The notes under the pieces are model-generated. The model saw only the letters and a program-made list of their open reading frames with translations. It had not been told where the DNA came from and searched no databases. A program made the translations under genes and the position numbers. DNA of 64,000 bases from Sphingomonas caseinilytica (lineage in GTDB: Bacteria > Pseudomonadota > Alphaproteobacteria > Sphingomonadales > Sphingomonadaceae): positions 806,001-870,000 of the forward strand of contig NZ_JAMGBA010000001.1 of NCBI RefSeq assembly GCF_023516455.1, given 5' to 3'. Shown here one piece after another: positions 1 through 64,000 of the stretch. How positions within the stretch are numbered: position 1 is the first letter of the stretch; each line of letters starts with the position of its first letter.

Positions 1-5
1 ATGCA

Positions 6-36
6 AACGGCTTCCCGAAGTTCACGGGAAGCCGTT
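6..36 (-). terminator. Rho-independent terminator of acpP
   Basis: A perfect 12-bp inverted repeat (AACGGCTTCCCG at 6-17 and CGGGAAGCCGTT at 25-36) encloses a 7-base loop. Read on the minus strand it lies 41 bases after the acpP stop and is followed by TTTGCAT. The T-run is short, but the position and stem strength fit a terminator. Confidence 0.75.
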
Positions 37-77
37 CGTGCCGCCTCATGGGCGGGCGGCAGCCGATCGGTTCCCGA

Positions 78-314
78 TCAGCCCTTGTTGCTGTCGATAT
101 AGTCGATCGCGTCCTTGACGGTCGCAATCTTCTCGGCCGCATCGTCAGGGATCTCGACGCCGAATTCTTCTTCGAACGCCATCACCAGCTCAACGATATC
201 GAGGCTGTCGGCGCCCAGGTCATCGATGAAGCTTGCTTCTTCAGTGACCTTCTCGGCTTCGACACCGAGATGTTCGACGACGATCTTCTTCACCCGATCG
301 GCGGTCTCGCTCAT
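78..314 (-). CDS. acpP: Acyl carrier protein
   Basis: This 78-residue acidic protein carries growing acyl chains as thioesters during type II fatty-acid synthesis in the cytoplasm. The phosphopantetheine attachment site is Ser37 in the motif GADSLD, and the length and helix pattern are those of bacterial AcpP. An upstream GGAGG, nine bases before the ATG, supports the start. The gene is monocistronic here, with a hairpin terminator directly downstream. The usual neighbours fabG, fabD and fabF are not in the window; they may lie beyond its left edge or elsewhere. Confidence 0.97.
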
Positions 315-464
315 GTGGACTTTCCTCCGTTAGATTTTGCGCTGCCCTAGCGTCCGAGTGCGATACGGGCAAGCAGTCATTGCGAGCCCGGTACAGGCCC
401 AACTTGCTTCCAGATGTGCACAATGGATTGCACCCGCGCTCCGTTCCGGAGCATTTGAGGTCGG

Positions 465-941
465 GTGAACGGTGCTCGTCCCCTTACATCCGGAGAGATC
501 GCACTCGCCCGATCAATATTCGGCGATGCGGTCGATTACCGCCGAGTTAGCCTCGTCCGGCGCAAATGGTGGCCGTTCCAGCCTAGTGGAATTGTCATGG
601 CCCCCTCGGGAAACATCCATTTTCATCCCAAAAGCAGCCTCTGGTCGGAAGATTTCTCGAAGGAAAACCTGTCGCTGCAGGGATTGTTCATCCACGAAAT
701 GACCCATGTCTGGCAAGCGCAGACGCGCGGCCGCTGGTTTTTGCCGCTGATGCGGCATCCATTTTGCCGATACAGCTACAGGCTGGTCGAGGGCCGCCCA
801 TTCGACCGCTATGGGCTGGAGCAACAGGCCGAAATCATCCGCCATCGCTTTCTGGCAAATCAAGGCCAAATTACTGTTGCTTCAATTCCGCCCGGTTTTT
901 TGCCGTTCAACGGTTCTGTTACAGAAACGCAACAGTCTTAG
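465..941 (+). CDS. Small HEXXH-motif protein, DUF4157-like ('vgr-related')
   Basis: This 158-residue protein starts at GTG behind a GAGG. It has a zinc-metallopeptidase-like motif HEMTH at residues 77-81 and acidic residues further on (Glu119, Glu123) that could supply a third ligand. HEMTHVWQ resembles the core of the DUF4157 domain found in contractile-injection-system loci, and sphingomonad homologues are often called vgr-related. No signal peptide is seen and no injection-system genes are nearby, so it is probably a free-standing member. Protease activity is unproven; the catalytic geometry is inferred from the motif only. Confidence 0.6.
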   Translation: MNGARPLTSGEIALARSIFGDAVDYRRVSLVRRKWWPFQPSGIVMAPSGNIHFHPKSSLWSEDFSKENLSLQGLFIHEMTHVWQAQTRGRWFLPLMRHPFCRYSYRLVEGRPFDRYGLEQQAEIIRHRFLANQGQITVASIPPGFLPFNGSVTETQQS

Positions 942-1024
942 TACAAACGCGCCACCCCCCTTTTCGCAGCCGCACAGTAGAATAGTCTGCATGTTGGCAA
1001 ATTAAGCAAAAATGGGGGATTACC

Positions 1025-3454
1025 ATGTCTATTCGTGTCCATGCAGTGCGTAGCCTGCTGATCAGCGCCGCGGCCCTGGCAGTCGCAACGCCCGCCTGGG
1101 CACAGACCGCGGAGGAGGCGCAGGCTCAGGCCGCTCCGCAGCCCGAAGAGGCCAGCCAGGGCGACCTAATCATCGTCACGGCGACCAAGCGCGCCACGAC
1201 GGTCCAGGACGTTCCCTTCTCGATCAACGCGCAGACGCAGGAAGACATCCAGCGCGCTAATGCGAGCACGATCGAAGACATTAGTCGCAACGTCGCCGGC
1301 CTCGCCGTCCAGAACCTCGGGCCGGGCCAAAGCCAGGTCTCGGTTCGCGGCGTTTCCGCCGGCCAGATCGTCCGCGACCAGCCGGGCGTCAAGGAACAGG
1401 TGGGTATCTACCTCGACGAATCCGTTATCTCGCTTTCGCTGTTCACGCCGGACATCGACCTGTTCGACCTGAACCGCGTCGAAACGCTTCGCGGTCCGCA
1501 GGGAACGCTGTTCGGTTCCGGAAGCGTCGGCGGTACCGTCCGCTACATCACTAACCAGCCGCGCCTCGGTCGCATGGAGGGTATGGTCGAAGCCAACTAC
1601 AACGGCACTCGCGGCGGCGACGTGGGCGGCCACGTAAAGGGCGCTGTCAACGTGCCGCTGGGCGAGACCGTCGCGTTTCGTGCGGTAGGCTATGCAACCA
1701 GCTACGGCGGATTTGTCGATGCGCTTGGGCCGGCGAACGGCAATAATGTCAACGGCGGCAGCCGCGTTGGCGGCCGTCTGTCGCTGTTGTGGCAGCCGAT
1801 TGAAGAGCTCAAGTTTACGCCTCGCGTTGTCTATCAGAAGATCAAGGCCGACGGTTTCAATCGCCAGGAAGTCTTCAACCTCTACCTGAACGAGTTCACC
1901 GACCCGGCTTATGAGTATGACAAGCGGGAGCAGTATCTGCTCCTCCGTGAGGACTTCAAAGATGAGACGCTCATCGCGGACCTGACTGCGTCCTACGACT
2001 TCGGTCCGGCAGAACTGACCTCGGTCACCAGCTATATCAACCGCGATATTCTGGTCAGCCGCGATGCTTCGGCGCTGACCCACTCGGTGTCGGTCGACCT
2101 TGGCCTTCCGATCGAGGCGACTGACATCCCGTCCAATCTGCGCGACACCACCGATCTCAAGACCTGGACGCAGGAGCTGCGCGTTGCCTCTACGGGAGAC
2201 GGGCCGTTCCAGTGGCTGATCGGCGGCTTCTATTCCGATGTCGAGCGCGTCTATGCACAGCGCCTGCCAACACCATACTATTCGGGCTATGTGGATGCGA
2301 CGCTCGGAGCTGGCACTTCCGCAGCGGTGGCAAACGGGTTCAGCAACCTGGATTCGCCCTACAACGCTGATATTCCCTACGATATCAATCAGCTCGCTGC
2401 ATTTGGCGAAGCCAGCTACGACTTCGGCCAGTTCAAGCTTACCGCCGGTGCTCGCTATTATGACTTCGAAGAAGAGCGCGACTTCATCTCTGGCGGCCTT
2501 TTCGCCAATGGCGACAACCGCCTTGGCGACAAGACCTCGTCCAGCGGCATCAGCCCGCGTTTCATCGCTACCTGGGAACCGAACCGGAATCTCAGCGTGA
2601 ACGTACAGGCAGCGAAAGGCTTCCGCCTCGGCGGCGTCAACGATCCGCTCAACCTGCCGCTCTGCACGCCGCAGGATGAGGAACTCTTCGGGCCGTTCGC
2701 TGGTGGCTACGACGATGAAACGTTGTGGAACTATGAAGCGGGCGTCAAATATTCAAAGGGCGTCATTACCGCCAACGCCGCCATCTTCCATACGAAGATC
2801 AAGGACTTGCAGGTCACGCTCGACGCGGGAAGCTGCTCGTCGCGTATCGTCTTCAACGTTCCAGACGCTCATACCACCGGTGTCGAGGCGGAGGTTGCCG
2901 TGTCGCCTCTGGAAGGCCTCGATCTGTCGCTGGCCGGCAGCTACGTCTCGGCCGAGTTTGACTCGACCCTGGCCCGTGATTCCAGCAATGCAAACGACCC
3001 GCTGACGATTTCGACCGGTATCCGCGAAGGCAATCGCCTGCCGACCGTTCCGAAGTTCCAGATGGCGGCCTCGGCCACCTATGGCAGCCGGTTCGGCGAC
3101 ACTGGCGACTGGTATGTCAATGCCAGCTTCCAGCATGTCGGCAGCCGCTATACCCAGCCGGCCGACCAGGAAAATAATCCGCGCACATTCGTGCACGGGC
3201 TGCCTGTCTTCGGCATGACAAACACGGATGCGACCACGCTCGATCTGAAGCTGCCGTCGTACCAGTTGGTCAACTTCTCGGCGGGTATCGACCTCGACAA
3301 TGGCATGGAAGTCTCGGCCTACGTGAACAACGTGTTTGACGAGAATGCCAAGCTGTCGTTCGACCGCGAACGTGGTGGCCGTGCGCGCCTGGGCTTCAAC
3401 ATCGGCACGCCGCGTGTGGTTGGCGTCACCGCCCGATACAAGTTCGGGCAGTAA
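1025..3454 (+). CDS. TonB-dependent outer-membrane receptor
   Basis: This 809-residue receptor has a signal peptide ending near AWA (residue 26), a TonB-box/plug start around residues 47-56 (DLIIVTATKR), a plug with LRGPQGTLFGSGSVGG, and a long beta-barrel ending in RYKFGQ. Such receptors import large or scarce substrates using TonB-ExbBD energy. The barrel type resembles the large sphingomonad and Caulobacter receptor families, whose substrates cannot be read from sequence. Its TAA stop overlaps the ATG of the next gene, a sarcosine-oxidase-like flavoprotein, so the two are probably co-transcribed and the ligand may be a methylated amine or amino-acid derivative (inference). Confidence 0.93.
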   Translation: MSIRVHAVRSLLISAAALAVATPAWAQTAEEAQAQAAPQPEEASQGDLIIVTATKRATTVQDVPFSINAQTQEDIQRANASTIEDISRNVAGLAVQNLGPGQSQVSVRGVSAGQIVRDQPGVKEQVGIYLDESVISLSLFTPDIDLFDLNRVETLRGPQGTLFGSGSVGGTVRYITNQPRLGRMEGMVEANYNGTRGGDVGGHVKGAVNVPLGETVAFRAVGYATSYGGFVDALGPANGNNVNGGSRVGGRLSLLWQPIEELKFTPRVVYQKIKADGFNRQEVFNLYLNEFTDPAYEYDKREQYLLLREDFKDETLIADLTASYDFGPAELTSVTSYINRDILVSRDASALTHSVSVDLGLPIEATDIPSNLRDTTDLKTWTQELRVASTGDGPFQWLIGGFYSDVERVYAQRLPTPYYSGYVDATLGAGTSAAVANGFSNLDSPYNADIPYDINQLAAFGEASYDFGQFKLTAGARYYDFEEERDFISGGLFANGDNRLGDKTSSSGISPRFIATWEPNRNLSVNVQAAKGFRLGGVNDPLNLPLCTPQDEELFGPFAGGYDDETLWNYEAGVKYSKGVITANAAIFHTKIKDLQVTLDAGSCSSRIVFNVPDAHTTGVEAEVAVSPLEGLDLSLAGSYVSAEFDSTLARDSSNANDPLTISTGIREGNRLPTVPKFQMAASATYGSRFGDTGDWYVNASFQHVGSRYTQPADQENNPRTFVHGLPVFGMTNTDATTLDLKLPSYQLVNFSAGIDLDNGMEVSAYVNNVFDENAKLSFDRERGGRARLGFNIGTPRVVGVTARYKFGQ

Positions 3455-4716
3455 TGTCGGGCGGCGGGCTTAAAGGTTCGCCGCTGATGACTCGCCGTTC
3501 CCTGATCGGCGGCATGACGGCCGGAGCTCTTGCTCCGGCCGTTTTGCGTGCCGCGAAGCCGGGTAGCGCGGCACATGTTGCGGTGATCGGCGCCGGCGTC
3601 TTCGGATCTTGGACGGCGGAGCATCTTCGCCGTGCCGGCCATCGGGTGACGCTCGTCGACATGGCGGGCCCGGCCCAGAGCCGTGCCAGCTCCGGCGGCG
3701 AGAGCCGAATGACCCGCGGCGGCTACGGCAAGGACGAAATCTACACGCGGATGGCATTTGAGAGCTTGCCCGAGTGGAAAAAGCTCAGCGAAAGCTCCGG
3801 CCTGCCGATCTTCATCCAGAGCGGCGTCTTGTTCTTCTCCAGCAAGCCCGGCGAATATTTCGATGGAAGCATCGAGGTTCACCGGCGGCTTGGCTTGCCG
3901 CTCGAACAGCTGGATGGCCCTCAGCTTCAGCGCCGCTTCCCGATGATCGACTTCAGCGGCGTGATCATTGGCCTTTATGAACCCGAATTCGGTGCATTGA
4001 TGGCGCGGCGCTCGGTGCAGACGCTGGTCAAGAATTTCGTGGCGACAGGCGGCGAATATCGCCTTGCCTCCGCCCAAGCTCCGCGCGCTGACAGCGGCCA
4101 GCTCAGTTCGATCCAGACATCGGACGGTCCGATTGAGGCCGACGCGTTCATATTCGCCCTCGGCCCCTGGCTGCCGAAGCTGTTCCCCGACATTCTCGGT
4201 AAGAAGATCTTCGCCACCCGGCAGGAAATCTTCTATTTCGCACCGCCCAAGGCCGACCGCCGATTCCAGCCCGAGGCAATGCCCGGCTGGGCCGATTTCA
4301 ACGACGGAGACATGTTCTACGGCTTCCCCAACCTGGAATCGCGCGGGGTCAAATTCGCGCATGACCAGCATGGTGCCTATGTCGATCCCGACACCCAGTC
4401 GCGCGAGCCGACCAAAGCTGCCTTGGACGACGTGATCGAGTTCAGAGACCGTCGCTTCCCGCTACTGAAGGGCGCACCGGTACTCGGCGCCGAGGTCTGC
4501 CAATATGAGAATAGCTCGAACGGAGACTTCCTGATCGACCGCCACCCCGCCCTTTCCAACGTGGTGCTGGTCGGCGGCGGATCCGGTCACGGTTTCAAGC
4601 ACGGGCCGGAAGTCGGCCGCCTGGCAGCGTCGCTTATCACGACTGGTGGCGGCCAGCCGGAACCCCGCTTCACTCTTGCAACGAAGGGTGAAACCCAGCA
4701 CCGCGAAGTGCATTAA
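3454..4716 (+). CDS. FAD-dependent oxidoreductase, monomeric sarcosine oxidase-like, probably Tat-exported
   Basis: This 420-residue member of the DAO family resembles monomeric sarcosine / N-methyltryptophan oxidase. The Rossmann motif GAGVFG is at residues 46-51 and SSGGESRMTR follows. Cys349, in a CQYEN...DFLIDRHP context, matches the cysteine that binds FAD covalently in sarcosine oxidase, and GSGHGFK is conserved. Unusually, the N terminus has a twin-arginine signal (TRRSLIGG, then a hydrophobic Ala-rich stretch), which would place the enzyme in the periplasm. The start at 3454 overlaps the receptor stop (TAATG); an ATG at 3487 behind AAAGG is an equally good start that keeps the Tat motif. 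The substrate is unknown. Confidence 0.85.
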   Translation: MSGGGLKGSPLMTRRSLIGGMTAGALAPAVLRAAKPGSAAHVAVIGAGVFGSWTAEHLRRAGHRVTLVDMAGPAQSRASSGGESRMTRGGYGKDEIYTRMAFESLPEWKKLSESSGLPIFIQSGVLFFSSKPGEYFDGSIEVHRRLGLPLEQLDGPQLQRRFPMIDFSGVIIGLYEPEFGALMARRSVQTLVKNFVATGGEYRLASAQAPRADSGQLSSIQTSDGPIEADAFIFALGPWLPKLFPDILGKKIFATRQEIFYFAPPKADRRFQPEAMPGWADFNDGDMFYGFPNLESRGVKFAHDQHGAYVDPDTQSREPTKAALDDVIEFRDRRFPLLKGAPVLGAEVCQYENSSNGDFLIDRHPALSNVVLVGGGSGHGFKHGPEVGRLAASLITTGGGQPEPRFTLATKGETQHREVH

Positions 4717-4737
4717 TCTCACCGAGGGAGGCGCCAC

Positions 4738-5124
4738 ATGTTGGAAATCATCGCTTCGCCTGACGATGTCATCGCTCTGAAAATCGGCGGCTCCATCAAG
4801 GGGCAGGAACTGGATGCGATTATGGATCGCCTCGATGCGATCATGGCCAGCCACGACAAGGTGCATGTGTTCGTCGAGACACACGGTATCGCCGGCCTCG
4901 AGCTATCGAGCCTTCCGCATTATTTCGGGCGCGCCATGCCCTTGTTTGGAAAGCTGACCCGCTTCGGCCGCGTTGCCGTAGTCGCCGACCAGGCCTGGAT
5001 CCGCGTCGGAACCCAGATCGAAAGCGCGATGCTGCCGTTCATCAGCTACCGAACCTATGAACCCGATGAGCGCGACGAGGCGCTCACCTGGGTGTTCACG
5101 GGGATTGATCCGAACGAAGGCTAG
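4738..5124 (+). CDS. STAS/SpoIIAA-like domain protein
   Basis: This 128-residue cytoplasmic protein matches the SpoIIAA-like (STAS/SEC14-type) fold: alternating strands and helices (VIALKIGGSI, KVHVFVETHG, VAVVADQAW) and no membrane segment. Members are common in alphaproteobacteria and their role is poorly known; some bind lipids or act as anti-anti-sigma-like modules. A GAGGGAGG ribosome-binding site precedes the ATG. It follows the flavoprotein by 21 bases and may share its transcript. Its TAG stop interlocks with the grpE stop in the palindrome CTAG. Confidence 0.75.
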   Translation: MLEIIASPDDVIALKIGGSIKGQELDAIMDRLDAIMASHDKVHVFVETHGIAGLELSSLPHYFGRAMPLFGKLTRFGRVAVVADQAWIRVGTQIESAMLPFISYRTYEPDERDEALTWVFTGIDPNEG

Positions 5125-5669
5125 CCGGCTTTCGCCACCGCCACGAGCGCGGGCCGAAGCAGCCGGTCCTTAAGCATGTAACCCGACTGCATTTCCTCGA
5201 CGATCGTCCCGGGCTCCGACTTGTCGGTCGCGATTTCGATCATTGCCTGATGCTTGTGCGGGTCGAGCGGCTGGCCGAGCGATTCGACGCGCACGATGCC
5301 CTGGCGCGCAAAGACTGCATCCAGTTCACGCAGGGTGGCTCCGATGCCGTCGACGAAGCTCTTGATCTTCTCATCCGCCAACGCCCCCTCGGGCACATGG
5401 CTGAGCGCACGGTCAAGGTGATCGCGAACCGCGAGCATATCGCGCGCAAATCCGGTTACCGCATAGGCCGACGCCTGCTGCTTCTCCGCCTCAAGCCGGC
5501 GACGCACATTCTGCGTCTCGGCATGGGCATAGAGCACCTTGCCATTGGCTTCATCGAGCAGCCGCTGCAGTTCCGCGACGCGGTCATGCTCGGCGAGCTC
5601 CGGCGAATCCGCCGCGGTTTCTTCCCGAATGTCTTCGGCTTCCTGGTGAAGGTCTTTCTTGTCCATCAT
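5121..5669 (-). CDS. grpE: Nucleotide exchange factor GrpE
   Basis: This 182-residue protein releases ADP from DnaK during protein folding. It has an acidic N terminus, a coiled-coil region (AELQRLLDEAN..., AETQNVRRRLEAE) and the C-terminal beta-domain with DPHKHQAMIE and the GYMLKDRLLRPALV signature. The reading frame stays open upstream, but the ATGATGG at 5664-5669 overlaps the hrcA stop, so I place the start there. Translation is probably coupled to hrcA. The hrcA-grpE order is common; dnaK and dnaJ are not adjacent. Confidence 0.95.
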   Translation of the reverse strand: MMDKKDLHQEAEDIREETAADSPELAEHDRVAELQRLLDEANGKVLYAHAETQNVRRRLEAEKQQASAYAVTGFARDMLAVRDHLDRALSHVPEGALADEKIKSFVDGIGATLRELDAVFARQGIVRVESLGQPLDPHKHQAMIEIATDKSEPGTIVEEMQSGYMLKDRLLRPALVAVAKAG

Positions 5670-6697
5670 CTCATAAATCTCGTGAGGGCTTGCGCCGTGA
5701 AGTCCACCATGGGGACGACTCGCGCATAGTTCAATCTTGTGGGTCCAATTACCCCGACAACGCCGACTACCTGTCCTTCGCTCCCGCGATAGGGCGCGGC
5801 AATGACGCTGGAGCCGGAAAGCGCGAACATGCGGTTCTCGCTTCCAATGAAAATCCGGCACCCCTGCCCCTCTCGCGCGCCTTCCAGCAGGCGGACGATG
5901 TCCTGCCGATCTTCCAGCTCATCTAGCAGGCGCCGGACCCGTTCCAGGTCGGCCACAGCGCTGTCGTCGATGAGATTCGCCTGTCCCCGGACGATCAGCA
6001 CCGGACGCTGGGCATGATCCTCGCTCCAGTCGGCAAGTCCGCGTGCGACCAGTTCGGCTGCTGCGGCATCGATCGCCTCGCGCCGCTGAACGATTTCCGC
6101 CCTCAAACGTGCCTCTGCTTCGGTAAGCGTGAGGCCGCTTAGCCGTGCACTGACAAAATTTCCGACTTCCGCGAGCGCCATTGGACTTGTGCCGGGCGGA
6201 AGCGGAACGACCCGATTCTCGACGCTTCCATCCATGCTGACGAGCACCGCCAGCGCCCGGTCGACCGCCAATGGAACGAAGCTCAGTTGCCGAAGGCGCA
6301 TCTCCGTCTTCGGGGCCAGCACGACACCCGCGCAGGCCGAAAGCCCGGAAAGGGTCGCGGTCGCCGCCGACAGCGCCTCTTCGATCGACCGGTCCTTGAG
6401 CTGCGCCTCGATGGCGGCCCGCTCCCGCGCCGGGGGCATGGCGTTATGCATTATCCCGTCCACGAACAGCCTGAGCCCTGTCTCCGTCGGAATCCGCCCT
6501 GCCGACGTATGTGGATGCGTCAGCAGGCCGAGCTCCTCAAGCTCCTGCATCACGCCGCGGATCGATGCCGGCGACAGGCTGACGGCGCTGGCGATTGCCT
6601 TGGACCCAACCGGCTGCCCGCGGTCGAGATATGCCTCGACCACCAGCCGGAAGATGTCGCGCATTCGCGCCGTCAAATCGCCGATCGGCTCACTCAT
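5666..6697 (-). CDS. hrcA: Heat-inducible transcription repressor HrcA
   Basis: This 343-residue repressor binds CIRCE operators upstream of chaperone genes. It has an N-terminal winged-helix domain ([47 protein letters not shown]) and a C-terminal GAF-like dimerisation region ending QALTRFMR. I start it at [12 protein letters not shown] (6697) rather than the longer open frame, because the conserved domain begins there. It is divergent from rph across 85 bases, where I found no CIRCE element (TTAGCACTC-N9-GAGTGCTAA). Its targets are therefore probably elsewhere. Confidence 0.95.
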
Positions 6698-6782
6698 GCC
6701 GGCGGATTTAGGGCGAACCCATTTGAAAGCCAACGACGAGCGGTCTAGGGCCACACCCAAATTGAGTCCCAAGGAGATTTGC

Positions 6783-7499
6783 ATGCGTCCCAGTGGCCGC
6801 GCCCCCGATCAAATGCGCGAGGTTCGCTTCGAACCCGGATTTACCCGCCACGCCGAGGGAAGTTGCCTCGTCAGCTTCGGGGATACACGGGTGCTGGTCA
6901 CTGCCTCGGTCGAGGACAAGGTCCCGCCATTCCTTCGCGGAAAGGGCCAGGGCTGGGTCACCGCCGAATATGGGATGCTGCCCCGCGCCACCCACACGCG
7001 CGGCAACCGCGAGGCGGCCAAGGGCAAGCAGTCCGGCCGCACCCAGGAAATCCAGCGGCTGATCGGCCGTTCGCTTCGCGCGGTTGTCGATCTGAAAAAG
7101 CTCGGAGAGCGGCAAGTCGTCGTCGATTGCGACGTGATACAGGCCGATGGCGGCACCCGGACAGCCTCGATCTCGGGCGCCTGGGTTGCACTTAGGATCG
7201 CGATCGACAAGCTTTTGGAAACCGGCGCCCTCACCGAAGACCCGATCCGCACCCAGGTTGCGGCAGTCAGCTGTGGCATTTACGAGGGCACGCCGGTGGT
7301 CGATCTCGACTATATCGAGGACAGTTCCGCCCACTCGGACGGCAATTTTGTGCTGACCGGCGATGGCGCGATCGTCGAAGCCCAGCTTACGGCCGAGGGT
7401 GCCACATTTGACGAAGAAGGCCTACTGCGCCTCCTCCGCCTGGCGCGCGTCGGCTGCGACGAGATTTTCCGGGGACAGCTGAAGGCGGCGGGCAAATGA
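6783..7499 (+). CDS. rph: Ribonuclease PH
   Basis: This 238-residue phosphorolytic exoribonuclease trims the 3' ends of tRNA precursors. Diagnostic motifs are [12 protein letters not shown] at the start, [33 protein letters not shown] and the phosphate-site region [22 protein letters not shown] at 6771-6776, six bases before the ATG, fixes the start although the frame is open much further upstream. Its last four bases overlap rdgB (ATGA), so the two are coupled; rph-rdgB is a common pair. Confidence 0.97.
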
Positions 7500-8104
7500 A
7501 GGCAATCGGTCCCAAGCTCGTCATCGCGACGCACAACGCCGGCAAGCTCCGCGAAATCCAGGAGCTGCTCGCACCCTACAATATCGAGTGCGTCGGCGCG
7601 GCCGAGCTGGGACTTCCCGAACCGGAAGAGATTGGAAACACCTTCGTCGACAATGCCGACCTGAAGGCACGCGAAGCAGCCGACCTCGCTGGTCTCCCGG
7701 CCCTTGCCGACGACAGCGGCATCTCGGTCGACGCCCTTCACGGCCTTCCCGGCATCTTTTCTGCCCGCTGGGCCGAGGATGACGAGGGCAATCGCGATTT
7801 CGGCCGCGCAATGGAGCGGGTCTGGCGCGAAGTCGAAGCGGCCGGCGACGAAGCCGGTCATGACGCCCATTTTACCTGCGCGCTGGCCATTGCCTGGCCC
7901 GATAATGGCCAGGTCGAAAGCTTCGAAGGCAAAGTCTTCGGAACGCTGGTATGGCCGCCGCGCGGCGACAAGGGCTTCGGTTACGATCCGATGTTCGTGC
8001 CCGCCGGACACGATCGTACCTTCGGCGAATTCGAACCTGACGAGAAACATGCCATCAGCCATCGGGCCGAGGCATTCAGGAAATTAGTCGCCGCGCTCGG
8101 CTAG
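7496..8104 (+). CDS. rdgB: Non-canonical purine NTP pyrophosphatase (RdgB/HAM1)
   Basis: This 202-residue enzyme hydrolyses dITP, ITP and XTP to monophosphates, keeping deaminated purines out of nucleic acids. Signature motifs are [11 protein letters not shown] at the N terminus, [11 protein letters not shown] in the active site, GFGYDPMF and the closing [10 protein letters not shown]. It overlaps rph by four bases. Its last 21 bases overlap the 3' end of the convergent CAP-domain gene. Confidence 0.96.
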
Positions 8105-8668
8105 TTGCGTAGCGCGGGGCTCGCCGCCTGATGCAAGGACGAAACCGTCCTTGTTGCCCGTCGGCGAATAGCGGCAGACGAAATAATCGGTCGTAGTACT
8201 GGACGCCAGCGCGCAGCCGACGGCGGTCGTCGTCGGCCAAACGATCTGCGTGTAGTGGGCAACGTCGCTCCAGTTCCCCGTCGCGCTGTTATTCGGGAAA
8301 GCGCCGGGACGGAAATGCCGAGCCTCCTCGACCATCACGCCGACCATGACATCGTAGGAGAACAGGCCGCGCTGCCCGCGCCACAGATTCTCGCCCTGCT
8401 TCTTGCGTCGGCCCGGCGTCTGGTCGTGGCCGTAGATACCAGTGCTGGCCATATACTGGGCATGCTGCAGGGCTTGGGTGGCCAATTCCGGGCTCCACGC
8501 CAACGGCTCTACGCCGAACCGGTGCCGCGCAGCATTGTGGGCACCCAAGACCGTCCGTCGCAGTAGCTGTTCGCTACGATCGGCAGGGTTGGGCCAGTTC
8601 GGATTGGGCAACGTCGCGCCCTGCGCCGACGACGCAACAATCAGGGCAAATGCAAGCAGGCGCTTCAT
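8084..8668 (-). CDS. Secreted CAP-domain (SCP/PR1-like) protein
   Basis: This 194-residue protein has a signal peptide ([18 protein letters not shown]) and one CAP domain with the signature stretches [16 protein letters not shown] and VCRYSPTGN plus the core GENLWRG and NWSDVAHY. Bacterial CAP proteins are exported and mostly uncharacterised. It lies directly downstream of a paralogue on the same strand (57 bases apart), apparently a tandem duplication that has diverged. The C terminus extends past the domain with a polar tail that overlaps rdgB. Confidence 0.88.
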
Positions 8669-8725
8669 GACGCCGCATATTTCGCAGACTCTGGTTAACA
8701 GGCCTTTGGAACGACTTGGTAAATT

Positions 8726-9280
8726 CTAGCGAAGTATTGTTCCCACTACATTCCCCGCCGGCAGGTAGCGACAGACGAGATAGTCATTTCCCTGGTTCGA
8801 CGCCGTGGCGCAGCCGACCCGTTGAGAGGTCGGCCAGATTATCTGGGTATAGTGGGCCACATGGGACCAGCTTCCGGTCCTGCTTACATAGGGAAATCGA
8901 CCGGGCCGGTAATATTTCCGCTCGTCGACCAGCAGGCCGATCATCTCGCCATAGCTGTAGGCGCCGCGGGTCCCCATCCAGAGGTTTTCGCCCTGCTTCG
9001 GTTTGCGCCCCGCCTGCGTGTCATGCTCGAACCGGTTCAATCGGGCGAGGCGGGCTGCGTAGACCGCCGAGTCACTCGCCAGGCCATCGTCCCACACCAG
9101 CGGCGGCACACCATACTGACGCCGCGCCTCATTATGGACCGCCATCATCGTCGACTTCAGGACCAGCGGATTTCGCGACTTGGGGCTTTTGTCGGTCCAG
9201 GGCAGCACACCCGTTTGCGGCACGGCGAGAGCCGCGGCTGGTATCACAAGGGCAAGGACCGTAAGAGCGCGGCGCATCAT
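8726..9280 (-). CDS. Secreted CAP-domain protein, paralogue of the adjacent gene
   Basis: This 184-residue protein has a signal peptide (RRALTVLALVIPAAALA) and a CAP domain with HYTQIIWPTSQRVGCA, VCRYLPAGN and GENLWMG. It shares these blocks with the next gene downstream but differs over most of its length. It ends soon after the CAP2 motif and lacks the tail of its neighbour. Its ATG shares three bases with the ATG of divergent hemW in the palindrome CATG, leaving no conventional promoter space; the true start of one partner may be internal. Confidence 0.87.
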   Translation of the reverse strand: MMRRALTVLALVIPAAALAVPQTGVLPWTDKSPKSRNPLVLKSTMMAVHNEARRQYGVPPLVWDDGLASDSAVYAARLARLNRFEHDTQAGRKPKQGENLWMGTRGAYSYGEMIGLLVDERKYYRPGRFPYVSRTGSWSHVAHYTQIIWPTSQRVGCATASNQGNDYLVCRYLPAGNVVGTILR

Positions 9281-10451
9281 GGCCAGTCTCGCTATCCAGC
9301 CCCAAATGAACGGCGCTCTAACGGAGCGGCTGGCCCTCTACGTCCACTGGCCCTTCTGCGTCAGCAAATGCCCCTACTGCGACTTCAACAGCCACGTTCG
9401 CGCGTCGATCGACCAGGACGAGTGGCGGCAAGCACTATTGGCCGACCTGGCCCACGAAGCAGCACTTCTTCCGAACCGCAGGCTCGAATCCATCTTCTTC
9501 GGCGGCGGAACGCCCTCTTTGATGGACCCCGCGACCGCCGAAGCGATCATTACCGCCGCGAAAGATCATTGGGGCGCCTCGGACGATATCGAGGTCACCC
9601 TTGAAGCCAATCCCAACAGCGCGGAAGCGGAGAAATTCGCCGATCTTGCCAGTGCCGGCGTCAATCGCATCAGCCTCGGCCTGCAAAGCTTCGACGATCG
9701 ATCGCTGGCGTTTCTTGGCCGAGCCCATTCTGCCGACGAGGGACTCCGGGCATTGCAGTCGGCTCAAGAAGCGGTCGATCGCGTCAGCTTTGACCTGATC
9801 TACGCACTGCCCGGCGACACCGAGGAGGGTTGGTCCGCAAATCTGGACCGGGCCCTTAACCTCGGGACCGAGCATTTGTCGCTCTACCAGCTCACGATCG
9901 AGCCCGGCACGCGCTTCGCGACGATGGTCGCCAAACATGAGTTCGAGCCGCTCGACGCCGATCCTTCCGCGAACCTGTTCGAGCTGACCCAGGAACGGAC
10001 GGCAGCCGCCGGCATTCCGGCCTATGAAATCTCCAACCACGCCAAACCCGGCGCGGAGAGCCGCCACAACCTCGCATATTGGCGCTACCAGGATTATGCC
10101 GGCGTCGGCCCCGGCGCCCACGGGCGCCGGCTCGGGATGCGCACGGTTCGCCACAAGAAGCCCGAGAATTTCCTGTCAGCCGTCGGCCGCAACGCGCATG
10201 GCATTTCCGAAGAGGAAGCATTGACCGCCGAAGAGGCGGCTCACGAGGCACTGGTGATGGGACTTCGCCTGGCAGAGGGCATTGAACCCGCGCCGCTCAG
10301 CGATCGTTTTGGGGGGAGACCCATTGTCGAACAGGCGTCCGTCGATCGCATGATCGGTCACGGATTGCTTGAGAAGGAAGGATCGCGCCTTCGGACTACG
10401 CCCGCGGGCCGCCTGCTTCTGGATTCGATCCTTGCGAAAATCGCCGCCTAG
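9279..10451 (+). CDS. hemW: Radical SAM heme chaperone HemW
   Basis: This roughly 390-residue radical-SAM protein of the HemN family transfers heme and is often misnamed coproporphyrinogen III oxidase. The [4Fe-4S] site is CVSKCPYC (CX3CX2C), followed by FFGGGTPSLM, NPNSAE and SLGLQSFDD. The length and absence of an HemN-type N-terminal extension favour HemW. Two starts are possible: 9279, which interlocks with the divergent CAP gene, and 9306 (MNGALTERL); neither has a strong ribosome-binding site. The stop interlocks with the next gene at CTAG. Confidence 0.92.
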   Translation: MASLAIQPQMNGALTERLALYVHWPFCVSKCPYCDFNSHVRASIDQDEWRQALLADLAHEAALLPNRRLESIFFGGGTPSLMDPATAEAIITAAKDHWGASDDIEVTLEANPNSAEAEKFADLASAGVNRISLGLQSFDDRSLAFLGRAHSADEGLRALQSAQEAVDRVSFDLIYALPGDTEEGWSANLDRALNLGTEHLSLYQLTIEPGTRFATMVAKHEFEPLDADPSANLFELTQERTAAAGIPAYEISNHAKPGAESRHNLAYWRYQDYAGVGPGAHGRRLGMRTVRHKKPENFLSAVGRNAHGISEEEALTAEEAAHEALVMGLRLAEGIEPAPLSDRFGGRPIVEQASVDRMIGHGLLEKEGSRLRTTPAGRLLLDSILAKIAA

Positions 10452-11584
10452 AAAGCGGTCGCGGCCGGTGAGATTACGGCGGAGCCTGCCGGCGTCACCT
10501 CACGAACTTCCAGCAGCCGTTCCGCGATTCCGTCCTTTCCGAACCGGAAGTTGCCGTCGACACCCCCAAAACCGTCCTTGTCGATCAGCGATTTGGCAGG
10601 GAATGGCCGGCCGATCGGCCAATTGCGTGCGCTCCTCACCGCGAGCAGTACCGCATCATAGCCAAGGCTCGCCAGGCGATAAGGCGTCTTCCCGTATCGG
10701 GCCCGATATCGGCCCACCAGCCGATCGAACTGCCCGTCAGGCGGCGCTGCAAACCATGCACCGCGTAGCGCGGTGTTTTTCCCGATCGTCCGGTCCGTCC
10801 CCCATAGTTCGGTGCCCAACCGACGCGGCCCGGCCTTCAACGCCGTGCTGGCCGCGGCGGCCGTCCGGCTGGCATCCCCAATCAGCACCGCATCCATAGT
10901 TTGCGAATTCAAGCGCTTGGCCGCAGCAGTGATTGCAGCGGGGCTCCGATCGTAGCTTTGGATGGAGGCCACCCGACCTCCCGACTTTTGTACCGTGGTC
11001 AGCAGCGATTGGGCGGCGCGCTGGCCGTACAATCCTGTCGGCACCAGGGCGCCGAACCCCTTCATGCCCTTCGACTGTGCATGTTGGACAACGCGGCTGA
11101 TCGACTGGTCGGGCGTGAAGCCGAGGATGTAGACGCCGTCTCCAGCCACACCCTCGTCATTCGAAAATGCGATGACCGGGACATTCGACCTCTGGGCCAC
11201 CGGCGCTGCTGCCCGGACATCTTCGGCCAGCAGCGGGCCAAGGATCAGTCGGTTGCCTTCCGCGATGGCTTTCTCGGCCGCGCCCGCGGCACCTCCAGGC
11301 GCGGCGCTGTTGTAGACGGTGATGCGAAGCGTCTGTTCCTTCGTGTCGATCAAAGCGAGCTTGGCGGCATTGGAAATGGAGGTTCCGATGGGACCGTCCG
11401 GGCCCGTCAACGGAACGATTACCGCGATCCCGTTATAAGCCAGACCAGTGGGCGGTGCCTCCGGTGCGACGGGTTCAATCGGTTCCCTGGTGCCCGTCTG
11501 GCAGGCCGTCAGCGTCAGGATTGCGGCCGTGACGCCGACGATGAAAGCGCGCCGTGCTTGCCGGGAAGTCGGTTTCAATGCCAT
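10448..11584 (-). CDS. LpoA-like lipoprotein, periplasmic-binding-protein fold
   Basis: This 378-residue lipoprotein has a basic N terminus, a hydrophobic stretch and a lipobox LTAC, then a type I periplasmic-binding fold (IAVIVPLTGPDGPIG, LILGPLLAEDVRAAAP, LGYDAVLLAVRSAR). It corresponds to the C-terminal half of LpoA, the outer-membrane activator of PBP1A. Context supports this: lpoA (yraM), rsmI (yraL) and yraN occur together in many Proteobacteria, and the same three are here. The Gammaproteobacterial TPR half is absent. The start codon interlocks with that of rsmI (CATG). Confidence 0.85.
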   Translation of the reverse strand: MALKPTSRQARRAFIVGVTAAILTLTACQTGTREPIEPVAPEAPPTGLAYNGIAVIVPLTGPDGPIGTSISNAAKLALIDTKEQTLRITVYNSAAPGGAAGAAEKAIAEGNRLILGPLLAEDVRAAAPVAQRSNVPVIAFSNDEGVAGDGVYILGFTPDQSISRVVQHAQSKGMKGFGALVPTGLYGQRAAQSLLTTVQKSGGRVASIQSYDRSPAAITAAAKRLNSQTMDAVLIGDASRTAAAASTALKAGPRRLGTELWGTDRTIGKNTALRGAWFAAPPDGQFDRLVGRYRARYGKTPYRLASLGYDAVLLAVRSARNWPIGRPFPAKSLIDKDGFGGVDGNFRFGKDGIAERLLEVREVTPAGSAVISPAATAF

Positions 11585-12431
11585 GCCCCTCGTCCAGATG
11601 GATCAGCCGCTACCACCCGGACTCTATATCGTCGCCACGCCGATCGGCAATCTCGGCGATATGACGGCGCGCGCGGCCGATACGCTGCGGCGCGTCGACT
11701 ATATCCTTGCCGAGGACAAGCGGGTGTCTGCAAAGCTGCTCGCACATGTCGGGGCAAAGGCGCCGATGACGGCCTATCACGACCATAGCGACGAGCGGCT
11801 CCGAGAGCGGATTCTCTCCGACCTGGGTAGCAAGGCCGTCGCCTTGGTCAGCGATGCGGGAACGCCGCTGATTTCCGACCCTGGCTACAAGCTGGTCCGC
11901 GCCGCGCGGCAGGCGGGCCATGCAATTTATACCTTGCCGGGCCCATGTGCGGCGATTGCCGCGCTGACGCTTGCCGGCCTTCCGACAGACCGTTTCCTGT
12001 TCCTTGGATTCCTTCCCGCAAAGGCCAAAGCCCGCGCCGACGCCATTACCGAAGTCGCTTCGATCCGCGCCAGCCTGGTGCTTTATGAAACGGGTCCGCG
12101 TCTCGGCGATACGTTGGGCGCCCTCAATGCGACGTTGGGCGACCGCGAAGTTGCGGTGGTTCGCGAGCTCACCAAGCTCCACGAGGAATGCGTCAACGGA
12201 ACCTTGAGCGAGCTCGCATCGCGATACGGCGAATTGGCACCGAAGGGGGAAATCGTGATTGTCGTCGCGCCTCCATCGAAACCGGAAGGCGCATCGAGCG
12301 CGCAGATCGACAGCGCGCTCGACGAAGCGCTTTCCCGACTGTCGCCTTCGCGCGCGGCCGCCGAGGTTGCCGAGCTTCTCGGACTACCTCGAAAGCAGGT
12401 CTATGCCCGGGCAATCGAGAAACTTGGCTGA
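11583..12431 (+). CDS. rsmI: 16S rRNA 2'-O-methyltransferase RsmI
   Basis: This 282-residue SAM-dependent tetrapyrrole-methylase-fold enzyme methylates C1402 of 16S rRNA. Motifs: LYIVATPIGNLGDMT, AEDKRVSAKLLAHVG, VSDAGTPLISDPGYKLV, ALTLAGLPTDRFLFLGFLP and the C-terminal SRAAAEVAELLGLPRKQVY. A start at 11583 interlocks with the divergent lipoprotein gene; an ATG at 11598 (MDQPLPPG) begins closer to the conserved domain and is an alternative. The TGA stop overlaps the presumed CTG start of the next gene. Confidence 0.96.
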   Translation: MPLVQMDQPLPPGLYIVATPIGNLGDMTARAADTLRRVDYILAEDKRVSAKLLAHVGAKAPMTAYHDHSDERLRERILSDLGSKAVALVSDAGTPLISDPGYKLVRAARQAGHAIYTLPGPCAAIAALTLAGLPTDRFLFLGFLPAKAKARADAITEVASIRASLVLYETGPRLGDTLGALNATLGDREVAVVRELTKLHEECVNGTLSELASRYGELAPKGEIVIVVAPPSKPEGASSAQIDSALDEALSRLSPSRAAAEVAELLGLPRKQVYARAIEKLG

Positions 12432-12805
12432 AGTCAGCGACTGCGGCACTTCTCATGATCGCGCTGGCCGCATGTAGCGGCAAGGCGCCCTATTTGCTGG
12501 CTGGCGAGTGGGACTGGATGGATGGGCACTCCGAGTTTCCGAAGGTCTGTGGCTCTCACGGCACCGTCCAATATCATGCTGATGGGAGCTACACCCTGTG
12601 GGGCGAGGCCGGGACGTGGCGCTTGGACGGCGATGCCTTGACGGAGACCATGACGGACTTTCATCCGCTGCACGTCGACAGGCCTGCCGAAAATGTCGGC
12701 AAGGCGCATGTTTCGACAATCAAATGGGTCGACCAGAATATGTTCTTGAAACGCCGTGCCGACGGCAGTGAATTGGCATTCCGGCGCTGCCCAAAGCAAA
12801 AGTAG
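12428..12805 (+). CDS. Small putative lipoprotein with CTG start
   Basis: This roughly 125-residue protein has a signal of the form (M)KSATAALLMIALAAC with lipobox LAAC, followed by GEWDWMDG and a beta-rich domain (GTVQYHADGSYTLWGEAGTWRLDG) ending in FRRCPKQK. I do not recognise the family. The frame has no ATG, GTG or TTG upstream of the signal peptide. The only candidate is CTG at 12428, which overlaps the rsmI stop (CTGA) and would be translated by coupling. Starting at ATG 12455 would destroy the signal peptide. The 3' end overlaps yraN. Confidence 0.65.
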   Translation: MKSATAALLMIALAACSGKAPYLLAGEWDWMDGHSEFPKVCGSHGTVQYHADGSYTLWGEAGTWRLDGDALTETMTDFHPLHVDRPAENVGKAHVSTIKWVDQNMFLKRRADGSELAFRRCPKQK

Positions 12806-13152
12806 ATCGAGAACAGGCCGAGGTCCGGGGGCGCAGGGCCGAAACCATCGCGGCGTGGTGGCTTCGCCTGCAAGGCTGGCGGATTCTTGCCCGGCGAGTT
12901 CGTATAGTTGGCGGCGAAGTCGACTTGATCGCGAGGCGCGGCAGGACCGTCGCCTTTGTCGAGGTCAAGCAACGCAGGTCGGAGCAGACCGCTGCATGGG
13001 CGCTCGACGAATATCGACTGCGCCGAGTGGCCGTCGCTGCCGAACGATTGGCATCTCGATTTGCTCGCACCGGCGACATCGTCCGAATCGATGCCATCTT
13101 CATCGTTCCGCGAACCCTGCCCCGGCACCTGCCCAACGTCTGGCACGGGTGA
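12787..13152 (+). CDS. yraN: UPF0102/YraN family protein, putative nuclease fold
   Basis: The protein is about 121 residues. EVRGRRAETIAAWWLRLQGWR at the start, GGEVDLIARRGRTVAFVEVKQR and the C-terminal DIVRIDAIFIV are the conserved blocks of YraN, whose VDLI...FVEVK pattern resembles PD-(D/E)XK nucleases. The role is unproven. The family N terminus is reached only through a frame with no ATG, GTG or TTG after an in-frame stop at 12769. CTG at 12787 is the best candidate; ATG at 12925 would cut the domain in half. It sits in the usual rsmI-yraN-gshB neighbourhood. Confidence 0.8.
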   Translation: MPKAKVDREQAEVRGRRAETIAAWWLRLQGWRILARRVRIVGGEVDLIARRGRTVAFVEVKQRRSEQTAAWALDEYRLRRVAVAAERLASRFARTGDIVRIDAIFIVPRTLPRHLPNVWHG

Positions 13153-13183
13153 CAAGCCAAGCGGCTTCGAATAGGCGACAGGC

Positions 13184-14134
13184 ATGAGCCTGACCGTCGC
13201 CGTGCAAATGGACCCGCTGGAATCGATCGGCATTGCCGGTGATTCGACCTTCGCGCTGATGCTCGGAGCGCAGCAGCGTGGACATCGCCTCTACCACTAC
13301 CTCGCCAATGACCTGAGCTATGAGGACGGGCGCGTAGGTGCTCGTGTCCGCCCCGTCACGGTGCAACGGGTCGAGGGCAATCATTTCAGCGCCGGAGAAG
13401 TCGAGCTTCTCGACCTGGCCTCGGACGTCGACGTTGTCCTGATGCGGCAGGATCCGCCGTTCGACATCGGCTACATCACCGCGACTTACCTGCTCGAGCG
13501 CGTCGCCCGCGACACGCTGGTGGTCAATGATCCTCGCTCGGTCCGCGATGCGCCTGAAAAGCTGTTCGTCCTCGACTTCGCCGAGTTCATGCCGCCAACG
13601 ATGATCAGTCGGAATTTGGCGGAAATCCAGGATTTCCACGCCCGACACGGCGAAATTGTGATCAAGCCGCTGCATGGCAAGGCGGGCGAAGGCGTGTTCC
13701 GCATCGGCCGGGATGGGACCAACCTGACGGCGCTCGCCGAACTGTTCGGCTCTATCTGGAAAGAGCCCTATATCGCGCAGGCCTTTCTCCCCGCCGTTAC
13801 CGAAGGCGACAAGCGCATCGTCCTGGTCGATGGGGAAGTGGCCGGCGCGATCAACCGTCGGCCCAAGGACGGCGAGTTCCGCTCCAACCTCGCCGCCGGC
13901 GGCACCGCCGAGCAGACCGAGCTCAGCCCGCGCGAGCGCGAGATCTGCGACGCGATCGGTCCGGAATTGAAGCGCCGCGGCCTGCTGTTCGTCGGGATCG
14001 ACGTGATCGGCGGCATGATGACCGAGATCAACGTCACTTCGCCTACCGGCATTGTCGCCATCGACAAGTTCAACGGCAGCGATACGCCCGCGCTCTTCTG
14101 GGAGACCGTTGAGGCCAAGGTAGCCGCCAGATGA
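13184..14134 (+). CDS. gshB: Glutathione synthetase
   Basis: This 316-residue ATP-grasp ligase joins gamma-glutamylcysteine and glycine. Motifs: VAVQMDPLESI at the N terminus, VLMRQDPPFD, VNDPRSVRDAPEKLF, IKPLHGKAGEGVFRI (ATP-grasp loop), GGTAEQTELSPRE and EINVTSPTGI at the metal site. Length is typical. It follows yraN by 31 bases and overlaps the dedA-like gene by four bases (ATGA). Confidence 0.97.
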   Translation: MSLTVAVQMDPLESIGIAGDSTFALMLGAQQRGHRLYHYLANDLSYEDGRVGARVRPVTVQRVEGNHFSAGEVELLDLASDVDVVLMRQDPPFDIGYITATYLLERVARDTLVVNDPRSVRDAPEKLFVLDFAEFMPPTMISRNLAEIQDFHARHGEIVIKPLHGKAGEGVFRIGRDGTNLTALAELFGSIWKEPYIAQAFLPAVTEGDKRIVLVDGEVAGAINRRPKDGEFRSNLAAGGTAEQTELSPREREICDAIGPELKRRGLLFVGIDVIGGMMTEINVTSPTGIVAIDKFNGSDTPALFWETVEAKVAAR

Positions 14135-14766
14135 GCGATTGGATCATTCGACTGATCGAGCAGTCGGGCTATTTGGGCGTTGCGTTCCTGATGTTCCTGG
14201 AAACGGTCTTTCCGCCGATTCCATCGGAAGTGATCATGTCCGTCGCCGGCGTCGCGGCCGGCCAGGGCAAGCTCCACTACGGCTGGGTGGTTGCGGCCGG
14301 AACCGCGGGCGCAATGCTCGGTAACATCCTCTGGTATCTCGGCGCTCGCGCACTCGGCATTCAGCGGCTGGAACCGATCATCCGCCGCTGGGGCCGCTGG
14401 ATCACAATGAGCTGGGCGGAAGTGAAGCAGGCGGAACGCTGGTTCACGGAGCACGGCACCTTCTTTGTCTTCCTTGGCCGCCTGCTCCCGACGGTACGCA
14501 GCCTCGTCTCCATCCCGGCCGGCCTTCTGAAGATGAGCTTCCGCCGCTTCCTTTTGGCGTCGACGTTGGGCACCGCGGGCTGGACCGCGCTCATTGCCGG
14601 CGCTGGTTACAAGCTGGGCGAAAAATATACCGATATCGAGAAAGTCCTTGGCCCCGCGGCAAATGCGATCCTGGTCCTTCTGGCGGCCGGCTACATCTAT
14701 CGCGTTTGGACCCACCGGAATCTGACGCCCGAAGAAGCCGCCAAGCCGGATCTCACCAGTCTTTGA
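14131..14766 (+). CDS. DedA-family inner-membrane protein
   Basis: This 211-residue integral membrane protein has the DedA/SNARE-associated signature: FLETVFPPIPSEVIM near the N terminus, a conserved glycine-rich turn (GTAGAMLGNILWYLGARALG) and FFVFLGRLLPTVRSLVSIPAGLLKM. About four to five hydrophobic segments are visible. DedA proteins affect membrane potential, and some are lipid flippases recycling undecaprenyl phosphate or phosphatidylethanolamine. It is coupled to gshB by an ATGA overlap and ends six bases before convergent xerC. Confidence 0.92.
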   Translation: MSDWIIRLIEQSGYLGVAFLMFLETVFPPIPSEVIMSVAGVAAGQGKLHYGWVVAAGTAGAMLGNILWYLGARALGIQRLEPIIRRWGRWITMSWAEVKQAERWFTEHGTFFVFLGRLLPTVRSLVSIPAGLLKMSFRRFLLASTLGTAGWTALIAGAGYKLGEKYTDIEKVLGPAANAILVLLAAGYIYRVWTHRNLTPEEAAKPDLTSL

Positions 14767-14772
14767 TGCGGT

Positions 14773-15705
14773 TCACGCCCGCGGATGGGCGTGACGATAG
14801 ACATCGAGCAGCCGGGCGGCGTCCACGTCGGTATAGATTTGGGTCGACGACAGGCTGGCATGGCCCAGCAGTTCCTGAAGCGACCTCAGGTCCGCTCCGC
14901 GCGCCAGCAGATGCGTCGCAAAGCTGTGCCGCAGGGCATGCGGCGTCAGGCTGTCCGGCAGGCCAAGTCGCTCCCTTGCCGATCGCACCGCGCGACGGAC
15001 CAGGTCCGGGTTCAGCGGACCTCCCTTCGCCCCGACGAACAATGGCGTGTCGCCCGCCAACGGATATGGGCAGAGTGCGACATAGGCGGTGATCGCCTCC
15101 TTGACCGCCGGTACCAGCGGCACGATCCGGGTCTTCTCACGCTTGCCCGTCACCCGCATTGCTTGTCCTAATGGAAGGACCCGAGCGGTGAGGCTCATTG
15201 CCTCCGCAACGCGCAAGCCGGCCCCGTAAAGCAAAAGCAGGATGGCAAGATCACGGGCGCCGATCCAGTCGTTCGGCGCTGCAGCGGCTGCCTCTTCGGC
15301 AAGGGCGATCGCATCGTCGGGGCTCGCCGGGCGGGGCAAGGTTCGCGGCCGCTTCGGCGCGCGGGTACGCGGCAGCTGGGGTGTGGTGCCCTGCGCTTCC
15401 GCCGCATAAGTCAGGAAGGCGCGGACCGCGGACATTTCGCGCGCTGCTGAAGACGCGCCCAGTCCCTGACCTCGCCGATCCGCCAGAAATGCGCGCAGGT
15501 CCGAAGCATGGAGGTTGAGAAGTGCGAAGCGGCCGATCTCCTCGCCGCGATGCTTTCCAAGGAAGGCGATCAGGCGGTGCGCGGTCGCGACATAGGCCCG
15601 CACCGTATGCGCACTCCTGCGCCGGTCATGAGCCAAATGGCTGCCCCAGCTCGCCGCGAGCGATCGAGCCGGATGACCTTCCCCCTCTAGCCGTTCTTCA
15701 AGCAC
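14773..15705 (-). CDS. xerC: Tyrosine recombinase XerC
   Basis: This 310-residue site-specific recombinase resolves chromosome dimers at dif together with XerD. All catalytic residues are visible: Arg165, Lys188, His256, Arg259, His282 and nucleophile Tyr291 (HALRHSFATHLL, LLGHASLSSTQIY). The N-terminal SAM-like DNA-binding domain (SAHTVRAYVATAHRLIAFL) is intact, so it is not a phage-integrase remnant. It overlaps the upstream DUF484 gene by 19 bases; DUF484-xerC is a widespread pair. No dif-like site was noticed nearby. Confidence 0.93.
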   Translation of the reverse strand: MLEERLEGEGHPARSLAASWGSHLAHDRRRSAHTVRAYVATAHRLIAFLGKHRGEEIGRFALLNLHASDLRAFLADRRGQGLGASSAAREMSAVRAFLTYAAEAQGTTPQLPRTRAPKRPRTLPRPASPDDAIALAEEAAAAAPNDWIGARDLAILLLLYGAGLRVAEAMSLTARVLPLGQAMRVTGKREKTRIVPLVPAVKEAITAYVALCPYPLAGDTPLFVGAKGGPLNPDLVRRAVRSARERLGLPDSLTPHALRHSFATHLLARGADLRSLQELLGHASLSSTQIYTDVDAARLLDVYRHAHPRA

Positions 15706-16250
15706 CGGCGGAGCATAGCGCCAACGCTTGCTCCTAGGAATCCCAGCAATTGCGCGCCGTGCCGATTGTCGAGGCCGATCTCATTTTCCTGACCCAGCAA
15801 GAGCATTCCGTAAGGAAGCGGCGCCTCGGTCGGCAACAGGATCAGCGCCTCCGAACGAACATGACGAGCGGCATATCCGAACAGCGGATGGCCGCAGTCG
15901 ACGGAGCGCATCGTCACCGGATCCAGCCGTTCGATCGACCGATCGACGATCCTCGGCTCGACCGTTCCGACATGGCCGGTTGCGACCCGAAAGCCCTTCC
16001 CGTCGGCAACGAGGGTCAGCACCACATGGTCGATGCCCAGGATGCGCGTCCAATCCTCGGTGACGACCCGGAAAAGGTCCTTCGCGTCTTCCGCTTCCAT
16101 CAGTGCCAGGACGGCCGAATGGATCGCCGCGGTTGCGCCCGAATGGCCTTGGGCAAAGGCGATCAGGTCTTCCTTAGCGCTTTCGGCAGCACCCAGCCGG
16201 TCGCGAAGGGTCGCGACAGCACGCTCTTCGAAGGAAATCACCTTGCCCAT
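15687..16250 (-). CDS. DUF484 family protein
   Basis: This 187-residue GAF-like protein has VISFEERAVATLRDRL, DWTRILGIDHVVLTLV and PLPYGMLLLGQENE, matching the DUF484 family found next to xerC in many Proteobacteria. No catalytic role is known and no membrane segment is present. The conserved co-location suggests a function with XerC or cell-division processes, but this is inference. Its 3' end overlaps xerC by 19 bases. Confidence 0.85.
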   Translation of the reverse strand: MGKVISFEERAVATLRDRLGAAESAKEDLIAFAQGHSGATAAIHSAVLALMEAEDAKDLFRVVTEDWTRILGIDHVVLTLVADGKGFRVATGHVGTVEPRIVDRSIERLDPVTMRSVDCGHPLFGYAARHVRSEALILLPTEAPLPYGMLLLGQENEIGLDNRHGAQLLGFLGASVGAMLRRCLKNG

Positions 16251-16324
16251 GCCGCGATTCTTACAGCGACAGGGTTAACAATCCGCCCAATTGGGGGAGA
16301 TTTCTGCGAAGATTGAAGCCGCGC

Positions 16325-16975
16325 TTAAATCTTTTGGCCCGTCGCTTCCCAATCCTTGAGGAAGGCGGCGATGCCACTGTCGGTCAGCGGATGCTTGAAC
16401 AGCTGTTTGATAACCGACGGCGGCGCCGTCATCACATCCGCGCCAAGCTTTGCCGCATCAAGGATGTGGATCGGGTTGCGAACGCTTGCGACCAGGATCT
16501 GTGTCGGGAAGTCATAATTGTCGTAGATCGTCCGGATATCCGCGATCAGCTCCATACCCGGATAGCCGATGTCGTCATGCCGCCCGACGAAGGGCGAAAT
16601 GAAGGTCGCACCGGCCTTGGCCGCGAGCAACGCCTGGTTCGCCGAGAAGCAGAGCGTGACATTGACCATGGTGCCGTCCCCGGTCAGCGCCTTGCAAGTC
16701 TTGAGGCCGTCGATGGTCAGCGGAACCTTGATCGCGATATTGTCGGCGATCTTCCGAAGCGTCTCCGCCTCTTTCATCATGCCGGCATGATCGAGCGCGA
16801 CGACTTCGGCCGAGATCGGTCCGGGACAGATCGATGCGATTTCCTTCACCACCTCGATGAAATCCCTTCCCGATTTCTTGATCAGCGACGGGTTGGTGGT
16901 GACGCCGTCGAGCAGCCCGGTTTCATTGAGCTCCTTGATGTCGGCGATTTCGGCGGTGTCGGCGAAGAATTTCAT
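16325..16975 (-). CDS. fsa: Fructose-6-phosphate aldolase / transaldolase-like
   Basis: This 216-residue TIM-barrel protein is of the short transaldolase (TalC/FSA) type. The Schiff-base lysine is Lys83 in [12 protein letters not shown], with [10 protein letters not shown] near the N terminus and [24 protein letters not shown] in the core. Short members can be true transaldolases or fructose-6-phosphate aldolases; sequence alone does not separate them here. The length argues against the long TalB form. Confidence 0.9.
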
Positions 16976-17068
16976 ATGGAATCGGTCCCTACGGCATGGG
17001 GGAAATTTGCTTCCCTCTAGCGGCTGGGTTCAAACAGGTCACCCGATTCGCTTCCGAAAGGATCCAAG

Positions 17069-17842
17069 ATGGACGCCCATGTGCTGGTCGAGAGGAAAGA
17101 TGGTGTTCTTTCCATCCTGCTGGCGCGGCCCGAGCGGCGGAACGCGATCACCGTTGCCATGTATTCGGCACTGGCCGACGCGATCGAAAGTGCCGCCGGC
17201 GACCGGTCGATTCGCCTCATCACCATCGAAGGACAAGGCGAAGACTTTACGGCCGGCAACGACCTCGGGGATTTCCTGAAGGAGATGCCGCAACCGGGAT
17301 CGGGCGAGGATCTGCCCGTATGGCGCCTGCTGCGCGCCCTGGCGAAGAACCAGGTGCCGATCGTCGCGGCGGTGCATGGCAATGCCGTCGGGATCGGCAC
17401 CACCATGTTGTTTCACTGCGATTTCGTGCTGGCTGAGGAAGGCTGCCGGTTCGTCATGCCCTTTGTTGACCTGGGCTTGGTGCCGGAAGCTGCCAGCTCG
17501 CTCGTCTTCCCGCGCCTCGCCGGCCGCCGGAACGCAGCACGCCATCTTCTATTGGGTGAGCCATTCGGCGCTTCGGAAGCACGGGAAATGGGTTTGGCCA
17601 GCCATGTCGTCCCGCAGGGAGAATTGAAAGCGGCCCTGGCAGGTCTCGTTGCCGCCCTGCTTGCCAAACCGCCCGAAGCGCTACGCCAGACGCAGGCGCT
17701 GCTCCGCCGGGAGGATACCGAGAGAGTATTGGAGCGGATGGAGCTCGAAAACGGCCATTTCGCCGAGCGGCTTCAATCCGACGAAGTGAAATCCGCAATC
17801 ACCGCCTTCTTCGCGTCGCGAATGAAGGCGCCTGCCGATTAG
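17069..17842 (+). CDS. Enoyl-CoA hydratase/isomerase family protein, isomerase-type active site
   Basis: This 257-residue crotonase-fold protein has an oxyanion-hole region GEDFTAGNDLGDF and HGNAVGIGTTMLFHCDFVLA. The two glutamates of true hydratases are missing (the CEL position reads TTM, and the QPE position reads MPF). A single glutamate occurs in LGLVPEAASS, the position used by delta3-delta2-enoyl-CoA isomerases. An isomerase role in oxidation of unsaturated acyl-CoA is therefore more likely than hydration. Its TAG stop interlocks with the TadE-like gene (TTAG). Confidence 0.85.
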   Translation: MDAHVLVERKDGVLSILLARPERRNAITVAMYSALADAIESAAGDRSIRLITIEGQGEDFTAGNDLGDFLKEMPQPGSGEDLPVWRLLRALAKNQVPIVAAVHGNAVGIGTTMLFHCDFVLAEEGCRFVMPFVDLGLVPEAASSLVFPRLAGRRNAARHLLLGEPFGASEAREMGLASHVVPQGELKAALAGLVAALLAKPPEALRQTQALLRREDTERVLERMELENGHFAERLQSDEVKSAITAFFASRMKAPAD

Positions 17843-18258
17843 GTTCCGGATTCCTCTTCGGTTTCGGCCCGCCACACCCGCTTGCTGCGGGATACGCTGA
17901 TGGTCGGCCCAGGCAGAAGCAGCAGGTCGGTTTCCTGGACGTAGGTTACCTCGAGGTCGAGATATTCGCTGCCGTCGGCCTCTCCCTGGACGGGCGGCGG
18001 GATTGCGAAGTCACCAGGTCCAATGCCGTAGACTGCTTCGTCCATACGGTCTTGGATCGTCTCGACATCCGGGACAGGCCAGATGGTGGCGAGCCGGGCA
18101 CCCTCACCCAAGGCATGCTGGATACCCGACATTGCGCGCAGCACCAGGCCGAGCTGGACGATCATCCAGATGAGGACGATCAGAGCCGGAAGTGCAAAGG
18201 CCATTTCGATGACCGCGGCACCGCTATGGTCCCGCTTGATCCGCTTAAGGAGCTTCAT
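17839..18258 (-). CDS. TadE-like pilus assembly protein
   Basis: This 139-residue protein has a short basic N terminus and one transmembrane helix (GAAVIEMAFALPALIVLIWMIVQLGLVL) containing the prepilin-like E-x-A pattern of TadE/TadF pseudopilins, followed by a small extracytoplasmic domain. It is the last gene of a three-gene set with four-base overlaps (ATGA), all of TadE/TadG type. The secretion ATPase, the Flp pilin and the RcpA secretin are not in the window. Confidence 0.82.
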   Translation of the reverse strand: MKLLKRIKRDHSGAAVIEMAFALPALIVLIWMIVQLGLVLRAMSGIQHALGEGARLATIWPVPDVETIQDRMDEAVYGIGPGDFAIPPPVQGEADGSEYLDLEVTYVQETDLLLLPGPTISVSRSKRVWRAETEEESGT

Positions 18259-18746
18259 GCGACGCGAACTCCTGCCTCACCCGCCATATGGTATTTGCCA
18301 TCTGAAGCGGTACCGAAGTGAAGGTCGAACATTGGCTCGTAGGTGTCGGTCACGCTTGCTGTGATGTAGCGGATTTCGAGCTGCCCCTCCGCGCAATCGC
18401 TCGCAAAGTCGGGGACCGACGTCCCATCACATGTCAGAGAGTAGGTGACTGTAACATTGTCCGTCGTGATCGGCGCCGTCAGGCAGGTGCCGCCGCTGTC
18501 CGTGCCATTATATTGGCAAACCGCCTCAATCTTGATCGTGTCTTCAGGCGTTTCCTTGCCGGTGGTCTGCATGACCTTTTCCATCGCGCGTTGAGCGGCT
18601 TGCTCAAGCTCAAGCTTCTTGCCGTAGGCGATGCTGATGTCGGTCACGCCGATCACCATTGTCGCCAGGATGGGGGCGCAGAGCGCGAGCTCGATCGTGG
18701 CCGTGCCCGACCGTTCTCGCGCAAGCTTTCGCAAGACCCGGATCAT
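18255..18746 (-). CDS. TadE/TadF-like pseudopilin
   Basis: This 163-residue protein has the RSGTATIELALCAPILATMVIGVTD helix typical of TadE/F proteins (Glu at the processing-site-like position) and a C-terminal domain with several cysteines (VCQYNGTDSGGTC, CDGTS, DCAEGQ) that could form periplasmic disulphides. It overlaps both neighbours by four bases, so the three pseudopilin-like proteins are probably translated together and work in one cell-envelope assembly. Confidence 0.8.
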   Translation of the reverse strand: MIRVLRKLARERSGTATIELALCAPILATMVIGVTDISIAYGKKLELEQAAQRAMEKVMQTTGKETPEDTIKIEAVCQYNGTDSGGTCLTAPITTDNVTVTYSLTCDGTSVPDFASDCAEGQLEIRYITASVTDTYEPMFDLHFGTASDGKYHMAGEAGVRVA

Positions 18747-20113
18747 GCGACCAGCCTCACGCGCTTGCCTGCCTTCGGTGCCGGCAAGCCTGCCGTTTCA
18801 CATTCGTCCAAAGCCTTGACCTTGGAGTTTCCACCAAATTCGACACGCTTGGCCACCAGCATCATGCAGGCGCCTTCCACAGTGCTGTCGGCAACATAAT
18901 TGCCGCCACCGTTATAAAGGATGGATCGACCCGGAATGTAGATCGCGCCGGTGATCGACTGACCGCTATTGCCGTTGATGTGGTTCTGGGCTTTCTGCCC
19001 CGAGTCGGAGGCCAAGCGGTCCTGGTAGATGGCGATACCCTTATAGGTGCCGGTAGTCGGTGCCGTAAGATTTACCGTGCCTCCGGTAATCTTGATGTTG
19101 CCGGTGTTCGCCGGATTTGTGAAATTAGTCATGGCGATGGTGCAGCCCCCGCAGGTGAGGCTTGCACTAGTGTCGGTCATGGACAGATTTTGGCCGTTCA
19201 ACACATAGGTCACGCCGGTCTGCAACTTGATCGCACCTTTGACGGCCACAGTATTTGCATTTTGGCCGTTGCCACCGCCGACGAGACATACCGTTTCGCC
19301 AGCTACATCCCCGCCTGCCACCGTTCGATCGTAAGGATAACCCTGGTTGGCATTGGCTGAAATAGTAACAGTCTTCGAGCAGCTCGTCGGGGACGGGACG
19401 CCTGCGAACGGATCGTCAGCAGGCGGGCTGTTCGGGTCATAGTCGGAGACCTTCCAATTGTTGGAATATTGGACGCCGCCCGACGCAGCCAGCGAGGCGG
19501 CCTTTACATAGGACCCGCTGCCTGCTTGGCCATTGCCACTGGTTCCGTTCGATGCCGCTTTGTCCTTGTGCTTCGAATTGGCAATCAACGAGCAGTTACC
19601 GAGATCGAGGAAGGTGCTGCCCGAAATCTCGACGCCCGTGACCGAAGCGCTTTTGTCCAGGCCGATGACGCAATATTGGTCGCCACCGGGAACGCTTGCT
19701 GCCGTCGCGGTGGCGACGATATTGGGAGCCGCTTCCATGAACATGGAGCTGAAGGGCAGGGCCTTGGAGAGCTGAAGCACCACCCTGACCTGCTTCTCCT
19801 TGTCGCCATCATCGGCAGGTAGCGTGACCGCCGGAAAGCCGCTCTGCAGCGCAATACCGACGTGATTGTTGATCGCGAGGTCCGCATTCACTGCAGCCCG
19901 GACGGCAGCCTCGGTGTCGGTGTTGAGGCGCGTGTAGACGCCGGCGATCGCGCCGGAATCGGCCGCGCGCTGAAGCTGGCGCTTCCAGAGGGTCCACTGG
20001 ATCGTATCAGTTGCAATGCCGGCAGCGCCGACCAAAAGTGGTAGCGACGCGCCAAACAGGATCAGTGCATTGCCGCGATCGTCATTCCACAGCTTTTTGA
20101 ATGCTTTCAGCAT
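18743..20113 (-). CDS. TadG-like Flp-pilus-associated protein
   Basis: This 456-residue protein has a single N-terminal membrane helix (GNALILFGASLPLLVGAAGIATD) preceded by DDR, and a DTIQWTLWKRQLQRAADSGAIAGV stretch typical of TadG-like proteins. A long secreted beta-rich region rich in Thr, Gly and Asn follows (DTSASLTCGGCTIAMTNFTNP). A GAGGAA ribosome-binding site upstream of 20113 favours this start over one 12 codons earlier. The C-terminal part may be exposed on the surface. It is the first gene of the three-gene set. Confidence 0.8.
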   Translation of the reverse strand: MLKAFKKLWNDDRGNALILFGASLPLLVGAAGIATDTIQWTLWKRQLQRAADSGAIAGVYTRLNTDTEAAVRAAVNADLAINNHVGIALQSGFPAVTLPADDGDKEKQVRVVLQLSKALPFSSMFMEAAPNIVATATAASVPGGDQYCVIGLDKSASVTGVEISGSTFLDLGNCSLIANSKHKDKAASNGTSGNGQAGSGSYVKAASLAASGGVQYSNNWKVSDYDPNSPPADDPFAGVPSPTSCSKTVTISANANQGYPYDRTVAGGDVAGETVCLVGGGNGQNANTVAVKGAIKLQTGVTYVLNGQNLSMTDTSASLTCGGCTIAMTNFTNPANTGNIKITGGTVNLTAPTTGTYKGIAIYQDRLASDSGQKAQNHINGNSGQSITGAIYIPGRSILYNGGGNYVADSTVEGACMMLVAKRVEFGGNSKVKALDECETAGLPAPKAGKRVRLVA

Positions 20114-20224
20114 TTTTATTCCTCGCTGGATGGCACGCTTGAGTGTCATCTAGCCCGGTCAAGGTAAGCGAACGGTTCCGAGGAATGGTTGAGAGAGTCC
20201 TAACCATGATCGGGCAGGACTGGC

Positions 20225-20252
20225 TTGAAGCGCTGCGTCTTACACCTATAAT
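20225..20252 (+). promoter_or_regulatory. Sigma-70-type promoter of the telA operon
   Basis: TTGAAG (20225-20230), a 16-base spacer and a perfect TATAAT (20247-20252) lie in the 214-base gap between the divergent tadG-like and telA genes. Predicted transcription would begin near 20259, leaving a leader of about 70 bases. It is the best housekeeping promoter I can read in the window. Confidence 0.7.
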
Positions 20253-20327
20253 ACAGTAGACAAGCCTCTTGCGCCGAGTGGGCGGGCGTTCCACCCTTCC
20301 GGCTAATGGGTAAGAAAAGGAATGGAC

Positions 20328-21554
20328 ATGGCCAGCGACCCTCAAGCCGAAAAGGCGACGCCGACCGCTACTGCGACCAAGATCAAGCTGGAGCCGCCCG
20401 AGGCGCTGCAACCGATCGCGGTTCACGAAGCGTCCGGTCTGGTCCCGCTGAAGAATGAGGAAACGTCGGAACTGGACGACAAGGTCGCCAAGTTCGTCGA
20501 CGAGCTCGCCGCGCTGGATTCGAACAGCCCTGAGTTCGGCAAAAAGGTCGACCAGCTGACCGCAATGGGCCGCAAGGAAATCGCCGAGGCAGCCGGCGCT
20601 TCGAACCGCTTCCTCGACCGTCCGGTCAAGGCGATCGATAGCGACACGGGCATTGGCGCCGACCTCACGGAACTTCGCCGCACGGTCGAGGAGCTGGATC
20701 CCAAGGAAAACAGCAAGTCGTTCACGGGCCGCAAGTTCCTGGGCATCATTCCCTTCGGCCGGCGCATCAACAATTATTTCGACAAGTATCGCAGCTCGCA
20801 GACTCACATCTCAGCGATCCTGCTTCGCCTGACCAACGGCAAGGACGAACTGTTGATGGACAATGCCGCCATCGACACAGAGCGCGGGGGCCTTTGGAAG
20901 ACGATGCACCGGCTCGAGCAGATGGTGCACATTTCGAAGAGCCTCGACCGGCAACTTGAAGACAAGGCCAACGAACTGGACGCGACCGATCCCGCCAAGG
21001 CGAAGGCGATCCGCGAGACCGCGCTGTTCTACACGCGCCAACGGACTACCGACCTGCTGACCCAAATGGCCGTCACCGTTCAGGGCTATCTGGCGCTCGA
21101 CCTCGTCAAGAAGAACAACGTCGAGCTGGTGAAGGGCGTCGACCGCGCGTCTACCACGACCGTTGCCGCGCTTCGAACGGCGGTGACCGTCGCCCAGGCG
21201 ATGAGCAACCAGAAGCTGGTTCTGGAACAGGTCAACGCGCTGAACACCACGACCGCCAACATGATCGACACCACCGGCGAGATGCTCCGCACCCAGACCG
21301 GCGCGATCCACGAGCAAGCCGCAAGCTCGACCATCCCGCTCGAGACGCTGCAGCGCGCGTTCCAGAATATCTACGATACGATGGACCAGATCGATCAGTT
21401 CAAGCTGACGGCGCTGACCAACATGAAGCAGACGGTCGACACGCTCGGCAAGGAAGTCGAAAAGTCCAAAGGCTATATCGCCCGTGCAGAGGGCGTCTCC
21501 CAGGCGAAGCTGGAGAGCACCCAATCGCCGTTCGAAGCCATTGAGCAGAAATGA
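20328..21554 (+). CDS. telA: TelA-family toxic-anion resistance protein
   Basis: This 408-residue, mostly helical, soluble protein of the TelA/KlaA family (toxic anion resistance) has FLGIIPFGRRINNYFDKYRSSQTHI, TMHRLEQMVHISKSLDRQLE and RTTDLLTQMAVTVQGYLALDLVKKNN in the conserved order. Homologues are linked to tellurite resistance and envelope stress, but biochemistry is lacking. The RBS AAAAGG is one base from the ATG at 20322 but seven from the ATG at 20328, so I choose the latter. It overlaps the next gene by four bases. Confidence 0.88.
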   Translation: MASDPQAEKATPTATATKIKLEPPEALQPIAVHEASGLVPLKNEETSELDDKVAKFVDELAALDSNSPEFGKKVDQLTAMGRKEIAEAAGASNRFLDRPVKAIDSDTGIGADLTELRRTVEELDPKENSKSFTGRKFLGIIPFGRRINNYFDKYRSSQTHISAILLRLTNGKDELLMDNAAIDTERGGLWKTMHRLEQMVHISKSLDRQLEDKANELDATDPAKAKAIRETALFYTRQRTTDLLTQMAVTVQGYLALDLVKKNNVELVKGVDRASTTTVAALRTAVTVAQAMSNQKLVLEQVNALNTTTANMIDTTGEMLRTQTGAIHEQAASSTIPLETLQRAFQNIYDTMDQIDQFKLTALTNMKQTVDTLGKEVEKSKGYIARAEGVSQAKLESTQSPFEAIEQK

Positions 21555-22276
21555 TCCCGGACAAGACCAGCAAGGCCATCGATCACGCGAACGCCATCTT
21601 CGCTCGCCTCGACGAGCGGGACGGCGCCGTCCGCGACGCTGCCCGCCGCGAACGGGACAGGCTGAACGCCGGATTGGGCCAAGCCGTCCTGCGTGCCGGG
21701 ATTGCGGTCGGCGTCATAAGCTTGGCCACGATCGGCATCGGGCTGATCGTGCCGATCGGCATGTTCGGCTTCCTTGCGGCAGTGGGGCTGGCGATCGGCG
21801 TCGCCGCCGTCCTTTTGTTCTCCAGCGGCCGCGAGATCGCGGCGCCCAATGTTACCCCTGATTTGCCGAATGCGCAGATGGTCCAGCGGTTCGACAGCTA
21901 CCTCTTCCGTGCGCGGCGCGCCCTCCCCGCTCCGGCGCAGGCGGAGCTTGACCAATTGTCCGCGCAGCTGCCCTCGCTGCGCCAGACGCTCGAGAGGATT
22001 CCCGACCTCGATCCCAATGCGCAGGATGCGCGGCGGCTGATGTCGGTACATCTGCCCAACCTTATCGACCGCTACCTGCATGTCCCGTCGAACTATCGCG
22101 GCCAGCTGGACGGCGAAGGCATCAGCGTCGACGAACGCTTGGTCGAAGCGCTGTCGGCCGGGCGCGTCGCGCTAAAGGATATTTCGGAGAAGCTGGCGCG
22201 AAACGACATGGCCGCATTCGAAACGCAGGGCCGCTTCATCCAGTCGCGCTATTCCGAAAAAACGCTGGACGATTAA
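21551..22276 (+). CDS. TelA-partner membrane protein (XpaC-like by position)
   Basis: This 241-residue protein has a charged, helical N terminus (ERDGAVRDAARRERDR), two adjacent membrane helices (AGIAVGVISLATIGIGLIVP and MFGFLAAVGLAIGVAAVLLF) and a soluble helical C-terminal domain. XpaC proteins with this architecture accompany TelA in many bacteria. I assign the similarity by position and topology, not by a clear motif. ATGA coupling to telA suggests a TelA-membrane complex (inference). The stop interlocks with the next gene at TTAA. Confidence 0.6.
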   Translation: MIPDKTSKAIDHANAIFARLDERDGAVRDAARRERDRLNAGLGQAVLRAGIAVGVISLATIGIGLIVPIGMFGFLAAVGLAIGVAAVLLFSSGREIAAPNVTPDLPNAQMVQRFDSYLFRARRALPAPAQAELDQLSAQLPSLRQTLERIPDLDPNAQDARRLMSVHLPNLIDRYLHVPSNYRGQLDGEGISVDERLVEALSAGRVALKDISEKLARNDMAAFETQGRFIQSRYSEKTLDD

Positions 22277-23481
22277 CCGACGATTCCAGCGGCCTTCAGT
22301 CGCTGAAGCTCTTCCTCACCGATCCACTGCTTGAGAAGGTCACCATGCTCGCCAAGTGCAGGCGGCGGAAGCGGTGCGTCGCTTCGCTCGCCGTCGATCC
22401 GGATCGGGCAGCCGACCATCGGAACGTCGCCTAGCGCCCCGCCGCCGATCTCCAGCTTTGCCTGGCGATGAAGCGCCTGCGGATCGGCCAGCGCCTGACT
22501 GATCGTGTTGATGGGGCCCGCCGGGATTCCGGCTTGTTCCAGCTGTTCGAGCCAATCGGCGGCCGGCTTGGTGGCAATAATCTCGGTGATCATTGGAACC
22601 AGCTGATCCCGCGCTGCTACCCGCGCCGCATTGGTCGAGAATGCCGGATCGTCCGGCCATTCCGGATGGCCCACGATTGCCGCGAGCTTGGCGAACTGCC
22701 GGTCGTTGCCAACGGCGATGATGATTGGCTGATCTGATGCATTAAACGGTTGATATGGAACGATATTCGGATGTCCGACGCCCTGACGAACGGGGTCGCA
22801 ACCGCTGACGAGAGCGTTTGAGGCCTGATTAGCCAGCATCGCCAGCTGGGTATCGAACAGCGCCATGTCGATTGTTGCGCCCTCTCCCGTTTTTTCCCTT
22901 CGGAGAAGTGCGGCGCATATGGTGTTCGCAGTGTACATTCCGGTGAACAGGTCGGCGACCGCGACGCCTACCCGCATCGGCCCGCCGCCTGGCTCTCCAT
23001 CAGGCAGGCCGGTGAGGCTCATCAGCCCACCCATCCCCTGGATGATGTAATCGTAGCCGGCGCGCTGCGCGTAGGGGCCATCCTGGCCGAAACCGGTGAT
23101 CGACGCGCAGATGAGGCGTGGATTGGCCGCACGAAGGCTCTCCGCATCAAGCCCGAACTTCTTCAGCCCGCCGACCTTGAAATTCTCGACCACAACATCG
23201 GCATCGCCCGCCATTCGCCGGACGATGGCAGCGCCCTCCTCGGTAGCGAAATCGATCGCCACCGATCGCTTGCCCCGGTTGGCGGCCAGGAAATAGGCAG
23301 CGACCTTTTGGTCGTCATGCTCAAGCCAGGGCGGACCCCAATGCCGCGTATCGTCGCCCGAGCCGGGCTTTTCGACCTTGATGACCTCGGCGCCGAGGTC
23401 GGCCAGAAGCTGGGTAGCCCAAGGACCCGCCAGCACCCGGCTTAGGTCAAGGACCCGAACCCCCGCCAGCGGCTTGATCAA
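22273..23481 (-). CDS. CaiB/BaiF-type (class III) CoA transferase
   Basis: This 402-residue enzyme moves CoA between carboxylic acids. Family features: PLAGVRVLDLSRVLAGPWATQLLADLGAEVIKVE at the N terminus, NRGKRSVAIDF, VVVENFKVGGLKKFGLD and TGLPDGEPGGGPMRVGVAVADLFTG (catalytic-Asp region). The substrate is unknown; formyl-, succinyl- or carnitine-type acceptors are all possible. It is the last gene of a four-gene operon (pgi, gor, FAD oxidoreductase, this gene) with four-base overlaps. Confidence 0.9.
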   Translation of the reverse strand: MIKPLAGVRVLDLSRVLAGPWATQLLADLGAEVIKVEKPGSGDDTRHWGPPWLEHDDQKVAAYFLAANRGKRSVAIDFATEEGAAIVRRMAGDADVVVENFKVGGLKKFGLDAESLRAANPRLICASITGFGQDGPYAQRAGYDYIIQGMGGLMSLTGLPDGEPGGGPMRVGVAVADLFTGMYTANTICAALLRREKTGEGATIDMALFDTQLAMLANQASNALVSGCDPVRQGVGHPNIVPYQPFNASDQPIIIAVGNDRQFAKLAAIVGHPEWPDDPAFSTNAARVAARDQLVPMITEIIATKPAADWLEQLEQAGIPAGPINTISQALADPQALHRQAKLEIGGGALGDVPMVGCPIRIDGERSDAPLPPPALGEHGDLLKQWIGEEELQRLKAAGIVG

Positions 23482-25073
23482 GCCACGCGCCCCTTCAGGA
23501 ACCGCGGCTTCACATCGGAAAGAATGGCCTGCGCGGCATTATGGCCCGGGGCGCCGGTCACACCCCCGCCAGGATGCGCGCCCGATCCGCACAGGTAGAG
23601 GCCCGGGAGCGGCATCCGATAATCGGCAGCGCCAATCATTGGCCGCGCGCTGAACAGCTGGTCGAGCCCCATCTTGCCGTGGAAAATGTCACCGCCGATC
23701 AGCCCGAACCGACGCTCAAGGTCGAGCGGCGAATGTATCTGCCGGGCGATGACGGATTTGGCAAACCCCGGAGCGTGAGATTCAACAGTTGCGATGATCG
23801 TATCCGCCGCCTTTTCCCGCTCATCGTCCCACGACCTGCCGTCGGGGAGTTTGTACCGGAAATGCTGGCAGAACAGCGAGGCGACATGCTTGCCCTTCGG
23901 CGCAAGCGAGGGATCAAGAGTTGAAGGAATCAGCATCTCGATCACCGGCTGCGACGAATATCCATTGAGCGCGGCGTCGGCGTGGGCCCGGTGCATATAA
24001 TCCATGCTGGGGGCCATGATGATGCCCGCGGTCAAATGATCGCCGCGGCCCGGTAGCGACGTGAAGTTCGGAAGCTTGTCGAGTGCGACATTCATCCGGA
24101 AGGTCGCGCTTTCGCAGCCCCAATGAGCGAAATGTTCTTCGACTTGCCGGCTTACGGCGCCCTTGGGAACCAGCCGGTCGAACAGCAGCTTGGGGTTTAC
24201 CCCCGCAACGATCGTCGGCGCGCGCCAGGTCTTGCCGCCGGAAGCGAGCCCGGCTGCCCGGCCCTTCTCGACGATGATTTCGCTGACCGGCGCGTTGAGG
24301 ACGATGTCGACGCCCGCTTCATGACAGGCCTTGGCCATTGCCTGGGTGATGGCGCCCATTCCGCCGATGGCGTGGCCCCAGGCTCCGGGAACGCCGGCGG
24401 CCTCACCGAACAGGTGATGCAGCAGCACATAGGCTGTGCCCGGCGTGTACGGCGAAGCGAAATTGCCGACGATGCCGTCGAATGCGAACAGCGCCTTTGC
24501 CAGCTCGCCTTCGAAGAACCGATCCAGAATATCGCCAGCACTCTTCGTGGCGAACTCGTGGACGATGCGGACCTCGTCGGTCGAAAGGCCGATCAGGTCG
24601 CGGCCAAGGCTGGCAAGTTGCGGCAGGCCGCGGAGGCCAGCACCTGCTTCGGGAGGGGCCTTGAGCAGCCACTTGCGGATCAGCGGAACGACCGTGTCGA
24701 GCTCTTCATGATAGCGGTCATAGGCCGCACCGTCGGCAGGCACGTGACGCGCGATATCCGATCTGGTCAGCCCATCACGGCCCGTTAGAAGATAGCTTCC
24801 GTTCGGTCCTGGAAGGAAATTGTCGAGCTTGCGCAACACGACCTTCAGGCCGTGCCGCTCCAGCTCCATGTCCTTGATCACCTTGGGCTGGAGCAGCGAG
24901 ACAGTGTAGCTGGCCGCGCTATTCTTGAACCCCGGGTGGAATTCGTCGGTCACGGCCGCTCCGCCAACACGGTCCGAAGCCTCCAATATGGCGACCTTCA
25001 GGCCCTTCTTGGCGAGATAATGGGCGCAGGTCAGGCCGTTATGACCGGCCCCAATGATCAGAATGTCATGCAT
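23478..25073 (-). CDS. NAD(P)/FAD oxidoreductase, phytoene-desaturase/PYROXD2-like
   Basis: This 531-residue flavoprotein has a Rossmann motif IIGAGHNGLTCAHYLAKKG and the C-terminal FAD motif LYLCGSGAHPGGGVTGAPGHNAA of the carotenoid-desaturase-like amine-oxidoreductase group. PYROXD2-type members are widespread and of unknown substrate. No carotenoid genes are adjacent, so crt function is unlikely. Its ATG overlaps the gor stop by one base (TGATG) and its end overlaps the CoA transferase, which suggests a shared transcript. Confidence 0.85.
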   Translation of the reverse strand: MHDILIIGAGHNGLTCAHYLAKKGLKVAILEASDRVGGAAVTDEFHPGFKNSAASYTVSLLQPKVIKDMELERHGLKVVLRKLDNFLPGPNGSYLLTGRDGLTRSDIARHVPADGAAYDRYHEELDTVVPLIRKWLLKAPPEAGAGLRGLPQLASLGRDLIGLSTDEVRIVHEFATKSAGDILDRFFEGELAKALFAFDGIVGNFASPYTPGTAYVLLHHLFGEAAGVPGAWGHAIGGMGAITQAMAKACHEAGVDIVLNAPVSEIIVEKGRAAGLASGGKTWRAPTIVAGVNPKLLFDRLVPKGAVSRQVEEHFAHWGCESATFRMNVALDKLPNFTSLPGRGDHLTAGIIMAPSMDYMHRAHADAALNGYSSQPVIEMLIPSTLDPSLAPKGKHVASLFCQHFRYKLPDGRSWDDEREKAADTIIATVESHAPGFAKSVIARQIHSPLDLERRFGLIGGDIFHGKMGLDQLFSARPMIGAADYRMPLPGLYLCGSGAHPGGGVTGAPGHNAAQAILSDVKPRFLKGRVA

Positions 25074-26413
25074 CAGCGCATCAATACCAATTCTTCGGAC
25101 ATGGTGGGATGGAGCGCGACGGTCGCGTCAAAGTCGGCCTTCTTAAGTCCGGCTTTAACCGCCACTGCCGCGGCTTGAAGTATCTCGGGTGCATCAGGCC
25201 CGATCATGTGAATACCGACCACCCGGTCGGTCGCAGCATCTACTATCAGCTTGTACAGCGAGCGCTCATTGCGACCGGCCAGCACATTTTTCATCGGCCG
25301 GAAATCACTGGTGAAGGTGCGAACCTGGCCAAGGCGATTGCGTGCCTCGCTTTCCGTCATACCCACGCCGGCGATCGGCGGGTGCGAGAAAACGGCGTGC
25401 GGCACGCAGTCATAATCGACCGTCCATGGCTTTTGCCCGAACTGCGTATCGGCGAAGGCATGGCCTTCCCGGATTGCGACGGGCGTTAGCTGGATGCGAT
25501 CGGTTACGTCTCCCACCGCAAAGATGGAGGGCACATTCGTTCGGCTGTTGTCGTCGACTTTGATCTGGCCGCGTTCACCCAGAGCCACTCCAGCCTCCTC
25601 AAGGCCAAGCCCCTCGACATTGGGAATGCGGCCGGTCGCGAACAAAAGTGCGTCCGCATCGATATCGTCGCAGCCTTCCATATCGATGGAGAGGCCGCCG
25701 CCGTCCTTCTTTTCGATGCGATTGAAGCTGGAATTGAAGCGGTACTCGATGCCCTTGGTCATCGAGATTTGCAGCAGCCGGTCGCGCATCTGCTCGTCGT
25801 AACCGCGCAGGATGACGTCCGATCGATTGACGACGATTACGTGGCTTCCGAACTGGTGGAAAATGCCCGCAAACTCGTTCGCGATGTAGCCGCCGCCGGC
25901 AATCACGATCCGCTCGGGAAGCTTTTCGAGATGAAATACCTCGTTGGAGCTGATCGCATGCTCCACACCGTCGATGCCCGGCATGAACGGCCGAGCTCCG
26001 GTTGAAATCAGGATCTTCCCCGCGCTGAGCGTCTTGCCACTTGCAAGTTTCACTTCATTGGGTCCGGCCAATGTCGCCCGCTCGTGGAAGATTTCGACCT
26101 TATGGTTGGTCAGGGTCTGCGTGTAGAGCCCTTCCAGGCGGTTGACCTCGGCAAGCACATTGTCGCGGAGCACCGGCCAGTTGAACGCGCACTTCGGTAC
26201 GTCCCAGCCGAACATCGCGGCATCGTTCAAATCTTCCGCAAAATGCGCTCCGTAGACCAGGAGCTTCTTCGGAACGCAGCCACGGATGACGCAGGTCCCG
26301 CCGACCTTATGCTCCTCAGCAATTGCCACGCGCGCGCCATGGGCGGCGGCAATGCGCGCGGCGCGGACGCCACCCGAACCGGCACCGATCACGAACAGGT
26401 CATAATCACTCAA
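25073..26413 (-). CDS. gor: Glutathione-disulfide reductase
   Basis: This 446-residue flavoprotein reduces oxidised glutathione with NADPH. The redox cysteines are Cys41 and Cys46 in GGTCVIRGCVPKK, the plant/alphaproteobacterial form of the motif, with GAGSGGVRAARIAA for FAD, GGGYIANEFAGIF for NADPH, and the C-terminal catalytic HPTMSEE. It overlaps pgi by four bases upstream. gshB lies 11 kb away, so the full glutathione system is partly covered by this window. Confidence 0.94.
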   Translation of the reverse strand: MSDYDLFVIGAGSGGVRAARIAAAHGARVAIAEEHKVGGTCVIRGCVPKKLLVYGAHFAEDLNDAAMFGWDVPKCAFNWPVLRDNVLAEVNRLEGLYTQTLTNHKVEIFHERATLAGPNEVKLASGKTLSAGKILISTGARPFMPGIDGVEHAISSNEVFHLEKLPERIVIAGGGYIANEFAGIFHQFGSHVIVVNRSDVILRGYDEQMRDRLLQISMTKGIEYRFNSSFNRIEKKDGGGLSIDMEGCDDIDADALLFATGRIPNVEGLGLEEAGVALGERGQIKVDDNSRTNVPSIFAVGDVTDRIQLTPVAIREGHAFADTQFGQKPWTVDYDCVPHAVFSHPPIAGVGMTESEARNRLGQVRTFTSDFRPMKNVLAGRNERSLYKLIVDAATDRVVGIHMIGPDAPEILQAAAVAVKAGLKKADFDATVALHPTMSEELVLMR

Positions 26414-27921
26414 AGCCCGGCCCTTTCAATGAGATCGCGCGTCGACGGATCCAGTTTTGCCCGGCCATCTGGATCGTCCAGCGCCTTCGCCATCTCCTTA
26501 CCCAACTCGACCCCGAACTGATCGAAGGGATTGATTCCGAGCAGGACCGCATTTGCGAAGGTACGATGTTCGTAAAATGAAATCAGTGCGCCGAGCGAAC
26601 GCGGTTCCAGGCGTTGCAGCAGAACGGTCGTCGACGGCCGGTCACCCGAATAGGCGCGTGCCGAATCCTCCTGTTCCCGCCCAGCCATCAATGCCGCACC
26701 CTGGGCGAAGCAGTTGCCGAGGAGAAGGTGGTGATGGCGCGGATCCACGCTGTCGTCGTTTTCAACCACGGCCACAAATTCCACCGGGATCACTGTCGTG
26801 CCCTGATGGAGAAGCTGGAAGACCGCATGCTGTGCATCGGTACCGACACCGCCCCAGGTGACGGGAGCCGACGGCCGTCCAAGCGGCTTGCCCTCGCTGG
26901 TCACGGATTTGCCGTTCGACTCCATTTCCAGCTGCTGGAGATAGTCGGGAAGAAGCCGCAGCCGCTCGTCATAGGCAAAAATCGCCCGGCTCTGGGTCCG
27001 CCACACCTGGGTGTAGAAGAGGTCGGCGAAAGCGGCGAGCAGCGCCACATTGGCGACCCCATCGGTGAGTTTCACATGGCGGTCCATTTCCGCCGCGCCC
27101 TCGAGCAGTTCTTCGAATGCGCCCCAACCCAATGCCAGGGCGACCGACAGGCCTACCGACGACCAAAGCGAATAACGTCCTCCGACGCCCTCACTGAAAG
27201 GCAGGATGCGAGTTTCGTCGATGCCGTACTGAATCGCCTTGTCCGGACTTGCCGTGACGGCGATGACCTGGCCGTAGGGGTCCGACACCCCGGCTTCGCG
27301 CAGCCATTCGAGCGCCGCTTCGAGGTTCGTGAGCGTTTCGGTGGTGGTGAAGGTTTTGCTGGCCGCGACGATCAAGGTCGAAGCCGGATCGAGACCCCAG
27401 GTGGCCTCGTCGAATGCTTCGCCGTCAATATTCGACAAAACCCGCACTTCAAAGCGGTCGGCGTCCCGGCCCAGCGCGTCGATTACGAGGTCGGGGCCCA
27501 GCGCCGATCCGCCGATTCCGATATGCAGGATCGATTCGACCTCGCCAAATGCCCCCGCTTCGATCGCATCGATCAGGCTGCGCATCCGCCCGTGACGCTC
27601 GGAAGCAAGCTGATTGTCGTTCGGACTTCCCTCGCCTCGCTCGGCGACATGGGTTGCCGCACGATTCTCCGTGGAATTGACGATATCCCCTGAAAACAGC
27701 GCGTCGCGGGCGCCCGGATAGTCAACGGCGTAGGCAAGAACGGCAAACTCTTCGAGCGTGCCTTCATCCAGATGCGTTTTCGAAAAATCGAAGTGAATTC
27801 CAGCAGCGTCACGCGAAAGCCGGGCGACTCTTCCCGGGTCAGCCGAGAACAGATCGTTCAAGCGGACCGGCTGATGAGCTTCGATCGTTCGCCAAGCGGC
27901 GTTGCAGTCCAGAATCGCCAT
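26410..27921 (-). CDS. pgi: Glucose-6-phosphate isomerase
   Basis: This roughly 503-residue enzyme interconverts glucose-6-phosphate and fructose-6-phosphate. Recognised from GIGGSALGPDLVIDAL, ASKTFTTTETLTNLEAALEW, FSEGVGGRYSLWSSVGLSVAL (PGI signature region) and INPFDQFGVELGKEMA near the C terminus. The start at 27921 fits the family; an upstream ATG at 27957 has a somewhat better AAGG spacing and cannot be excluded. First gene of the four-gene minus-strand operon. Confidence 0.95.
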   Translation of the reverse strand: MAILDCNAAWRTIEAHQPVRLNDLFSADPGRVARLSRDAAGIHFDFSKTHLDEGTLEEFAVLAYAVDYPGARDALFSGDIVNSTENRAATHVAERGEGSPNDNQLASERHGRMRSLIDAIEAGAFGEVESILHIGIGGSALGPDLVIDALGRDADRFEVRVLSNIDGEAFDEATWGLDPASTLIVAASKTFTTTETLTNLEAALEWLREAGVSDPYGQVIAVTASPDKAIQYGIDETRILPFSEGVGGRYSLWSSVGLSVALALGWGAFEELLEGAAEMDRHVKLTDGVANVALLAAFADLFYTQVWRTQSRAIFAYDERLRLLPDYLQQLEMESNGKSVTSEGKPLGRPSAPVTWGGVGTDAQHAVFQLLHQGTTVIPVEFVAVVENDDSVDPRHHHLLLGNCFAQGAALMAGREQEDSARAYSGDRPSTTVLLQRLEPRSLGALISFYEHRTFANAVLLGINPFDQFGVELGKEMAKALDDPDGRAKLDPSTRDLIERAGL

Positions 27922-28000
27922 GTCCGGCCTAATAGTCGGCAACCCGCCAATTGCCATCCCCGCTTGACCTTAGCCGCCCGAGATTCGAAAGCGGCCTGAC

Positions 28001-28849
28001 ATGGCCTTTTCCCCGTTCCGACGCCGGCACTATGCCGACCCGCCTTCCGAAGATCGGCGGGAGACAGCCGGCGGCTTCTTCAAGTCGCTGTTGATCCTCG
28101 CTTTCGCGGCCTGGGTGTTGCGCAGCCTCATCGTCGCGCCGTTCAGCATCCCCTCCGGCTCGATGCTGCCGACAATGCGGATCGGCGATTACCTGTTCGT
28201 GTCGAAGTGGCCCTACGGCTATTCGAGCGCGAGCTTCCCGTTCGAGTTTCCGCCATTCAAGGGCCGAATATTCGGATCCCTGCCAAACCGCGGCGACGTG
28301 GTCGTATTCGAAGGGCCGTTGGGACAGGATGTCGTCAAACGGGTCATCGGCCTTCCCGGCGACACGATCGGTGTCGAGGGCGGCCAGGTTATCCTCAACG
28401 GCAAGCCGGTTCCCCGGGAACGGCTGACCGATTTTGCGATGACAGTCTCGTCCAATAGCCCTTGCCGGGTGGTTCCGCCGGCTGTTCCAATGACGAGGCC
28501 CGGGGACGATGGCCGCCCCACCTGTATTTACCCAATGTATCGAGAGACGTTGCCGAACGGCGTCACCTACTCCGTGCTCGACCAGACGGACATAAGCTTT
28601 GCCGATAATTTTGGCCCAATACGGGTCCCAGAGGGTAATCTTTTCCTGATGGGCGACAATCGCGATGATAGCCTGGACAGCCGCTACCCGGTGATTGCGG
28701 GCGGCATGGGATTTGTGCCCCTCGATCGCGTTGTCGGACGAGCAGAGCTGGCATTCTGGTCAACGGACGGAAGCGCATCGTGGATCAACCCGCTGAGCTG
28801 GTTTACCGCGCTTAGGACTGAGCGGCTGGCTACGGATTATCATCCATGA
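28001..28849 (+). CDS. lepB: Signal peptidase I
   Basis: This 282-residue inner-membrane protease removes signal peptides. One N-terminal membrane helix (SLLILAFAAWVLRSLIVAP) is followed by the catalytic Ser54 in IPSGSMLPTM, Lys113 in DVVKRVIGLPGD, and the late motif FLMGDNRDDSLDSRY. Only one clear membrane helix, rather than the two of E. coli, is normal for alphaproteobacteria. It overlaps rnc by four bases in a conserved lepB-rnc-era operon. Confidence 0.97.
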   Translation: MAFSPFRRRHYADPPSEDRRETAGGFFKSLLILAFAAWVLRSLIVAPFSIPSGSMLPTMRIGDYLFVSKWPYGYSSASFPFEFPPFKGRIFGSLPNRGDVVVFEGPLGQDVVKRVIGLPGDTIGVEGGQVILNGKPVPRERLTDFAMTVSSNSPCRVVPPAVPMTRPGDDGRPTCIYPMYRETLPNGVTYSVLDQTDISFADNFGPIRVPEGNLFLMGDNRDDSLDSRYPVIAGGMGFVPLDRVVGRAELAFWSTDGSASWINPLSWFTALRTERLATDYHP

Positions 28850-29508
28850 TCGAATTACCTGCCTTTGTTGGCGAAGCATTGGGCGGCGAGCCCAAGGATC
28901 CGAAGCTGTTCGAGCGAGCGCTGACCCACGGAAGCCATGGCCGCGAAACCTATGAGCGGCTTGAGTTTCTAGGCGATCGGGTCCTGGGCCTGGTGGTCGC
29001 CAGATGGCTTTACGAGCGCTTTCCGAACGAGCCCGAAGGAAAGATGAGCCGGCGCTACAATGCGCTGGTCGCACGGGAAACATGCGCCGACGTCGGGCGA
29101 GTGCTCGACATTCCGCGCTTCATTCGCCTCGGCAAGCAAGCGCGGGAAGATCACGCCAACCTCAGCGACAATGTCGTCGGTGACGTGACGGAGGCGATGC
29201 TCGGCGCCATCTACCTGGATAGCGGAATCGACCGCGCCGAGGTATTCGTCCGGACCCATTGGGCGCCCTTCCTCGACGGCCAGAAGCGCGCGCCGGTGCA
29301 TCCCAAGTCGGCACTTCAGGAAATTGCCGCGGACAAGAAGATCGGGGTTCCGCTTTACGAAACGATCGCCCGTTTCGGCCCGCATCATGCACCGCGTTTT
29401 CGGGTCAAGGTCAGCCTCGGCAGGCACGGTGAAGCGGAAGCGGAAGGCGATTCAAAGCAGGAAGCCGAAACTGCAGCGGCTGCTGCGTTGCTGGAGAAAT
29501 TTCAATGA
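28846..29508 (+). CDS. rnc: Ribonuclease III
   Basis: This 220-residue double-strand-specific endoribonuclease processes rRNA and regulates mRNAs. Catalytic motif ERLEFLGDRVLGLVV and the downstream GDVTEAMLGAIYLDSG give the metal-binding acids; the C-terminal dsRNA-binding domain ends with GDSKQEAETAAAAALLEKF. ATGA overlaps on both sides couple it to lepB and era. Confidence 0.97.
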   Translation: MIELPAFVGEALGGEPKDPKLFERALTHGSHGRETYERLEFLGDRVLGLVVARWLYERFPNEPEGKMSRRYNALVARETCADVGRVLDIPRFIRLGKQAREDHANLSDNVVGDVTEAMLGAIYLDSGIDRAEVFVRTHWAPFLDGQKRAPVHPKSALQEIAADKKIGVPLYETIARFGPHHAPRFRVKVSLGRHGEAEAEGDSKQEAETAAAAALLEKFQ

Positions 29509-30395
29509 GCCGTTGCGGCCTGGTTGCGGTCCTTGGCGCTCCAAATGCGGGCAAGTCGACGCTCGTTAATGCGCTTGTCGGGCAGAAGGTGGCGATCGTC
29601 AGTCCCAAGGCGCAGACAACCCGGGCCCGGCTGATGGGTATCGCACTTCATAACGAAGCGCAGATCATGCTGGTCGATACGCCCGGTATTTTCCTGCCTA
29701 ACCGGCGGATCGATCGGGCGATGGTCAAGGCTGCATGGGAAGGCGCGGACGATGCCGACCGGCTAGTGCTGGTGATTGACGCCGCCGCCAAGGTTGGCGG
29801 CAAGGTCGAACAGATGATCGAGGGCGTCGAAAGTCGCCCGGAGCCGAGAATCCTCGTCCTCAACAAGGTCGACATCGCCAAGAAAGATGACCTGCTGGTC
29901 CTGGCGGCGCGCCTTTCGGAGCGGCTGAAGCCGGAAGCGGTGTTCATGATTTCCGCGACGACCGGCGACGGCGTTGACGAACTGAAATCGCACCTCGCTG
30001 CGGCCATGCCCGAGGGTCCGTGGCACTTTCCCGAAGACCAGCTGACCGACGTCACCGACCGGATGGTTGCCGCTGAGCTGACCCGAGAGCAGCTCTATCA
30101 CCAGCTTCACGCCGAGCTGCCCTACGCCAGTGCCGTCGCAACGGAGAAATGGGAGGACCGCAAGGACGGATCGACCGTGATCCACCAGCAAATCTACGTC
30201 GAGCGGGATAGCCAGAAGGCCATTGTGGTCGGCAAGGGCGGATCACGCCTGAAGCAGATTGGGGCGGCGGCGCGGGAGGCGATCGGCGAGCATCTCGGCC
30301 GAAAGGTCCACCTGTTCCTTCACGTGAAGGTCAATCCAAGGTGGGGCGAGGATCGTGGGCTTTACGAGGACATCGGGCTGGACTGGTCGGAGTAA
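29505..30395 (+). CDS. era: GTPase Era
   Basis: This 296-residue GTPase matures 16S rRNA and the 30S subunit. G1 GAPNAGKST, switch region KAQTTRARL, G3 DTPGI, G4 NKVD and the C-terminal KH domain (VVGKGGSRLKQIGAAAREAI) are all intact. It is the last gene of lepB-rnc-era and stops seven bases before the convergent sirtuin gene. The KH domain binds next to the 16S 3' end in characterised homologues. Confidence 0.97.
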   Translation: MSRCGLVAVLGAPNAGKSTLVNALVGQKVAIVSPKAQTTRARLMGIALHNEAQIMLVDTPGIFLPNRRIDRAMVKAAWEGADDADRLVLVIDAAAKVGGKVEQMIEGVESRPEPRILVLNKVDIAKKDDLLVLAARLSERLKPEAVFMISATTGDGVDELKSHLAAAMPEGPWHFPEDQLTDVTDRMVAAELTREQLYHQLHAELPYASAVATEKWEDRKDGSTVIHQQIYVERDSQKAIVVGKGGSRLKQIGAAAREAIGEHLGRKVHLFLHVKVNPRWGEDRGLYEDIGLDWSE

Positions 30396-30402
30396 GCGTA
30401 AG

Positions 30403-31095
30403 TTATCCGAGTAGCTCCTCGATCCATTTGGGCACCTCTATCCCGGCTGGACCATAGCGACGCTCGTCGAAGAAAATGCTGCCCTGGCTCGGCTCCAGAT
30501 TGATCTCCAGCGTGCGGGCACCGCAATAGCGCACCGTCTGGACGAAGCCCGCCGCTGGATAGACGGCGCCCGAGGTGCCGATTGACACGAACAGGTCGCA
30601 GTCCATCAGGGCCCGCTCGATCCGATCCATGTCGTAGGGCATCTCGCCGAACCATACGATGTCGGGTCTGACGCGGCCTGCGACCTGGCAGACCGGACAG
30701 CTCGCCAATTCACCCATCGGGCCGGCCCAGGCAAAGCGCTCGTCACAGGCGAGACACCAGCCGCTCGTCAATTCTCCGTGCATATGCAGCAGACGCTTCG
30801 ATCCGGCCCGCTCGTGCAGGTCATCCACATTCTGCGTCACGAGCAGCAGCTCGCCCGGCCATTCGCGGTCCAGCCGTGCCAGGGCAAGATGCGCCGCGTT
30901 CGGCTCGACTTCGCCAAGCTTTGCCCGTCGCGCATCGTAGAATTGATGCACCAGCGTTGGATCGCGGGAATAGGCCTCCGGCGTACAGACGTCCTCGACC
31001 CGATGGCCTTCCCAGAGTCCATCCGGTCCGCGAAACGTCGCCAGGCCGCTTTCGGCGCTGATACCGGCGCCAGTGAGGATGACGATATTCTTCAT
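30403..31095 (-). CDS. cobB: NAD-dependent protein deacylase (sirtuin, CobB type)
   Basis: This 230-residue sirtuin removes acyl groups from lysines using NAD+. Motifs: GAGISAESGLATFRG, TQNVDDLHERAGS and catalytic His in HMHGEL, plus the zinc knuckle (CLACDERF, CPVCQ). The Tyr/Arg pair of desuccinylase-type sirtuins may be present (FYDARRAKL), which would favour class III deacylase activity. It is divergent from the thioesterase gene across about 60 bases. Confidence 0.93.
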   Translation of the reverse strand: MKNIVILTGAGISAESGLATFRGPDGLWEGHRVEDVCTPEAYSRDPTLVHQFYDARRAKLGEVEPNAAHLALARLDREWPGELLLVTQNVDDLHERAGSKRLLHMHGELTSGWCLACDERFAWAGPMGELASCPVCQVAGRVRPDIVWFGEMPYDMDRIERALMDCDLFVSIGTSGAVYPAAGFVQTVRYCGARTLEINLEPSQGSIFFDERRYGPAGIEVPKWIEELLG

Positions 31096-31155
31096 GGCTT
31101 TCGCGCGCTCAACCTATCGGATTTGGAACCAAAGTCAGCGTTTAACGATATTGAC

Positions 31156-31584
31156 ATGAATGTCAGTCAGACCCAGTCTTCGAACATGGTGAGCGAGGCC
31201 TTTCATCACCCGATCGGCATCAATGCCGAGGACATTGACCATATGGGTCATGTCAACAACAGCGTTTACCTGAAATGGGTGCAGGAAGCCGTCGTTCGCT
31301 ATTGGGAACGGGTCGCGCCGCCTGAAGCGGTCGCTCGCCACCTGTGGATCGCGCTCAGCCACGAGATTCAGTATCGCCGACCGACATTCCTCGATGACCT
31401 GGTCGTTGCCGACGTAATTGCCGAAAAGGTGGAGGGCGCTCGCGCCTTCTTCACCACGGTCATCAAGCGGGGCGAAGATGTGCTGGCGGAGGTCAAAAGC
31501 ACCTGGTGCTGCCTGGATGCGGTATCGCGCAGACCAGCTCGCCTGGCACGTGACATCGCCCAACGCTTCCTCCCTCAGGATTGA
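31156..31584 (+). CDS. Acyl-CoA thioesterase, 4-hydroxybenzoyl-CoA/YbgC hotdog type
   Basis: This roughly 142-residue hotdog-fold thioesterase has the YbgC/FadM-type active-site block INAEDIDHMGHVNNSVYLKWVQEA, with Asp in the catalytic DHMGHVNN motif, followed by IQYRRPTFLDDLVV. It probably hydrolyses short- or medium-chain acyl-CoA or acyl-ACP. Starts at 31156 or 31186 (MVSEAFHH) are both reasonable; the long frame open upstream runs antisense over cobB and is not used. Confidence 0.85.
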   Translation: MNVSQTQSSNMVSEAFHHPIGINAEDIDHMGHVNNSVYLKWVQEAVVRYWERVAPPEAVARHLWIALSHEIQYRRPTFLDDLVVADVIAEKVEGARAFFTTVIKRGEDVLAEVKSTWCCLDAVSRRPARLARDIAQRFLPQD

Positions 31585-31657
31585 ACGAGCTTGCGTCACC
31601 GCGATTGCGGTGTTTGTTACGCCTTCGCTCCGACTCGACCAATCGAAGGAGGCAATC

Positions 31658-32164
31658 ATGATGAAAGCTCCGTTTCTTATCGCTGCGGCCGTGTTTGGGC
31701 TCAGCGCTTGCAAGCCGGCTGAACAAAAGGCCGCCAAGGTTGACCTGGCGGCCGAAGAGCAGGCCCTCCGCGCCAAGGAAAGCGCCTGGATGGAGGCCTA
31801 CAACAAGCATGACGCCAAAGTTCTGACGGGCCAATATGAGGACGACGCCTCGCTTGCGGCGAATGGGACGGCGCTTATGACCGATGCCGTCGGCCGCGGG
31901 ATATTTCTGGAAGGGATGGCGACAGATCCTGCACTCAAGGTCGATTTTGCGAGCGACCGGGTCATCGTTGCGGCTTCAGGCGACCTGGCATCGAGCCGTG
32001 GGCATTACACGATGACCTACACGGACCCCGTGACGAAGCAGCCGAAGACGGAAACCGGCAACTACCTGACCGTATATCGCAAGGTGGCGGACGGTAGTTG
32101 GAAGGCAGTAGAAGATTTCACTACGCCTGGTCCCGCAGTAGCGGCAGCGCCAGCTGCTCAATAA
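31658..32164 (+). CDS. SnoaL/DUF4440-like lipoprotein
   Basis: This 168-residue protein has a strong AAGGAGG five bases before tandem ATGs, a lipoprotein signal (MKAPFLIAAAVFGLSAC, lipobox LSAC) and a NTF2-like domain of the DUF4440/SnoaL type (ESAWMEAYNKHDAKVLTGQYEDD...GRGIFLEG). It is probably anchored in the outer membrane or periplasm. The C terminus is Ala/Pro-rich. Function unknown. Confidence 0.8.
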   Translation: MMKAPFLIAAAVFGLSACKPAEQKAAKVDLAAEEQALRAKESAWMEAYNKHDAKVLTGQYEDDASLAANGTALMTDAVGRGIFLEGMATDPALKVDFASDRVIVAASGDLASSRGHYTMTYTDPVTKQPKTETGNYLTVYRKVADGSWKAVEDFTTPGPAVAAAPAAQ

Positions 32165-32203
32165 TTTCCAAACAGATCTGTGCTTAGAAAAATTGTTAAC
32201 TTT

Positions 32204-32232
32204 TTGTTAGGTGCGACTCGGACTCTTATTGT
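32204..32232 (+). promoter_or_regulatory. Candidate promoter upstream of the DUF72 gene
   Basis: TTGTTA at 32204-32209, a 17-base spacer and TATTGT at 32227-32232 (four of six positions match the -10 consensus). It sits in the 211-base gap after the SnoaL-like lipoprotein gene, about 140 bases before the DUF72 gene. Match is moderate and unsupported by other evidence. Confidence 0.35.
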
Positions 32233-32330
32233 TTGATACGCATGCGAACCGGCGAGTTCGCTGAAGTTCCCAGTTGCGCAAGCTTGATAGGCTGCACCGC
32301 GAGGCGCGGTAGACGATGCCTATAACTTGA

Positions 32331-32360
32331 GCCGGCGCCTTGCCCCCGAAGGGCGCCGGC
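32331..32360. repeat. GC-rich hairpin before the DUF72 gene
   Basis: GCCGGCGCC (32331-32339) and GGCGCCGGC (32352-32360) form a perfect nine-base-pair stem around a 12-base loop, ending 15 bases before the DUF72 start codon. No T-run follows on either strand, so it is a poor intrinsic terminator. In mRNA it would lie in the leader of the DUF72 gene, where it could influence ribosome loading. Confidence 0.55.
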
Positions 32361-32375
32361 ACCAAGCTCTTCGCC

Positions 32376-33125
32376 ATGAATAAGCCCATTATTCGAGTCG
32401 GCATTGGCGGCTGGACCTATGAACCCTGGCGAAAATCATTCTATCCCGAAGGTCTTCCGCAGAAACGCGAACTGGAATTTGCTGCGCAGCAACTGACGGC
32501 AATTGAGATCAATGCCACATTCTATGGACGGCAGAGCCCGAAAAGCTGGGAAAATTGGGCCAAGGCGGTACCCGACGGCTTCCAGTTTTCTATCAAAGGC
32601 TCTCGCTTCATCGTCATGAAAGCGAAGCTGGCGGAGGCCGGCGAAGGCATTGGCAATTTCGTGGCGCAGGGTTTCACTGCGTTGGGCGAAAAGCTCGGCC
32701 CGCTTCTGTGGATGTTACCGAGCCGCAAGAAGTTCGATCGCGACGACGTTGCGGCTTTCTTGAGGCTTCTACCGACGAAGCATGACGGCATCGCACTGCG
32801 CCATGTGATCGAACCAAGGCATGAGAGCTTCCGCGACGAGGCGTTTTTCGACCTCTGCCGGGATCATGATGTCGCGATCGCCTATGGCGACGATGATGAG
32901 TTCCCCTTGATCGACGCCGACACCGCCAGCTTCCGATATGCGCGGCTGCAGCGGATGAACGAAGAGGTCCCAACCGGGTACGACAGCAAGGCGCTCGATC
33001 GCTTCGCCGGCCTGGTCAATGGCTGGAAGAAGGACAGCTACGTCTTCATGATCAACGGCGCCAAGGTCCGCGCCCCGGCGGCCGCCATGGCGCTTCAGGA
33101 GCGTCTGGGCATTGCGAAGGCGTAA
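32376..33125 (+). CDS. DUF72 family protein
   Basis: This 249-residue TIM-barrel protein of the DUF72 (YecE-like) family has GIGGWTYEPWRKSFYPEGLPQKRELEFAA, IEINATFYGRQSPKSWENWA and HVIEPRHESF. The family is widespread with no settled biochemical function; some members sit with DNA-repair or Fe-S genes. The ATG at 32376 is preferred over an in-frame TTG 12 codons upstream. It precedes dapB by 22 bases and may be read with it. Confidence 0.87.
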   Translation: MNKPIIRVGIGGWTYEPWRKSFYPEGLPQKRELEFAAQQLTAIEINATFYGRQSPKSWENWAKAVPDGFQFSIKGSRFIVMKAKLAEAGEGIGNFVAQGFTALGEKLGPLLWMLPSRKKFDRDDVAAFLRLLPTKHDGIALRHVIEPRHESFRDEAFFDLCRDHDVAIAYGDDDEFPLIDADTASFRYARLQRMNEEVPTGYDSKALDRFAGLVNGWKKDSYVFMINGAKVRAPAAAMALQERLGIAKA

Positions 33126-33147
33126 GCCTTCCGCCATCACGCCAATC

Positions 33148-33861
33148 ATGCGCACCGACCATCAGCCCGTCCGCATTGCCCTGTTCGCACCTGACGGCCG
33201 CATGGGTCGCGCGATCCAGTCAGCGATCGCCGAAGATCCAACTTTTGCGCTCGACAATGACAATGGCGACGTGCTGGTCGACTTTTCGTCGCCCGATGCG
33301 CTGAGATCCAGCTTGGATCGGGCGGTATCCGCCGGCGTGCCGTTATTGATCGGAACAACCGGCCTGATCGACGAGCATGATGCGCTGATTGCGGAGGCCG
33401 CCAGGATCGTCCCGATCCTGAAGGCGCCCAATACGTCGGTGGGGGTCGCGCTGCTGGCGGACTTGACCGAGCGCGCCGCCCGAATCCTGGGACCGGACAA
33501 ATGGGACATCGAGATTGTCGAGGCCCACCACAACAGGAAGGCCGACGCACCATCCGGGACAGCGCTCCACCTGGGCGCTGCAGCTGAACGTGGCCGCGGC
33601 GGCACTTCGCCGGTCGAGCGAGGCAGGGATGGCACTGGCCTGAAGCGGGAAGCGGGCGCCATCGGCTATTCCGCCATTCGCGGCGGGACGGTGGCGGGCG
33701 ATCACGACGTGATGTTCCTCGGCCCCGACGAGCGGCTGATCCTGTCTCATCGCGCCGAAAACCGCGCGATCTTCGCACGCGGCGCATTGGCAGCGGCGAG
33801 ATTCCTGCGTGGGAGGCCTGCCGGCCTTTATTCCATGCGCGACGTCATCGACGCCGCATGA
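33148..33861 (+). CDS. dapB: 4-hydroxy-tetrahydrodipicolinate reductase (short form)
   Basis: This 237-residue NAD(P)H-dependent enzyme of the diaminopimelate/lysine pathway has ALFAPDGRMGRAI (Rossmann), GTTGL, the catalytic EAHHNRKADAPSGTAL and the closing YSMRDVID. The stretch between the first helix and VLVDFSSPDAL is much shorter than in E. coli DapB, as in sphingomonad forms. The GGAGxxG nucleotide motif is altered to APDGRMG. It is coupled to the permease gene by ATGA. Confidence 0.92.
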   Translation: MRTDHQPVRIALFAPDGRMGRAIQSAIAEDPTFALDNDNGDVLVDFSSPDALRSSLDRAVSAGVPLLIGTTGLIDEHDALIAEAARIVPILKAPNTSVGVALLADLTERAARILGPDKWDIEIVEAHHNRKADAPSGTALHLGAAAERGRGGTSPVERGRDGTGLKREAGAIGYSAIRGGTVAGDHDVMFLGPDERLILSHRAENRAIFARGALAAARFLRGRPAGLYSMRDVIDAA

Positions 33862-35198
33862 GCGAGACTGTTTCCGACAGTCACGGCCTCGTCAGGCGGC
33901 TCGGCCCGTTCGACGCCACGATGCTGGTCATGGGCGGGATCATCGGCGCGGGCATTTTCGTCAATCCGGCGGAAGTCGCGCGGCACGTCCACAGCCCGGG
34001 GCTGATTGTCGGCGTCTGGATTCTCGGCGGGCTGATCGCGATGGCTGGTGCGCTGGTCTATGCCGAGCTGGCCGACCGCCGGCCTGATGTCGGCGGGCAA
34101 TATGCCTATCTGCGCGACGCCTTCGGACAGACGCCGGCCTTCCTCTACGGGTGGTCGCTACTCCTCGTGATCCAGTCGGGCGGAATGGCGGCGGTGGCGA
34201 TCACCTTCGCGCGCTATTTCCTCGACCTGGCCCCGCTGCCCCTATCGGAGGGCATGGTTGCATCGGCCGTGTTGCTACTTCTGGTTGCGATCAACTGCCT
34301 CGGCGTTCGCGCCGGCGGAACGGTGCAGAGCGGACTGATGGTCCTGAAAATCGTCGCGATCGGCATTTTGGTGATCGGCGGCTGGTGGTTCGCCTCGGCC
34401 AATCCTGGTTTCGTGACGCCCCGCGCAGCGAGCGAGGCCGGAGGCGCTGGTATGCTTGCCGCGATCGGAGCCGCCATGACTCCCGTCATGTTCGCTTACG
34501 GCGGCTGGCAGACGTCCAGCTTCGTCGCCAGCGAGATGCGCAACCCGCGGCGCGACCTGGTGCGGGCGCTGCTGCTGGGCGTCGCTGGTGTGGTGATACT
34601 CTATACCGCCGTCGCATTTGTTTGCGTCTACGCGCTTGGCCCGGATGGCCTCGCGCAATCCAAGACTCCAGCGACCGACACGATGCGCATGGCGCTCGGC
34701 GAGACCGGCGCAACGGTCATCGCGCTAGGTATCGCGATTTCGGCGCTTGGCTTCCTCAGCCAGGGCATGCTGACCGCGCCGCGTGTCTATTTCGCCATGG
34801 CCGAGGACGGCCTGTTCTTCCGCAAGGTCGCCGAAGTCAGCGCCAAGACCCGCGTACCGATCGCCGCGATCGTACTGCAGGGTGTGGTGGCGATCGCGAT
34901 CGCTTTGTCGGGTACCTACGGCCAGATATTGAGCTATGTCGTGTCGGTCGACTTTATCTGGTTCGGAATGACTGGCGCGGCGCTGTTCGTGTTTCGCCGC
35001 CGCGATCCTCCGGAGGCGGGATTTCGGGCACCGGGCCATCCGCTGACGACGGGGCTATTCGTTGTCGCTTGCGTAGTCGTTGTGATCGCGACCGTGGCGA
35101 GCAATCCGGTGAACAGCATGATCGGCTTTGCGATCCTGCTGGCGGGCATTCCGGCCTGCCGTTACTGGCAGCGGACGAATAAGCCGGGCCGCGCATGA
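33858..35198 (+). CDS. APC-family amino acid permease
   Basis: This 446-residue inner-membrane protein has about 12 hydrophobic segments and the APC N-terminal pattern MGGIIGAGIFVNPAEVAR in helix 1, with ALVYAELADRRPDVGGQYAYLRDAFG in helices 2-3. It probably exchanges or symports amino acids. Its location between dapB and an aminotransferase suggests amino-acid use (inference). ATGA overlaps join it to both neighbours. Confidence 0.88.
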   Translation: MSETVSDSHGLVRRLGPFDATMLVMGGIIGAGIFVNPAEVARHVHSPGLIVGVWILGGLIAMAGALVYAELADRRPDVGGQYAYLRDAFGQTPAFLYGWSLLLVIQSGGMAAVAITFARYFLDLAPLPLSEGMVASAVLLLLVAINCLGVRAGGTVQSGLMVLKIVAIGILVIGGWWFASANPGFVTPRAASEAGGAGMLAAIGAAMTPVMFAYGGWQTSSFVASEMRNPRRDLVRALLLGVAGVVILYTAVAFVCVYALGPDGLAQSKTPATDTMRMALGETGATVIALGIAISALGFLSQGMLTAPRVYFAMAEDGLFFRKVAEVSAKTRVPIAAIVLQGVVAIAIALSGTYGQILSYVVSVDFIWFGMTGAALFVFRRRDPPEAGFRAPGHPLTTGLFVVACVVVVIATVASNPVNSMIGFAILLAGIPACRYWQRTNKPGRA

Positions 35199-36280
35199 CA
35201 ATGGGCCGAGGTGCGATGCAGTCGGACTATATGCACTGGTTCAAGGTGCAGCGACCCGTCCGTATCAACCTGTCCTCGAGCGAAGTGCCGCATTTCCGGC
35301 TCGACCGATTGCCGCTGACCATTGGCAAACTCGACGCCGATGGGGCGAGCCACCCGCGCTATGCGCCGCTGCGTGAGCGGATCGGGAAGCGGCACGGCAT
35401 AGCGACAGAATGCGTCGTCGGCGCCAATGGAACGTCGATGGCCAATTTCCTGGCGATGGCGGCTCTGATCGCGCCGGGCGACGAAGTGCTGTTCGAACGG
35501 CCCGCCTATGAGCCGATGTTGTCGTCGGCGCGGTTTCTGGGCGCGGACATCAAATGGATTGAGCGGCGCGCCGAAAATGGCTTCCAGCTGGACCTGGATC
35601 AGCTCGAGAATGCAGCCACCGACCGGACCCGCCTCATCGTCCTTACCAATTTGCACAATCCCAGCGGCGCCCTGACTAGCGAGGATGATCTGCGTGCGAT
35701 CGGCGCGATCGCCGAGCGCTGCGGGGCGCATGTTCTGGCCGACGAAGTCTATCTCGACAGTGCGGTGCCGCCGCAGCCGACATCTGCGCATTTGGGACCG
35801 CAATTCGTCGTCACCAGCAGCCTGACCAAGGTTTACGGCCTTAGCGGACTTCGTTGCGGCTGGATCCTGGCCGAGCCTGGACTTGCCGAGCGGATGTGGC
35901 GGCTCAACGACCTGTTCGGGGTGAACCAGCCCCACCAGTCGGAAATGCTGTCCTGCTTTGCCTTCGACCATCTGGAACAGGTCGCCGCTGGCAATGCCGA
36001 GCGGCTCGCCGTCAATCGGGACATCTTCAATGAGTTCGTTGCGTCACGCGAAGACCTCGACTGCATGAAGGCCGAGCATGGCATCACGGTATTCCCACGC
36101 TGGAAGGGCGGCGATACCGAAACGCTCCACGACCTCCTCCGCTCGAAGCACGACACCGCGATCGTTCCGGGTCGCTGGTTCGATATGCCGGACCATTTCC
36201 GGGTCGGCCTTGGCGGCGATACGGAAACCGTCAAGGAAGGGCTGGCGCGGCTTGGAGCCGGGCTTGACGAACTCGCATGA
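35195..36280 (+). CDS. PLP-dependent class I/II aminotransferase
   Basis: This 361-residue fold-type I aminotransferase has its PLP lysine at Lys212 (SSLTKVYGLSGLRCGW), NLHNPSGAL for cofactor contacts, and DEVYLD. The substrate cannot be fixed from motifs; aspartate- or histidinol-phosphate-like acceptors are typical for this length. It follows the permease with an ATGA overlap and overlaps nth by four bases. Confidence 0.88.
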   Translation: MTMGRGAMQSDYMHWFKVQRPVRINLSSSEVPHFRLDRLPLTIGKLDADGASHPRYAPLRERIGKRHGIATECVVGANGTSMANFLAMAALIAPGDEVLFERPAYEPMLSSARFLGADIKWIERRAENGFQLDLDQLENAATDRTRLIVLTNLHNPSGALTSEDDLRAIGAIAERCGAHVLADEVYLDSAVPPQPTSAHLGPQFVVTSSLTKVYGLSGLRCGWILAEPGLAERMWRLNDLFGVNQPHQSEMLSCFAFDHLEQVAAGNAERLAVNRDIFNEFVASREDLDCMKAEHGITVFPRWKGGDTETLHDLLRSKHDTAIVPGRWFDMPDHFRVGLGGDTETVKEGLARLGAGLDELA

Positions 36281-36948
36281 AAAAGCCCGACATCTTCGAA
36301 TTCTACCGTCGTCTGGCAGAGAGCAATCCAGCGCCCGAGACCGAGCTGGAATTTGTGAACCCCTATACGCTGCTGGTCGCGGTCGCGCTATCCGCGCAGG
36401 CCACCGATGTCGGCGTCAACAAGGCGACGCGGGCGCTATTCGCCAAAGTCACGACGCCGCGGCAAATGCTGGACCTGGGCGAAGAAGGGCTGAAACAGCA
36501 CATCAAGACGATCGGCCTGTTCAACACCAAGGCAAAGAATGTGATCGCAGCGGCGCGCATCCTGGTTGACGAGTTCGGCGGCGAAATTCCGCACGAACGG
36601 GAGAAGCTGGAAACGTTGCCGGGCGTCGGCCGCAAGACCGCCAATGTCGTTCTGAACGTTGCCTTTGGAGAACCGACGATTGCGGTCGACACGCATATCT
36701 TCCGTGTTTCGAACCGGACGGGCCTGGCGCCGGGCAAGAATCCGCTAGAAGTCGAATTAAAGCTCGAGAAGTCGACGCCCGAGCCGTTCGTCACTCACGC
36801 GCATCATTGGCTGATCCTGCATGGTCGCTACATCTGCAAGGCGAGGACGCCGGAATGCTGGCATTGCCCCGTGGCCGATTTGTGCGCCTACAAGCCCAAG
36901 ACGCCGGCGCCGAAGACTAAGTCCAACGCCGCTGCAGCCGCTCACTGA
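36277..36948 (+). CDS. nth: Endonuclease III
   Basis: This 223-residue base-excision DNA glycosylase/AP lyase has the helix-hairpin-helix LPGVGRKTAN with catalytic Lys120, Asp138 in VDTHIFRVSNR, and the C-terminal [4Fe-4S] ligands CKARTPECWHCPVADLC. An Ala/Lys/Pro-rich tail follows the cluster. The gene overlaps convergent alr by 32 bases, and its own start overlaps the aminotransferase. Confidence 0.97.
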   Translation: MKKPDIFEFYRRLAESNPAPETELEFVNPYTLLVAVALSAQATDVGVNKATRALFAKVTTPRQMLDLGEEGLKQHIKTIGLFNTKAKNVIAAARILVDEFGGEIPHEREKLETLPGVGRKTANVVLNVAFGEPTIAVDTHIFRVSNRTGLAPGKNPLEVELKLEKSTPEPFVTHAHHWLILHGRYICKARTPECWHCPVADLCAYKPKTPAPKTKSNAAAAAH

Positions 36949-37948
36949 GGCCGGTCAGCAACTCATATTGCGATAAGCCAGAAGCCGCGGCGGCGTCCGG
37001 CAAATCATAATCCAGCGTCACCCAATCGCCTTCCGAGAGTTCCGGAACAGCGCCGGCGTCCAGCGCAATAAGGTCCATCGAGACACGGCCGATCAGCGGC
37101 AGCGGCTTGCCATATGCACTGGCCGATCCTTTGCCGGCAAAGCAGCGCAGATAGCCGTCGGCATATCCGATGTTGACGATGGCGGCCTCGGTATCGGCAG
37201 CCGCCGTCCAGGTTGCGCCATAGCCGCAGCTTTCACCTGACCGTATTTTCCGGCGCTGCACGACCTCCGCCTCAGGAAATGCGACCTGCCGAATATGGCC
37301 ATCAGCCTCTGGGCGGGGGACGCCGCCATATAGCGCAACGCCGGGCCGAACGAGGTCGAAGCTATAGTCACGCCCAAGACAGATACCCGCGCTATTGGCG
37401 AGTGCGTAGCGGCGCGCAGAAACTGTCGCCGCCACCGCTGCGAAACGATCACGCTGGACTGCATTCATCGCGCTGTCTTCATCGGCACAAGCCAGGTGAC
37501 TGTGCAGCGTTTCTATGTCGAGGCCCTCTAGCAGTCCGATTTCGTCTGTCCTGATGCCGAGGCGGTTCATGCCGGTGTCGATCATCACGTCGCAGGATCG
37601 GTCAGGAGCAGCCTCCTTCCACCGCGCCACCTGGGCGGGCGTGTTGAGGACCGGTCGAGCAGTACCGGCCAATGCTGCCGCCATGTCTTCCGGTCCAACA
37701 CCGTGCAGGACACAAAGCGATGATCCGTCGGGAAGCTGGCCAAGCGCTGCTGCCTCTGCCCAGGTGGAAACAAAGAAATCGCGGCATCCGGCTTCGCCCA
37801 GCAAATGCGCAACGCTGCGAGCGCCAAGGCCATAGCCATCGGCCTTCAACGCCGCGCCGGCAGCTACGCCCGCCGTTCTCTGCAGCCAGCGCCAGTTGTC
37901 CTGGAGTGATTTGGAATCGAGGCGGAGGCGAAGCGCGTAGTGGGTCAC
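36917..37948 (-). CDS. alr: Alanine racemase
   Basis: This 343-residue PLP enzyme makes D-alanine for peptidoglycan. The PLP lysine is Lys35 in ALKADGYGLGA, and the second-face tyrosine motif is SCGYGATW. GTG at 37948 is the start: it lies 10 bases after the stop of the GFA gene behind AGGGCAGG. The longer open frame (ATG at 38041) would run over that gene. It shares 32 bases with nth at the 3' end. Confidence 0.94.
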   Translation of the reverse strand: MTHYALRLRLDSKSLQDNWRWLQRTAGVAAGAALKADGYGLGARSVAHLLGEAGCRDFFVSTWAEAAALGQLPDGSSLCVLHGVGPEDMAAALAGTARPVLNTPAQVARWKEAAPDRSCDVMIDTGMNRLGIRTDEIGLLEGLDIETLHSHLACADEDSAMNAVQRDRFAAVAATVSARRYALANSAGICLGRDYSFDLVRPGVALYGGVPRPEADGHIRQVAFPEAEVVQRRKIRSGESCGYGATWTAAADTEAAIVNIGYADGYLRCFAGKGSASAYGKPLPLIGRVSMDLIALDAGAVPELSEGDWVTLDYDLPDAAAASGLSQYELLTGLSERLQRRWT

Positions 37949-37958
37949 GCGCCCTGCC

Positions 37959-38345
37959 CTAGCCAGCACCGTCCCCCTCGTCGAGGGCGGCTTTCGCCTG
38001 CTCCCAGTGCCTTCCGTCGAATTTCTCGATCGACAGTTCAACCGGGGCGTCGAGGCAGTTGGCGTTGACGCTCCACGCCTCCGGATGGCTGCGCGGCTGA
38101 TAGAAGCTCTTCACGCCGCAGGTCGAGCAGAAGAGATGTTCCGCGGCTCCAGTCCCGAAGCGATAGCTGGTCAGCCCATCTCGGCCAGCGATGAGGTCGA
38201 AATCCTGATGCGGAACCATGATGTGGATAAAGCCGGTCATCGAGCAGACCGAGCAATTGCAGTCGAGCGCTGGAACGGGAGGGTCGGGCATCGACGCCCG
38301 GAACCGAACCGCACCGCAATGGCATCCACCTGATACTTCGATCAT
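37959..38345 (-). CDS. GFA-family zinc protein (glutathione-dependent formaldehyde-activating type)
   Basis: This 128-residue zinc protein has the CENP-V/GFA cysteine pattern: GGCHCGAVRF, DCNCSVCSMTG and FCSTCGVKSFYQPRSHP. The GFA fold can form S-hydroxymethylglutathione from formaldehyde in a few characterised members, but most homologues are untested. It is followed by alr after a 10-base gap on the same strand. Confidence 0.9.
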   Translation of the reverse strand: MIEVSGGCHCGAVRFRASMPDPPVPALDCNCSVCSMTGFIHIMVPHQDFDLIAGRDGLTSYRFGTGAAEHLFCSTCGVKSFYQPRSHPEAWSVNANCLDAPVELSIEKFDGRHWEQAKAALDEGDGAG

Positions 38346-38377
38346 GGGGTGCCTATTGCGGCGCGATCATTCGATAA

Positions 38378-38689
38378 TCAACGGGCAGCAACCTTAATCG
38401 GCTGGCTGGAAGCGTCGGCGATCCGCTGGTCGCGCTCGCCGGCGAGGCTGGCAAGGGTTTCAACGCGGCAACGGCGCACGTCGTTTTTCCCGGCAACATC
38501 GACGTCCGAAGCGATGCCGCAAACTTCCTTGACGGCCTGGTTCAACCGGCGATCGAGCGCCTGCTGGCCGGACTGGCTGCTGAGGTCGAGATCGGCGGTT
38601 TCGACGACACTGGTGGCGACATATGGCGCTTCGGCCAGGGCCGGAGTTGCACTGAAGGCCAACAGCATGGCGATAATGGTCTTGGTCAT
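38378..38689 (-). CDS. UrcA-family secreted protein
   Basis: This 103-residue protein has a signal peptide (MTKTIIAMLLAFSATPALA) and a short domain with two cysteines (VKEVCGIASDVDV, DVRRCRVETL), matching the UrcA family of small secreted sphingomonad proteins. Function unknown. It is divergent from the LysR-type regulator across a gap that contains a perfect palindrome, so it is a possible target of that regulator. Confidence 0.78.
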   Translation of the reverse strand: MTKTIIAMLLAFSATPALAEAPYVATSVVETADLDLSSQSGQQALDRRLNQAVKEVCGIASDVDVAGKNDVRRCRVETLASLAGERDQRIADASSQPIKVAAR

Positions 38690-38784
38690 GTCGCATTCCC
38701 TTTTTTTGGGTGCCGGACAAATCCGGAGCGACCTTTCATCTATACCGATAATTCAGTTTTTATAAGCAACGATGTCGTGATATT

Positions 38785-38804
38785 ATTCTGCATAATTGCA
38801 GAAT
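38785..38804. promoter_or_regulatory. Perfect 20-bp palindrome, candidate LysR operator
   Basis: ATTCTGCA-TAAT-TGCAGAAT (38785-38804) is a perfect inverted repeat and contains T-N11-A spacings expected of LysR-family sites. It covers the first possible ATG of the regulator (38803), which supports the internal start at 38842, and lies 96 bases from the divergent urcA-like gene. It could control either or both (inference). Confidence 0.65.
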
Positions 38805-38841
38805 GCGGGCCGAACTTCGTGCGCGCATATTGGGCCCATTG

Positions 38842-39747
38842 ATGGACTGGAACGACCTTCGTTACTTCCTTGCCGTCGCCGATCAGGGCAGCACCCTGGC
38901 GGCTGGACGCGCCTTACGCGTGAGCCAGACGACCGTTGCCCGGCGCATCACCGCGCTGGAAGAGTCGCTTGGGCTATTGCTCTTCGAGAAGCGCCAGGCC
39001 GGCTACACGCTGACCCCTGCAGGCGAAGAGCTGGTCGACCGTGCCAGGCAGGTCGAAGCGGCAACCGAGGGATTTACCGAGGCCTCGGCGGCGCTCGCGC
39101 GGGACACGAGCGGAGTCGTGCGGATTACGACCCAGGAGATCTTCGCCAACACGCTGCTCGGCCCGATGCTCAAGGAACTGCACGAACTGCACCCGGACAT
39201 TGTGATCGAGATCAACACGCAGCAGGAACTGCTGGACCTTGGCGCCGGGGAAGCGGATGTCGCCCTTCGCAGCACCGCCGGCGACCAGCCGGGCGGTACC
39301 GTCGGCCGCAGCCTCTGCATCGACGATTGGACGCTCTACTGCAGCCGCGAATATGCCGATCGGCACGGCGTTCCCCGCACGCGCGACGACTTGAAGAAGC
39401 ATGCCATCATCGGCGGCGGCGGCGGAAAACTATGGCTTCACTACGAGGCATGGTTGAAGTCGCTGGGTCTCGAGGGCCAGGTCGCCATGCATCATGCGAC
39501 GTCGACTGGACTATTATCCGCGGTGCGCTCTGGCTTCGGCATAGCCGTACTCCCCTGCGTTGTGGCCGACGCGGAGCCGGACCTTGTCCGTTGCATCCCG
39601 CCTCGCGCCAATCACAGCCGGTCGATGTGGCTGCTGACCCACGAGCGGGTTCGACAGACCCCGCGCGTCCGGGTGGTGATCGATTTTCTCTACGACCGGC
39701 TAGTGCGCCACGTACGAATGCTCGAGGAAAAGCGCGCCGCCGCCTAG
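38842..39747 (+). CDS. LysR-type transcriptional regulator
   Basis: This roughly 301-residue regulator has a winged-helix DNA-binding domain (DWNDLRYFLAVADQGSTLAAGRALRVSQTTVARRITALEESLG) and a C-terminal periplasmic-binding-type effector domain. The start at 38842 (MDWNDL) matches the family; an upstream ATG at 38803 lies inside the palindrome. Targets are unknown. The stop interlocks with the racemase stop in CTAG. Confidence 0.92.
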   Translation: MDWNDLRYFLAVADQGSTLAAGRALRVSQTTVARRITALEESLGLLLFEKRQAGYTLTPAGEELVDRARQVEAATEGFTEASAALARDTSGVVRITTQEIFANTLLGPMLKELHELHPDIVIEINTQQELLDLGAGEADVALRSTAGDQPGGTVGRSLCIDDWTLYCSREYADRHGVPRTRDDLKKHAIIGGGGGKLWLHYEAWLKSLGLEGQVAMHHATSTGLLSAVRSGFGIAVLPCVVADAEPDLVRCIPPRANHSRSMWLLTHERVRQTPRVRVVIDFLYDRLVRHVRMLEEKRAAA

Positions 39748-40469
39748 GCGACGGGCCCGCCTCGCCATTCCGGCATCGGGCGTTCCCCAAGTGCGACGTC
39801 AACAGCCGCCGCCGCCAGCAGTCGAGTGGAATCGAGGATCGGCAGCGGCGAAACGTCCTGCGTGATCAACAGCGGGATTTCCGTGCAGACCAGTGCAACT
39901 GCATCGCATCCGTCTGCCTTCAACTTCTCGATGATCTGCACATAGGTATCGCGCGAGCTGTCTTTGAACGTTCCGAGGCACAGCTCATCCATGATGATGT
40001 CGTGGATCAGTTTGCGGTCCGTTTCGTCCGGAATTGCCCAACCCATTCCACGGCGGCCCAGCGCGCCGGGATAGACCGGTCCCGTCATCGTCCAGTTGGT
40101 GCCGAGGATGCCGACCTTCGTCCGGCCATCGCGGCGGGCCTTTTCGGCAACGACCTCGCCGATGTGGAGGCCGGGAATCGGGAAAGGCTCGCCGGGCGAC
40201 TCCATCGCGATGTGCGCGGTATTGTCGGGCAGCACGAAGAATTCCGCGCCCGCCGCGGCGATCTTCCTGGCGTCCTCCATGAAGAATTCGCGCAGGGCGG
40301 CATTGTCGCCCCGATCCCATGCCTCCAGCACCAGCGCCATTGGGCTGCACGTCATGGTGATTTCCGGGTGCATGTGCGCGCCCAGCCGCTTCACACCTTC
40401 CAGACAAGCCGTTCGAAAGCAGAGCGATGCGCCCTCGAAGCTGTGCGCCAGGATGCCAATATGTTTCAT
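39744..40469 (-). CDS. Aspartate/glutamate racemase-like protein with altered active site
   Basis: This 241-residue member of the Asp/Glu/hydantoin racemase family has GILGTNWTMTG and VALVCTEIPLL with the second catalytic Cys195. The first catalytic position, normally a cysteine (CNTAH), is Asp82 in LPDNTAH. In E. coli YgeA-type racemases the first position is Thr and one cysteine suffices for L-Asp/Glu chemistry, so a restricted activity is possible. Its ATG overlaps the glmS stop by four bases, suggesting a link to cell-wall amino sugars or amino acids. Confidence 0.8.
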   Translation of the reverse strand: MKHIGILAHSFEGASLCFRTACLEGVKRLGAHMHPEITMTCSPMALVLEAWDRGDNAALREFFMEDARKIAAAGAEFFVLPDNTAHIAMESPGEPFPIPGLHIGEVVAEKARRDGRTKVGILGTNWTMTGPVYPGALGRRGMGWAIPDETDRKLIHDIIMDELCLGTFKDSSRDTYVQIIEKLKADGCDAVALVCTEIPLLITQDVSPLPILDSTRLLAAAAVDVALGERPMPEWRGGPVA

Positions 40470-42289
40470 TCCACCGTGACGCTTTTCGCCAGGTTGCGCG
40501 GCTGGTCCACGTCGGTGCCTTTGGCCACCGCGACATGATAGGCGAGCAGCTGCACCGGTACCGCATAGACCAGCGGCGCGATTAGCGGGTGAACCTCCGG
40601 CATTTCGATCGTCGCCACACAGCCTTCGCCGGCTTCGGCGAGGCCCTTGGCATCGCTGATCAGGATAATCTTGCCACCGCGAGCGCGGACTTCCTGCATG
40701 TTACTGACGGTCTTCTCGAACAGCGGACCCGAGGGAGCCAATACGATCACTGGAACCAGGTCGTCGATCAGTGCGATCGGGCCATGCTTCATCTCTCCGG
40801 CGGCATAGCCTTCGGCGTGGATGTAGCTGATTTCCTTGAGCTTCAGCGCGCCTTCGAGCGCCATCGGATAATCGGGCCCGCGACCAAGGTAGAGGACGTC
40901 GCGCGCCGGAGCGACGAGGTGCGCCATGCCCGCTATATCCTCGTCATGATTCAGCGCCTGGTTCATCGCTTCCGGCGCTTCCCGGAGGTGCTCGACGATC
41001 TCCCGCTCTTCGTCTTCGGTCAGGCGCCCTTTGGCACGGGCGAGGTTTGCTGCGAGCGCGGCAAGGACCGACAGCTGGCAGGTAAAGGCCTTGGTCGAAG
41101 CGACGCCGATTTCCGGCCCCGCATGAGTTGGAAGCAGCAAGTCCGCCTCGCGCGCCATCGAACTGGTCGGCACATTGACGACCACTGCGATCGTCTGCCC
41201 CTCTTCCCGCGCGTGGCGCAGCGCGGCGAGCGTGTCGGCGGTCTCGCCGCTCTGGGAAATGAACAGCGCCAGGCCGCCCGGCTCCAGCACCGGCTGGCGG
41301 TAGCGGAACTCGCTGGCCACATCGATGTCGACCGGAACCCGCGCGAACTGCTCGAACCAATATTTGGCGACCATGCCGGCGTAGAAGCTGGTGCCGCAGG
41401 CAACGATGGTGACGCGATTGACCGTGCTGAGGTCGAAGTCGAAATCGGGCAGCGCGACCTTGCCTTCGAACGGCCGGACATAGCTTTGGAGGGTCTGGGC
41501 AACCACGATCGGCTGCTCGAAGATCTCCTTCTGCATGAAATGGCGATAATTGCCCTTCTCGATCCGTGTCGCCAAAGCGCCGGATTCGACAATCTCGCGG
41601 TTCACCGGCTTGTTGGCGCGGTCGTAGATCTGGATGCTGTCGCGCTTCACCACGGCCCAATCGCCCTCTTCGAGGTAGGCAATCTTTTGCGTTAGTGGCG
41701 CTAGCGCGAGCGCGTCCGAGCCGAGGTAATTTTCGCCTTCGCCATAGCCGACGGTCAGCGGCGCACCCATGCGCGCGCCGATGATCTGGTCGGGATGGTC
41801 CTTGAACAGGAAGGCGATGGCGAAGGCGCCGTGGAGGCGCGGCAGAACGGTCGCGACCGCTTCCGTCGGCGACTTCCCGTTTTCGACTTCGCGGGCGACA
41901 AGGTGAGCGACCACTTCGCTGTCGGTCTCGCTCAGGAACTTGCGGCCATCGGCGATCAATTCGTCACGAAGCGGCTTGAAGTTCTCGATGATCCCATTGT
42001 GGACCAGCGCCACCGGCCCTGCGATGTGCGGATGGGCATTGTCGACGGTCGGCGCACCATGCGTCGCCCAACGCGTGTGCGCGATTCCGACGTCACCGTG
42101 CAGCGCCTCGGCCGCCAATTGCCTGGCGAGGTTGTCGAGCTTTCCTTCGGCCCGACGACGCTCGAACTCGCCACCTTGCACCGTGCAAATACCGGCCGAG
42201 TCATAGCCGCGATACTCTAAACGCTTCAGACCGTCGTACAGGCGCTGCGCAACGGCTTCGCGACCGACGATCCCGACAATTCCACACAT
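40466..42289 (-). CDS. glmS: Glutamine-fructose-6-phosphate aminotransferase (isomerizing)
   Basis: This 607-residue enzyme makes glucosamine-6-phosphate, the first step to UDP-GlcNAc. The N-terminal Ntn amidotransferase begins at MCGIVGIVG (Cys2 nucleophile), followed by the two SIS isomerase domains (CGTSFYAGMVAKYWFEQ, SQSGETADTL) and the C-terminal LAKSVTVE. The start is set by MCGIVG; the longer open frame is not used. It follows glmU on the same strand after a one-base gap, and overlaps the racemase by four bases. Confidence 0.97.
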   Translation of the reverse strand: MCGIVGIVGREAVAQRLYDGLKRLEYRGYDSAGICTVQGGEFERRRAEGKLDNLARQLAAEALHGDVGIAHTRWATHGAPTVDNAHPHIAGPVALVHNGIIENFKPLRDELIADGRKFLSETDSEVVAHLVAREVENGKSPTEAVATVLPRLHGAFAIAFLFKDHPDQIIGARMGAPLTVGYGEGENYLGSDALALAPLTQKIAYLEEGDWAVVKRDSIQIYDRANKPVNREIVESGALATRIEKGNYRHFMQKEIFEQPIVVAQTLQSYVRPFEGKVALPDFDFDLSTVNRVTIVACGTSFYAGMVAKYWFEQFARVPVDIDVASEFRYRQPVLEPGGLALFISQSGETADTLAALRHAREEGQTIAVVVNVPTSSMAREADLLLPTHAGPEIGVASTKAFTCQLSVLAALAANLARAKGRLTEDEEREIVEHLREAPEAMNQALNHDEDIAGMAHLVAPARDVLYLGRGPDYPMALEGALKLKEISYIHAEGYAAGEMKHGPIALIDDLVPVIVLAPSGPLFEKTVSNMQEVRARGGKIILISDAKGLAEAGEGCVATIEMPEVHPLIAPLVYAVPVQLLAYHVAVAKGTDVDQPRNLAKSVTVE

Positions 42290-42290
42290 T

Positions 42291-43646
42291 CTATTTCTTG
42301 TCCTTCTTCGCCTGCTGCCGGGCCCGGAAACGCGCGGCCCAGCCTGCAAATCCCTTTTGGTCCCCGCGAGCGATCACCAATTCGTCCGCCGCGACATTCT
42401 TGGTCACCACCGAGCCGGCGCCAACGATCGCGCCGGCGCCAATGCTGACCGGAGCGACCAGTGCGCTGTTGGAGCCGATGAAGGCTCCCGCGCCGATTTC
42501 CGTCTGATACTTGCCGAACCCGTCGTAGTTGCAGGTGATCGTGCCAGCTCCGATGTTTGCTTTCTCGCCGACCGAGGCGTCGCCGATATAGCTAAGGTGG
42601 TTGGCCTTGGCCCCTACGCCAAGCTCCGCCTTCTTCACCTCGACGAAATTGCCGACCTTTGCACCTTCGCCAAGTACCGTGCCGGGACGAAGCCGCGCAA
42701 ATGGCCCGACTTCGCAACCTGTGGCGATCACGGCGCCTTCGATATGCGAAAAGGCGCGGATAGTCGCACCGTCGGCGATCTTCACCCCCGGGCCGAACAC
42801 GACATGCGGTTCGATCGTGCAGTCCCGGCCAAGTTCGGTGTCAGCCGAAAACCAGACGCTTTCCGGGTCGATCAGGGTCGCGCCCTGCTCCAGCGCCTGC
42901 CAGCGGCGGCGCGTCTGCCAATCCTCTTCCAGTGCGGCCAGCTCGGCGCGGCTGTTGACGCCTGCGGTTTCAAACGCTTCGCCCTCGATCGCGACCGGAT
43001 TGCGGCCCTCGTCCTTGGCGATCATGACAATATCCGGGAGATAATATTCCCCCGCGGCATTGGCGTTGCCGACCTTGGCCAGCCAGCGGAACAGGTCGTT
43101 CGATCCGACCGCCATCATTCCCGAATTGACCAGCTTTACCGCACGTTCGGCTTCGTTGGCGTCCTTAAACTCGACCATCTTCGAGATGTGATCGCCTTCG
43201 CCCAGGATGACGCGGCCGTAGGTCTTGCCGTCCGCAGGCGAGCTCGCAAGAACGACAACGCCGGGGTCGTCCTTCGCGGCCAAGCGGTCGAGCATCGCCC
43301 GCAACGTTTCGCGCGTGACGAACGGCGTATCACCATAGAGGATAAGCACCGGCCCTTCGGATCCGCGAAGCGCCTCCTCGGCCATCTGCACGGCATGGCC
43401 GGTACCCTTTTGTTCGGCCTGCAATGCGGTTGATACGCCGTGCCCCTCAAGCGCCTTCTCAAGCTGCTCGCGGCCCTTGCCGACGACGATGACACTGCGC
43501 TTGGCGCCCATCTCCTCAACCGTCGCGAGCAAATGCATCAGCATCGGCCTGCCGGCGATCGGATGGAGAACCTTATGGGTATCGGAGCGCATCCGCGTGC
43601 CCTGCCCCGCGGCCAGCACGACGACCGAGAAATCTGCCTGATTCAT
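42291..43646 (-). CDS. glmU: Bifunctional UDP-GlcNAc pyrophosphorylase / glucosamine-1-P acetyltransferase
   Basis: This 451-residue enzyme has an N-terminal nucleotidyltransferase domain (VVLAAGQGTRMRS, LILYGDTPFV) and a C-terminal left-handed beta-helix acetyltransferase with hexapeptide repeats (GPGVKIADGATIRAFSHIEGAVIATGCEVGPFARLRPGT and IGAGAFIGSNSALVAPVSIGAGAIVG). It supplies UDP-GlcNAc for peptidoglycan and LPS. First gene of glmU-glmS-racemase. Confidence 0.97.
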   Translation of the reverse strand: MNQADFSVVVLAAGQGTRMRSDTHKVLHPIAGRPMLMHLLATVEEMGAKRSVIVVGKGREQLEKALEGHGVSTALQAEQKGTGHAVQMAEEALRGSEGPVLILYGDTPFVTRETLRAMLDRLAAKDDPGVVVLASSPADGKTYGRVILGEGDHISKMVEFKDANEAERAVKLVNSGMMAVGSNDLFRWLAKVGNANAAGEYYLPDIVMIAKDEGRNPVAIEGEAFETAGVNSRAELAALEEDWQTRRRWQALEQGATLIDPESVWFSADTELGRDCTIEPHVVFGPGVKIADGATIRAFSHIEGAVIATGCEVGPFARLRPGTVLGEGAKVGNFVEVKKAELGVGAKANHLSYIGDASVGEKANIGAGTITCNYDGFGKYQTEIGAGAFIGSNSALVAPVSIGAGAIVGAGSVVTKNVAADELVIARGDQKGFAGWAARFRARQQAKKDKK

Positions 43647-43687
43647 GGCTTGTGCAATCGCACGCTCTTCATGTCTTTGCCATAGAA

Positions 43688-43717
43688 GAAGGGCCCCGGC
43701 GTGGTGCGGGGCCCTTC
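43688..43717 (-). terminator. Hairpin terminator after the H1-tail-like gene
   Basis: An 11-bp perfect inverted repeat (GAAGGGCCCCG at 43688-43698 and CGGGGCCCTTC at 43707-43717) with an 8-base loop lies 18 bases past the stop of the minus-strand H1-tail-like gene and is followed there by TTCTATG. It separates that gene from glmU. Confidence 0.7.
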
Positions 43718-43735
43718 CGGAACATTTCGCCGTTC

Positions 43736-44248
43736 CTAGCTTGCCGCAGGCGCCTTCGGCTTGGCCGGTGCGCGCTTGCGTGCACCAGCGCTCGAACGGC
43801 GCTTGGCCGTTGTAGCAGACTTGGTCGCCGCTTTGGGCCTAGCGGCTGCCTTGGCCTTCGTCGCAGGGGCCTTGCGGGTCGCGCCAGTCTTACGCGGTGC
43901 AGCGCGCTTGGCGACTGGCTTGGATGACGAGGTGGTGACCTCATCGACCCACTTGCCCGAAAGGACGCGCTGAGCCGCGTCAGCGACTGCCTCGGCAATC
44001 AGCGACCCGAGCTTGGACGCGTTGGTCATCATGTTGGTCGCCGCCTGGCTGGCGCTGTCGGCCGCGTCGAGGCCCGCGTCGCGGATCGCTTTGCGTGCCT
44101 TCGGGCTGGCGGCGATCGCCGCCGCTGCAGCCGTCAATCCGGCCGCCAGCATTTCGCGGCTCATTGCCGCCTTGGCGAGTTTGTCGAGTGTAGCTTTGTT
44201 GGAACTGGTGCTGCCGGTTTTTCCGCGGCTGCTCGAAGTCTTGGCCAT
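43736..44248 (-). CDS. Ala/Lys-rich protein with histone-H1-like tail
   Basis: This 170-residue protein has a Ser/Thr/Lys-rich start (AKTSSSRGKTGSTSSNKATL), a helical Ala-rich middle with LLAAGLTAAAAAIAAS-like segments, and a C-terminal half of alternating Lys, Ala, Pro and Arg (APRKTGATRKAPATKAKAAA) resembling histone H1/HctB-type DNA-binding tails. The ATG at 44248 has AAGGAGG at ideal spacing; the longer open frame is not used. It may be a nucleoid- or polymer-granule-associated protein; phaR is nearby, and some PHA-granule proteins (PhaF) share this tail (inference). It lies downstream of the leader-ORF terminator. Confidence 0.7.
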   Translation of the reverse strand: MAKTSSSRGKTGSTSSNKATLDKLAKAAMSREMLAAGLTAAAAAIAASPKARKAIRDAGLDAADSASQAATNMMTNASKLGSLIAEAVADAAQRVLSGKWVDEVTTSSSKPVAKRAAPRKTGATRKAPATKAKAAARPKAATKSATTAKRRSSAGARKRAPAKPKAPAAS

Positions 44249-44330
44249 TGCTGCCTCCTTATTCGATCTGACCGCCATAGCGGCTAATTCCCGAACCGGT
44301 TCCGAAATAGTGCAGAAAATCGCCAAGTAA

Positions 44331-44363
44331 AAGGGAGCTGTCGCACCACACGACAGCCCCCTT
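44331..44363 (-). terminator. Intrinsic terminator between leader ORF and the H1-tail gene
   Basis: AAGGGAGCTGTCG (44331-44343) and CGACAGCCCCCTT (44351-44363) pair over 13 positions with one mismatch around a 7-base loop. On the minus strand the stem ends in CCCTTTTACTT, giving a usable U-run. It lies 53 bases after the 18-codon leader ORF and 83 bases before the H1-tail-like gene, the layout of a transcription attenuator. Confidence 0.75.
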
Positions 44364-44415
44364 CAACATGGTCAGCGACCGGACGTTCTAGCCCGGAAGG
44401 ACAAAGAATGGCTGG

Positions 44416-44472
44416 TTAGGCCATCACCTTCCAAGCGAACAGGACCGACCTCTCTGCTGAACCATGAGACAT
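44416..44472 (-). CDS. 18-residue leader ORF with extended perfect Shine-Dalgarno
   Basis: ATG at 44472 opens an ORF of 18 codons (MSHGSAERSVLFAWKVMA) ending in TAA. The 15 bases before its start, GAAAGGAGGTGATCC (44488 to 44474), are complementary to the known 3' end of bacterial 16S rRNA over their whole length, and GGAGG is seven bases from the ATG. It is too short for normal gene calling. No family is recognised. The extreme ribosome-binding site, a sequestering partner upstream and a terminator downstream argue for a translated regulatory leader peptide rather than chance. Confidence 0.55.
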   Translation of the reverse strand: MSHGSAERSVLFAWKVMA

Positions 44473-44473
44473 C

Positions 44474-44530
44474 GGATCACCTCCTTTCGCTGCTTGATTG
44501 CCAACACAGCATGTTGTGGTTCGAGGTGAT
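44474..44530 (-). promoter_or_regulatory. Leader structure able to hide the Shine-Dalgarno
   Basis: On the minus strand ATCACCTC (44530-44523) is exactly complementary to GAGGTGAT (44483-44476) inside the leader-ORF ribosome-binding site. The eight-pair stem would close a 39-base loop that itself contains a small hairpin (CAACA at 44516-44512 with TGTTG at 44506-44502). ATCACCTC is also part of the 16S rRNA 3'-terminal sequence, so it acts as a mimic of the ribosome's own binding partner. No promoter could be identified upstream. Confidence 0.5.
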
Positions 44531-44727
44531 AAACAAGACTTGTAATTGTGGTCGGTTTAGACAATCTTCGTTGCTTCGCGCCGCCCGGCCGACCCTCCAT
44601 TCTCCAGAGATTACCTCAAGAATCCGCCTTTCGGACTCGATGCGGCGGGCCATTATTCGCGCCGCGCGGGGTGTGAGATGATCACCGCCACAACAGCGCC
44701 GGCGATCGAATCGACGGGCGCGTCGAA
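44531..44727. other. Intergenic stretch with no supported feature
   Basis: This is the remainder of the 479-base gap between phaR and the H1-tail-like gene. It must hold the promoter of the minus-strand leader transcript, but I see only weak -35-like TTGTCT and no convincing -10. An 84-codon minus-strand frame crosses it but has no ribosome-binding site or recognisable composition. Confidence 0.5.
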
Positions 44728-45255
44728 TCACTTGCCGAGCTTGTCGACCTTCGCCTGGAGCGCTGCCAATTCGGCCTTCAGCTTGGCGAGCTCGTCTGCC
44801 GGGCCGTCGTTCTGAGCCGGAGCCTGCGCCTTTTTCCCGGTCATGGCCGACGCTGCTTCTTCAAACATCGCCATGTTCCGCTTGGCGAGATCGGCGAACA
44901 TGTTCTGACCAAAGGCGCCGGCCATAGCCTGCTGGTTTTTCTGGAACGCATCCATCGCCGCTTCAAGGTAGGTTGGCACGGCGCCTTGCATCTGCCCGCC
45001 ATACAAGCCGATCAGCTGGCGCAGGAAATTGACGGGCAGCATGGTCGACCCGCGAGACTCCTCGTCGACGATGATCTGGGTCAGCACTTGATGCGTGATA
45101 TCCTCGCCGCTTTTCGCGTCGACGACTTCGAAATCCCGGCCTTCGCGAATCATGGCGGCCAAGCGGTCAAGCGTGATGTAGCTGCTGCTCTCGGTGTCAT
45201 AGAGCCGCCGGTTGGCGTACTTCTTGATAGTGACCTTTGCAGCGCCCTTGACCAT
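44728..45255 (-). CDS. phaR: Polyhydroxyalkanoate synthesis repressor PhaR
   Basis: This 175-residue regulator senses PHA granules and represses phasin genes. The N-terminal DNA-binding domain has the invariant TIKKYANRRLYDTESSSYITLDRLAAMIREG, then a PHA-accumulation regulator domain (QLIGLYGGQMQGAVPTYLEAAMDAF) and a C-terminal coiled coil (ELAKLKAELAALQAKVDKL). No PHA synthase or phasin gene is adjacent here. Confidence 0.95.
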   Translation of the reverse strand: MVKGAAKVTIKKYANRRLYDTESSSYITLDRLAAMIREGRDFEVVDAKSGEDITHQVLTQIIVDEESRGSTMLPVNFLRQLIGLYGGQMQGAVPTYLEAAMDAFQKNQQAMAGAFGQNMFADLAKRNMAMFEEAASAMTGKKAQAPAQNDGPADELAKLKAELAALQAKVDKLGK

Positions 45256-45392
45256 TCACTCACTCCCAAACTTTGGAATAGCCTAAACCTCGCCGTTTCG
45301 CGCTGCAACAAGATGTGGATTTTGCGCTTGCGAAGCGAATGGCGCTGGACCCGGTTGCCTGAATCGCGGGCCGTCGCTAGACGGGCCGGAAC

Positions 45393-45469
45393 GCACCCAT
45401 AGCTCAGCTGGATAGAGCGTTGCCCTCCGAAGGCAAAGGCCAGAGGTTCGAATCCTCTTGGGTGCGCCA
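45393..45469 (+). tRNA. tRNA-Arg (anticodon CCG)
   Basis: This is a 77-base tRNA with acceptor arms GCACCCA and TGGGTGC, D-stem GCTC/GAGC, anticodon stem TTGCC/GGCAA closing a CTCCGAA loop (anticodon CCG, reads CGG), T-stem AGAGG/CCTCT around TTCGAAT, discriminator G and an encoded CCA. All stems pair perfectly. It stands alone between phaR and the Slam-like gene. Confidence 0.97.
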
Positions 45470-45571
45470 TTTGCCCTTCGAAACTCGCGGTCGCAAGCGC
45501 GCCAAAGGGGACGCAACGCACGTCAGGGCAATGAGCGACCGCGAATGGCCTTACGGTGTCGGCTTGAAACA

Positions 45572-46921
45572 TCAAAATGCGCGCGTAACTCCAAATTCCG
45601 CCCGCGTTCGCTTGTAATCATAGAATTCGATTGTGCTCTGATTTCGTTCGAATCTGATGCGAGTAATCGGCGCAAATCCGCCGAGCTGAACCTGCCTGAA
45701 CGTCGCGCCTAAGGTGAAGCCGTAATAGGTTTCGGATCGTTTGCTGGGAAACAGCAAAAGGCGCTCATCCGCCTGCAACCGCCCGAACTCTGCCTCTGCA
45801 GTGAAAGTAGCGCGCCCCATTTCTTTCCAGGCCAAAAGAGCTGTTCGCCATTCGGTCGTGGAATATCCCGCATCAGAGGCTGAATTGCGGAACCCGGACA
45901 GGTTCAGCGCAACGCCTGTGGTTGGCGAAAGTGCTCGTTCAAACTTTGCGCGACCAAAAAAGGTCTTGGCATCCTGCAGGTTGTTCAATTGATTGTCACT
46001 TACACCGGCTGACCCGGCCAATTGCATTTGCATTCGACGACCGAGCGGACGGATCAGAGAAGCAGAGAACCGAGCCGCCCGAACATAGGGTTCCAAACCA
46101 TACCAGCGCTGGGTTGCGGCCACTTCGAGGTTGATCCGATTGTTCCCGAACTGCAGCTCGGGGCCTGCCGCGAAATCAAGGACAATGTCGGCATAGCTAG
46201 ATTTCTTGTAGAGATCCGCGGCGCCGCTTAAGCGCAGCAAGAGGTTATGGCTTCCTCCGCCAATTCCAAATCGGCGATAGACCTGGCCATCAAGCGCCAC
46301 TCCCATGCCTGACGTGGCCTTACTGTCTTCTTGTATATCGAAATCGCCGAGGACGGTTTCCAATGTGTTCGAATTTGTTGAGCGATTGATGTTCGTGTCC
46401 GGTGCAATTGCAATTTCGAAACTGGCTCCAGCCGGACGGACAGCGCGCAACGCTTCCGAGTAACGATCAACCAGCCGTGCAACCTCAATCGGAAGGCCCT
46501 TGGCCTGTACCGCCCGAACCTCTCGCCAAGCCCCATCTTTGTCGCCCAGCAGGTCGAGCGTTCGGGCAAGTTCCAGACGAGCGGCAATCGCTTCCGGTCG
46601 AGCGTCAACAACTTTACGCAGTAGCGTTGCCCCCTCTCGGGGACGCCCTGATTGAACCATCAATTTACCATGGCGGAACATCGCTTCGATCCGGACCTCG
46701 GGATTCGGGTCTTCGGCGAGCGCTCGATATGCGGCTTGGGCTGTTGCTATGTCGCCCCGCTCCTGCGCTTGTGCAGCGAGCGCAAGCATTTGCCCAGAGT
46801 TGAGTTGAATATTCTGCCGTGGGGGAGCCTGGCTGTATTGCTTAGGCAATATCAGCTGTTCGCCGGAAGCACTCAGTTGCATCGCGACTATCAACAGGCA
46901 GACGTCGGCTCCGGCAAGCAT
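45572..46921 (-). CDS. Slam-like outer-membrane protein (TPR plus DUF560 barrel)
   Basis: This 449-residue protein has a weak signal peptide, an N-terminal TPR-type helical domain (MLALAAQAQERGDIATAQAAYRALAEDPNPEVR, ARLELARTLDLLGDKDGAW) and a C-terminal beta-barrel of the DUF560/Slam type (FEIAIAPDTNINRSTNS, then paired strands, ending VTRAF with a terminal Phe). Slam proteins move lipoproteins such as TbpB to the outer leaflet. A TbpB-like lipoprotein gene lies immediately upstream on the same strand (95-base gap), matching the known Slam-substrate pairing. Confidence 0.82.
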   Translation of the reverse strand: MLAGADVCLLIVAMQLSASGEQLILPKQYSQAPPRQNIQLNSGQMLALAAQAQERGDIATAQAAYRALAEDPNPEVRIEAMFRHGKLMVQSGRPREGATLLRKVVDARPEAIAARLELARTLDLLGDKDGAWREVRAVQAKGLPIEVARLVDRYSEALRAVRPAGASFEIAIAPDTNINRSTNSNTLETVLGDFDIQEDSKATSGMGVALDGQVYRRFGIGGGSHNLLLRLSGAADLYKKSSYADIVLDFAAGPELQFGNNRINLEVAATQRWYGLEPYVRAARFSASLIRPLGRRMQMQLAGSAGVSDNQLNNLQDAKTFFGRAKFERALSPTTGVALNLSGFRNSASDAGYSTTEWRTALLAWKEMGRATFTAEAEFGRLQADERLLLFPSKRSETYYGFTLGATFRQVQLGGFAPITRIRFERNQSTIEFYDYKRTRAEFGVTRAF

Positions 46922-47016
46922 TACCCCGCTAGTCCTTCTTCCCGATCAACAAAGTCGGCAAGGCGTCGACGAAGGGCGAGTGCGATGACGCCCCTGTTTT
47001 CTTCGTGGCGACCACT

Positions 47017-47934
47017 TCAATTTTTCTTGCCGACCCAGATGCCCCAGATCGTTCCTAGCTGGCCATTATAGAGGGCCTGCGTCTGGAAACGCGCCATCAA
47101 CTCAGCAGCGCTAGGACCATTGAAGCTGCCATTGAACGAGGAGCTCGCACCCGGAAGACCCGGAGCAATGAACTTGCCGGAGAATGTGGTGCTGCCCGTT
47201 GAATAAACTGTTTGCGTAAAGTCAAACCGACCGAAATCAGCGAAGACGCCGTCGAAACTGTTAGCTACTTCCGGGTCCATAAATCCGCTGAGCGTTCCGG
47301 CCCCAAAATTGAACTGCAGGCTGACGGGACCCTCGACCGAGTAGTGGGGTACGAGCGAAGTGCCGCCAATGATCTGCGCACTATAACTCGCACTTCCCGT
47401 GACAGGCATATCGCCAGTCGCGGTGGGAATGCCATATGCGAACATCCCGTAGCTTGTGGGTTGGCCGTCCCAGAATCCAATGCTGGAGTAGGTGTAGGGG
47501 CTAAGACTTGAACCCGGCACCGGTAAGGTCACATTAACTGCTTGGCGCGTGGTCGTTGAACCCGCGCTAACCCAACTAAATGAGCCCGTTGCGACCTCCC
47601 CACTGCTTCCATTGTAACCGGTATCGATGAGGTTTCCCGGTTGGAAGCCGGGCAAGCTTATCTGGTAGGTATTGGTGGAGGCGTTGTAGCTGAACTGCAC
47701 ATCCGCCGGACCATTGCTCGTTATCGCCTGAACCGCGAAGGGGGCTGAGCTGACCAGGCCGATGTGGGCCGGTGGGATTGGTGGCGGCGGCGGTGGCGGC
47801 GGTGGTGGTGGTGGCGGAGGTGGGGGTGGCGTCGATGTTAGCCCTCCGGCGCTCCCGCCGTTTCCGCCTCCGCAACCTGCTAGTGAAATTGAGATCGCTG
47901 ACAACGCGGCCAGCTTCAATGCACCGTGCTTCAT
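47017..47934 (-). CDS. Poly-proline surface lipoprotein with TbpB-like domain
   Basis: This 305-residue protein has a lipoprotein signal (ATG at 47934 behind GGAGG) with lipobox LAGC, a Gly-rich linker, 17 consecutive prolines (residues 36-52), then a beta-rich domain. Its last part (FSGKFIAPGLPGASSSFNGSFNGPSAAEL) resembles the C-terminal barrel of transferrin-binding protein B. With the adjacent Slam-like gene, it is probably a surface-exposed lipoprotein. The ligand is unknown; transferrin itself is not expected for an environmental bacterium. Confidence 0.75.
   Translation of the reverse strand: MKHGALKLAALSAISISLAGCGGGNGGSAGGLTSTPPPPPPPPPPPPPPPPPIPPAHIGLVSSAPFAVQAITSNGPADVQFSYNASTNTYQISLPGFQPGNLIDTGYNGSSGEVATGSFSWVSAGSTTTRQAVNVTLPVPGSSLSPYTYSSIGFWDGQPTSYGMFAYGIPTATGDMPVTGSASYSAQIIGGTSLVPHYSVEGPVSLQFNFGAGTLSGFMDPEVANSFDGVFADFGRFDFTQTVYSTGSTTFSGKFIAPGLPGASSSFNGSFNGPSAAELMARFQTQALYNGQLGTIWGIWVGKKN
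47779..47829 (-). repeat. 51-bp proline-codon tract
   Basis: Seventeen successive proline codons (CCA, CCC, CCT and CCG in mixed order, including runs of four CCA and three CCG) code the linker of the TbpB-like lipoprotein. Translation of such a run needs elongation factor P. Triplet slippage would change linker length without breaking the frame. Confidence 0.9.
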
Positions 47935-48135
47935 CGCGGCCTCCTGTGGACCAGGCCGATATTCTGCGCCTTTAGGGGTCATATTGTAATGACGGCGAAC
48001 TGATTAATTTCTGATTTTTTGACGATGACTGGCGTTCATGTGGCGGGTAGCTACTCCAGACCTACTGTCAATTCGGTCTCGTCTTGTGCCGGCAAATGTT
48101 TAGGCTCAACATTCGAACCGACGGGGAATAGCGCC

Positions 48136-49278
48136 ATGAAGCTCGGTTTGACCGGAAGGCTGATTCCGGATGCAGATCTGCTGCATCCGCCAGAGCTTGT
48201 CCATCTTCAGACAGGCGGCGTAGGGGCCATGCCGCGCCCAGTGTTTGATGCGACTGTCGTAGCCATGACTGCGGTTGAAAACGACCCGGCAGGCGAGACC
48301 TATGGACCGGGGATCGGACGGCTCGACAAGGTCCGTGGCAAGGCGGCCGGCCTGCTCGGCTGCGAGCTGGACGACATCATTCTTACAGGAAGCGCGACCG
48401 CGGGAATGTTCCTGCTGGCACAAGGGCTTGCCTTCCGGCCGGGCGATCGGATCCTAACCACGGACCACGAGCATCCCGCAGGCCGGATGGGGTGGGATTG
48501 GGTTGCGCGGCGATACGGCGTCGAAGTCGACACGCTGGCAATCGCGCCCGGAGAAGCCGATCCGGCTGCGATTATCGACAAGTTCAGGGCCGCGATACGA
48601 CCCGAGACGCGCGTCCTGTCCTTTTCGCACATCTTGTTCACCACGGGGGTCCGACTTCCGGCAGAAGAGCTTTGCCAACTTGCGCGCGAGCAGCGCTGCC
48701 TCGCGATCGTCGACGGCGCGCAATCGGCTGGAGCAATGCCGGTCGATGTCAGGGAGATGGGCTGTCACGCCTATTCGGCCAGCGGGCATAAATGGCTGAT
48801 GGGGCCGAAGGGCACAGGTCTTCTCTACCTCGATCCCGACATAGCGGATCAACTCGACGCCCTTCCGCTTCAAGCCGGTCGGCGAGCCAATTCCGACTCG
48901 ACGGGGATCAGCAACATCGCCGGATTGCATGGGCTTGGGGCGGCAATTGATTATGTGCAGGCGCTCGATCCGGCAGCGATCGAGGCGCACAATATGACGC
49001 TTCGGCAGGAGCTCTATGATGCGCTCTTGGAGCTGCCAGGGGTCACGATCCCGGCGCCGCGTCACGGGCCGACCACATCAGCAAATTTGAGCTTCAGGCT
49101 GCCCGACGGCGTCGATCATTACGCGATCCGTCGCAACCTGCTGATGCGTCACAAGGTCTATCTGCGAGTCGTAGATCTCGCGGGCTTCCTCGGCCTTCGC
49201 GCATCGCTGCATTGCTATAATCGGTCGGAAGATGTTGCGGCCCTGATCGAGGCGCTGAAAGCAGAGCTAGCGGCCTAG
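48136..49278 (+). CDS. Class V-fold PLP-dependent aminotransferase / cysteine-desulfurase-like
   Basis: This roughly 380-residue PLP enzyme has its Schiff-base lysine at Lys219 (SASGHKWLMGPKGTG), Asp193 in IVDGAQSAGAMPVDV and an N-terminal TGGVGAMP. The class V group includes isopenicillin-epimerase-like and cysteine-desulfurase enzymes. No conserved cysteine loop of SufS/IscS is seen, so desulfurase activity is doubtful. I start at 48136; a longer frame begins at 48019 with non-conserved sequence. The stop interlocks with the E2 gene at CTAG. Confidence 0.85.
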   Translation: MKLGLTGRLIPDADLLHPPELVHLQTGGVGAMPRPVFDATVVAMTAVENDPAGETYGPGIGRLDKVRGKAAGLLGCELDDIILTGSATAGMFLLAQGLAFRPGDRILTTDHEHPAGRMGWDWVARRYGVEVDTLAIAPGEADPAAIIDKFRAAIRPETRVLSFSHILFTTGVRLPAEELCQLAREQRCLAIVDGAQSAGAMPVDVREMGCHAYSASGHKWLMGPKGTGLLYLDPDIADQLDALPLQAGRRANSDSTGISNIAGLHGLGAAIDYVQALDPAAIEAHNMTLRQELYDALLELPGVTIPAPRHGPTTSANLSFRLPDGVDHYAIRRNLLMRHKVYLRVVDLAGFLGLRASLHCYNRSEDVAALIEALKAELAA

Positions 49279-50465
49279 GCCGCTGGCCAGTTTTCAATCA
49301 CTTCGACGAAGCGCGTCAGCCAGGCATTGGTCTGGTGCCCGTCAACTACCCGATGGTCGATCGTCAGGGTCACATAGGCCATCGGTCGGATCAGGATCGC
49401 GTCCTGGCCATCGATGGAGCGCACAACCACACGCTTTTCGAGCTTGCCGACCCCGAGAATTGCAGCTTGCCCAGCATGAAGAATGATCGGCGAGGCCAGC
49501 AAACTGCCGGATACGCCGTGATTTGAGATGGTAAAGCTGCCGCCTGAAACGTCCGCTCCGGCCAGGTTGCCCGACCGCGCCCGCGACGTCAGGTCGTCGA
49601 GCTTGTGGCCGATATCCTCCAAGCTGAGCGACCCGGCGTCCTTGACGACCGGGACCACCAGGCCTTTTTCGCCCAGGGCCGTGCCAATGCCGACATTGAT
49701 GCTGGGCGAAACCGCGATCCGGTCCTCCTCCCAACGTCCGTTGATTGCCGGCGCGACCGCCATTGCTTCGGCGGCAGCCTTGATGAGGTAGGCGGTGTAG
49801 CTGAGTTTTGTGCCTTTCGCGGCAAGCGCCGACTTATGCGCGGCAATCGCCGAGAAATCGGCTTCGAACAGGGCCGTGACGTGCGGCGCCTCGCTGACGG
49901 CGCGAACCATATTCTCGGCGATCTTCAGCCGCATCCGGTCATGCGGGATGTCCTGCGCGCTGAACTGACGCGGCTGAGCAGCTTCCGGCTTTCCAACGCT
50001 TGCGGTCGTCGCGGACGCGGCCACGCGATCGACGTCATCGCGGGTGATACGGCCATCACGGCCCGTACCGGCAATGCGCGACGGATCGATGTTGTGCTGC
50101 AGCAATGCGCGGCGGACCGATGGCGAGAGCCTGGTTTCAACGTCACCGGACACTGCAGCGGTTTCCGAGGAAGTTGCTTTGACCTCTGCCCTCTCCTCGG
50201 CCTTTGGAGCCTCGAACGGCAGCGGGTCGTAAACCCCTTCCGAAATCCTGGCCAAAAGCGCGCCGGGCTCGGCCTCGTCATCGGTTTCAAGCAGGATCTC
50301 GGTGAGAACGCCGGCCGCCGGAGACGGAACTTCCTGCGTGACCTTGTCGGTTTCCAGCTCGACCAGCGGGTCGTTGACCGCGACCGTCTCCCCGACCTTC
50401 TTCAGCCAGGAGCGGACGACCGCCTTGGTGCCTTCCTGCTCGTCGGGAACGCGAACTTCGATCAT
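49275..50465 (-). CDS. bkdB: 2-oxoacid dehydrogenase E2, lipoamide acyltransferase
   Basis: This 396-residue protein has an N-terminal lipoyl domain with the modified lysine in ELETDKVTQEV, an E3/E1-binding domain (SPSVRRALLQHNIDPSRIAGTGRDGRITRDDV) and the catalytic domain ending in TIDHRVVDGHQ (His and Asp of the active site). With the fused E1 directly upstream it forms a branched-chain 2-oxoacid dehydrogenase. The matching E3 gene is not in the window. Confidence 0.9.
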   Translation of the reverse strand: MIEVRVPDEQEGTKAVVRSWLKKVGETVAVNDPLVELETDKVTQEVPSPAAGVLTEILLETDDEAEPGALLARISEGVYDPLPFEAPKAEERAEVKATSSETAAVSGDVETRLSPSVRRALLQHNIDPSRIAGTGRDGRITRDDVDRVAASATTASVGKPEAAQPRQFSAQDIPHDRMRLKIAENMVRAVSEAPHVTALFEADFSAIAAHKSALAAKGTKLSYTAYLIKAAAEAMAVAPAINGRWEEDRIAVSPSINVGIGTALGEKGLVVPVVKDAGSLSLEDIGHKLDDLTSRARSGNLAGADVSGGSFTISNHGVSGSLLASPIILHAGQAAILGVGKLEKRVVVRSIDGQDAILIRPMAYVTLTIDHRVVDGHQTNAWLTRFVEVIENWPAA

Positions 50466-52520
50466 CTAAAAGCCCACCAGTCGGTCGATCTCGGCGCGGA
50501 TCTTCTCGACACTCGGCACCGCCCATTCCAACAGCTTGGGATGATGCGGGCTCGGCACGTCGGGCATTGTGACGCGCGCCACTGGCGCATCGAGGTCGAG
50601 GAATGCTTCGTCGGCAACGACCGCCGCGATCTCCGCGCCGAAGCCGCCGGTGCGGAGGTCCTCATGGACGATCAGGCAGCGGCGGGTGCCCCGCACGCTG
50701 TCGAGCACCATGTCGCGATCCCACGGCATCAGGGTGCGGAGGTCGATGACATCGGCGCTGATGCCTTCGGCCGCCGCTTCACAGCGCGGGACCATCGCGC
50801 CCCAGGTGACGATCGTGATCTTGTCGCCTTCGCGGGTCTTCTTGGCTTTGCCGAACGGCAGGACGAACTTGTCTCCGGGCCATGGGCGGCGCGCCCAGCT
50901 GTCGTCGAGCATTGCGCGATGTTCGAAGAAGATCACCGGGTCGTTGCCGCGCAGGCTGGCGCGTAGGAGTCCGACGGCATCCTCGGCATTGGAAGGCACT
51001 GCGACTTTCCAGCCCGGGTTGTGAACGAACTGAACCTCGTTGGTCTGGCTGTGCCAGGGGTCGCCGCATTTGAAGAAGCCGCCCGGGATGCGCAGAACCA
51101 TCGGCGCCGCGAAGCGATTGGCGGTCCGCCAGCGCATCGTGCCGCAGTCGTTGATCTGCTCGGTCGCGGGCTCGGCATATTTGCGGAACTGGATCTCCGG
51201 CACCGGCATCAGGCCAGCCAGCGCCATGCCGACCGCGCGGCCGACGATGCCTTCCTCGTTCAACGACGTATCGAATACGCGGCCGACGCCGAACTTGTCC
51301 TGCAGGCCCAAGGTTACTGCATGGACGCCGCCTTTCGGTCCGACATCTTCGCCGAAAACCATGACCTTCGGGTTGGCTTCCAATTCCTGGTCGAGCACCC
51401 GGCGGATGGCGGTGACCATGTTGATCCGCTGGCCTTCGAGCTGCGGCTCCTCGGTTGTGCCGTCCATCGGCAGGCCGGCGTTGCCGCCGACTTTGCTGGC
51501 GACGCCGTCGTAGAAGATATGATCGGTCACGCGGTCCGGGGTCGAGACACCGCGGGCCTCGGCCTCGGCGCGGGCCGCCTCGACTTCCCGTTCGACCGAC
51601 GCTTCGATGAGGCCCCAATCCAGGCCGCCCGCAAATGCGCGAAGCTTCGGAAGCGGATCGCGAGCCCATTCCGCCTGAACAGCCTCTTCCGACTTGTAGG
51701 TTTGGGTGTCCTGGTAGCTGTGGCCTTCGAGGCGCGGCACCGTCAGCCGGATGAGCGCCGGTCCCTTGCGGGAGCGGACATGGCCGATCGCTTCGCCGAT
51801 CAGCTTTTCGGCTTCGGCGGGATCGGTGCCGTCACCATTCCAGATCGCCAGATTCTTGAAACTGGCGAGGTTGGCCGCGATGTCGCGTCCGGGAGTCTGA
51901 TAATCGGACGTTACGGAGATGCCGTAGCCATTGTCCTCGATGTAAAATAGCATCGGCAAAGATTGCGTAGTGGCAATTGTTAGCGCCGACCAAAATCCAC
52001 CGGTCGCACAGCTTGCGTCCCCGCCAAGCACCACCGCGATGGCTCCATCGTCCTTCTCGCCGAGGACATTGGATTTGTAGGCGATCGCCTGCGCCCAGCC
52101 GGCCGCCGGCGTATATTGGGCACCGACACCGCCGCACATCGGCAGCGCATGGGCGCCGCCCGGATTGGGATAGTTGAAAACCACGCCGATATCGCGGCCG
52201 TCGGAATATCCGCCTTCACGGCCCATTCCCGAACCAAGCGCATCCGCCAGCGGAACGCCAAGTGCTAGCAACATCGGACGTGAGCGATAATAGCCGCAGG
52301 CTGCATCGCCGTCGCGGAGATGCAGCCCCAGCATGACCTGCGCCATGTCATGGCCCCGGGCCGAGAATTGGTAGAGAACCTTCTTTTCGGGAACGAGCCG
52401 GGTTTCCTCCAGCTCGTCCATAGCCCGGCTGGTCAACACCAGGCGCGCGACTTCGGCCCAATCCGTTCCCGTGTCGGGCCTAAAGTCCGAGTCCGGATCG
52501 GCAGCCATCACGTCAGCCAT
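50466..52520 (-). CDS. 2-oxoacid dehydrogenase E1, alpha and beta fused
   Basis: At 684 residues, this joins two subunits that are usually separate. The alpha half carries the thiamine-diphosphate motif GDASCATGGFWSAL...EDNGYG (about residues 165-200); the beta half begins near MVTAIRRVLDQEL and contains VFGEDVGPKGGVH and VHEDLRTGGFGAEIA. It oxidatively decarboxylates branched-chain (or similar) 2-oxoacids, donating acyl to E2 lipoate. The adjacent aminotransferase would produce the keto acids. The stop is immediately followed by the E2 start, and the start overlaps the aminotransferase by eight bases. Confidence 0.9.
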   Translation of the reverse strand: MADVMAADPDSDFRPDTGTDWAEVARLVLTSRAMDELEETRLVPEKKVLYQFSARGHDMAQVMLGLHLRDGDAACGYYRSRPMLLALGVPLADALGSGMGREGGYSDGRDIGVVFNYPNPGGAHALPMCGGVGAQYTPAAGWAQAIAYKSNVLGEKDDGAIAVVLGGDASCATGGFWSALTIATTQSLPMLFYIEDNGYGISVTSDYQTPGRDIAANLASFKNLAIWNGDGTDPAEAEKLIGEAIGHVRSRKGPALIRLTVPRLEGHSYQDTQTYKSEEAVQAEWARDPLPKLRAFAGGLDWGLIEASVEREVEAARAEAEARGVSTPDRVTDHIFYDGVASKVGGNAGLPMDGTTEEPQLEGQRINMVTAIRRVLDQELEANPKVMVFGEDVGPKGGVHAVTLGLQDKFGVGRVFDTSLNEEGIVGRAVGMALAGLMPVPEIQFRKYAEPATEQINDCGTMRWRTANRFAAPMVLRIPGGFFKCGDPWHSQTNEVQFVHNPGWKVAVPSNAEDAVGLLRASLRGNDPVIFFEHRAMLDDSWARRPWPGDKFVLPFGKAKKTREGDKITIVTWGAMVPRCEAAAEGISADVIDLRTLMPWDRDMVLDSVRGTRRCLIVHEDLRTGGFGAEIAAVVADEAFLDLDAPVARVTMPDVPSPHHPKLLEWAVPSVEKIRAEIDRLVGF

Positions 52521-53727
52521 TCATGGCCTCGATGACGGCGCCGATAAAGCGGTCAACCGCATGATCGGCCATGCCGATGACGTTGAAGCGGCCGCTGTCA
52601 GCCATATAAATGGCGTGCTGCTCACGGAGCTTTACGACCTGTTCCTTGCTGAGCGGCAGCATCGAGAACATGCCGAACTGCCCACCGATATAGGCAAGGC
52701 GCGGGTCCGAAGCAGCGATCTGACCCCGGATGCGATTGATGCGTGCCCGCATCTCGCCCACCTCGGCGTCCCAGTCGCTACGGAGCTCAGGCGTGTCGAG
52801 CACGATGCGTACTGCTGCAGCACCGTGGTCAGGCGGCATCGACCACATTTCGCGCGCAATCTGGACGACATGGTCCATCGCGCGCTTGGTTCCGTCGGCC
52901 GTTGCCGTCTTCAGGAACATCGAACCGACGCGATCGCGGTACACGCCGAAATTCTTGTCGCAGCTCTGGGCGATGACGACTTCGTCGCAGGCGTCGAGCA
53001 GCAGGTGCAGGCCCGCCGCATCTTCGGCAAACCCGCGACCAAGTCCCTGATAGGCTATGTCGACCAGCGGGATCAGCCCGCGCGAGGAGACGACATCGAC
53101 CACCTCGCGCCACTGGCCCTCGTCCAGGTCCGCACCGGTCGGATTGTGGCAGCAGCCATGGAGAAGAACGACGTCGCCTTTCGGTGCCGAGCCAAAGGTC
53201 GATATCATCTCGTCGAAGCGAATCCGCGTCTCGAGCTTGTCGTAGAAGCGGTACTCGGAAATGTTGAGACCGGCCGCTTCGACCACCGGGATGTGGTTGG
53301 GCCAGGTCGGCGTTCCGACATGCACCTTCGCGTCGGCATGGGCCGTCGCGATCAGCTTGAACCCAAGGCTGAGCGCGCCGCATCCGCCAGGCGTGTGAAG
53401 GCCAATGATCCGGTCATCGCCAGCATGGCGCCCAAGGACGATCGGCCGCAGCAGCTCCGTATAGCGCTTGTCGCCGAAGCCGCCGATGTAACTCTTGGTC
53501 TGTTGTTGTTCCCACAGCAGCTTCTCGGCCGCCTTGACCGCCCGCAGGATCGGCGTGTTGCCGACCCCGTCGCGATAGACGCCGACGCCGACGTCGATCT
53601 TGTCGGTCCTTGGGTCCGCATTGGCCATTGCGATCAAAGCGAGCAGCGAATCGCTCTGAACGTCGCCAAGTGCATCGAAGAATTGGGCGCCCCCGTTTTG
53701 CCCGGTCATGGTCGGATGATCCAGCAT
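52513..53727 (-). CDS. Aromatic/aspartate aminotransferase
   Basis: This roughly 404-residue class I aminotransferase of the AspC/TyrB type has DVGVGVYRDGVGNTPILRAVK, GCCHNPTGADL, and the PLP lysine within SCDKNFGVYRDRVG. It would feed branched-chain or aromatic keto acids to the E1-E2 pair or to phenylacetate (inference). ATGs at 53727 and 53709 are both possible. A palindromic repeat lies just upstream. Confidence 0.92.
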   Translation of the reverse strand: MLDHPTMTGQNGGAQFFDALGDVQSDSLLALIAMANADPRTDKIDVGVGVYRDGVGNTPILRAVKAAEKLLWEQQQTKSYIGGFGDKRYTELLRPIVLGRHAGDDRIIGLHTPGGCGALSLGFKLIATAHADAKVHVGTPTWPNHIPVVEAAGLNISEYRFYDKLETRIRFDEMISTFGSAPKGDVVLLHGCCHNPTGADLDEGQWREVVDVVSSRGLIPLVDIAYQGLGRGFAEDAAGLHLLLDACDEVVIAQSCDKNFGVYRDRVGSMFLKTATADGTKRAMDHVVQIAREMWSMPPDHGAAAVRIVLDTPELRSDWDAEVGEMRARINRIRGQIAASDPRLAYIGGQFGMFSMLPLSKEQVVKLREQHAIYMADSGRFNVIGMADHAVDRFIGAVIEAMNG

Positions 53728-53751
53728 TTGACCGCTCTAGCGCGAGATTGT

Positions 53752-53820
53752 CGTCATTGCGAGCATAGCGAAGCAATCTAGGTTCTGGATCGCCACGTCG
53801 CTTTGCTCCTCGCGATGACG
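53752..53820. repeat. Palindromic repeat, copy 1
   Basis: CGTCATTGCGAG at one end and CTCGCGATGACG at the other bracket internal AGCGAAGCAATC and GCTTTGCTCC, forming an imperfect long hairpin. The same element recurs at 56001-56081. This REP-like family is common in alphaproteobacterial intergenic regions. It lies between paaE and the downstream aminotransferase gene. Confidence 0.85.
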
Positions 53821-53821
53821 A

Positions 53822-54895
53822 TTACGCGTCGTAGTCGACGGCTACGCCTTCACCCACCGGCACCGACTGGCAGGTGAGGATGTAGCCGGCGGCGATTTCC
53901 TCGTCGGTCAGGCCGTAACGGGCCGCCATTTCGACCTTGCCCTTGGTGACCTTGGCCCGGCAGGTGGCGCAGACACCTGCCTTGCAAGCGAATGGCGCGG
54001 GCAATCCCGCCTCCCGAGCGCTGTCGAGGATATTCGCCTCGGTGAACTCAACCTTCCGGGTACGTCCGTCCAAGGTGACGCTGAGCGTGAGCCCCGCGGC
54101 CTTCTCCTGAAGCTGGGCCATTTGCGCGGCGAGTGCCGCCGAGGGCCGGCCGGCGAGGAAACGTTCGATGTGGATCCGGTCCTTGGGGACGCCCCGGTCG
54201 TTCAACGCCGCTTCCGCAGCATCCATCATCGGCCCGGGCCCGCAAATGAACCATGCATCGATAGAAGACACTTCGTCGACCAGGTGATCGATCGCCTCGT
54301 CGCAGGTTTCGCGGTCAAGCATGCCGTTGAACAAATCGACATCACCCTCCTCGTCGCTGAGGAAGTGATAGAGCTCGAACCGCCCGAGGTACTTGTCCTT
54401 GAGCGACGCCAGTGCCTCCAGGAAGATGATCGAGTTGGCGTCGCGGTTGCCGTAGAACAGGGTGAAACGGCTGTCAGGCTCGGTGCCCAGCGCCGTTTTT
54501 ACCAGCGACATGACGGGCGTGATCCCCGAACCGCCGGCGAAGGCAACGTATCGCCGCTTGGCGGTTGGATCGAAATCGACGGTGAACGACCCATGCGGAG
54601 TCATGACGTCGAGCGTATCGCCAGCCTTCAGATTGTCGCCGACCCAGTTCGAAAAGACGCCGCCAGCGATCCGCTTCACGGTGACCTTCAGCTGGTCCTC
54701 GCTCGGCGCGACGCACAGCGAATAGTTGCGCCGGACTTCTTCCCCATTGATGTCGACGCGCACCGACAGATGCTGGCCTGCCTTGAAGCGGAATGCATCC
54801 TCAAGGCCTTCCGGGACCTCGAAACGGATGGAATTCGCCTCATCGGTTTCCGCCACGATCTCCGCGACCCGCAGCTTGTAGAAATGCTCGGCCAT
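53822..54895 (-). CDS. paaE: Phenylacetyl-CoA epoxidase reductase PaaE
   Basis: This 357-residue NAD(P)H reductase supplies electrons to the PaaABC epoxidase. The N-terminal FAD/NAD ferredoxin-reductase module (RRNYSLCVAPSEDQL, GSGITPVMSLVKTAL) is followed by a C-terminal [2Fe-2S] ferredoxin domain (CKAGVCATCRAKV and a later ILTCQS). It is the last gene of paaABCE on this strand and follows paaC after four bases; paaD, usually between them, is absent here. Confidence 0.95.
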   Translation of the reverse strand: MAEHFYKLRVAEIVAETDEANSIRFEVPEGLEDAFRFKAGQHLSVRVDINGEEVRRNYSLCVAPSEDQLKVTVKRIAGGVFSNWVGDNLKAGDTLDVMTPHGSFTVDFDPTAKRRYVAFAGGSGITPVMSLVKTALGTEPDSRFTLFYGNRDANSIIFLEALASLKDKYLGRFELYHFLSDEEGDVDLFNGMLDRETCDEAIDHLVDEVSSIDAWFICGPGPMMDAAEAALNDRGVPKDRIHIERFLAGRPSAALAAQMAQLQEKAAGLTLSVTLDGRTRKVEFTEANILDSAREAGLPAPFACKAGVCATCRAKVTKGKVEMAARYGLTDEEIAAGYILTCQSVPVGEGVAVDYDA

Positions 54896-54899
54896 CAGC

Positions 54900-55700
54900 C
54901 TACCACTGAGCGTCGGGATAGGTGCGGGGCAGGAACTGCATCACGGCCAGCAAGTGGCCGAGATGTTCGCTGTGATGGCCGCGACGTCCGCCAAGGATGG
55001 CGCGCTGGTCTGCCGGTACCGCCAGCTTCGCTTCCGCGAGAACCGCCGCGATGACAGAGCGATATTCGCCCTCGAACAGGCGCGGGTCGACGGCGATGCC
55101 GTCGGCGATCAGCCCTTCGAGCACCTCGTCGACCTCGAACAGCTCGGGCACGAAGCGCCAGCACCAATCCAGCCCCTCGGCCATCCGCCGCGCGCTTTCC
55201 TCTGTCCCGTCGCCGAGGCGGATGGTCCAGTCGGCGGCCAGTTCGCGGTGATAGGCGACTTCCTTCACGCCCTTGGCGGCAATGGCCGCGATCCGCTCGT
55301 CGGAGGATGCCGCGAGCCGCTCGTAAAGCATGTGCTGCCAGGTCGAGAAAAGCAGCTGCCGAGCGATCGTTTGGGCGAAATCGCCATTTGGCTGCTCGAC
55401 CAGCCAGCAATTCTTCCAATCGAGCACGTCGCGGTGGAAGGCGAGCTTGTCGGCGTCGCCGGCGAGCCCGAGAAAATTCGTCCCCTGCCCGATCAGGTCG
55501 AGCGCAAGGTTTGCGAGGCTGAGATCGACCTCCAGCGCCGGCGCATGTCCGCACCATTCGCTGAGGCGCTGGCCGAGGATCAGCGCATCGTCACCGAGGC
55601 GCTGGCAATAATCCTGCATTGCCGGGATCGCTTCAGGCGCGACCGGGTCCGTGCGGCCGCGCTTCACCAGATCGGCATCAATCTTCGAACGCGTGGCCAT
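54900..55700 (-). CDS. paaC: Phenylacetyl-CoA epoxidase structural subunit PaaC
   Basis: This 266-residue ferritin-like protein forms the catalytically silent partner of PaaA in the 1,2-epoxidase. Sequence landmarks: CQRLGDDALILGQRLSEWCGHAPALEVDLSLANLALDLIGQGTNFL and FEGEYRSVIAAVLAEAKLAVPADQRAILGGRRGHHSEHLGHLLA. It overlaps paaB by one base and precedes paaE by four. Confidence 0.95.
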   Translation of the reverse strand: MATRSKIDADLVKRGRTDPVAPEAIPAMQDYCQRLGDDALILGQRLSEWCGHAPALEVDLSLANLALDLIGQGTNFLGLAGDADKLAFHRDVLDWKNCWLVEQPNGDFAQTIARQLLFSTWQHMLYERLAASSDERIAAIAAKGVKEVAYHRELAADWTIRLGDGTEESARRMAEGLDWCWRFVPELFEVDEVLEGLIADGIAVDPRLFEGEYRSVIAAVLAEAKLAVPADQRAILGGRRGHHSEHLGHLLAVMQFLPRTYPDAQW

Positions 55701-55990
55701 CAGATGTGCTTCACCACGTCGGGAATGTCGTAGAAGGTCGGGTGGCGGTAGATCTTGTCCTCCGCCGGTTCGAACAGCTCGCCCGCCTGCTCAGGATCAG
55801 ACGCCACGATGTCGGTCGACTTCACGACCCACAGGCTCACCCCTTCGAGGCGCCGGGTGTAGGTATCGCGCGCGTGGCGGAGCGCGAGCTCCGGGTCAGG
55901 AGCATGAACGCTGCCAACGTGGCGATGGCTAAGACCGCCCTTCGCACGAACAAACACCTCCCAAAGCGGCCAGTCGTGACCTTGGCTCAC
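55700..55990 (-). CDS. paaB: Phenylacetyl-CoA epoxidase subunit PaaB
   Basis: This 96-residue small subunit matches PaaB (WPLWEVFVRAKGGLSHRHVGSVHAPDPELALRHARDTYTRR). It helps PaaA-PaaC assemble. A palindromic repeat lies between it and paaA, interrupting an otherwise tight operon; transcription may still pass through. It is followed by paaC with a one-base overlap. Confidence 0.95.
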   Translation of the reverse strand: MSQGHDWPLWEVFVRAKGGLSHRHVGSVHAPDPELALRHARDTYTRRLEGVSLWVVKSTDIVASDPEQAGELFEPAEDKIYRHPTFYDIPDVVKHI

Positions 55991-56000
55991 ATTCCCTCTC

Positions 56001-56081
56001 CGTCATTGCGAGCGATAGCGAAGCAATCCAGCTTCACTTCCTCGTCTGGATTGCTTCGTCGCTGCGCTCCTCGCAATGACG
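56001..56081. repeat. Palindromic repeat, copy 2, within the paa operon
   Basis: This is a near-perfect 81-base hairpin: CGTCATTGCGAGCGATAGCG and AAGCAATCCAG on the left pair with CTGGATTGCTTCG and CGCTCCTCGCAATGACG on the right. It is a fuller copy of the element at 53752-53820 and lies in the paaA-paaB gap. Such hairpins can stabilise upstream mRNA or lower downstream expression, adjusting the subunit ratio (inference). Confidence 0.9.
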
Positions 56082-56091
56082 AAGGTTAAAT

Positions 56092-57075
56092 TCAAGCGGC
56101 CTGTTTGGCCCGCCGCTTCTCTTCATAAGCCGCGGCAGCATCGCGCACCCAGGCGCCATTGTCCCAAGCGTCGCGCCGAGCCTTCATCCGTTCCTTGGCG
56201 ACCGGCCCCTCGCCGCGCACGACGGCGTAAAATTCTTCCCAGTCGACCTCGCCAAAGTCGTAGCCGCCCTTGGCCTCGTTCCACTTCACTTCGGGATCCG
56301 GAACGGAGAGGTTCAGGAAGTCCGCCTGCGGCACGGTAATGTCGACGAACTTCTGGCGGAGCTCGTCATTGGTCTCCCGCTTGATCCGCCAGCGCATCGA
56401 GCGCTCGGTATTGGGCGAATTGTCATCGGGCGGCCCGAACATCATCAGCGACGGCCACCACCAGCGATTGAGCGCATCCTGCGCCATCCGCTTCTGCTCC
56501 GGCGTACCATTGGCTAGCGCAATCATGATTTCATAGCCCTGGCGCTGGTGGAAGCTTTCTTCCTTGCACACGCGGACCATGGCGCGCGCGTAGGGGCCAT
56601 ATGACGTGCGCTGCAGCGGCACCTGGTTCATGATCGCCGCGCCGTCGACCAGCCAGCCGATCGCGCCGATATCCGCCCAGGTCAGCGTCGGATAGTTGAA
56701 GATGGTGCTGTACTTGGCCTTCCCCGAATGGAGGGCCTCGACCATTTCCTCGCGGCTGGTGCCGAGCGTTTCCGCCGCACAGTAGAGGTAGAGGCCGTGG
56801 CCGCCTTCATCCTGCACCTTGGCGAGCAGGATCGCCTTGCGGCGCAGCGAGGGCGCGCGGGTGATCCAGTTGCCTTCAGGGAGCATGCCGACGATTTCGC
56901 TGTGCGCGTGCTGGCTGATCTGCCGGACCAGCGTCTTGCGATATGCGTCCGGCATCCAGTCCTTTGGCTCGATGAACTCGTCCGCCGCGACGCGCGCCTC
57001 AAAGGCCGCGACGAGTTCCGGCTCTTCAGCCGTCTCGATCGGCTTCACATTCTTGCTGAGTTCGGTCGTGTACAT
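56092..57075 (-). CDS. paaA: Phenylacetyl-CoA epoxidase catalytic subunit PaaA
   Basis: This roughly 327-residue diiron oxygenase epoxidises phenylacetyl-CoA. Iron-ligand motifs: [17 protein letters not shown]; and [49 protein letters not shown] is characteristic. ATGs at 57084 and 57075 and a GTG at 57111 are possible starts; I choose 57075 by homology. First gene of the minus-strand paa set. Confidence 0.96.
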
Positions 57076-57141
57076 GCGCCGCATGTAGCGATTTAAAGCG
57101 CCAGCTTCCACCCTCGCGAGTGAATGCCGGGCGAGGCGCGA

Positions 57142-57648
57142 CTATTGGTAATCGACGGTTACCGAGATGTTGCCCGAATAGGTCCCGTCGGCCGTCGAAG
57201 GCACGGCAATCGACCCGCCAATATTGAAATCCCTGCCCGGCGAACCCGAATTGGTGAGCGTGATGGTGGCCGGCGCATCCGGAACGAAGGGGATCGTAGC
57301 CCCGGTCGCCGTGTTCACCAGATTGATGATGGGTATCGTAATTCGAACGATTTGAGCGTTCGAACCCTGAACGTTCATGATCCCCTGACGCACGGTGCCC
57401 GCGCAGGTCGCACCGCTTGGGCAGGTGACTGCTCCGGACTGGCTGATGGCGACCGTGTAAGTTCCCGGCGTGCCCGACAGGGTGATGGTTCCAAAATCGA
57501 GATTCTGCTTCGCCGTCAGCTGCAGGGATTTAACGACCTTGGCATTGGCCTGGATCGTCGTGGATGCCGATTGCGCATGGGCGGGTGGAGCGAGGCTCGC
57601 CATCGCGAGCGCAGCTATTGTCCAGCGAAGATTCAAAGTGAGATTCAC
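57142..57648 (-). CDS. DUF4402 secreted protein
   Basis: This 168-residue protein has a signal peptide ending APPAHA and a beta-rich domain (LDFGTITLSGTPGTYTVAISQSGAVTCPSGATCAG) of the DUF4402 type, with two cysteines likely paired. The family is abundant in sphingomonads and probably forms or decorates envelope fibres; direct function is unknown. It is upstream of paaA on the same strand but separated by about 66 bases. Confidence 0.82.
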   Translation of the reverse strand: MNLTLNLRWTIAALAMASLAPPAHAQSASTTIQANAKVVKSLQLTAKQNLDFGTITLSGTPGTYTVAISQSGAVTCPSGATCAGTVRQGIMNVQGSNAQIVRITIPIINLVNTATGATIPFVPDAPATITLTNSGSPGRDFNIGGSIAVPSTADGTYSGNISVTVDYQ

Positions 57649-57737
57649 GGTCGGTCCAGTTCAATCCAGACCGCATCGATACGACTGCGTGGTAAAAAAG
57701 CGGTTAACCAGAAGTAGCTTGCACCCATATCGAACGA

Positions 57738-57767
57738 TTGCGGCCTGACCGCCCGCCACCTTATAGG
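57738..57767 (+). promoter_or_regulatory. Candidate promoter of the hydroxylase-paaG-sulfotransferase operon
   Basis: TTGCGG (57738-57743), an 18-base spacer and TATAGG (57762-57767) lie 35 bases before the first hydroxylase gene in the gap to the divergent DUF4402 gene. The match is moderate and unsupported experimentally. Confidence 0.35.
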
Positions 57768-57801
57768 GATCGAAGATCAATTCGTTTCGCTCGCAAGGAC
57801 A

Positions 57802-58749
57802 ATGTCATTCATGCGTCTCAGCAAGCCCTTGCTGCAGCTTCCAATCCGCTTCGACGCCGATCGGCTTGCGGCCGAGGTGAACGCATTGCCGGCTTCGGCA
57901 TGGTTGCCGCACCCGACCGGGTTCGTCGGCAATGAAGCGGTTCCGCTGGTGTCGCCGGGCGGCCTGCCGAACGATGACTTCGATGGTCCGATGGCACCGA
58001 CGGAAGCCCTGAAACAATTACCCTACGTCATGGACCTGATGGCGGACTTGGGCTGCGTTTGGGGCCGAAGCAGGCTGATGGCGTTGGCGGCCGGTGCCGA
58101 TGTCCCGATCCACATCGACGTTCATTATCATTGGCGGACACATCGCCGCCTCCATATTCCGGTGGTTACCAATCCCGGGGTGTTGTTCACCGTCAACAAC
58201 GAAACCGTTCACATGGAAGCCGGCGAATGCTGGCTGTTCGACTCATTCTCGCTCCACAAGGTCCAGAACAAGGGGTCGGAACGGCGTATCCATCTCGTCC
58301 TGGATACGGTGGGCGGCCAAAAGCTGTGGGACCTGGTGGAAGCGGCATCGACCCTCGACCCTCGCGAAGCAGCGGTTTGGGATGGCAAACCAGGCCGGCC
58401 GCTGGCTTTCGAGCAGTTCAACCGACCGAAAGTCATGTCGCCGTGGGAGATGAAGCAGCATATCGACTATGTGCTGGACCATGCCCCACCGGAAGCCAGG
58501 ATGGGTGCGGTTGCGATGCGGCTGGATCGATTCCTGTCCGGCTGGCACGCGGCCTGGGCGCAGTTCGGCACTTCTGACGAAGGCCTTCCCGCTTACCAGG
58601 CGCTAATCCAGCAGATGAGAGCCGAACTCACGTCGCTCAATGCCCAGCAGGTGAAGCTGCAGAACGAACAGGGGCTTGGCTTCGTCCTTGATGCGCTGGT
58701 GCTGTGGAACGCCGTCGCCCCGCCCTCTATGCCACCGCGCATTCAGTAA
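57802..58749 (+). CDS. Asp/Asn beta-hydroxylase-fold protein, N-terminal member of operon
   Basis: This 315-residue protein has a jelly-roll Fe(II)/2-oxoglutarate-type motif as in aspartyl/asparaginyl beta-hydroxylases: His104 in HIDVHYHW, then RRLHIPVVTNPGVLFTVN, and His152 in FDSFSLHKVQNKGSERRIHLVLD. About 150 C-terminal residues extend beyond the domain, helical and of unknown role. It probably hydroxylates a peptide or small molecule; the target is unknown. It starts an operon with paaG, a sulfotransferase and a second hydroxylase. Start may be 57802 or 57811. Confidence 0.78.
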   Translation: MSFMRLSKPLLQLPIRFDADRLAAEVNALPASAWLPHPTGFVGNEAVPLVSPGGLPNDDFDGPMAPTEALKQLPYVMDLMADLGCVWGRSRLMALAAGADVPIHIDVHYHWRTHRRLHIPVVTNPGVLFTVNNETVHMEAGECWLFDSFSLHKVQNKGSERRIHLVLDTVGGQKLWDLVEAASTLDPREAAVWDGKPGRPLAFEQFNRPKVMSPWEMKQHIDYVLDHAPPEARMGAVAMRLDRFLSGWHAAWAQFGTSDEGLPAYQALIQQMRAELTSLNAQQVKLQNEQGLGFVLDALVLWNAVAPPSMPPRIQ

Positions 58750-58778
58750 CCGCGCTATCGCCTACGGAGAATCTCCCC

Positions 58779-59558
58779 GTGACCTATGAAACCATCCTGT
58801 TCGAGCAATCTGACGGAATAGCTCGGATCACGCTCAATCGTCCTGACCGGCTCAACAGCTTCACCCGGGCGATGCATTCGGAGTTGCGCGACTGCCTTCA
58901 AAAGCTGGGCGATTCACGTGTCGTGGTCCTTACCGGCGCGGGACGGGGATTCTGCGCCGGGCAGGATCTCAATGACCGCGCCGTTGCGCCCGGCGAGGCC
59001 GTCGATCTTGGCGAAACCGTTGAGGAAAGTTGGAACCCGCTGATCCGGACGCTCGCCGAATTGCAGCAACCGGTGATCGCCCGGGTCAATGGGGTGGCTG
59101 CGGGGGCCGGAGCCAATATCGCACTGGCTTGCGACCTCGTGATCGCGGGGAAATCGGCGAAGTTCATCCAGAGCTTTTCCGCGCTGGGGCTTATCCCGGA
59201 CAGTGGCGGTAGCTGGCATCTGCCGCGCCTTGTCGGACAGGCTCGCGCGCTGGGGCTCGCGCTGACCGGAGAGCCGCTTGCCGCCGAGAAGGCCGCGGAA
59301 TGGGGCCTGATCTGGAAGGCGGTCGACGACGAGCTGCTCGATTCCGAGGTCGATGCTGTGGCGACTAAGTTGGCGTCTCTTCCTCCGCTTGGGTTGGCGG
59401 CGATCAAGAAGATCATCAGGACGTCCTGGAGCCGCTCGCTCGACGAGGAGCTTGATCTCCAGCGCGACGAAATGCGGCGGTTGGGCTTCACGCACGACTA
59501 TCGAGAAGGTGTTGCCGCCTTCCTCGAGAAACGCTCGCCGACGTTCACCGGCAAATGA
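58779..59558 (+). CDS. paaG: Oxepin-CoA-forming isomerase PaaG
   Basis: This 259-residue crotonase-fold enzyme converts the ring epoxide of phenylacetyl-CoA to oxepin-CoA. The catalytic Asp lies in LGLIPDSGGSW, the PaaG form of the motif, with GRGFCAGQDLNDR for the oxyanion hole. It starts at GTG behind GGAGA; longer upstream frames overlap the hydroxylase gene and are not used. Its end overlaps the sulfotransferase by four bases, placing a phenylacetate enzyme inside an otherwise unrelated operon. Confidence 0.92.
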   Translation: MTYETILFEQSDGIARITLNRPDRLNSFTRAMHSELRDCLQKLGDSRVVVLTGAGRGFCAGQDLNDRAVAPGEAVDLGETVEESWNPLIRTLAELQQPVIARVNGVAAGAGANIALACDLVIAGKSAKFIQSFSALGLIPDSGGSWHLPRLVGQARALGLALTGEPLAAEKAAEWGLIWKAVDDELLDSEVDAVATKLASLPPLGLAAIKKIIRTSWSRSLDEELDLQRDEMRRLGFTHDYREGVAAFLEKRSPTFTGK

Positions 59559-60178
59559 TCATCTCGACGCTTCACAATTTCCTGTTCGTTGCGATTCCAA
59601 AGACCGGGACGCATTCGGTCCGGCAGGCGCTTCGGGAGCATATGGGGCCGCAGGACCTGGAACAGGTCGGCCTGTTCGTGCAGAAGAAATTTCCTGTGCC
59701 GGAGCTGGCCAAGCTGCAGCACGGCCACCTCACGCTCCAGCAGATCCGCCCCTATTTGCGGCCGGCGGAATGGGAATCGCTCTTCAAATTCGCCTTCGTC
59801 AGGAATCCGTTCGACCGCTTCATCTCCTATTGTGCCTTCATGACGCGGGCCCAGGGCGATTTCGAACGGGATCCCCAGCGGGTCATGCGCCACTTCCTGT
59901 TCGAGGCGCCGCCCCACGGGCATTTGCTGTTCCAGCCGCAACATGGATTTGTGACTGATGAGGACGGAAGCCTGCTCACCGACCAGGTCGGACGGGTCGA
60001 ACAAATGCAGCAAAGCTATGACGAGATCGCCGGCAAGATCGGCATTCCGAGCCGACCGCTCGACAAGGTCAATTCGAGCGAGCGGCGTGATTATCGCGAT
60101 TATTACGACCAGCAGCTGATCGACGGCGTGGAACGCATCTACGCCCGGGATTTGGAACTGTTCGGCTATCAGTTCTAA
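59555..60178 (+). CDS. Sulfotransferase family 2 protein
   Basis: This 207-residue PAPS-dependent sulfotransferase has the 5'-phosphosulfate loop IPKTGTHSVRQ (residues 14-24) and the 3'-phosphate motif FAFVRNPFDRFISY. The group includes carbohydrate and protein sulfotransferases; the acceptor here is unknown. It is coupled to paaG by ATGA and to the next hydroxylase by a TAATG overlap. Confidence 0.83.
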   Translation: MIISTLHNFLFVAIPKTGTHSVRQALREHMGPQDLEQVGLFVQKKFPVPELAKLQHGHLTLQQIRPYLRPAEWESLFKFAFVRNPFDRFISYCAFMTRAQGDFERDPQRVMRHFLFEAPPHGHLLFQPQHGFVTDEDGSLLTDQVGRVEQMQQSYDEIAGKIGIPSRPLDKVNSSERRDYRDYYDQQLIDGVERIYARDLELFGYQF

Positions 60179-60801
60179 TGGAACCCATGGAACCGAATCC
60201 CCGAAAGACGACCTCAATCCGAGAGCTCGGCGCTATCGATATCGGAGCGCTGCGCGAGGCCGTGCTGGCATTGTCGGAATCCGATTGGGAGGCGGGGAAT
60301 GCGAACAAGCCCAACCGCTTCGGGGCGCTCGACGCGACCCAGCACATCATCTTCCGCTTCGTTTCCAACTTCACCGACTGGCGCCAAAGCTACGAAACGC
60401 CGCTGTGGAGCGAGTGGAAAGGCCTGCTGGAGCCGGTGCTTGCCCAGGCGACCGCCGCATTCGGCTATCGGCACGGCGCCTTTCCCCGGGTCATGCTGGC
60501 GCGCATGGCACCCGGCGGTGTGATCCATCCGCACAAGGACCAGAACCCCGCCGCCAAATGGCCGCACAAGATCCACGTCCCCCTGGTTACGAACGAGGGA
60601 GTGACATTCTTTGTCGAGGGGACTGGCTATCACCTCCCGGAAGGGCAGGCGGTCGAGGTGAACAATATGGGGCTGCACGCGGTCGCCAACCGCGGTGACA
60701 GCCAGCGCATTCACCTGATTTTCGAATATTATGACGTCGACCAGCCGGAGCCGGACTGGCTTGCCGGGTTGCAGTCGGCTGCAGTCTCTTCAGGCAGCTA
60801 G
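60178..60801 (+). CDS. Second Asp/Asn beta-hydroxylase-fold protein
   Basis: This 207-residue protein has the same fold as the first gene of the operon: His119 in HPHKDQNP, IHVPLVTNEGVTFFVEG and His167 in NNMGLHAVANRGDSQRIHLIFEYYD. It is a compact single-domain form with no C-terminal extension. Overlap with the sulfotransferase stop by one base suggests joint action; a hydroxylated product could be sulfated (inference). It ends one base before the convergent dehydratase gene. Confidence 0.78.
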   Translation: MEPMEPNPRKTTSIRELGAIDIGALREAVLALSESDWEAGNANKPNRFGALDATQHIIFRFVSNFTDWRQSYETPLWSEWKGLLEPVLAQATAAFGYRHGAFPRVMLARMAPGGVIHPHKDQNPAAKWPHKIHVPLVTNEGVTFFVEGTGYHLPEGQAVEVNNMGLHAVANRGDSQRIHLIFEYYDVDQPEPDWLAGLQSAAVSSGS

Positions 60802-60802
60802 A

Positions 60803-61759
60803 TCAGGTTACGAGCTCGGCAAACTTCGCAAGATCGATATTGCCGCCAGAGACGATGCAGACGATCGGCCCCTCGCCTGCCTTGCCGGTCAAAGCGGCTG
60901 CAAGCGAAAGTGCTCCGGCGCCCTCTGAAACGGCACGGGATTTCTCCGCGATCAGTCTCATCGCGTCACGCGTTTGATCGAGGGTCACGATGATCGAGCC
61001 ATCGACGACCGCCTGCATGCGCTGCCACATCCGCTCGGTGACGCTTTGCCCGCCTGCCCCGTCCACGAACGATGCTTGCCAGTCGGGGAATTTGCTCGGC
61101 ACCCCTTCGCGCAAGGAATAGGCATAGGGCGCGGCCGTTTCCGGCTCGGCGCCCAACACGCGCACATCCGGGCGTAGCGCCTTAACCGCGCTTCCAACGC
61201 CGGTGATCAGCCCGCCACCGCCGATCGCGGCAATGACGGTCCTCACATCGGGCGCGTCTTCGACGATTTCGAGGCCCATGGTGCCGTGGCCGGCGATGAA
61301 GTCCTGGTTGTCGAACGGATGGATGAAAGTGCCATCGAGCCCAGGAAAGGCGTGAGCCTCGGCGGCCTTCCAGGCTTCCGCGTAGGAAACGGGTACGATG
61401 GTAGCGCCAAGCGCCCGCATCCGGTCGAGCTTGGTTTGCGGCGCCGTTTCAATTGCGACCACCGAGCAGGGAATGCCCGCAGCGCGAGCAGCATAGGCGA
61501 CGCCCTGCCCCGCATTGCCGGCGCTGATCGTCCACACCCCCTTCGCCTTGTCCTCGTCCGAGAGCTTGGCGACGGCGTTAGCCGCGCCCCGAATCTTGTA
61601 GGCGTTGGTCGGCTGGAGATTCTCCAGCTTGAGCCGGATGTCGGGACCGCCCAGGCCCAGATCGAGCCGGACGAGTGGAGTCCGAAGCACCGTCCCCGCG
61701 ACGTTGCGCCGGGCTGCTTCAATGTCGCTGAGCTCAATGGGTTGTACCGGTGGGATCAT
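60803..61759 (-). CDS. PLP-dependent serine/threonine dehydratase-like
   Basis: This roughly 318-residue fold-type II PLP enzyme has its lysine in TNAYKIRGAANA, the phosphate-binding SAGNAGQG (usual form SSGNHGQA), GGGGLITG and a C-terminal EGAGALSLAAAL. It is a serine/threonine dehydratase-type enzyme; it lacks the ACT domains of long biosynthetic threonine deaminases. The start at 61759 (MIPPVQP) is preferred over one eight codons upstream. A palindromic repeat separates it from paaZ. Confidence 0.87.
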   Translation of the reverse strand: MIPPVQPIELSDIEAARRNVAGTVLRTPLVRLDLGLGGPDIRLKLENLQPTNAYKIRGAANAVAKLSDEDKAKGVWTISAGNAGQGVAYAARAAGIPCSVVAIETAPQTKLDRMRALGATIVPVSYAEAWKAAEAHAFPGLDGTFIHPFDNQDFIAGHGTMGLEIVEDAPDVRTVIAAIGGGGLITGVGSAVKALRPDVRVLGAEPETAAPYAYSLREGVPSKFPDWQASFVDGAGGQSVTERMWQRMQAVVDGSIIVTLDQTRDAMRLIAEKSRAVSEGAGALSLAAALTGKAGEGPIVCIVSGGNIDLAKFAELVT

Positions 61760-61781
61760 GGCTGCCTCGGAACTTAGCTTC

Positions 61782-61862
61782 ACCCTGAACTTGTTTCAGG
61801 GCCCATTTTCGTGAAGGGCTGCTTGGCTTCCAAAATGGATGCTGAAACGAGTTCAGCATGAC
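61782..61862. repeat. Palindromic repeat of a second type before paaZ
   Basis: CTGAACTTGTTTCAG (61785-61799) and CTGAAACGAGTTCAG (61842-61856) are inverted copies differing by one base, with CCATTTT (61803-61809) and AAAATGG (61832-61838) inside. It differs from the copies at 53752 and 56001. It occupies nearly all of the gap between divergent genes and could contain or influence the paaZ promoter. Confidence 0.85.
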
Positions 61863-61871
61863 GAGGTCAGG

Positions 61872-63893
61872 ATGAAAACCCCCCAACTGCTCAATTTCGC
61901 CTTCGACAAATGGGTACAAGGCGAAGGCAATCTCGCCGACATCGCCTCCGCCATCGACGGCTCGCTTGTCGCGCGAACCGGCTCCGGCGGCCTCGATTTC
62001 GGCGGCATGCTCCGTCACGCGCGAGAAGTCGGCGGGCCTGCGCTTCGAAAGCTGACATTCCATGAGCGGGCGCGGATCATCAAGGGGCTGGGTCTCGCCA
62101 TCATGGCCCGCAAGGAAGAACTCTACGACCTCAGCTACCAGACCGGCGCGACGCGCAAGGACGGCTGGATCGATATCGAAGGTGGTGCGGGCACACTGTT
62201 CAGCTTCTCGTCCAAGGGGCGGCGCGAGCTGCCCGATGCCCATGTACTGCTGGACGGTGCAGTCGAGCCGCTGTCGAAGAGCGGCAGCTTTATCGGACAG
62301 CATATCTACACGCCGTTGCAGGGCGCAGCCGTCCACATCAACGCGTTCAACTTCCCGGTGTGGGGGATGCTCGAGAAGCTGGCGCCCACGTTTCTTGCTG
62401 GAATGCCGGCGATCGTGAAGCCGGCCAGCTCGACCGCCTATCTGTGCGAAGCCGCGGTTCGCGTAATGGTCGAATCCGGGCTGCTGCCGCCCGGTTCGCT
62501 CCAGCTCATCGTCGGCGGAGTCGGCGATCTGTTCGATCATTTGACCGGGCAGGACGTGGTCAGCTTCACCGGGTCGGCATCAACGGCTCTGAAGCTCCGG
62601 TCGCACCCCGTGGTTCAGCGCGAAAGCGTCAAGTTCGTCGCCGAACAGGACAGCCTCAATGCATCGCTGCTCGGACCCGACGCCGCGCCCGGCACTCCGG
62701 AATTCGACCTGTTCGTGAAGGAGGTGGTCAATGAAATGACCGCCAAGGCCGGACAGAAATGCACCGCGATCCGTCGCGCCATGGCCCCGGTCGAATATCT
62801 CGACGCCGTCGAGGCCGCGATCCGCGACCGGCTCGCCGCCACGAAGGTCGGCGATCCGCGCGACAAGGAGAGCCGGATGGGCGCATTGGTCTCGACCAGC
62901 CAGCGCGACGATGTTCGCGCGCAAATCGGCAAGCTGACGGCGGCCGGCGCTCGCATCGTCGCTGGTAACCCCGATGCGAGCCCCGGCATTGCGGGCGGGG
63001 CCTTCATGGAGCCGATCCTGCTTCGGAGCGACGACCCCTGGTCAAATAGCGCCGTCCATGACGTCGAGGCCTTTGGACCGGTTTCGACCGTCATGCCTTA
63101 TCGCGACATGGCCGACGCCATCGCGCTCGCTAATCGAGGCATGGGCAGCCTGGCCCTGTCGCTGTTCACTTATTCGCCCGAAGCAGCGCGCGAATTCATC
63201 CAGGGTGCGGCGGCCTATCATGGCCGCATGCTCGTCCTGAACCGCGACAATGGTGCAGAGAGCACCGGGCACGGCTCGCCACTGCCGGTGCTGGTCCATG
63301 GCGGCCCGGGTCGCGCCGGCGGAAGCGAGGAGATGGGCGGGGTCCGCGGCGTGAAGCATTACATGCAGCGCACGGCGATCCAATCGACGCCCGCGATGAT
63401 CGCCGCGATCAGCGAGCAATATATTCCGGGCGGGCCCAAGCATGAGATACTCCAGCACCCGTTCCGGCGGCGGATGAGCGAACTCACCATCGGCGATACG
63501 CTCAAGACCAAGAGTCGCACGGTGACCTTGGAGGACATCGAGCATTTCGCCCATTTCACCGGCGATACCTTCTACGCCCATATGGACGACGAAGCCGCCA
63601 AGGCCTCGCCGATCTTCGAGGGCCGGGTCGCCCACGGCTACCTCATCCTGAGCTTCGCAGCGGGCCTGTTCGTGGACCCGGATCCGGGCCCTGTGCTGGC
63701 CAATACGGGGCTTGAGAATCTGCGGTTCCTGACCCCGCTCTACCCGGATGATTCAATGCGGGTCGAACTGACGGTCAGGTCGAAATCGCTGAAGAGCGAA
63801 GACACCGGCGTCGTTCGCTGGGCGGTCGAGATATTCAACCAGAATGATGAACTGGTCGCGACCTACGACCTTTTGACGGAGAATGTGCCCTAA
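61872..63893 (+). CDS. paaZ: Phenylacetate degradation bifunctional protein PaaZ
   Basis: This 673-residue enzyme has an N-terminal aldehyde dehydrogenase domain (catalytic Cys297 in GQKCTAIRR and Glu258 in FVAEQD) and a C-terminal MaoC-like R-hydratase ([16 protein letters not shown]). It opens oxepin-CoA and oxidises the aldehyde produced. Starting at 61872 fits the family; the frame extends 11 codons upstream into the repeat. Key enzyme of the aerobic phenylacetyl-CoA route. Confidence 0.95.
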
Positions 63894-63955
63894 GTCCGGA
63901 ACGGGCCGAGGTAGGAATTCGTTTGGCGGTCGATTCCAGACGAAGGAGGGCCCCC

Positions 63956-64000
63956 ATGAAAATCAGTGAAGTCATGACGACGGACGTCGAAACCGTCAGC
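63956..64000 (+). CDS. CBS-domain protein, partial (runs off the window)
   Basis: ATG at 63956 with AAGGAGG starts MKISEVMTTDVETVS, typical of a CBS-domain protein that may sense adenine nucleotides. Only 15 codons are present, so its identity is provisional. Confidence 0.6.
   Translation, partial: MKISEVMTTDVETVS

Follow-up and report, generated by a model that had tools for sequence, protein, structure and literature searches.

The minus strand of the window, the 64,000-nucleotide stretch of Sphingomonas caseinilytica DNA analyzed here, carries a small RNA element that we identify, with very little doubt, as a stand-alone relative of the Rfam family CC2171 (RF01867). Our best reading, which we hold with reasonable confidence, is that this RNA has been selected for being translated and is a stand-alone mini-mRNA of the CC2171 type that may be gated by a long-range helix, P1.

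All features described below lie on the minus strand. An extended Shine-Dalgarno sequence (SD) of 15 nt, GAAAGGAGGTGATCC (44488-44474), is complementary to the 3' end of 16S rRNA and is separated by 1 nt from the ATG at 44472. This ATG opens an 18-codon ORF, MSHGSAERSVLFAWKVMA (44472-44416), which ends with TAA at 44416 and whose frame and length are constrained in homologues. The preliminary description had proposed both the ORF and the extended SD, and both are present in the sequence and conserved in related genomes. It had also proposed a nested hairpin over the last ORF codons, and this structure is found as well, with ATGGC (44424-44420) facing GCCAT (44412-44408). In the minimum-energy fold, helix P2, formed by GCTTGGAAGG with CCTTCCGGGC (44391-44437), encloses the nested ATGGCC/GGCCAT region together with the stop codon, and pairing-preserving changes in P2 were seen in relatives by eye, uncounted. 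A GGAGCAACCTC-like mini-hairpin near the ORF end was likewise noticed by eye in another clade (L092, L093, L097, L233, L235, L236, L241, and L242). For the terminator of the preliminary description, a terminator-like hairpin followed by Ts appears in the folds at about 44363-44328; it is absent from the consensus terminator scan, which lists only the nested hairpin (44425-44407) and does so at chance level (2 sites in the region versus a shuffled mean of 1.9). The sequences of the terminal hairpin vary among relatives. In the homologue folds, only 3 of 120 were without any terminator, the terminator having been taken as the strongest hairpin, a rule that favors a find. As a whole, the strand from 44545 to 44320 folds better than all of 200 shuffles (z -4.0).

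The preliminary description had not recognized the element. A permissive Rfam scan of 44250-44730 now places it with RF01867, a Caulobacter sRNA family, through an alignment (44332-44496) that covers the consensus from end to end (model positions 1-159 of 159). Its score of 45.8 bits (E 1.7e-8) is below the gathering cut-off of 75 bits. At curated thresholds, Rfam reports only a tRNA over the window, and no other family reached gathering in 17 of 20 homologous loci scanned. The element has the 5' module and the terminal hairpin of CC2171. As to the closing helix, P1, complementary arms that covary in the family are present, while the minimum-energy fold of the window copy itself is without P1. 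The element differs from CC2171 in its score and in its ATG start codon (GTG in the consensus). Rfam types the family as an sRNA gene; the comparison made here points instead to a translated RNA. Passages of the Rfam 15 paper list the CC2171 family, and a Mesorhizobium paper, in the part consulted, lists MH_s33 as CC2171. Among the openly licensed papers listed by our searches, we found no study of the function of CC2171/RF01867.

The RF01867 model matched 69 of 289 alphaproteobacterial genomes at E<=0.01, and nine of these matches were over the cut-off. Among 14 control genomes, it matched Caulobacter and also Deinobacterium, which lies outside the class; at E<=1, 5 control genomes outside the class matched. 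The Deinobacterium match is presumably due to chance, and since this control responded, some of the weak hits within the class may be chance matches too. When no more than 2 mismatches were allowed, a 22-mer from the start region occurred in 91 of 385 genomes, and the reversed-control 22-mer had no hit among the matches listed. Hosts recovered by the pattern search (at least 119 stretches) include Sphingomonas, Sphingobium, Novosphingobium, Erythrobacter, Brevundimonas, and Bosea, to which Methylobacterium, Microvirga, Kaistia, Azospirillum, and Roseococcus are added among the matches listed. One match (L163) comes from a contig whose label reads Candidatus Kuenenia stuttgartiensis, the sole non-alphaproteobacterial genus noticed among the matches listed, and this contig is likely mis-binned. 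Closer to the window, a DNA match at E<=0.01 was obtained in 78 of 149 relatives. Across 60 copies of the window type from the same family, the core (44497-44445) matches the window at 79-100% identity, with a median of 91% and with 38 of the copies at 90% or more. Conservation of this kind speaks against a chance arrangement. The pattern-found sets (the stretches just mentioned, at least 119 in number, and the 123 homologues considered below) require a near-exact start region, and the conservation of MSH in them is therefore biased. The sets of 123 and 42 homologues were thinned at 72% identity.

A second copy in the genome of origin was also considered. The best other RF01867 match there (28.1 bits, E 5e-4) was taken as chance, and no SD-start module with up to 6 mismatches was found at that locus. 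Several genomes of the same genus contain a second, MSHC-type copy with the SD GAAAGGAGGTGGTC (L034, L036, L041-L046, and L052-L054), which in some of them lies 4-6 kb from the first copy; no MSHC-type copy with this SD was found in the genome of origin.

The 15-mer SD is unique in its own genome, where the exact 12-mer AAGGAGGTGATC is likewise found a single time. No 16S gene could be found in the assembly, which is rated 100% complete; the rRNA was probably left unassembled or withheld. The exact 16S 3' end GGATCACCTCCTTTC was recovered in 1 of 41 genomes searched, a member of the same genus. When G-U pairs are allowed, the SD can pair with the 16S end at 15 positions in 36 of 42 homologues, at 14 in five, and at 12 in one, although this conservation is partly built in because the loci were found with a model that contains the SD and were re-found with an SD pattern. 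Position 12 is mostly wobble-compatible (A in 35, G in 6, and C in 1 of these homologues). In 41 of the 42, a single nucleotide separates the 15-mer from the start codon. Predicted accessibility of the SD is middling, exceeding 0.5 in 55 of 117 homologues. According to passages of PMC13009471, S. aureus forms extended SD helices close to the start codon, which in E. coli are hindered by bS21. The element resembles the S. aureus case in that the SD-antiSD helix would extend towards the start codon, and differs from it in that the SD is 15 nt long, recurs in one RNA family of another class, and is predicted from sequence.

The argument for translation comes mainly from the length of the ORF. In a sample that was blind to the ORF (49 loci found with the Rfam model and reduced to 42 non-redundant ones, with the window copy left out and the start chosen without regard to the ORF), the frame closes at 18-35 codons in 42 of 42 homologues. 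When a range of 14-35 codons is applied to the same sample, the other two frames close within it in only 12 and 10 cases; for shuffled sequences, the number averages 14.5 (sd 3.0) and never exceeds 25 in 1000 runs. The start codons in this sample are ATG (22), GTG (18), and TTG (2). The 123 non-redundant homologues found by pattern behave in the same way, with the in-frame ORF closing at 15-27 codons in 119 of them. The other frames do so in 19 and 28 cases, and shuffling gave 28.6 on average, with at most 45 in 500 runs. The in-frame exceptions are one ORF of 14 codons, one of 33 codons, and two that run through the stretch read with no stop. ORF length is also less variable than the part that follows the stop codon (CV 0.14 versus 0.33 in 117 homologues), where insertions are found, for example in L032 and L039. 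The avoidance of early stops in one frame, followed by later stops, is hard to explain without translation, and we regard it as highly probable that the ORF is translated. On comparative evidence alone, the element thus appears to possess the translated small ORF that marks a dual-function sRNA. In the part consulted of Schrader 2014, most Caulobacter ncRNAs are placed in untranslated regions and two previously predicted ncRNAs are described as translated, while passages on Ribo-seq in Sinorhizobium (PMC10117765) assign 33% of 54 new sORFs to annotated sRNAs. The rnTrpL/peTrpL system of Sinorhizobium, an example of dual-function or attenuator-derived RNAs, is similar to the element in that a short ORF resides on an alphaproteobacterial small RNA. 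In contrast to rnTrpL, the small RNA described here is not tied to one downstream gene and has a 15-nt SD, whereas passages of PMC10117765 describe rnTrpL as leaderless.

Codons 3-7 of the ORF can pair with a stretch located just before the terminator, forming the helix that we call P1. Its 5' arm here consists of CATGG (44466-44462) and TCAGC (44460-44456), which fall in codons 3-6, and its 3' arm of GCTGA (44376-44372) and CCATG (44371-44367). Across the family, this helix covaries. Sequence variants of P1 include CATTGTC/GACAATG in the Caulobacter-like type and GTGA/TCAC elsewhere. In 37 anchored rows, 147 of 185 positions are paired, against a shuffled mean of 110 (sd 5.2, maximum 126, 2000 shuffles), and the 23 distinct arm pairs show 81 of 115 positions paired, against 59.9 in shuffles (maximum 74). 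These rows are the 37 of 48 that could be anchored without using complementarity (11 could not be anchored, and L072 was left out), and pairs were counted by script on the anchored arms because a MAFFT alignment of 39 loci misplaced the 3' arms. In 113 of 120 cases, pairing is better between native arms than between swapped ones. With at least 4 expected pairs as the criterion, P1 is predicted in 78 of 117 homologue folds; the minimum-energy fold of the window copy reaches -81.3 kcal/mol, versus -73.3 kcal/mol when P1 is forced. It is possible that P1 gates translation, and we propose this only tentatively.

Upstream of the element, we infer a promoter (44536-44508) from the conservation of two hexamers, TTGTTT (44536-44531) and CATGCT (44513-44508), which are separated by a 17-nt spacer and keep their spacing; a sigma-70 consensus scan called no promoter there. 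The stretch CAAGNCTTG, which ends in the TTG of the -35-like hexamer, occurs in 47 of the 60 window-type copies from the same family, and in 41 of these 47 it is followed 16-17 nt further on by CATNNN, itself 19-21 nt before GAAAGG. Under this layout, transcription would start near 44502-44500, close to the start of the Rfam model. Of the 60 window-type copies, 47 have a palindrome, CAAG-N-CTTG (44543-44533 here), that overlaps the -35-like hexamer; 0 of 12 copies of the other type have it. This palindrome may be an operator.

This layout bears on the upstream decoy of the preliminary description, in which ATCACCTC (44530-44523) was thought to hide the SD. The 8-mer falls within the spacer and is probably not transcribed, since it lies between the conserved promoter-like hexamers. 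It is found exactly in 1 of 220 homologous places, namely the one in the window (shuffled mean 0.3). A match at 7 of its 8 letters occurs in 11 of the 220, as compared with 6.6 in shuffles; these places were not de-duplicated, and some genomes enter under two sources. The ORF and the SD are thus conserved in relatives, the decoy is not, and the decoy switch was rejected.

The decoy formed part of a wider proposal, that of a translation-coupled attenuator acting on the next gene, which encodes a lysine/alanine-rich, H1-tail-like protein. From 40466 to 45255 on the minus strand, we take the order to be a phaR-like gene, the small RNA, the H1-like gene, a glmU-like gene, and a glmS-like gene. An H1-like gene does follow on the same strand here and, in a first pass, in at least 25 of 217 places, which make up part of the close relatives; a role in cis would produce this pattern as well. 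However, the downstream neighbors called in 201 of 206 homologous places fall into 121 clusters, with 101 on the same strand and 100 on the opposite strand, and these counts are rough because our home-made gene calls admitted antisense shadow ORFs and placed the downstream gene of the window's own genome on the wrong strand. The conserved same-strand target expected of an attenuator is not seen in this sample. With neighbors so varied on both strands, attenuation of the H1-like gene is disfavored, and with the decoy unconserved and probably outside the transcript, we consider this proposal extremely improbable. From its surroundings in the genomes compared, we read the small RNA as what appears to be an independent transcript. 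It may sense translation or the availability of ribosomes, as the preliminary description suggested.

Several other explanations deserve consideration. The element could be a plain mRNA for a functional micropeptide, with the RNA structure merely protecting or tuning it. A constrained reading frame would be expected in that case, and Ser2 is kept in 39 of 42 homologues by means of four different codons. On the other hand, 55 independent close pairs show nearly equal changes at codon positions 1, 2, and 3 (79/85/77), the dN/dS-like ratio is 0.77 in frame, intermediate between the 1.12 and 0.59 of the other frames, and the peptides differ widely between clades. By the first two of these measures, no selection on the peptide was detected past the first residues. 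A comparison with type I toxins gave a mean hydrophobic fraction of 0.41 for 120 peptides, with no membrane stretch recognized by eye. Across alphaproteobacteria, the comparison says that the length of the ORF is preserved and that the peptide apparently is not, and we view the micropeptide explanation as unlikely. The Rfam type, the terminator-like end, and the stand-alone position would all suit a classical base-pairing sRNA that uses its SD-like stretch for pairing and has an ORF only by accident. Such an sRNA would not account for an ORF whose length is constrained in one frame only, or for a start codon that keeps its distance from the 15-mer in all but one of the 42 homologues, and we judge it very unlikely. 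It could also be imagined that the 15-nt SD traps 30S subunits and holds them while P1 blocks the start, as might be suggested by an SD whose pairing can reach to 1 nt from the start codon and by a helix beginning at codon 3. A trap does not need a closed ORF of fixed length, and the middling accessibility predicted for the SD fits it poorly; this explanation appears highly improbable to us.

The reading that we prefer, an RNA selected for being translated and gated by P1, suggests the following order of events, which, like any role of the small RNA in trans, is inferred. The strong SD would load a 30S subunit although P1 starts at codon 3, perhaps before the 3' arm of P1 has been transcribed. 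Elongation would then melt P1 and P2. With an ORF of at least 18 codons, the terminating ribosome would clear the 5' arm of P1, and P1 could close again. Ribosomes would thereby cross the RNA roughly one by one, each crossing altering the shape of the RNA, and translation might set how stable the RNA is or how far its 3' half is exposed to partners. As the part of the SD able to pair with 16S rRNA ends only 1 nt short of the start, selectivity for the state of the ribosome is also conceivable. In this extension, which is rooted in the passages of PMC13009471 on extended SDs and bS21, the element would be a class-wide gauge of ribosome state: only ribosomes with a fully free 16S 3' end, for example those lacking bS21, would initiate well, and their passage through a peptide-neutral ORF would open P1 and switch a regulatory 3' half. 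We consider this gauge distinctly unlikely.

What is new here is that the CC2171-like family, judged by its conservation pattern, behaves as a translated mini-mRNA. An sRNA family catalogued in Caulobacter and spread through alphaproteobacteria contains a length-constrained ORF with a peptide apparently free to vary, and this combination suggests that being translated is the function, in a setting other than that of a classical attenuator. Other 'non-coding' families may be worth checking for length-conserved, peptide-neutral ORFs.
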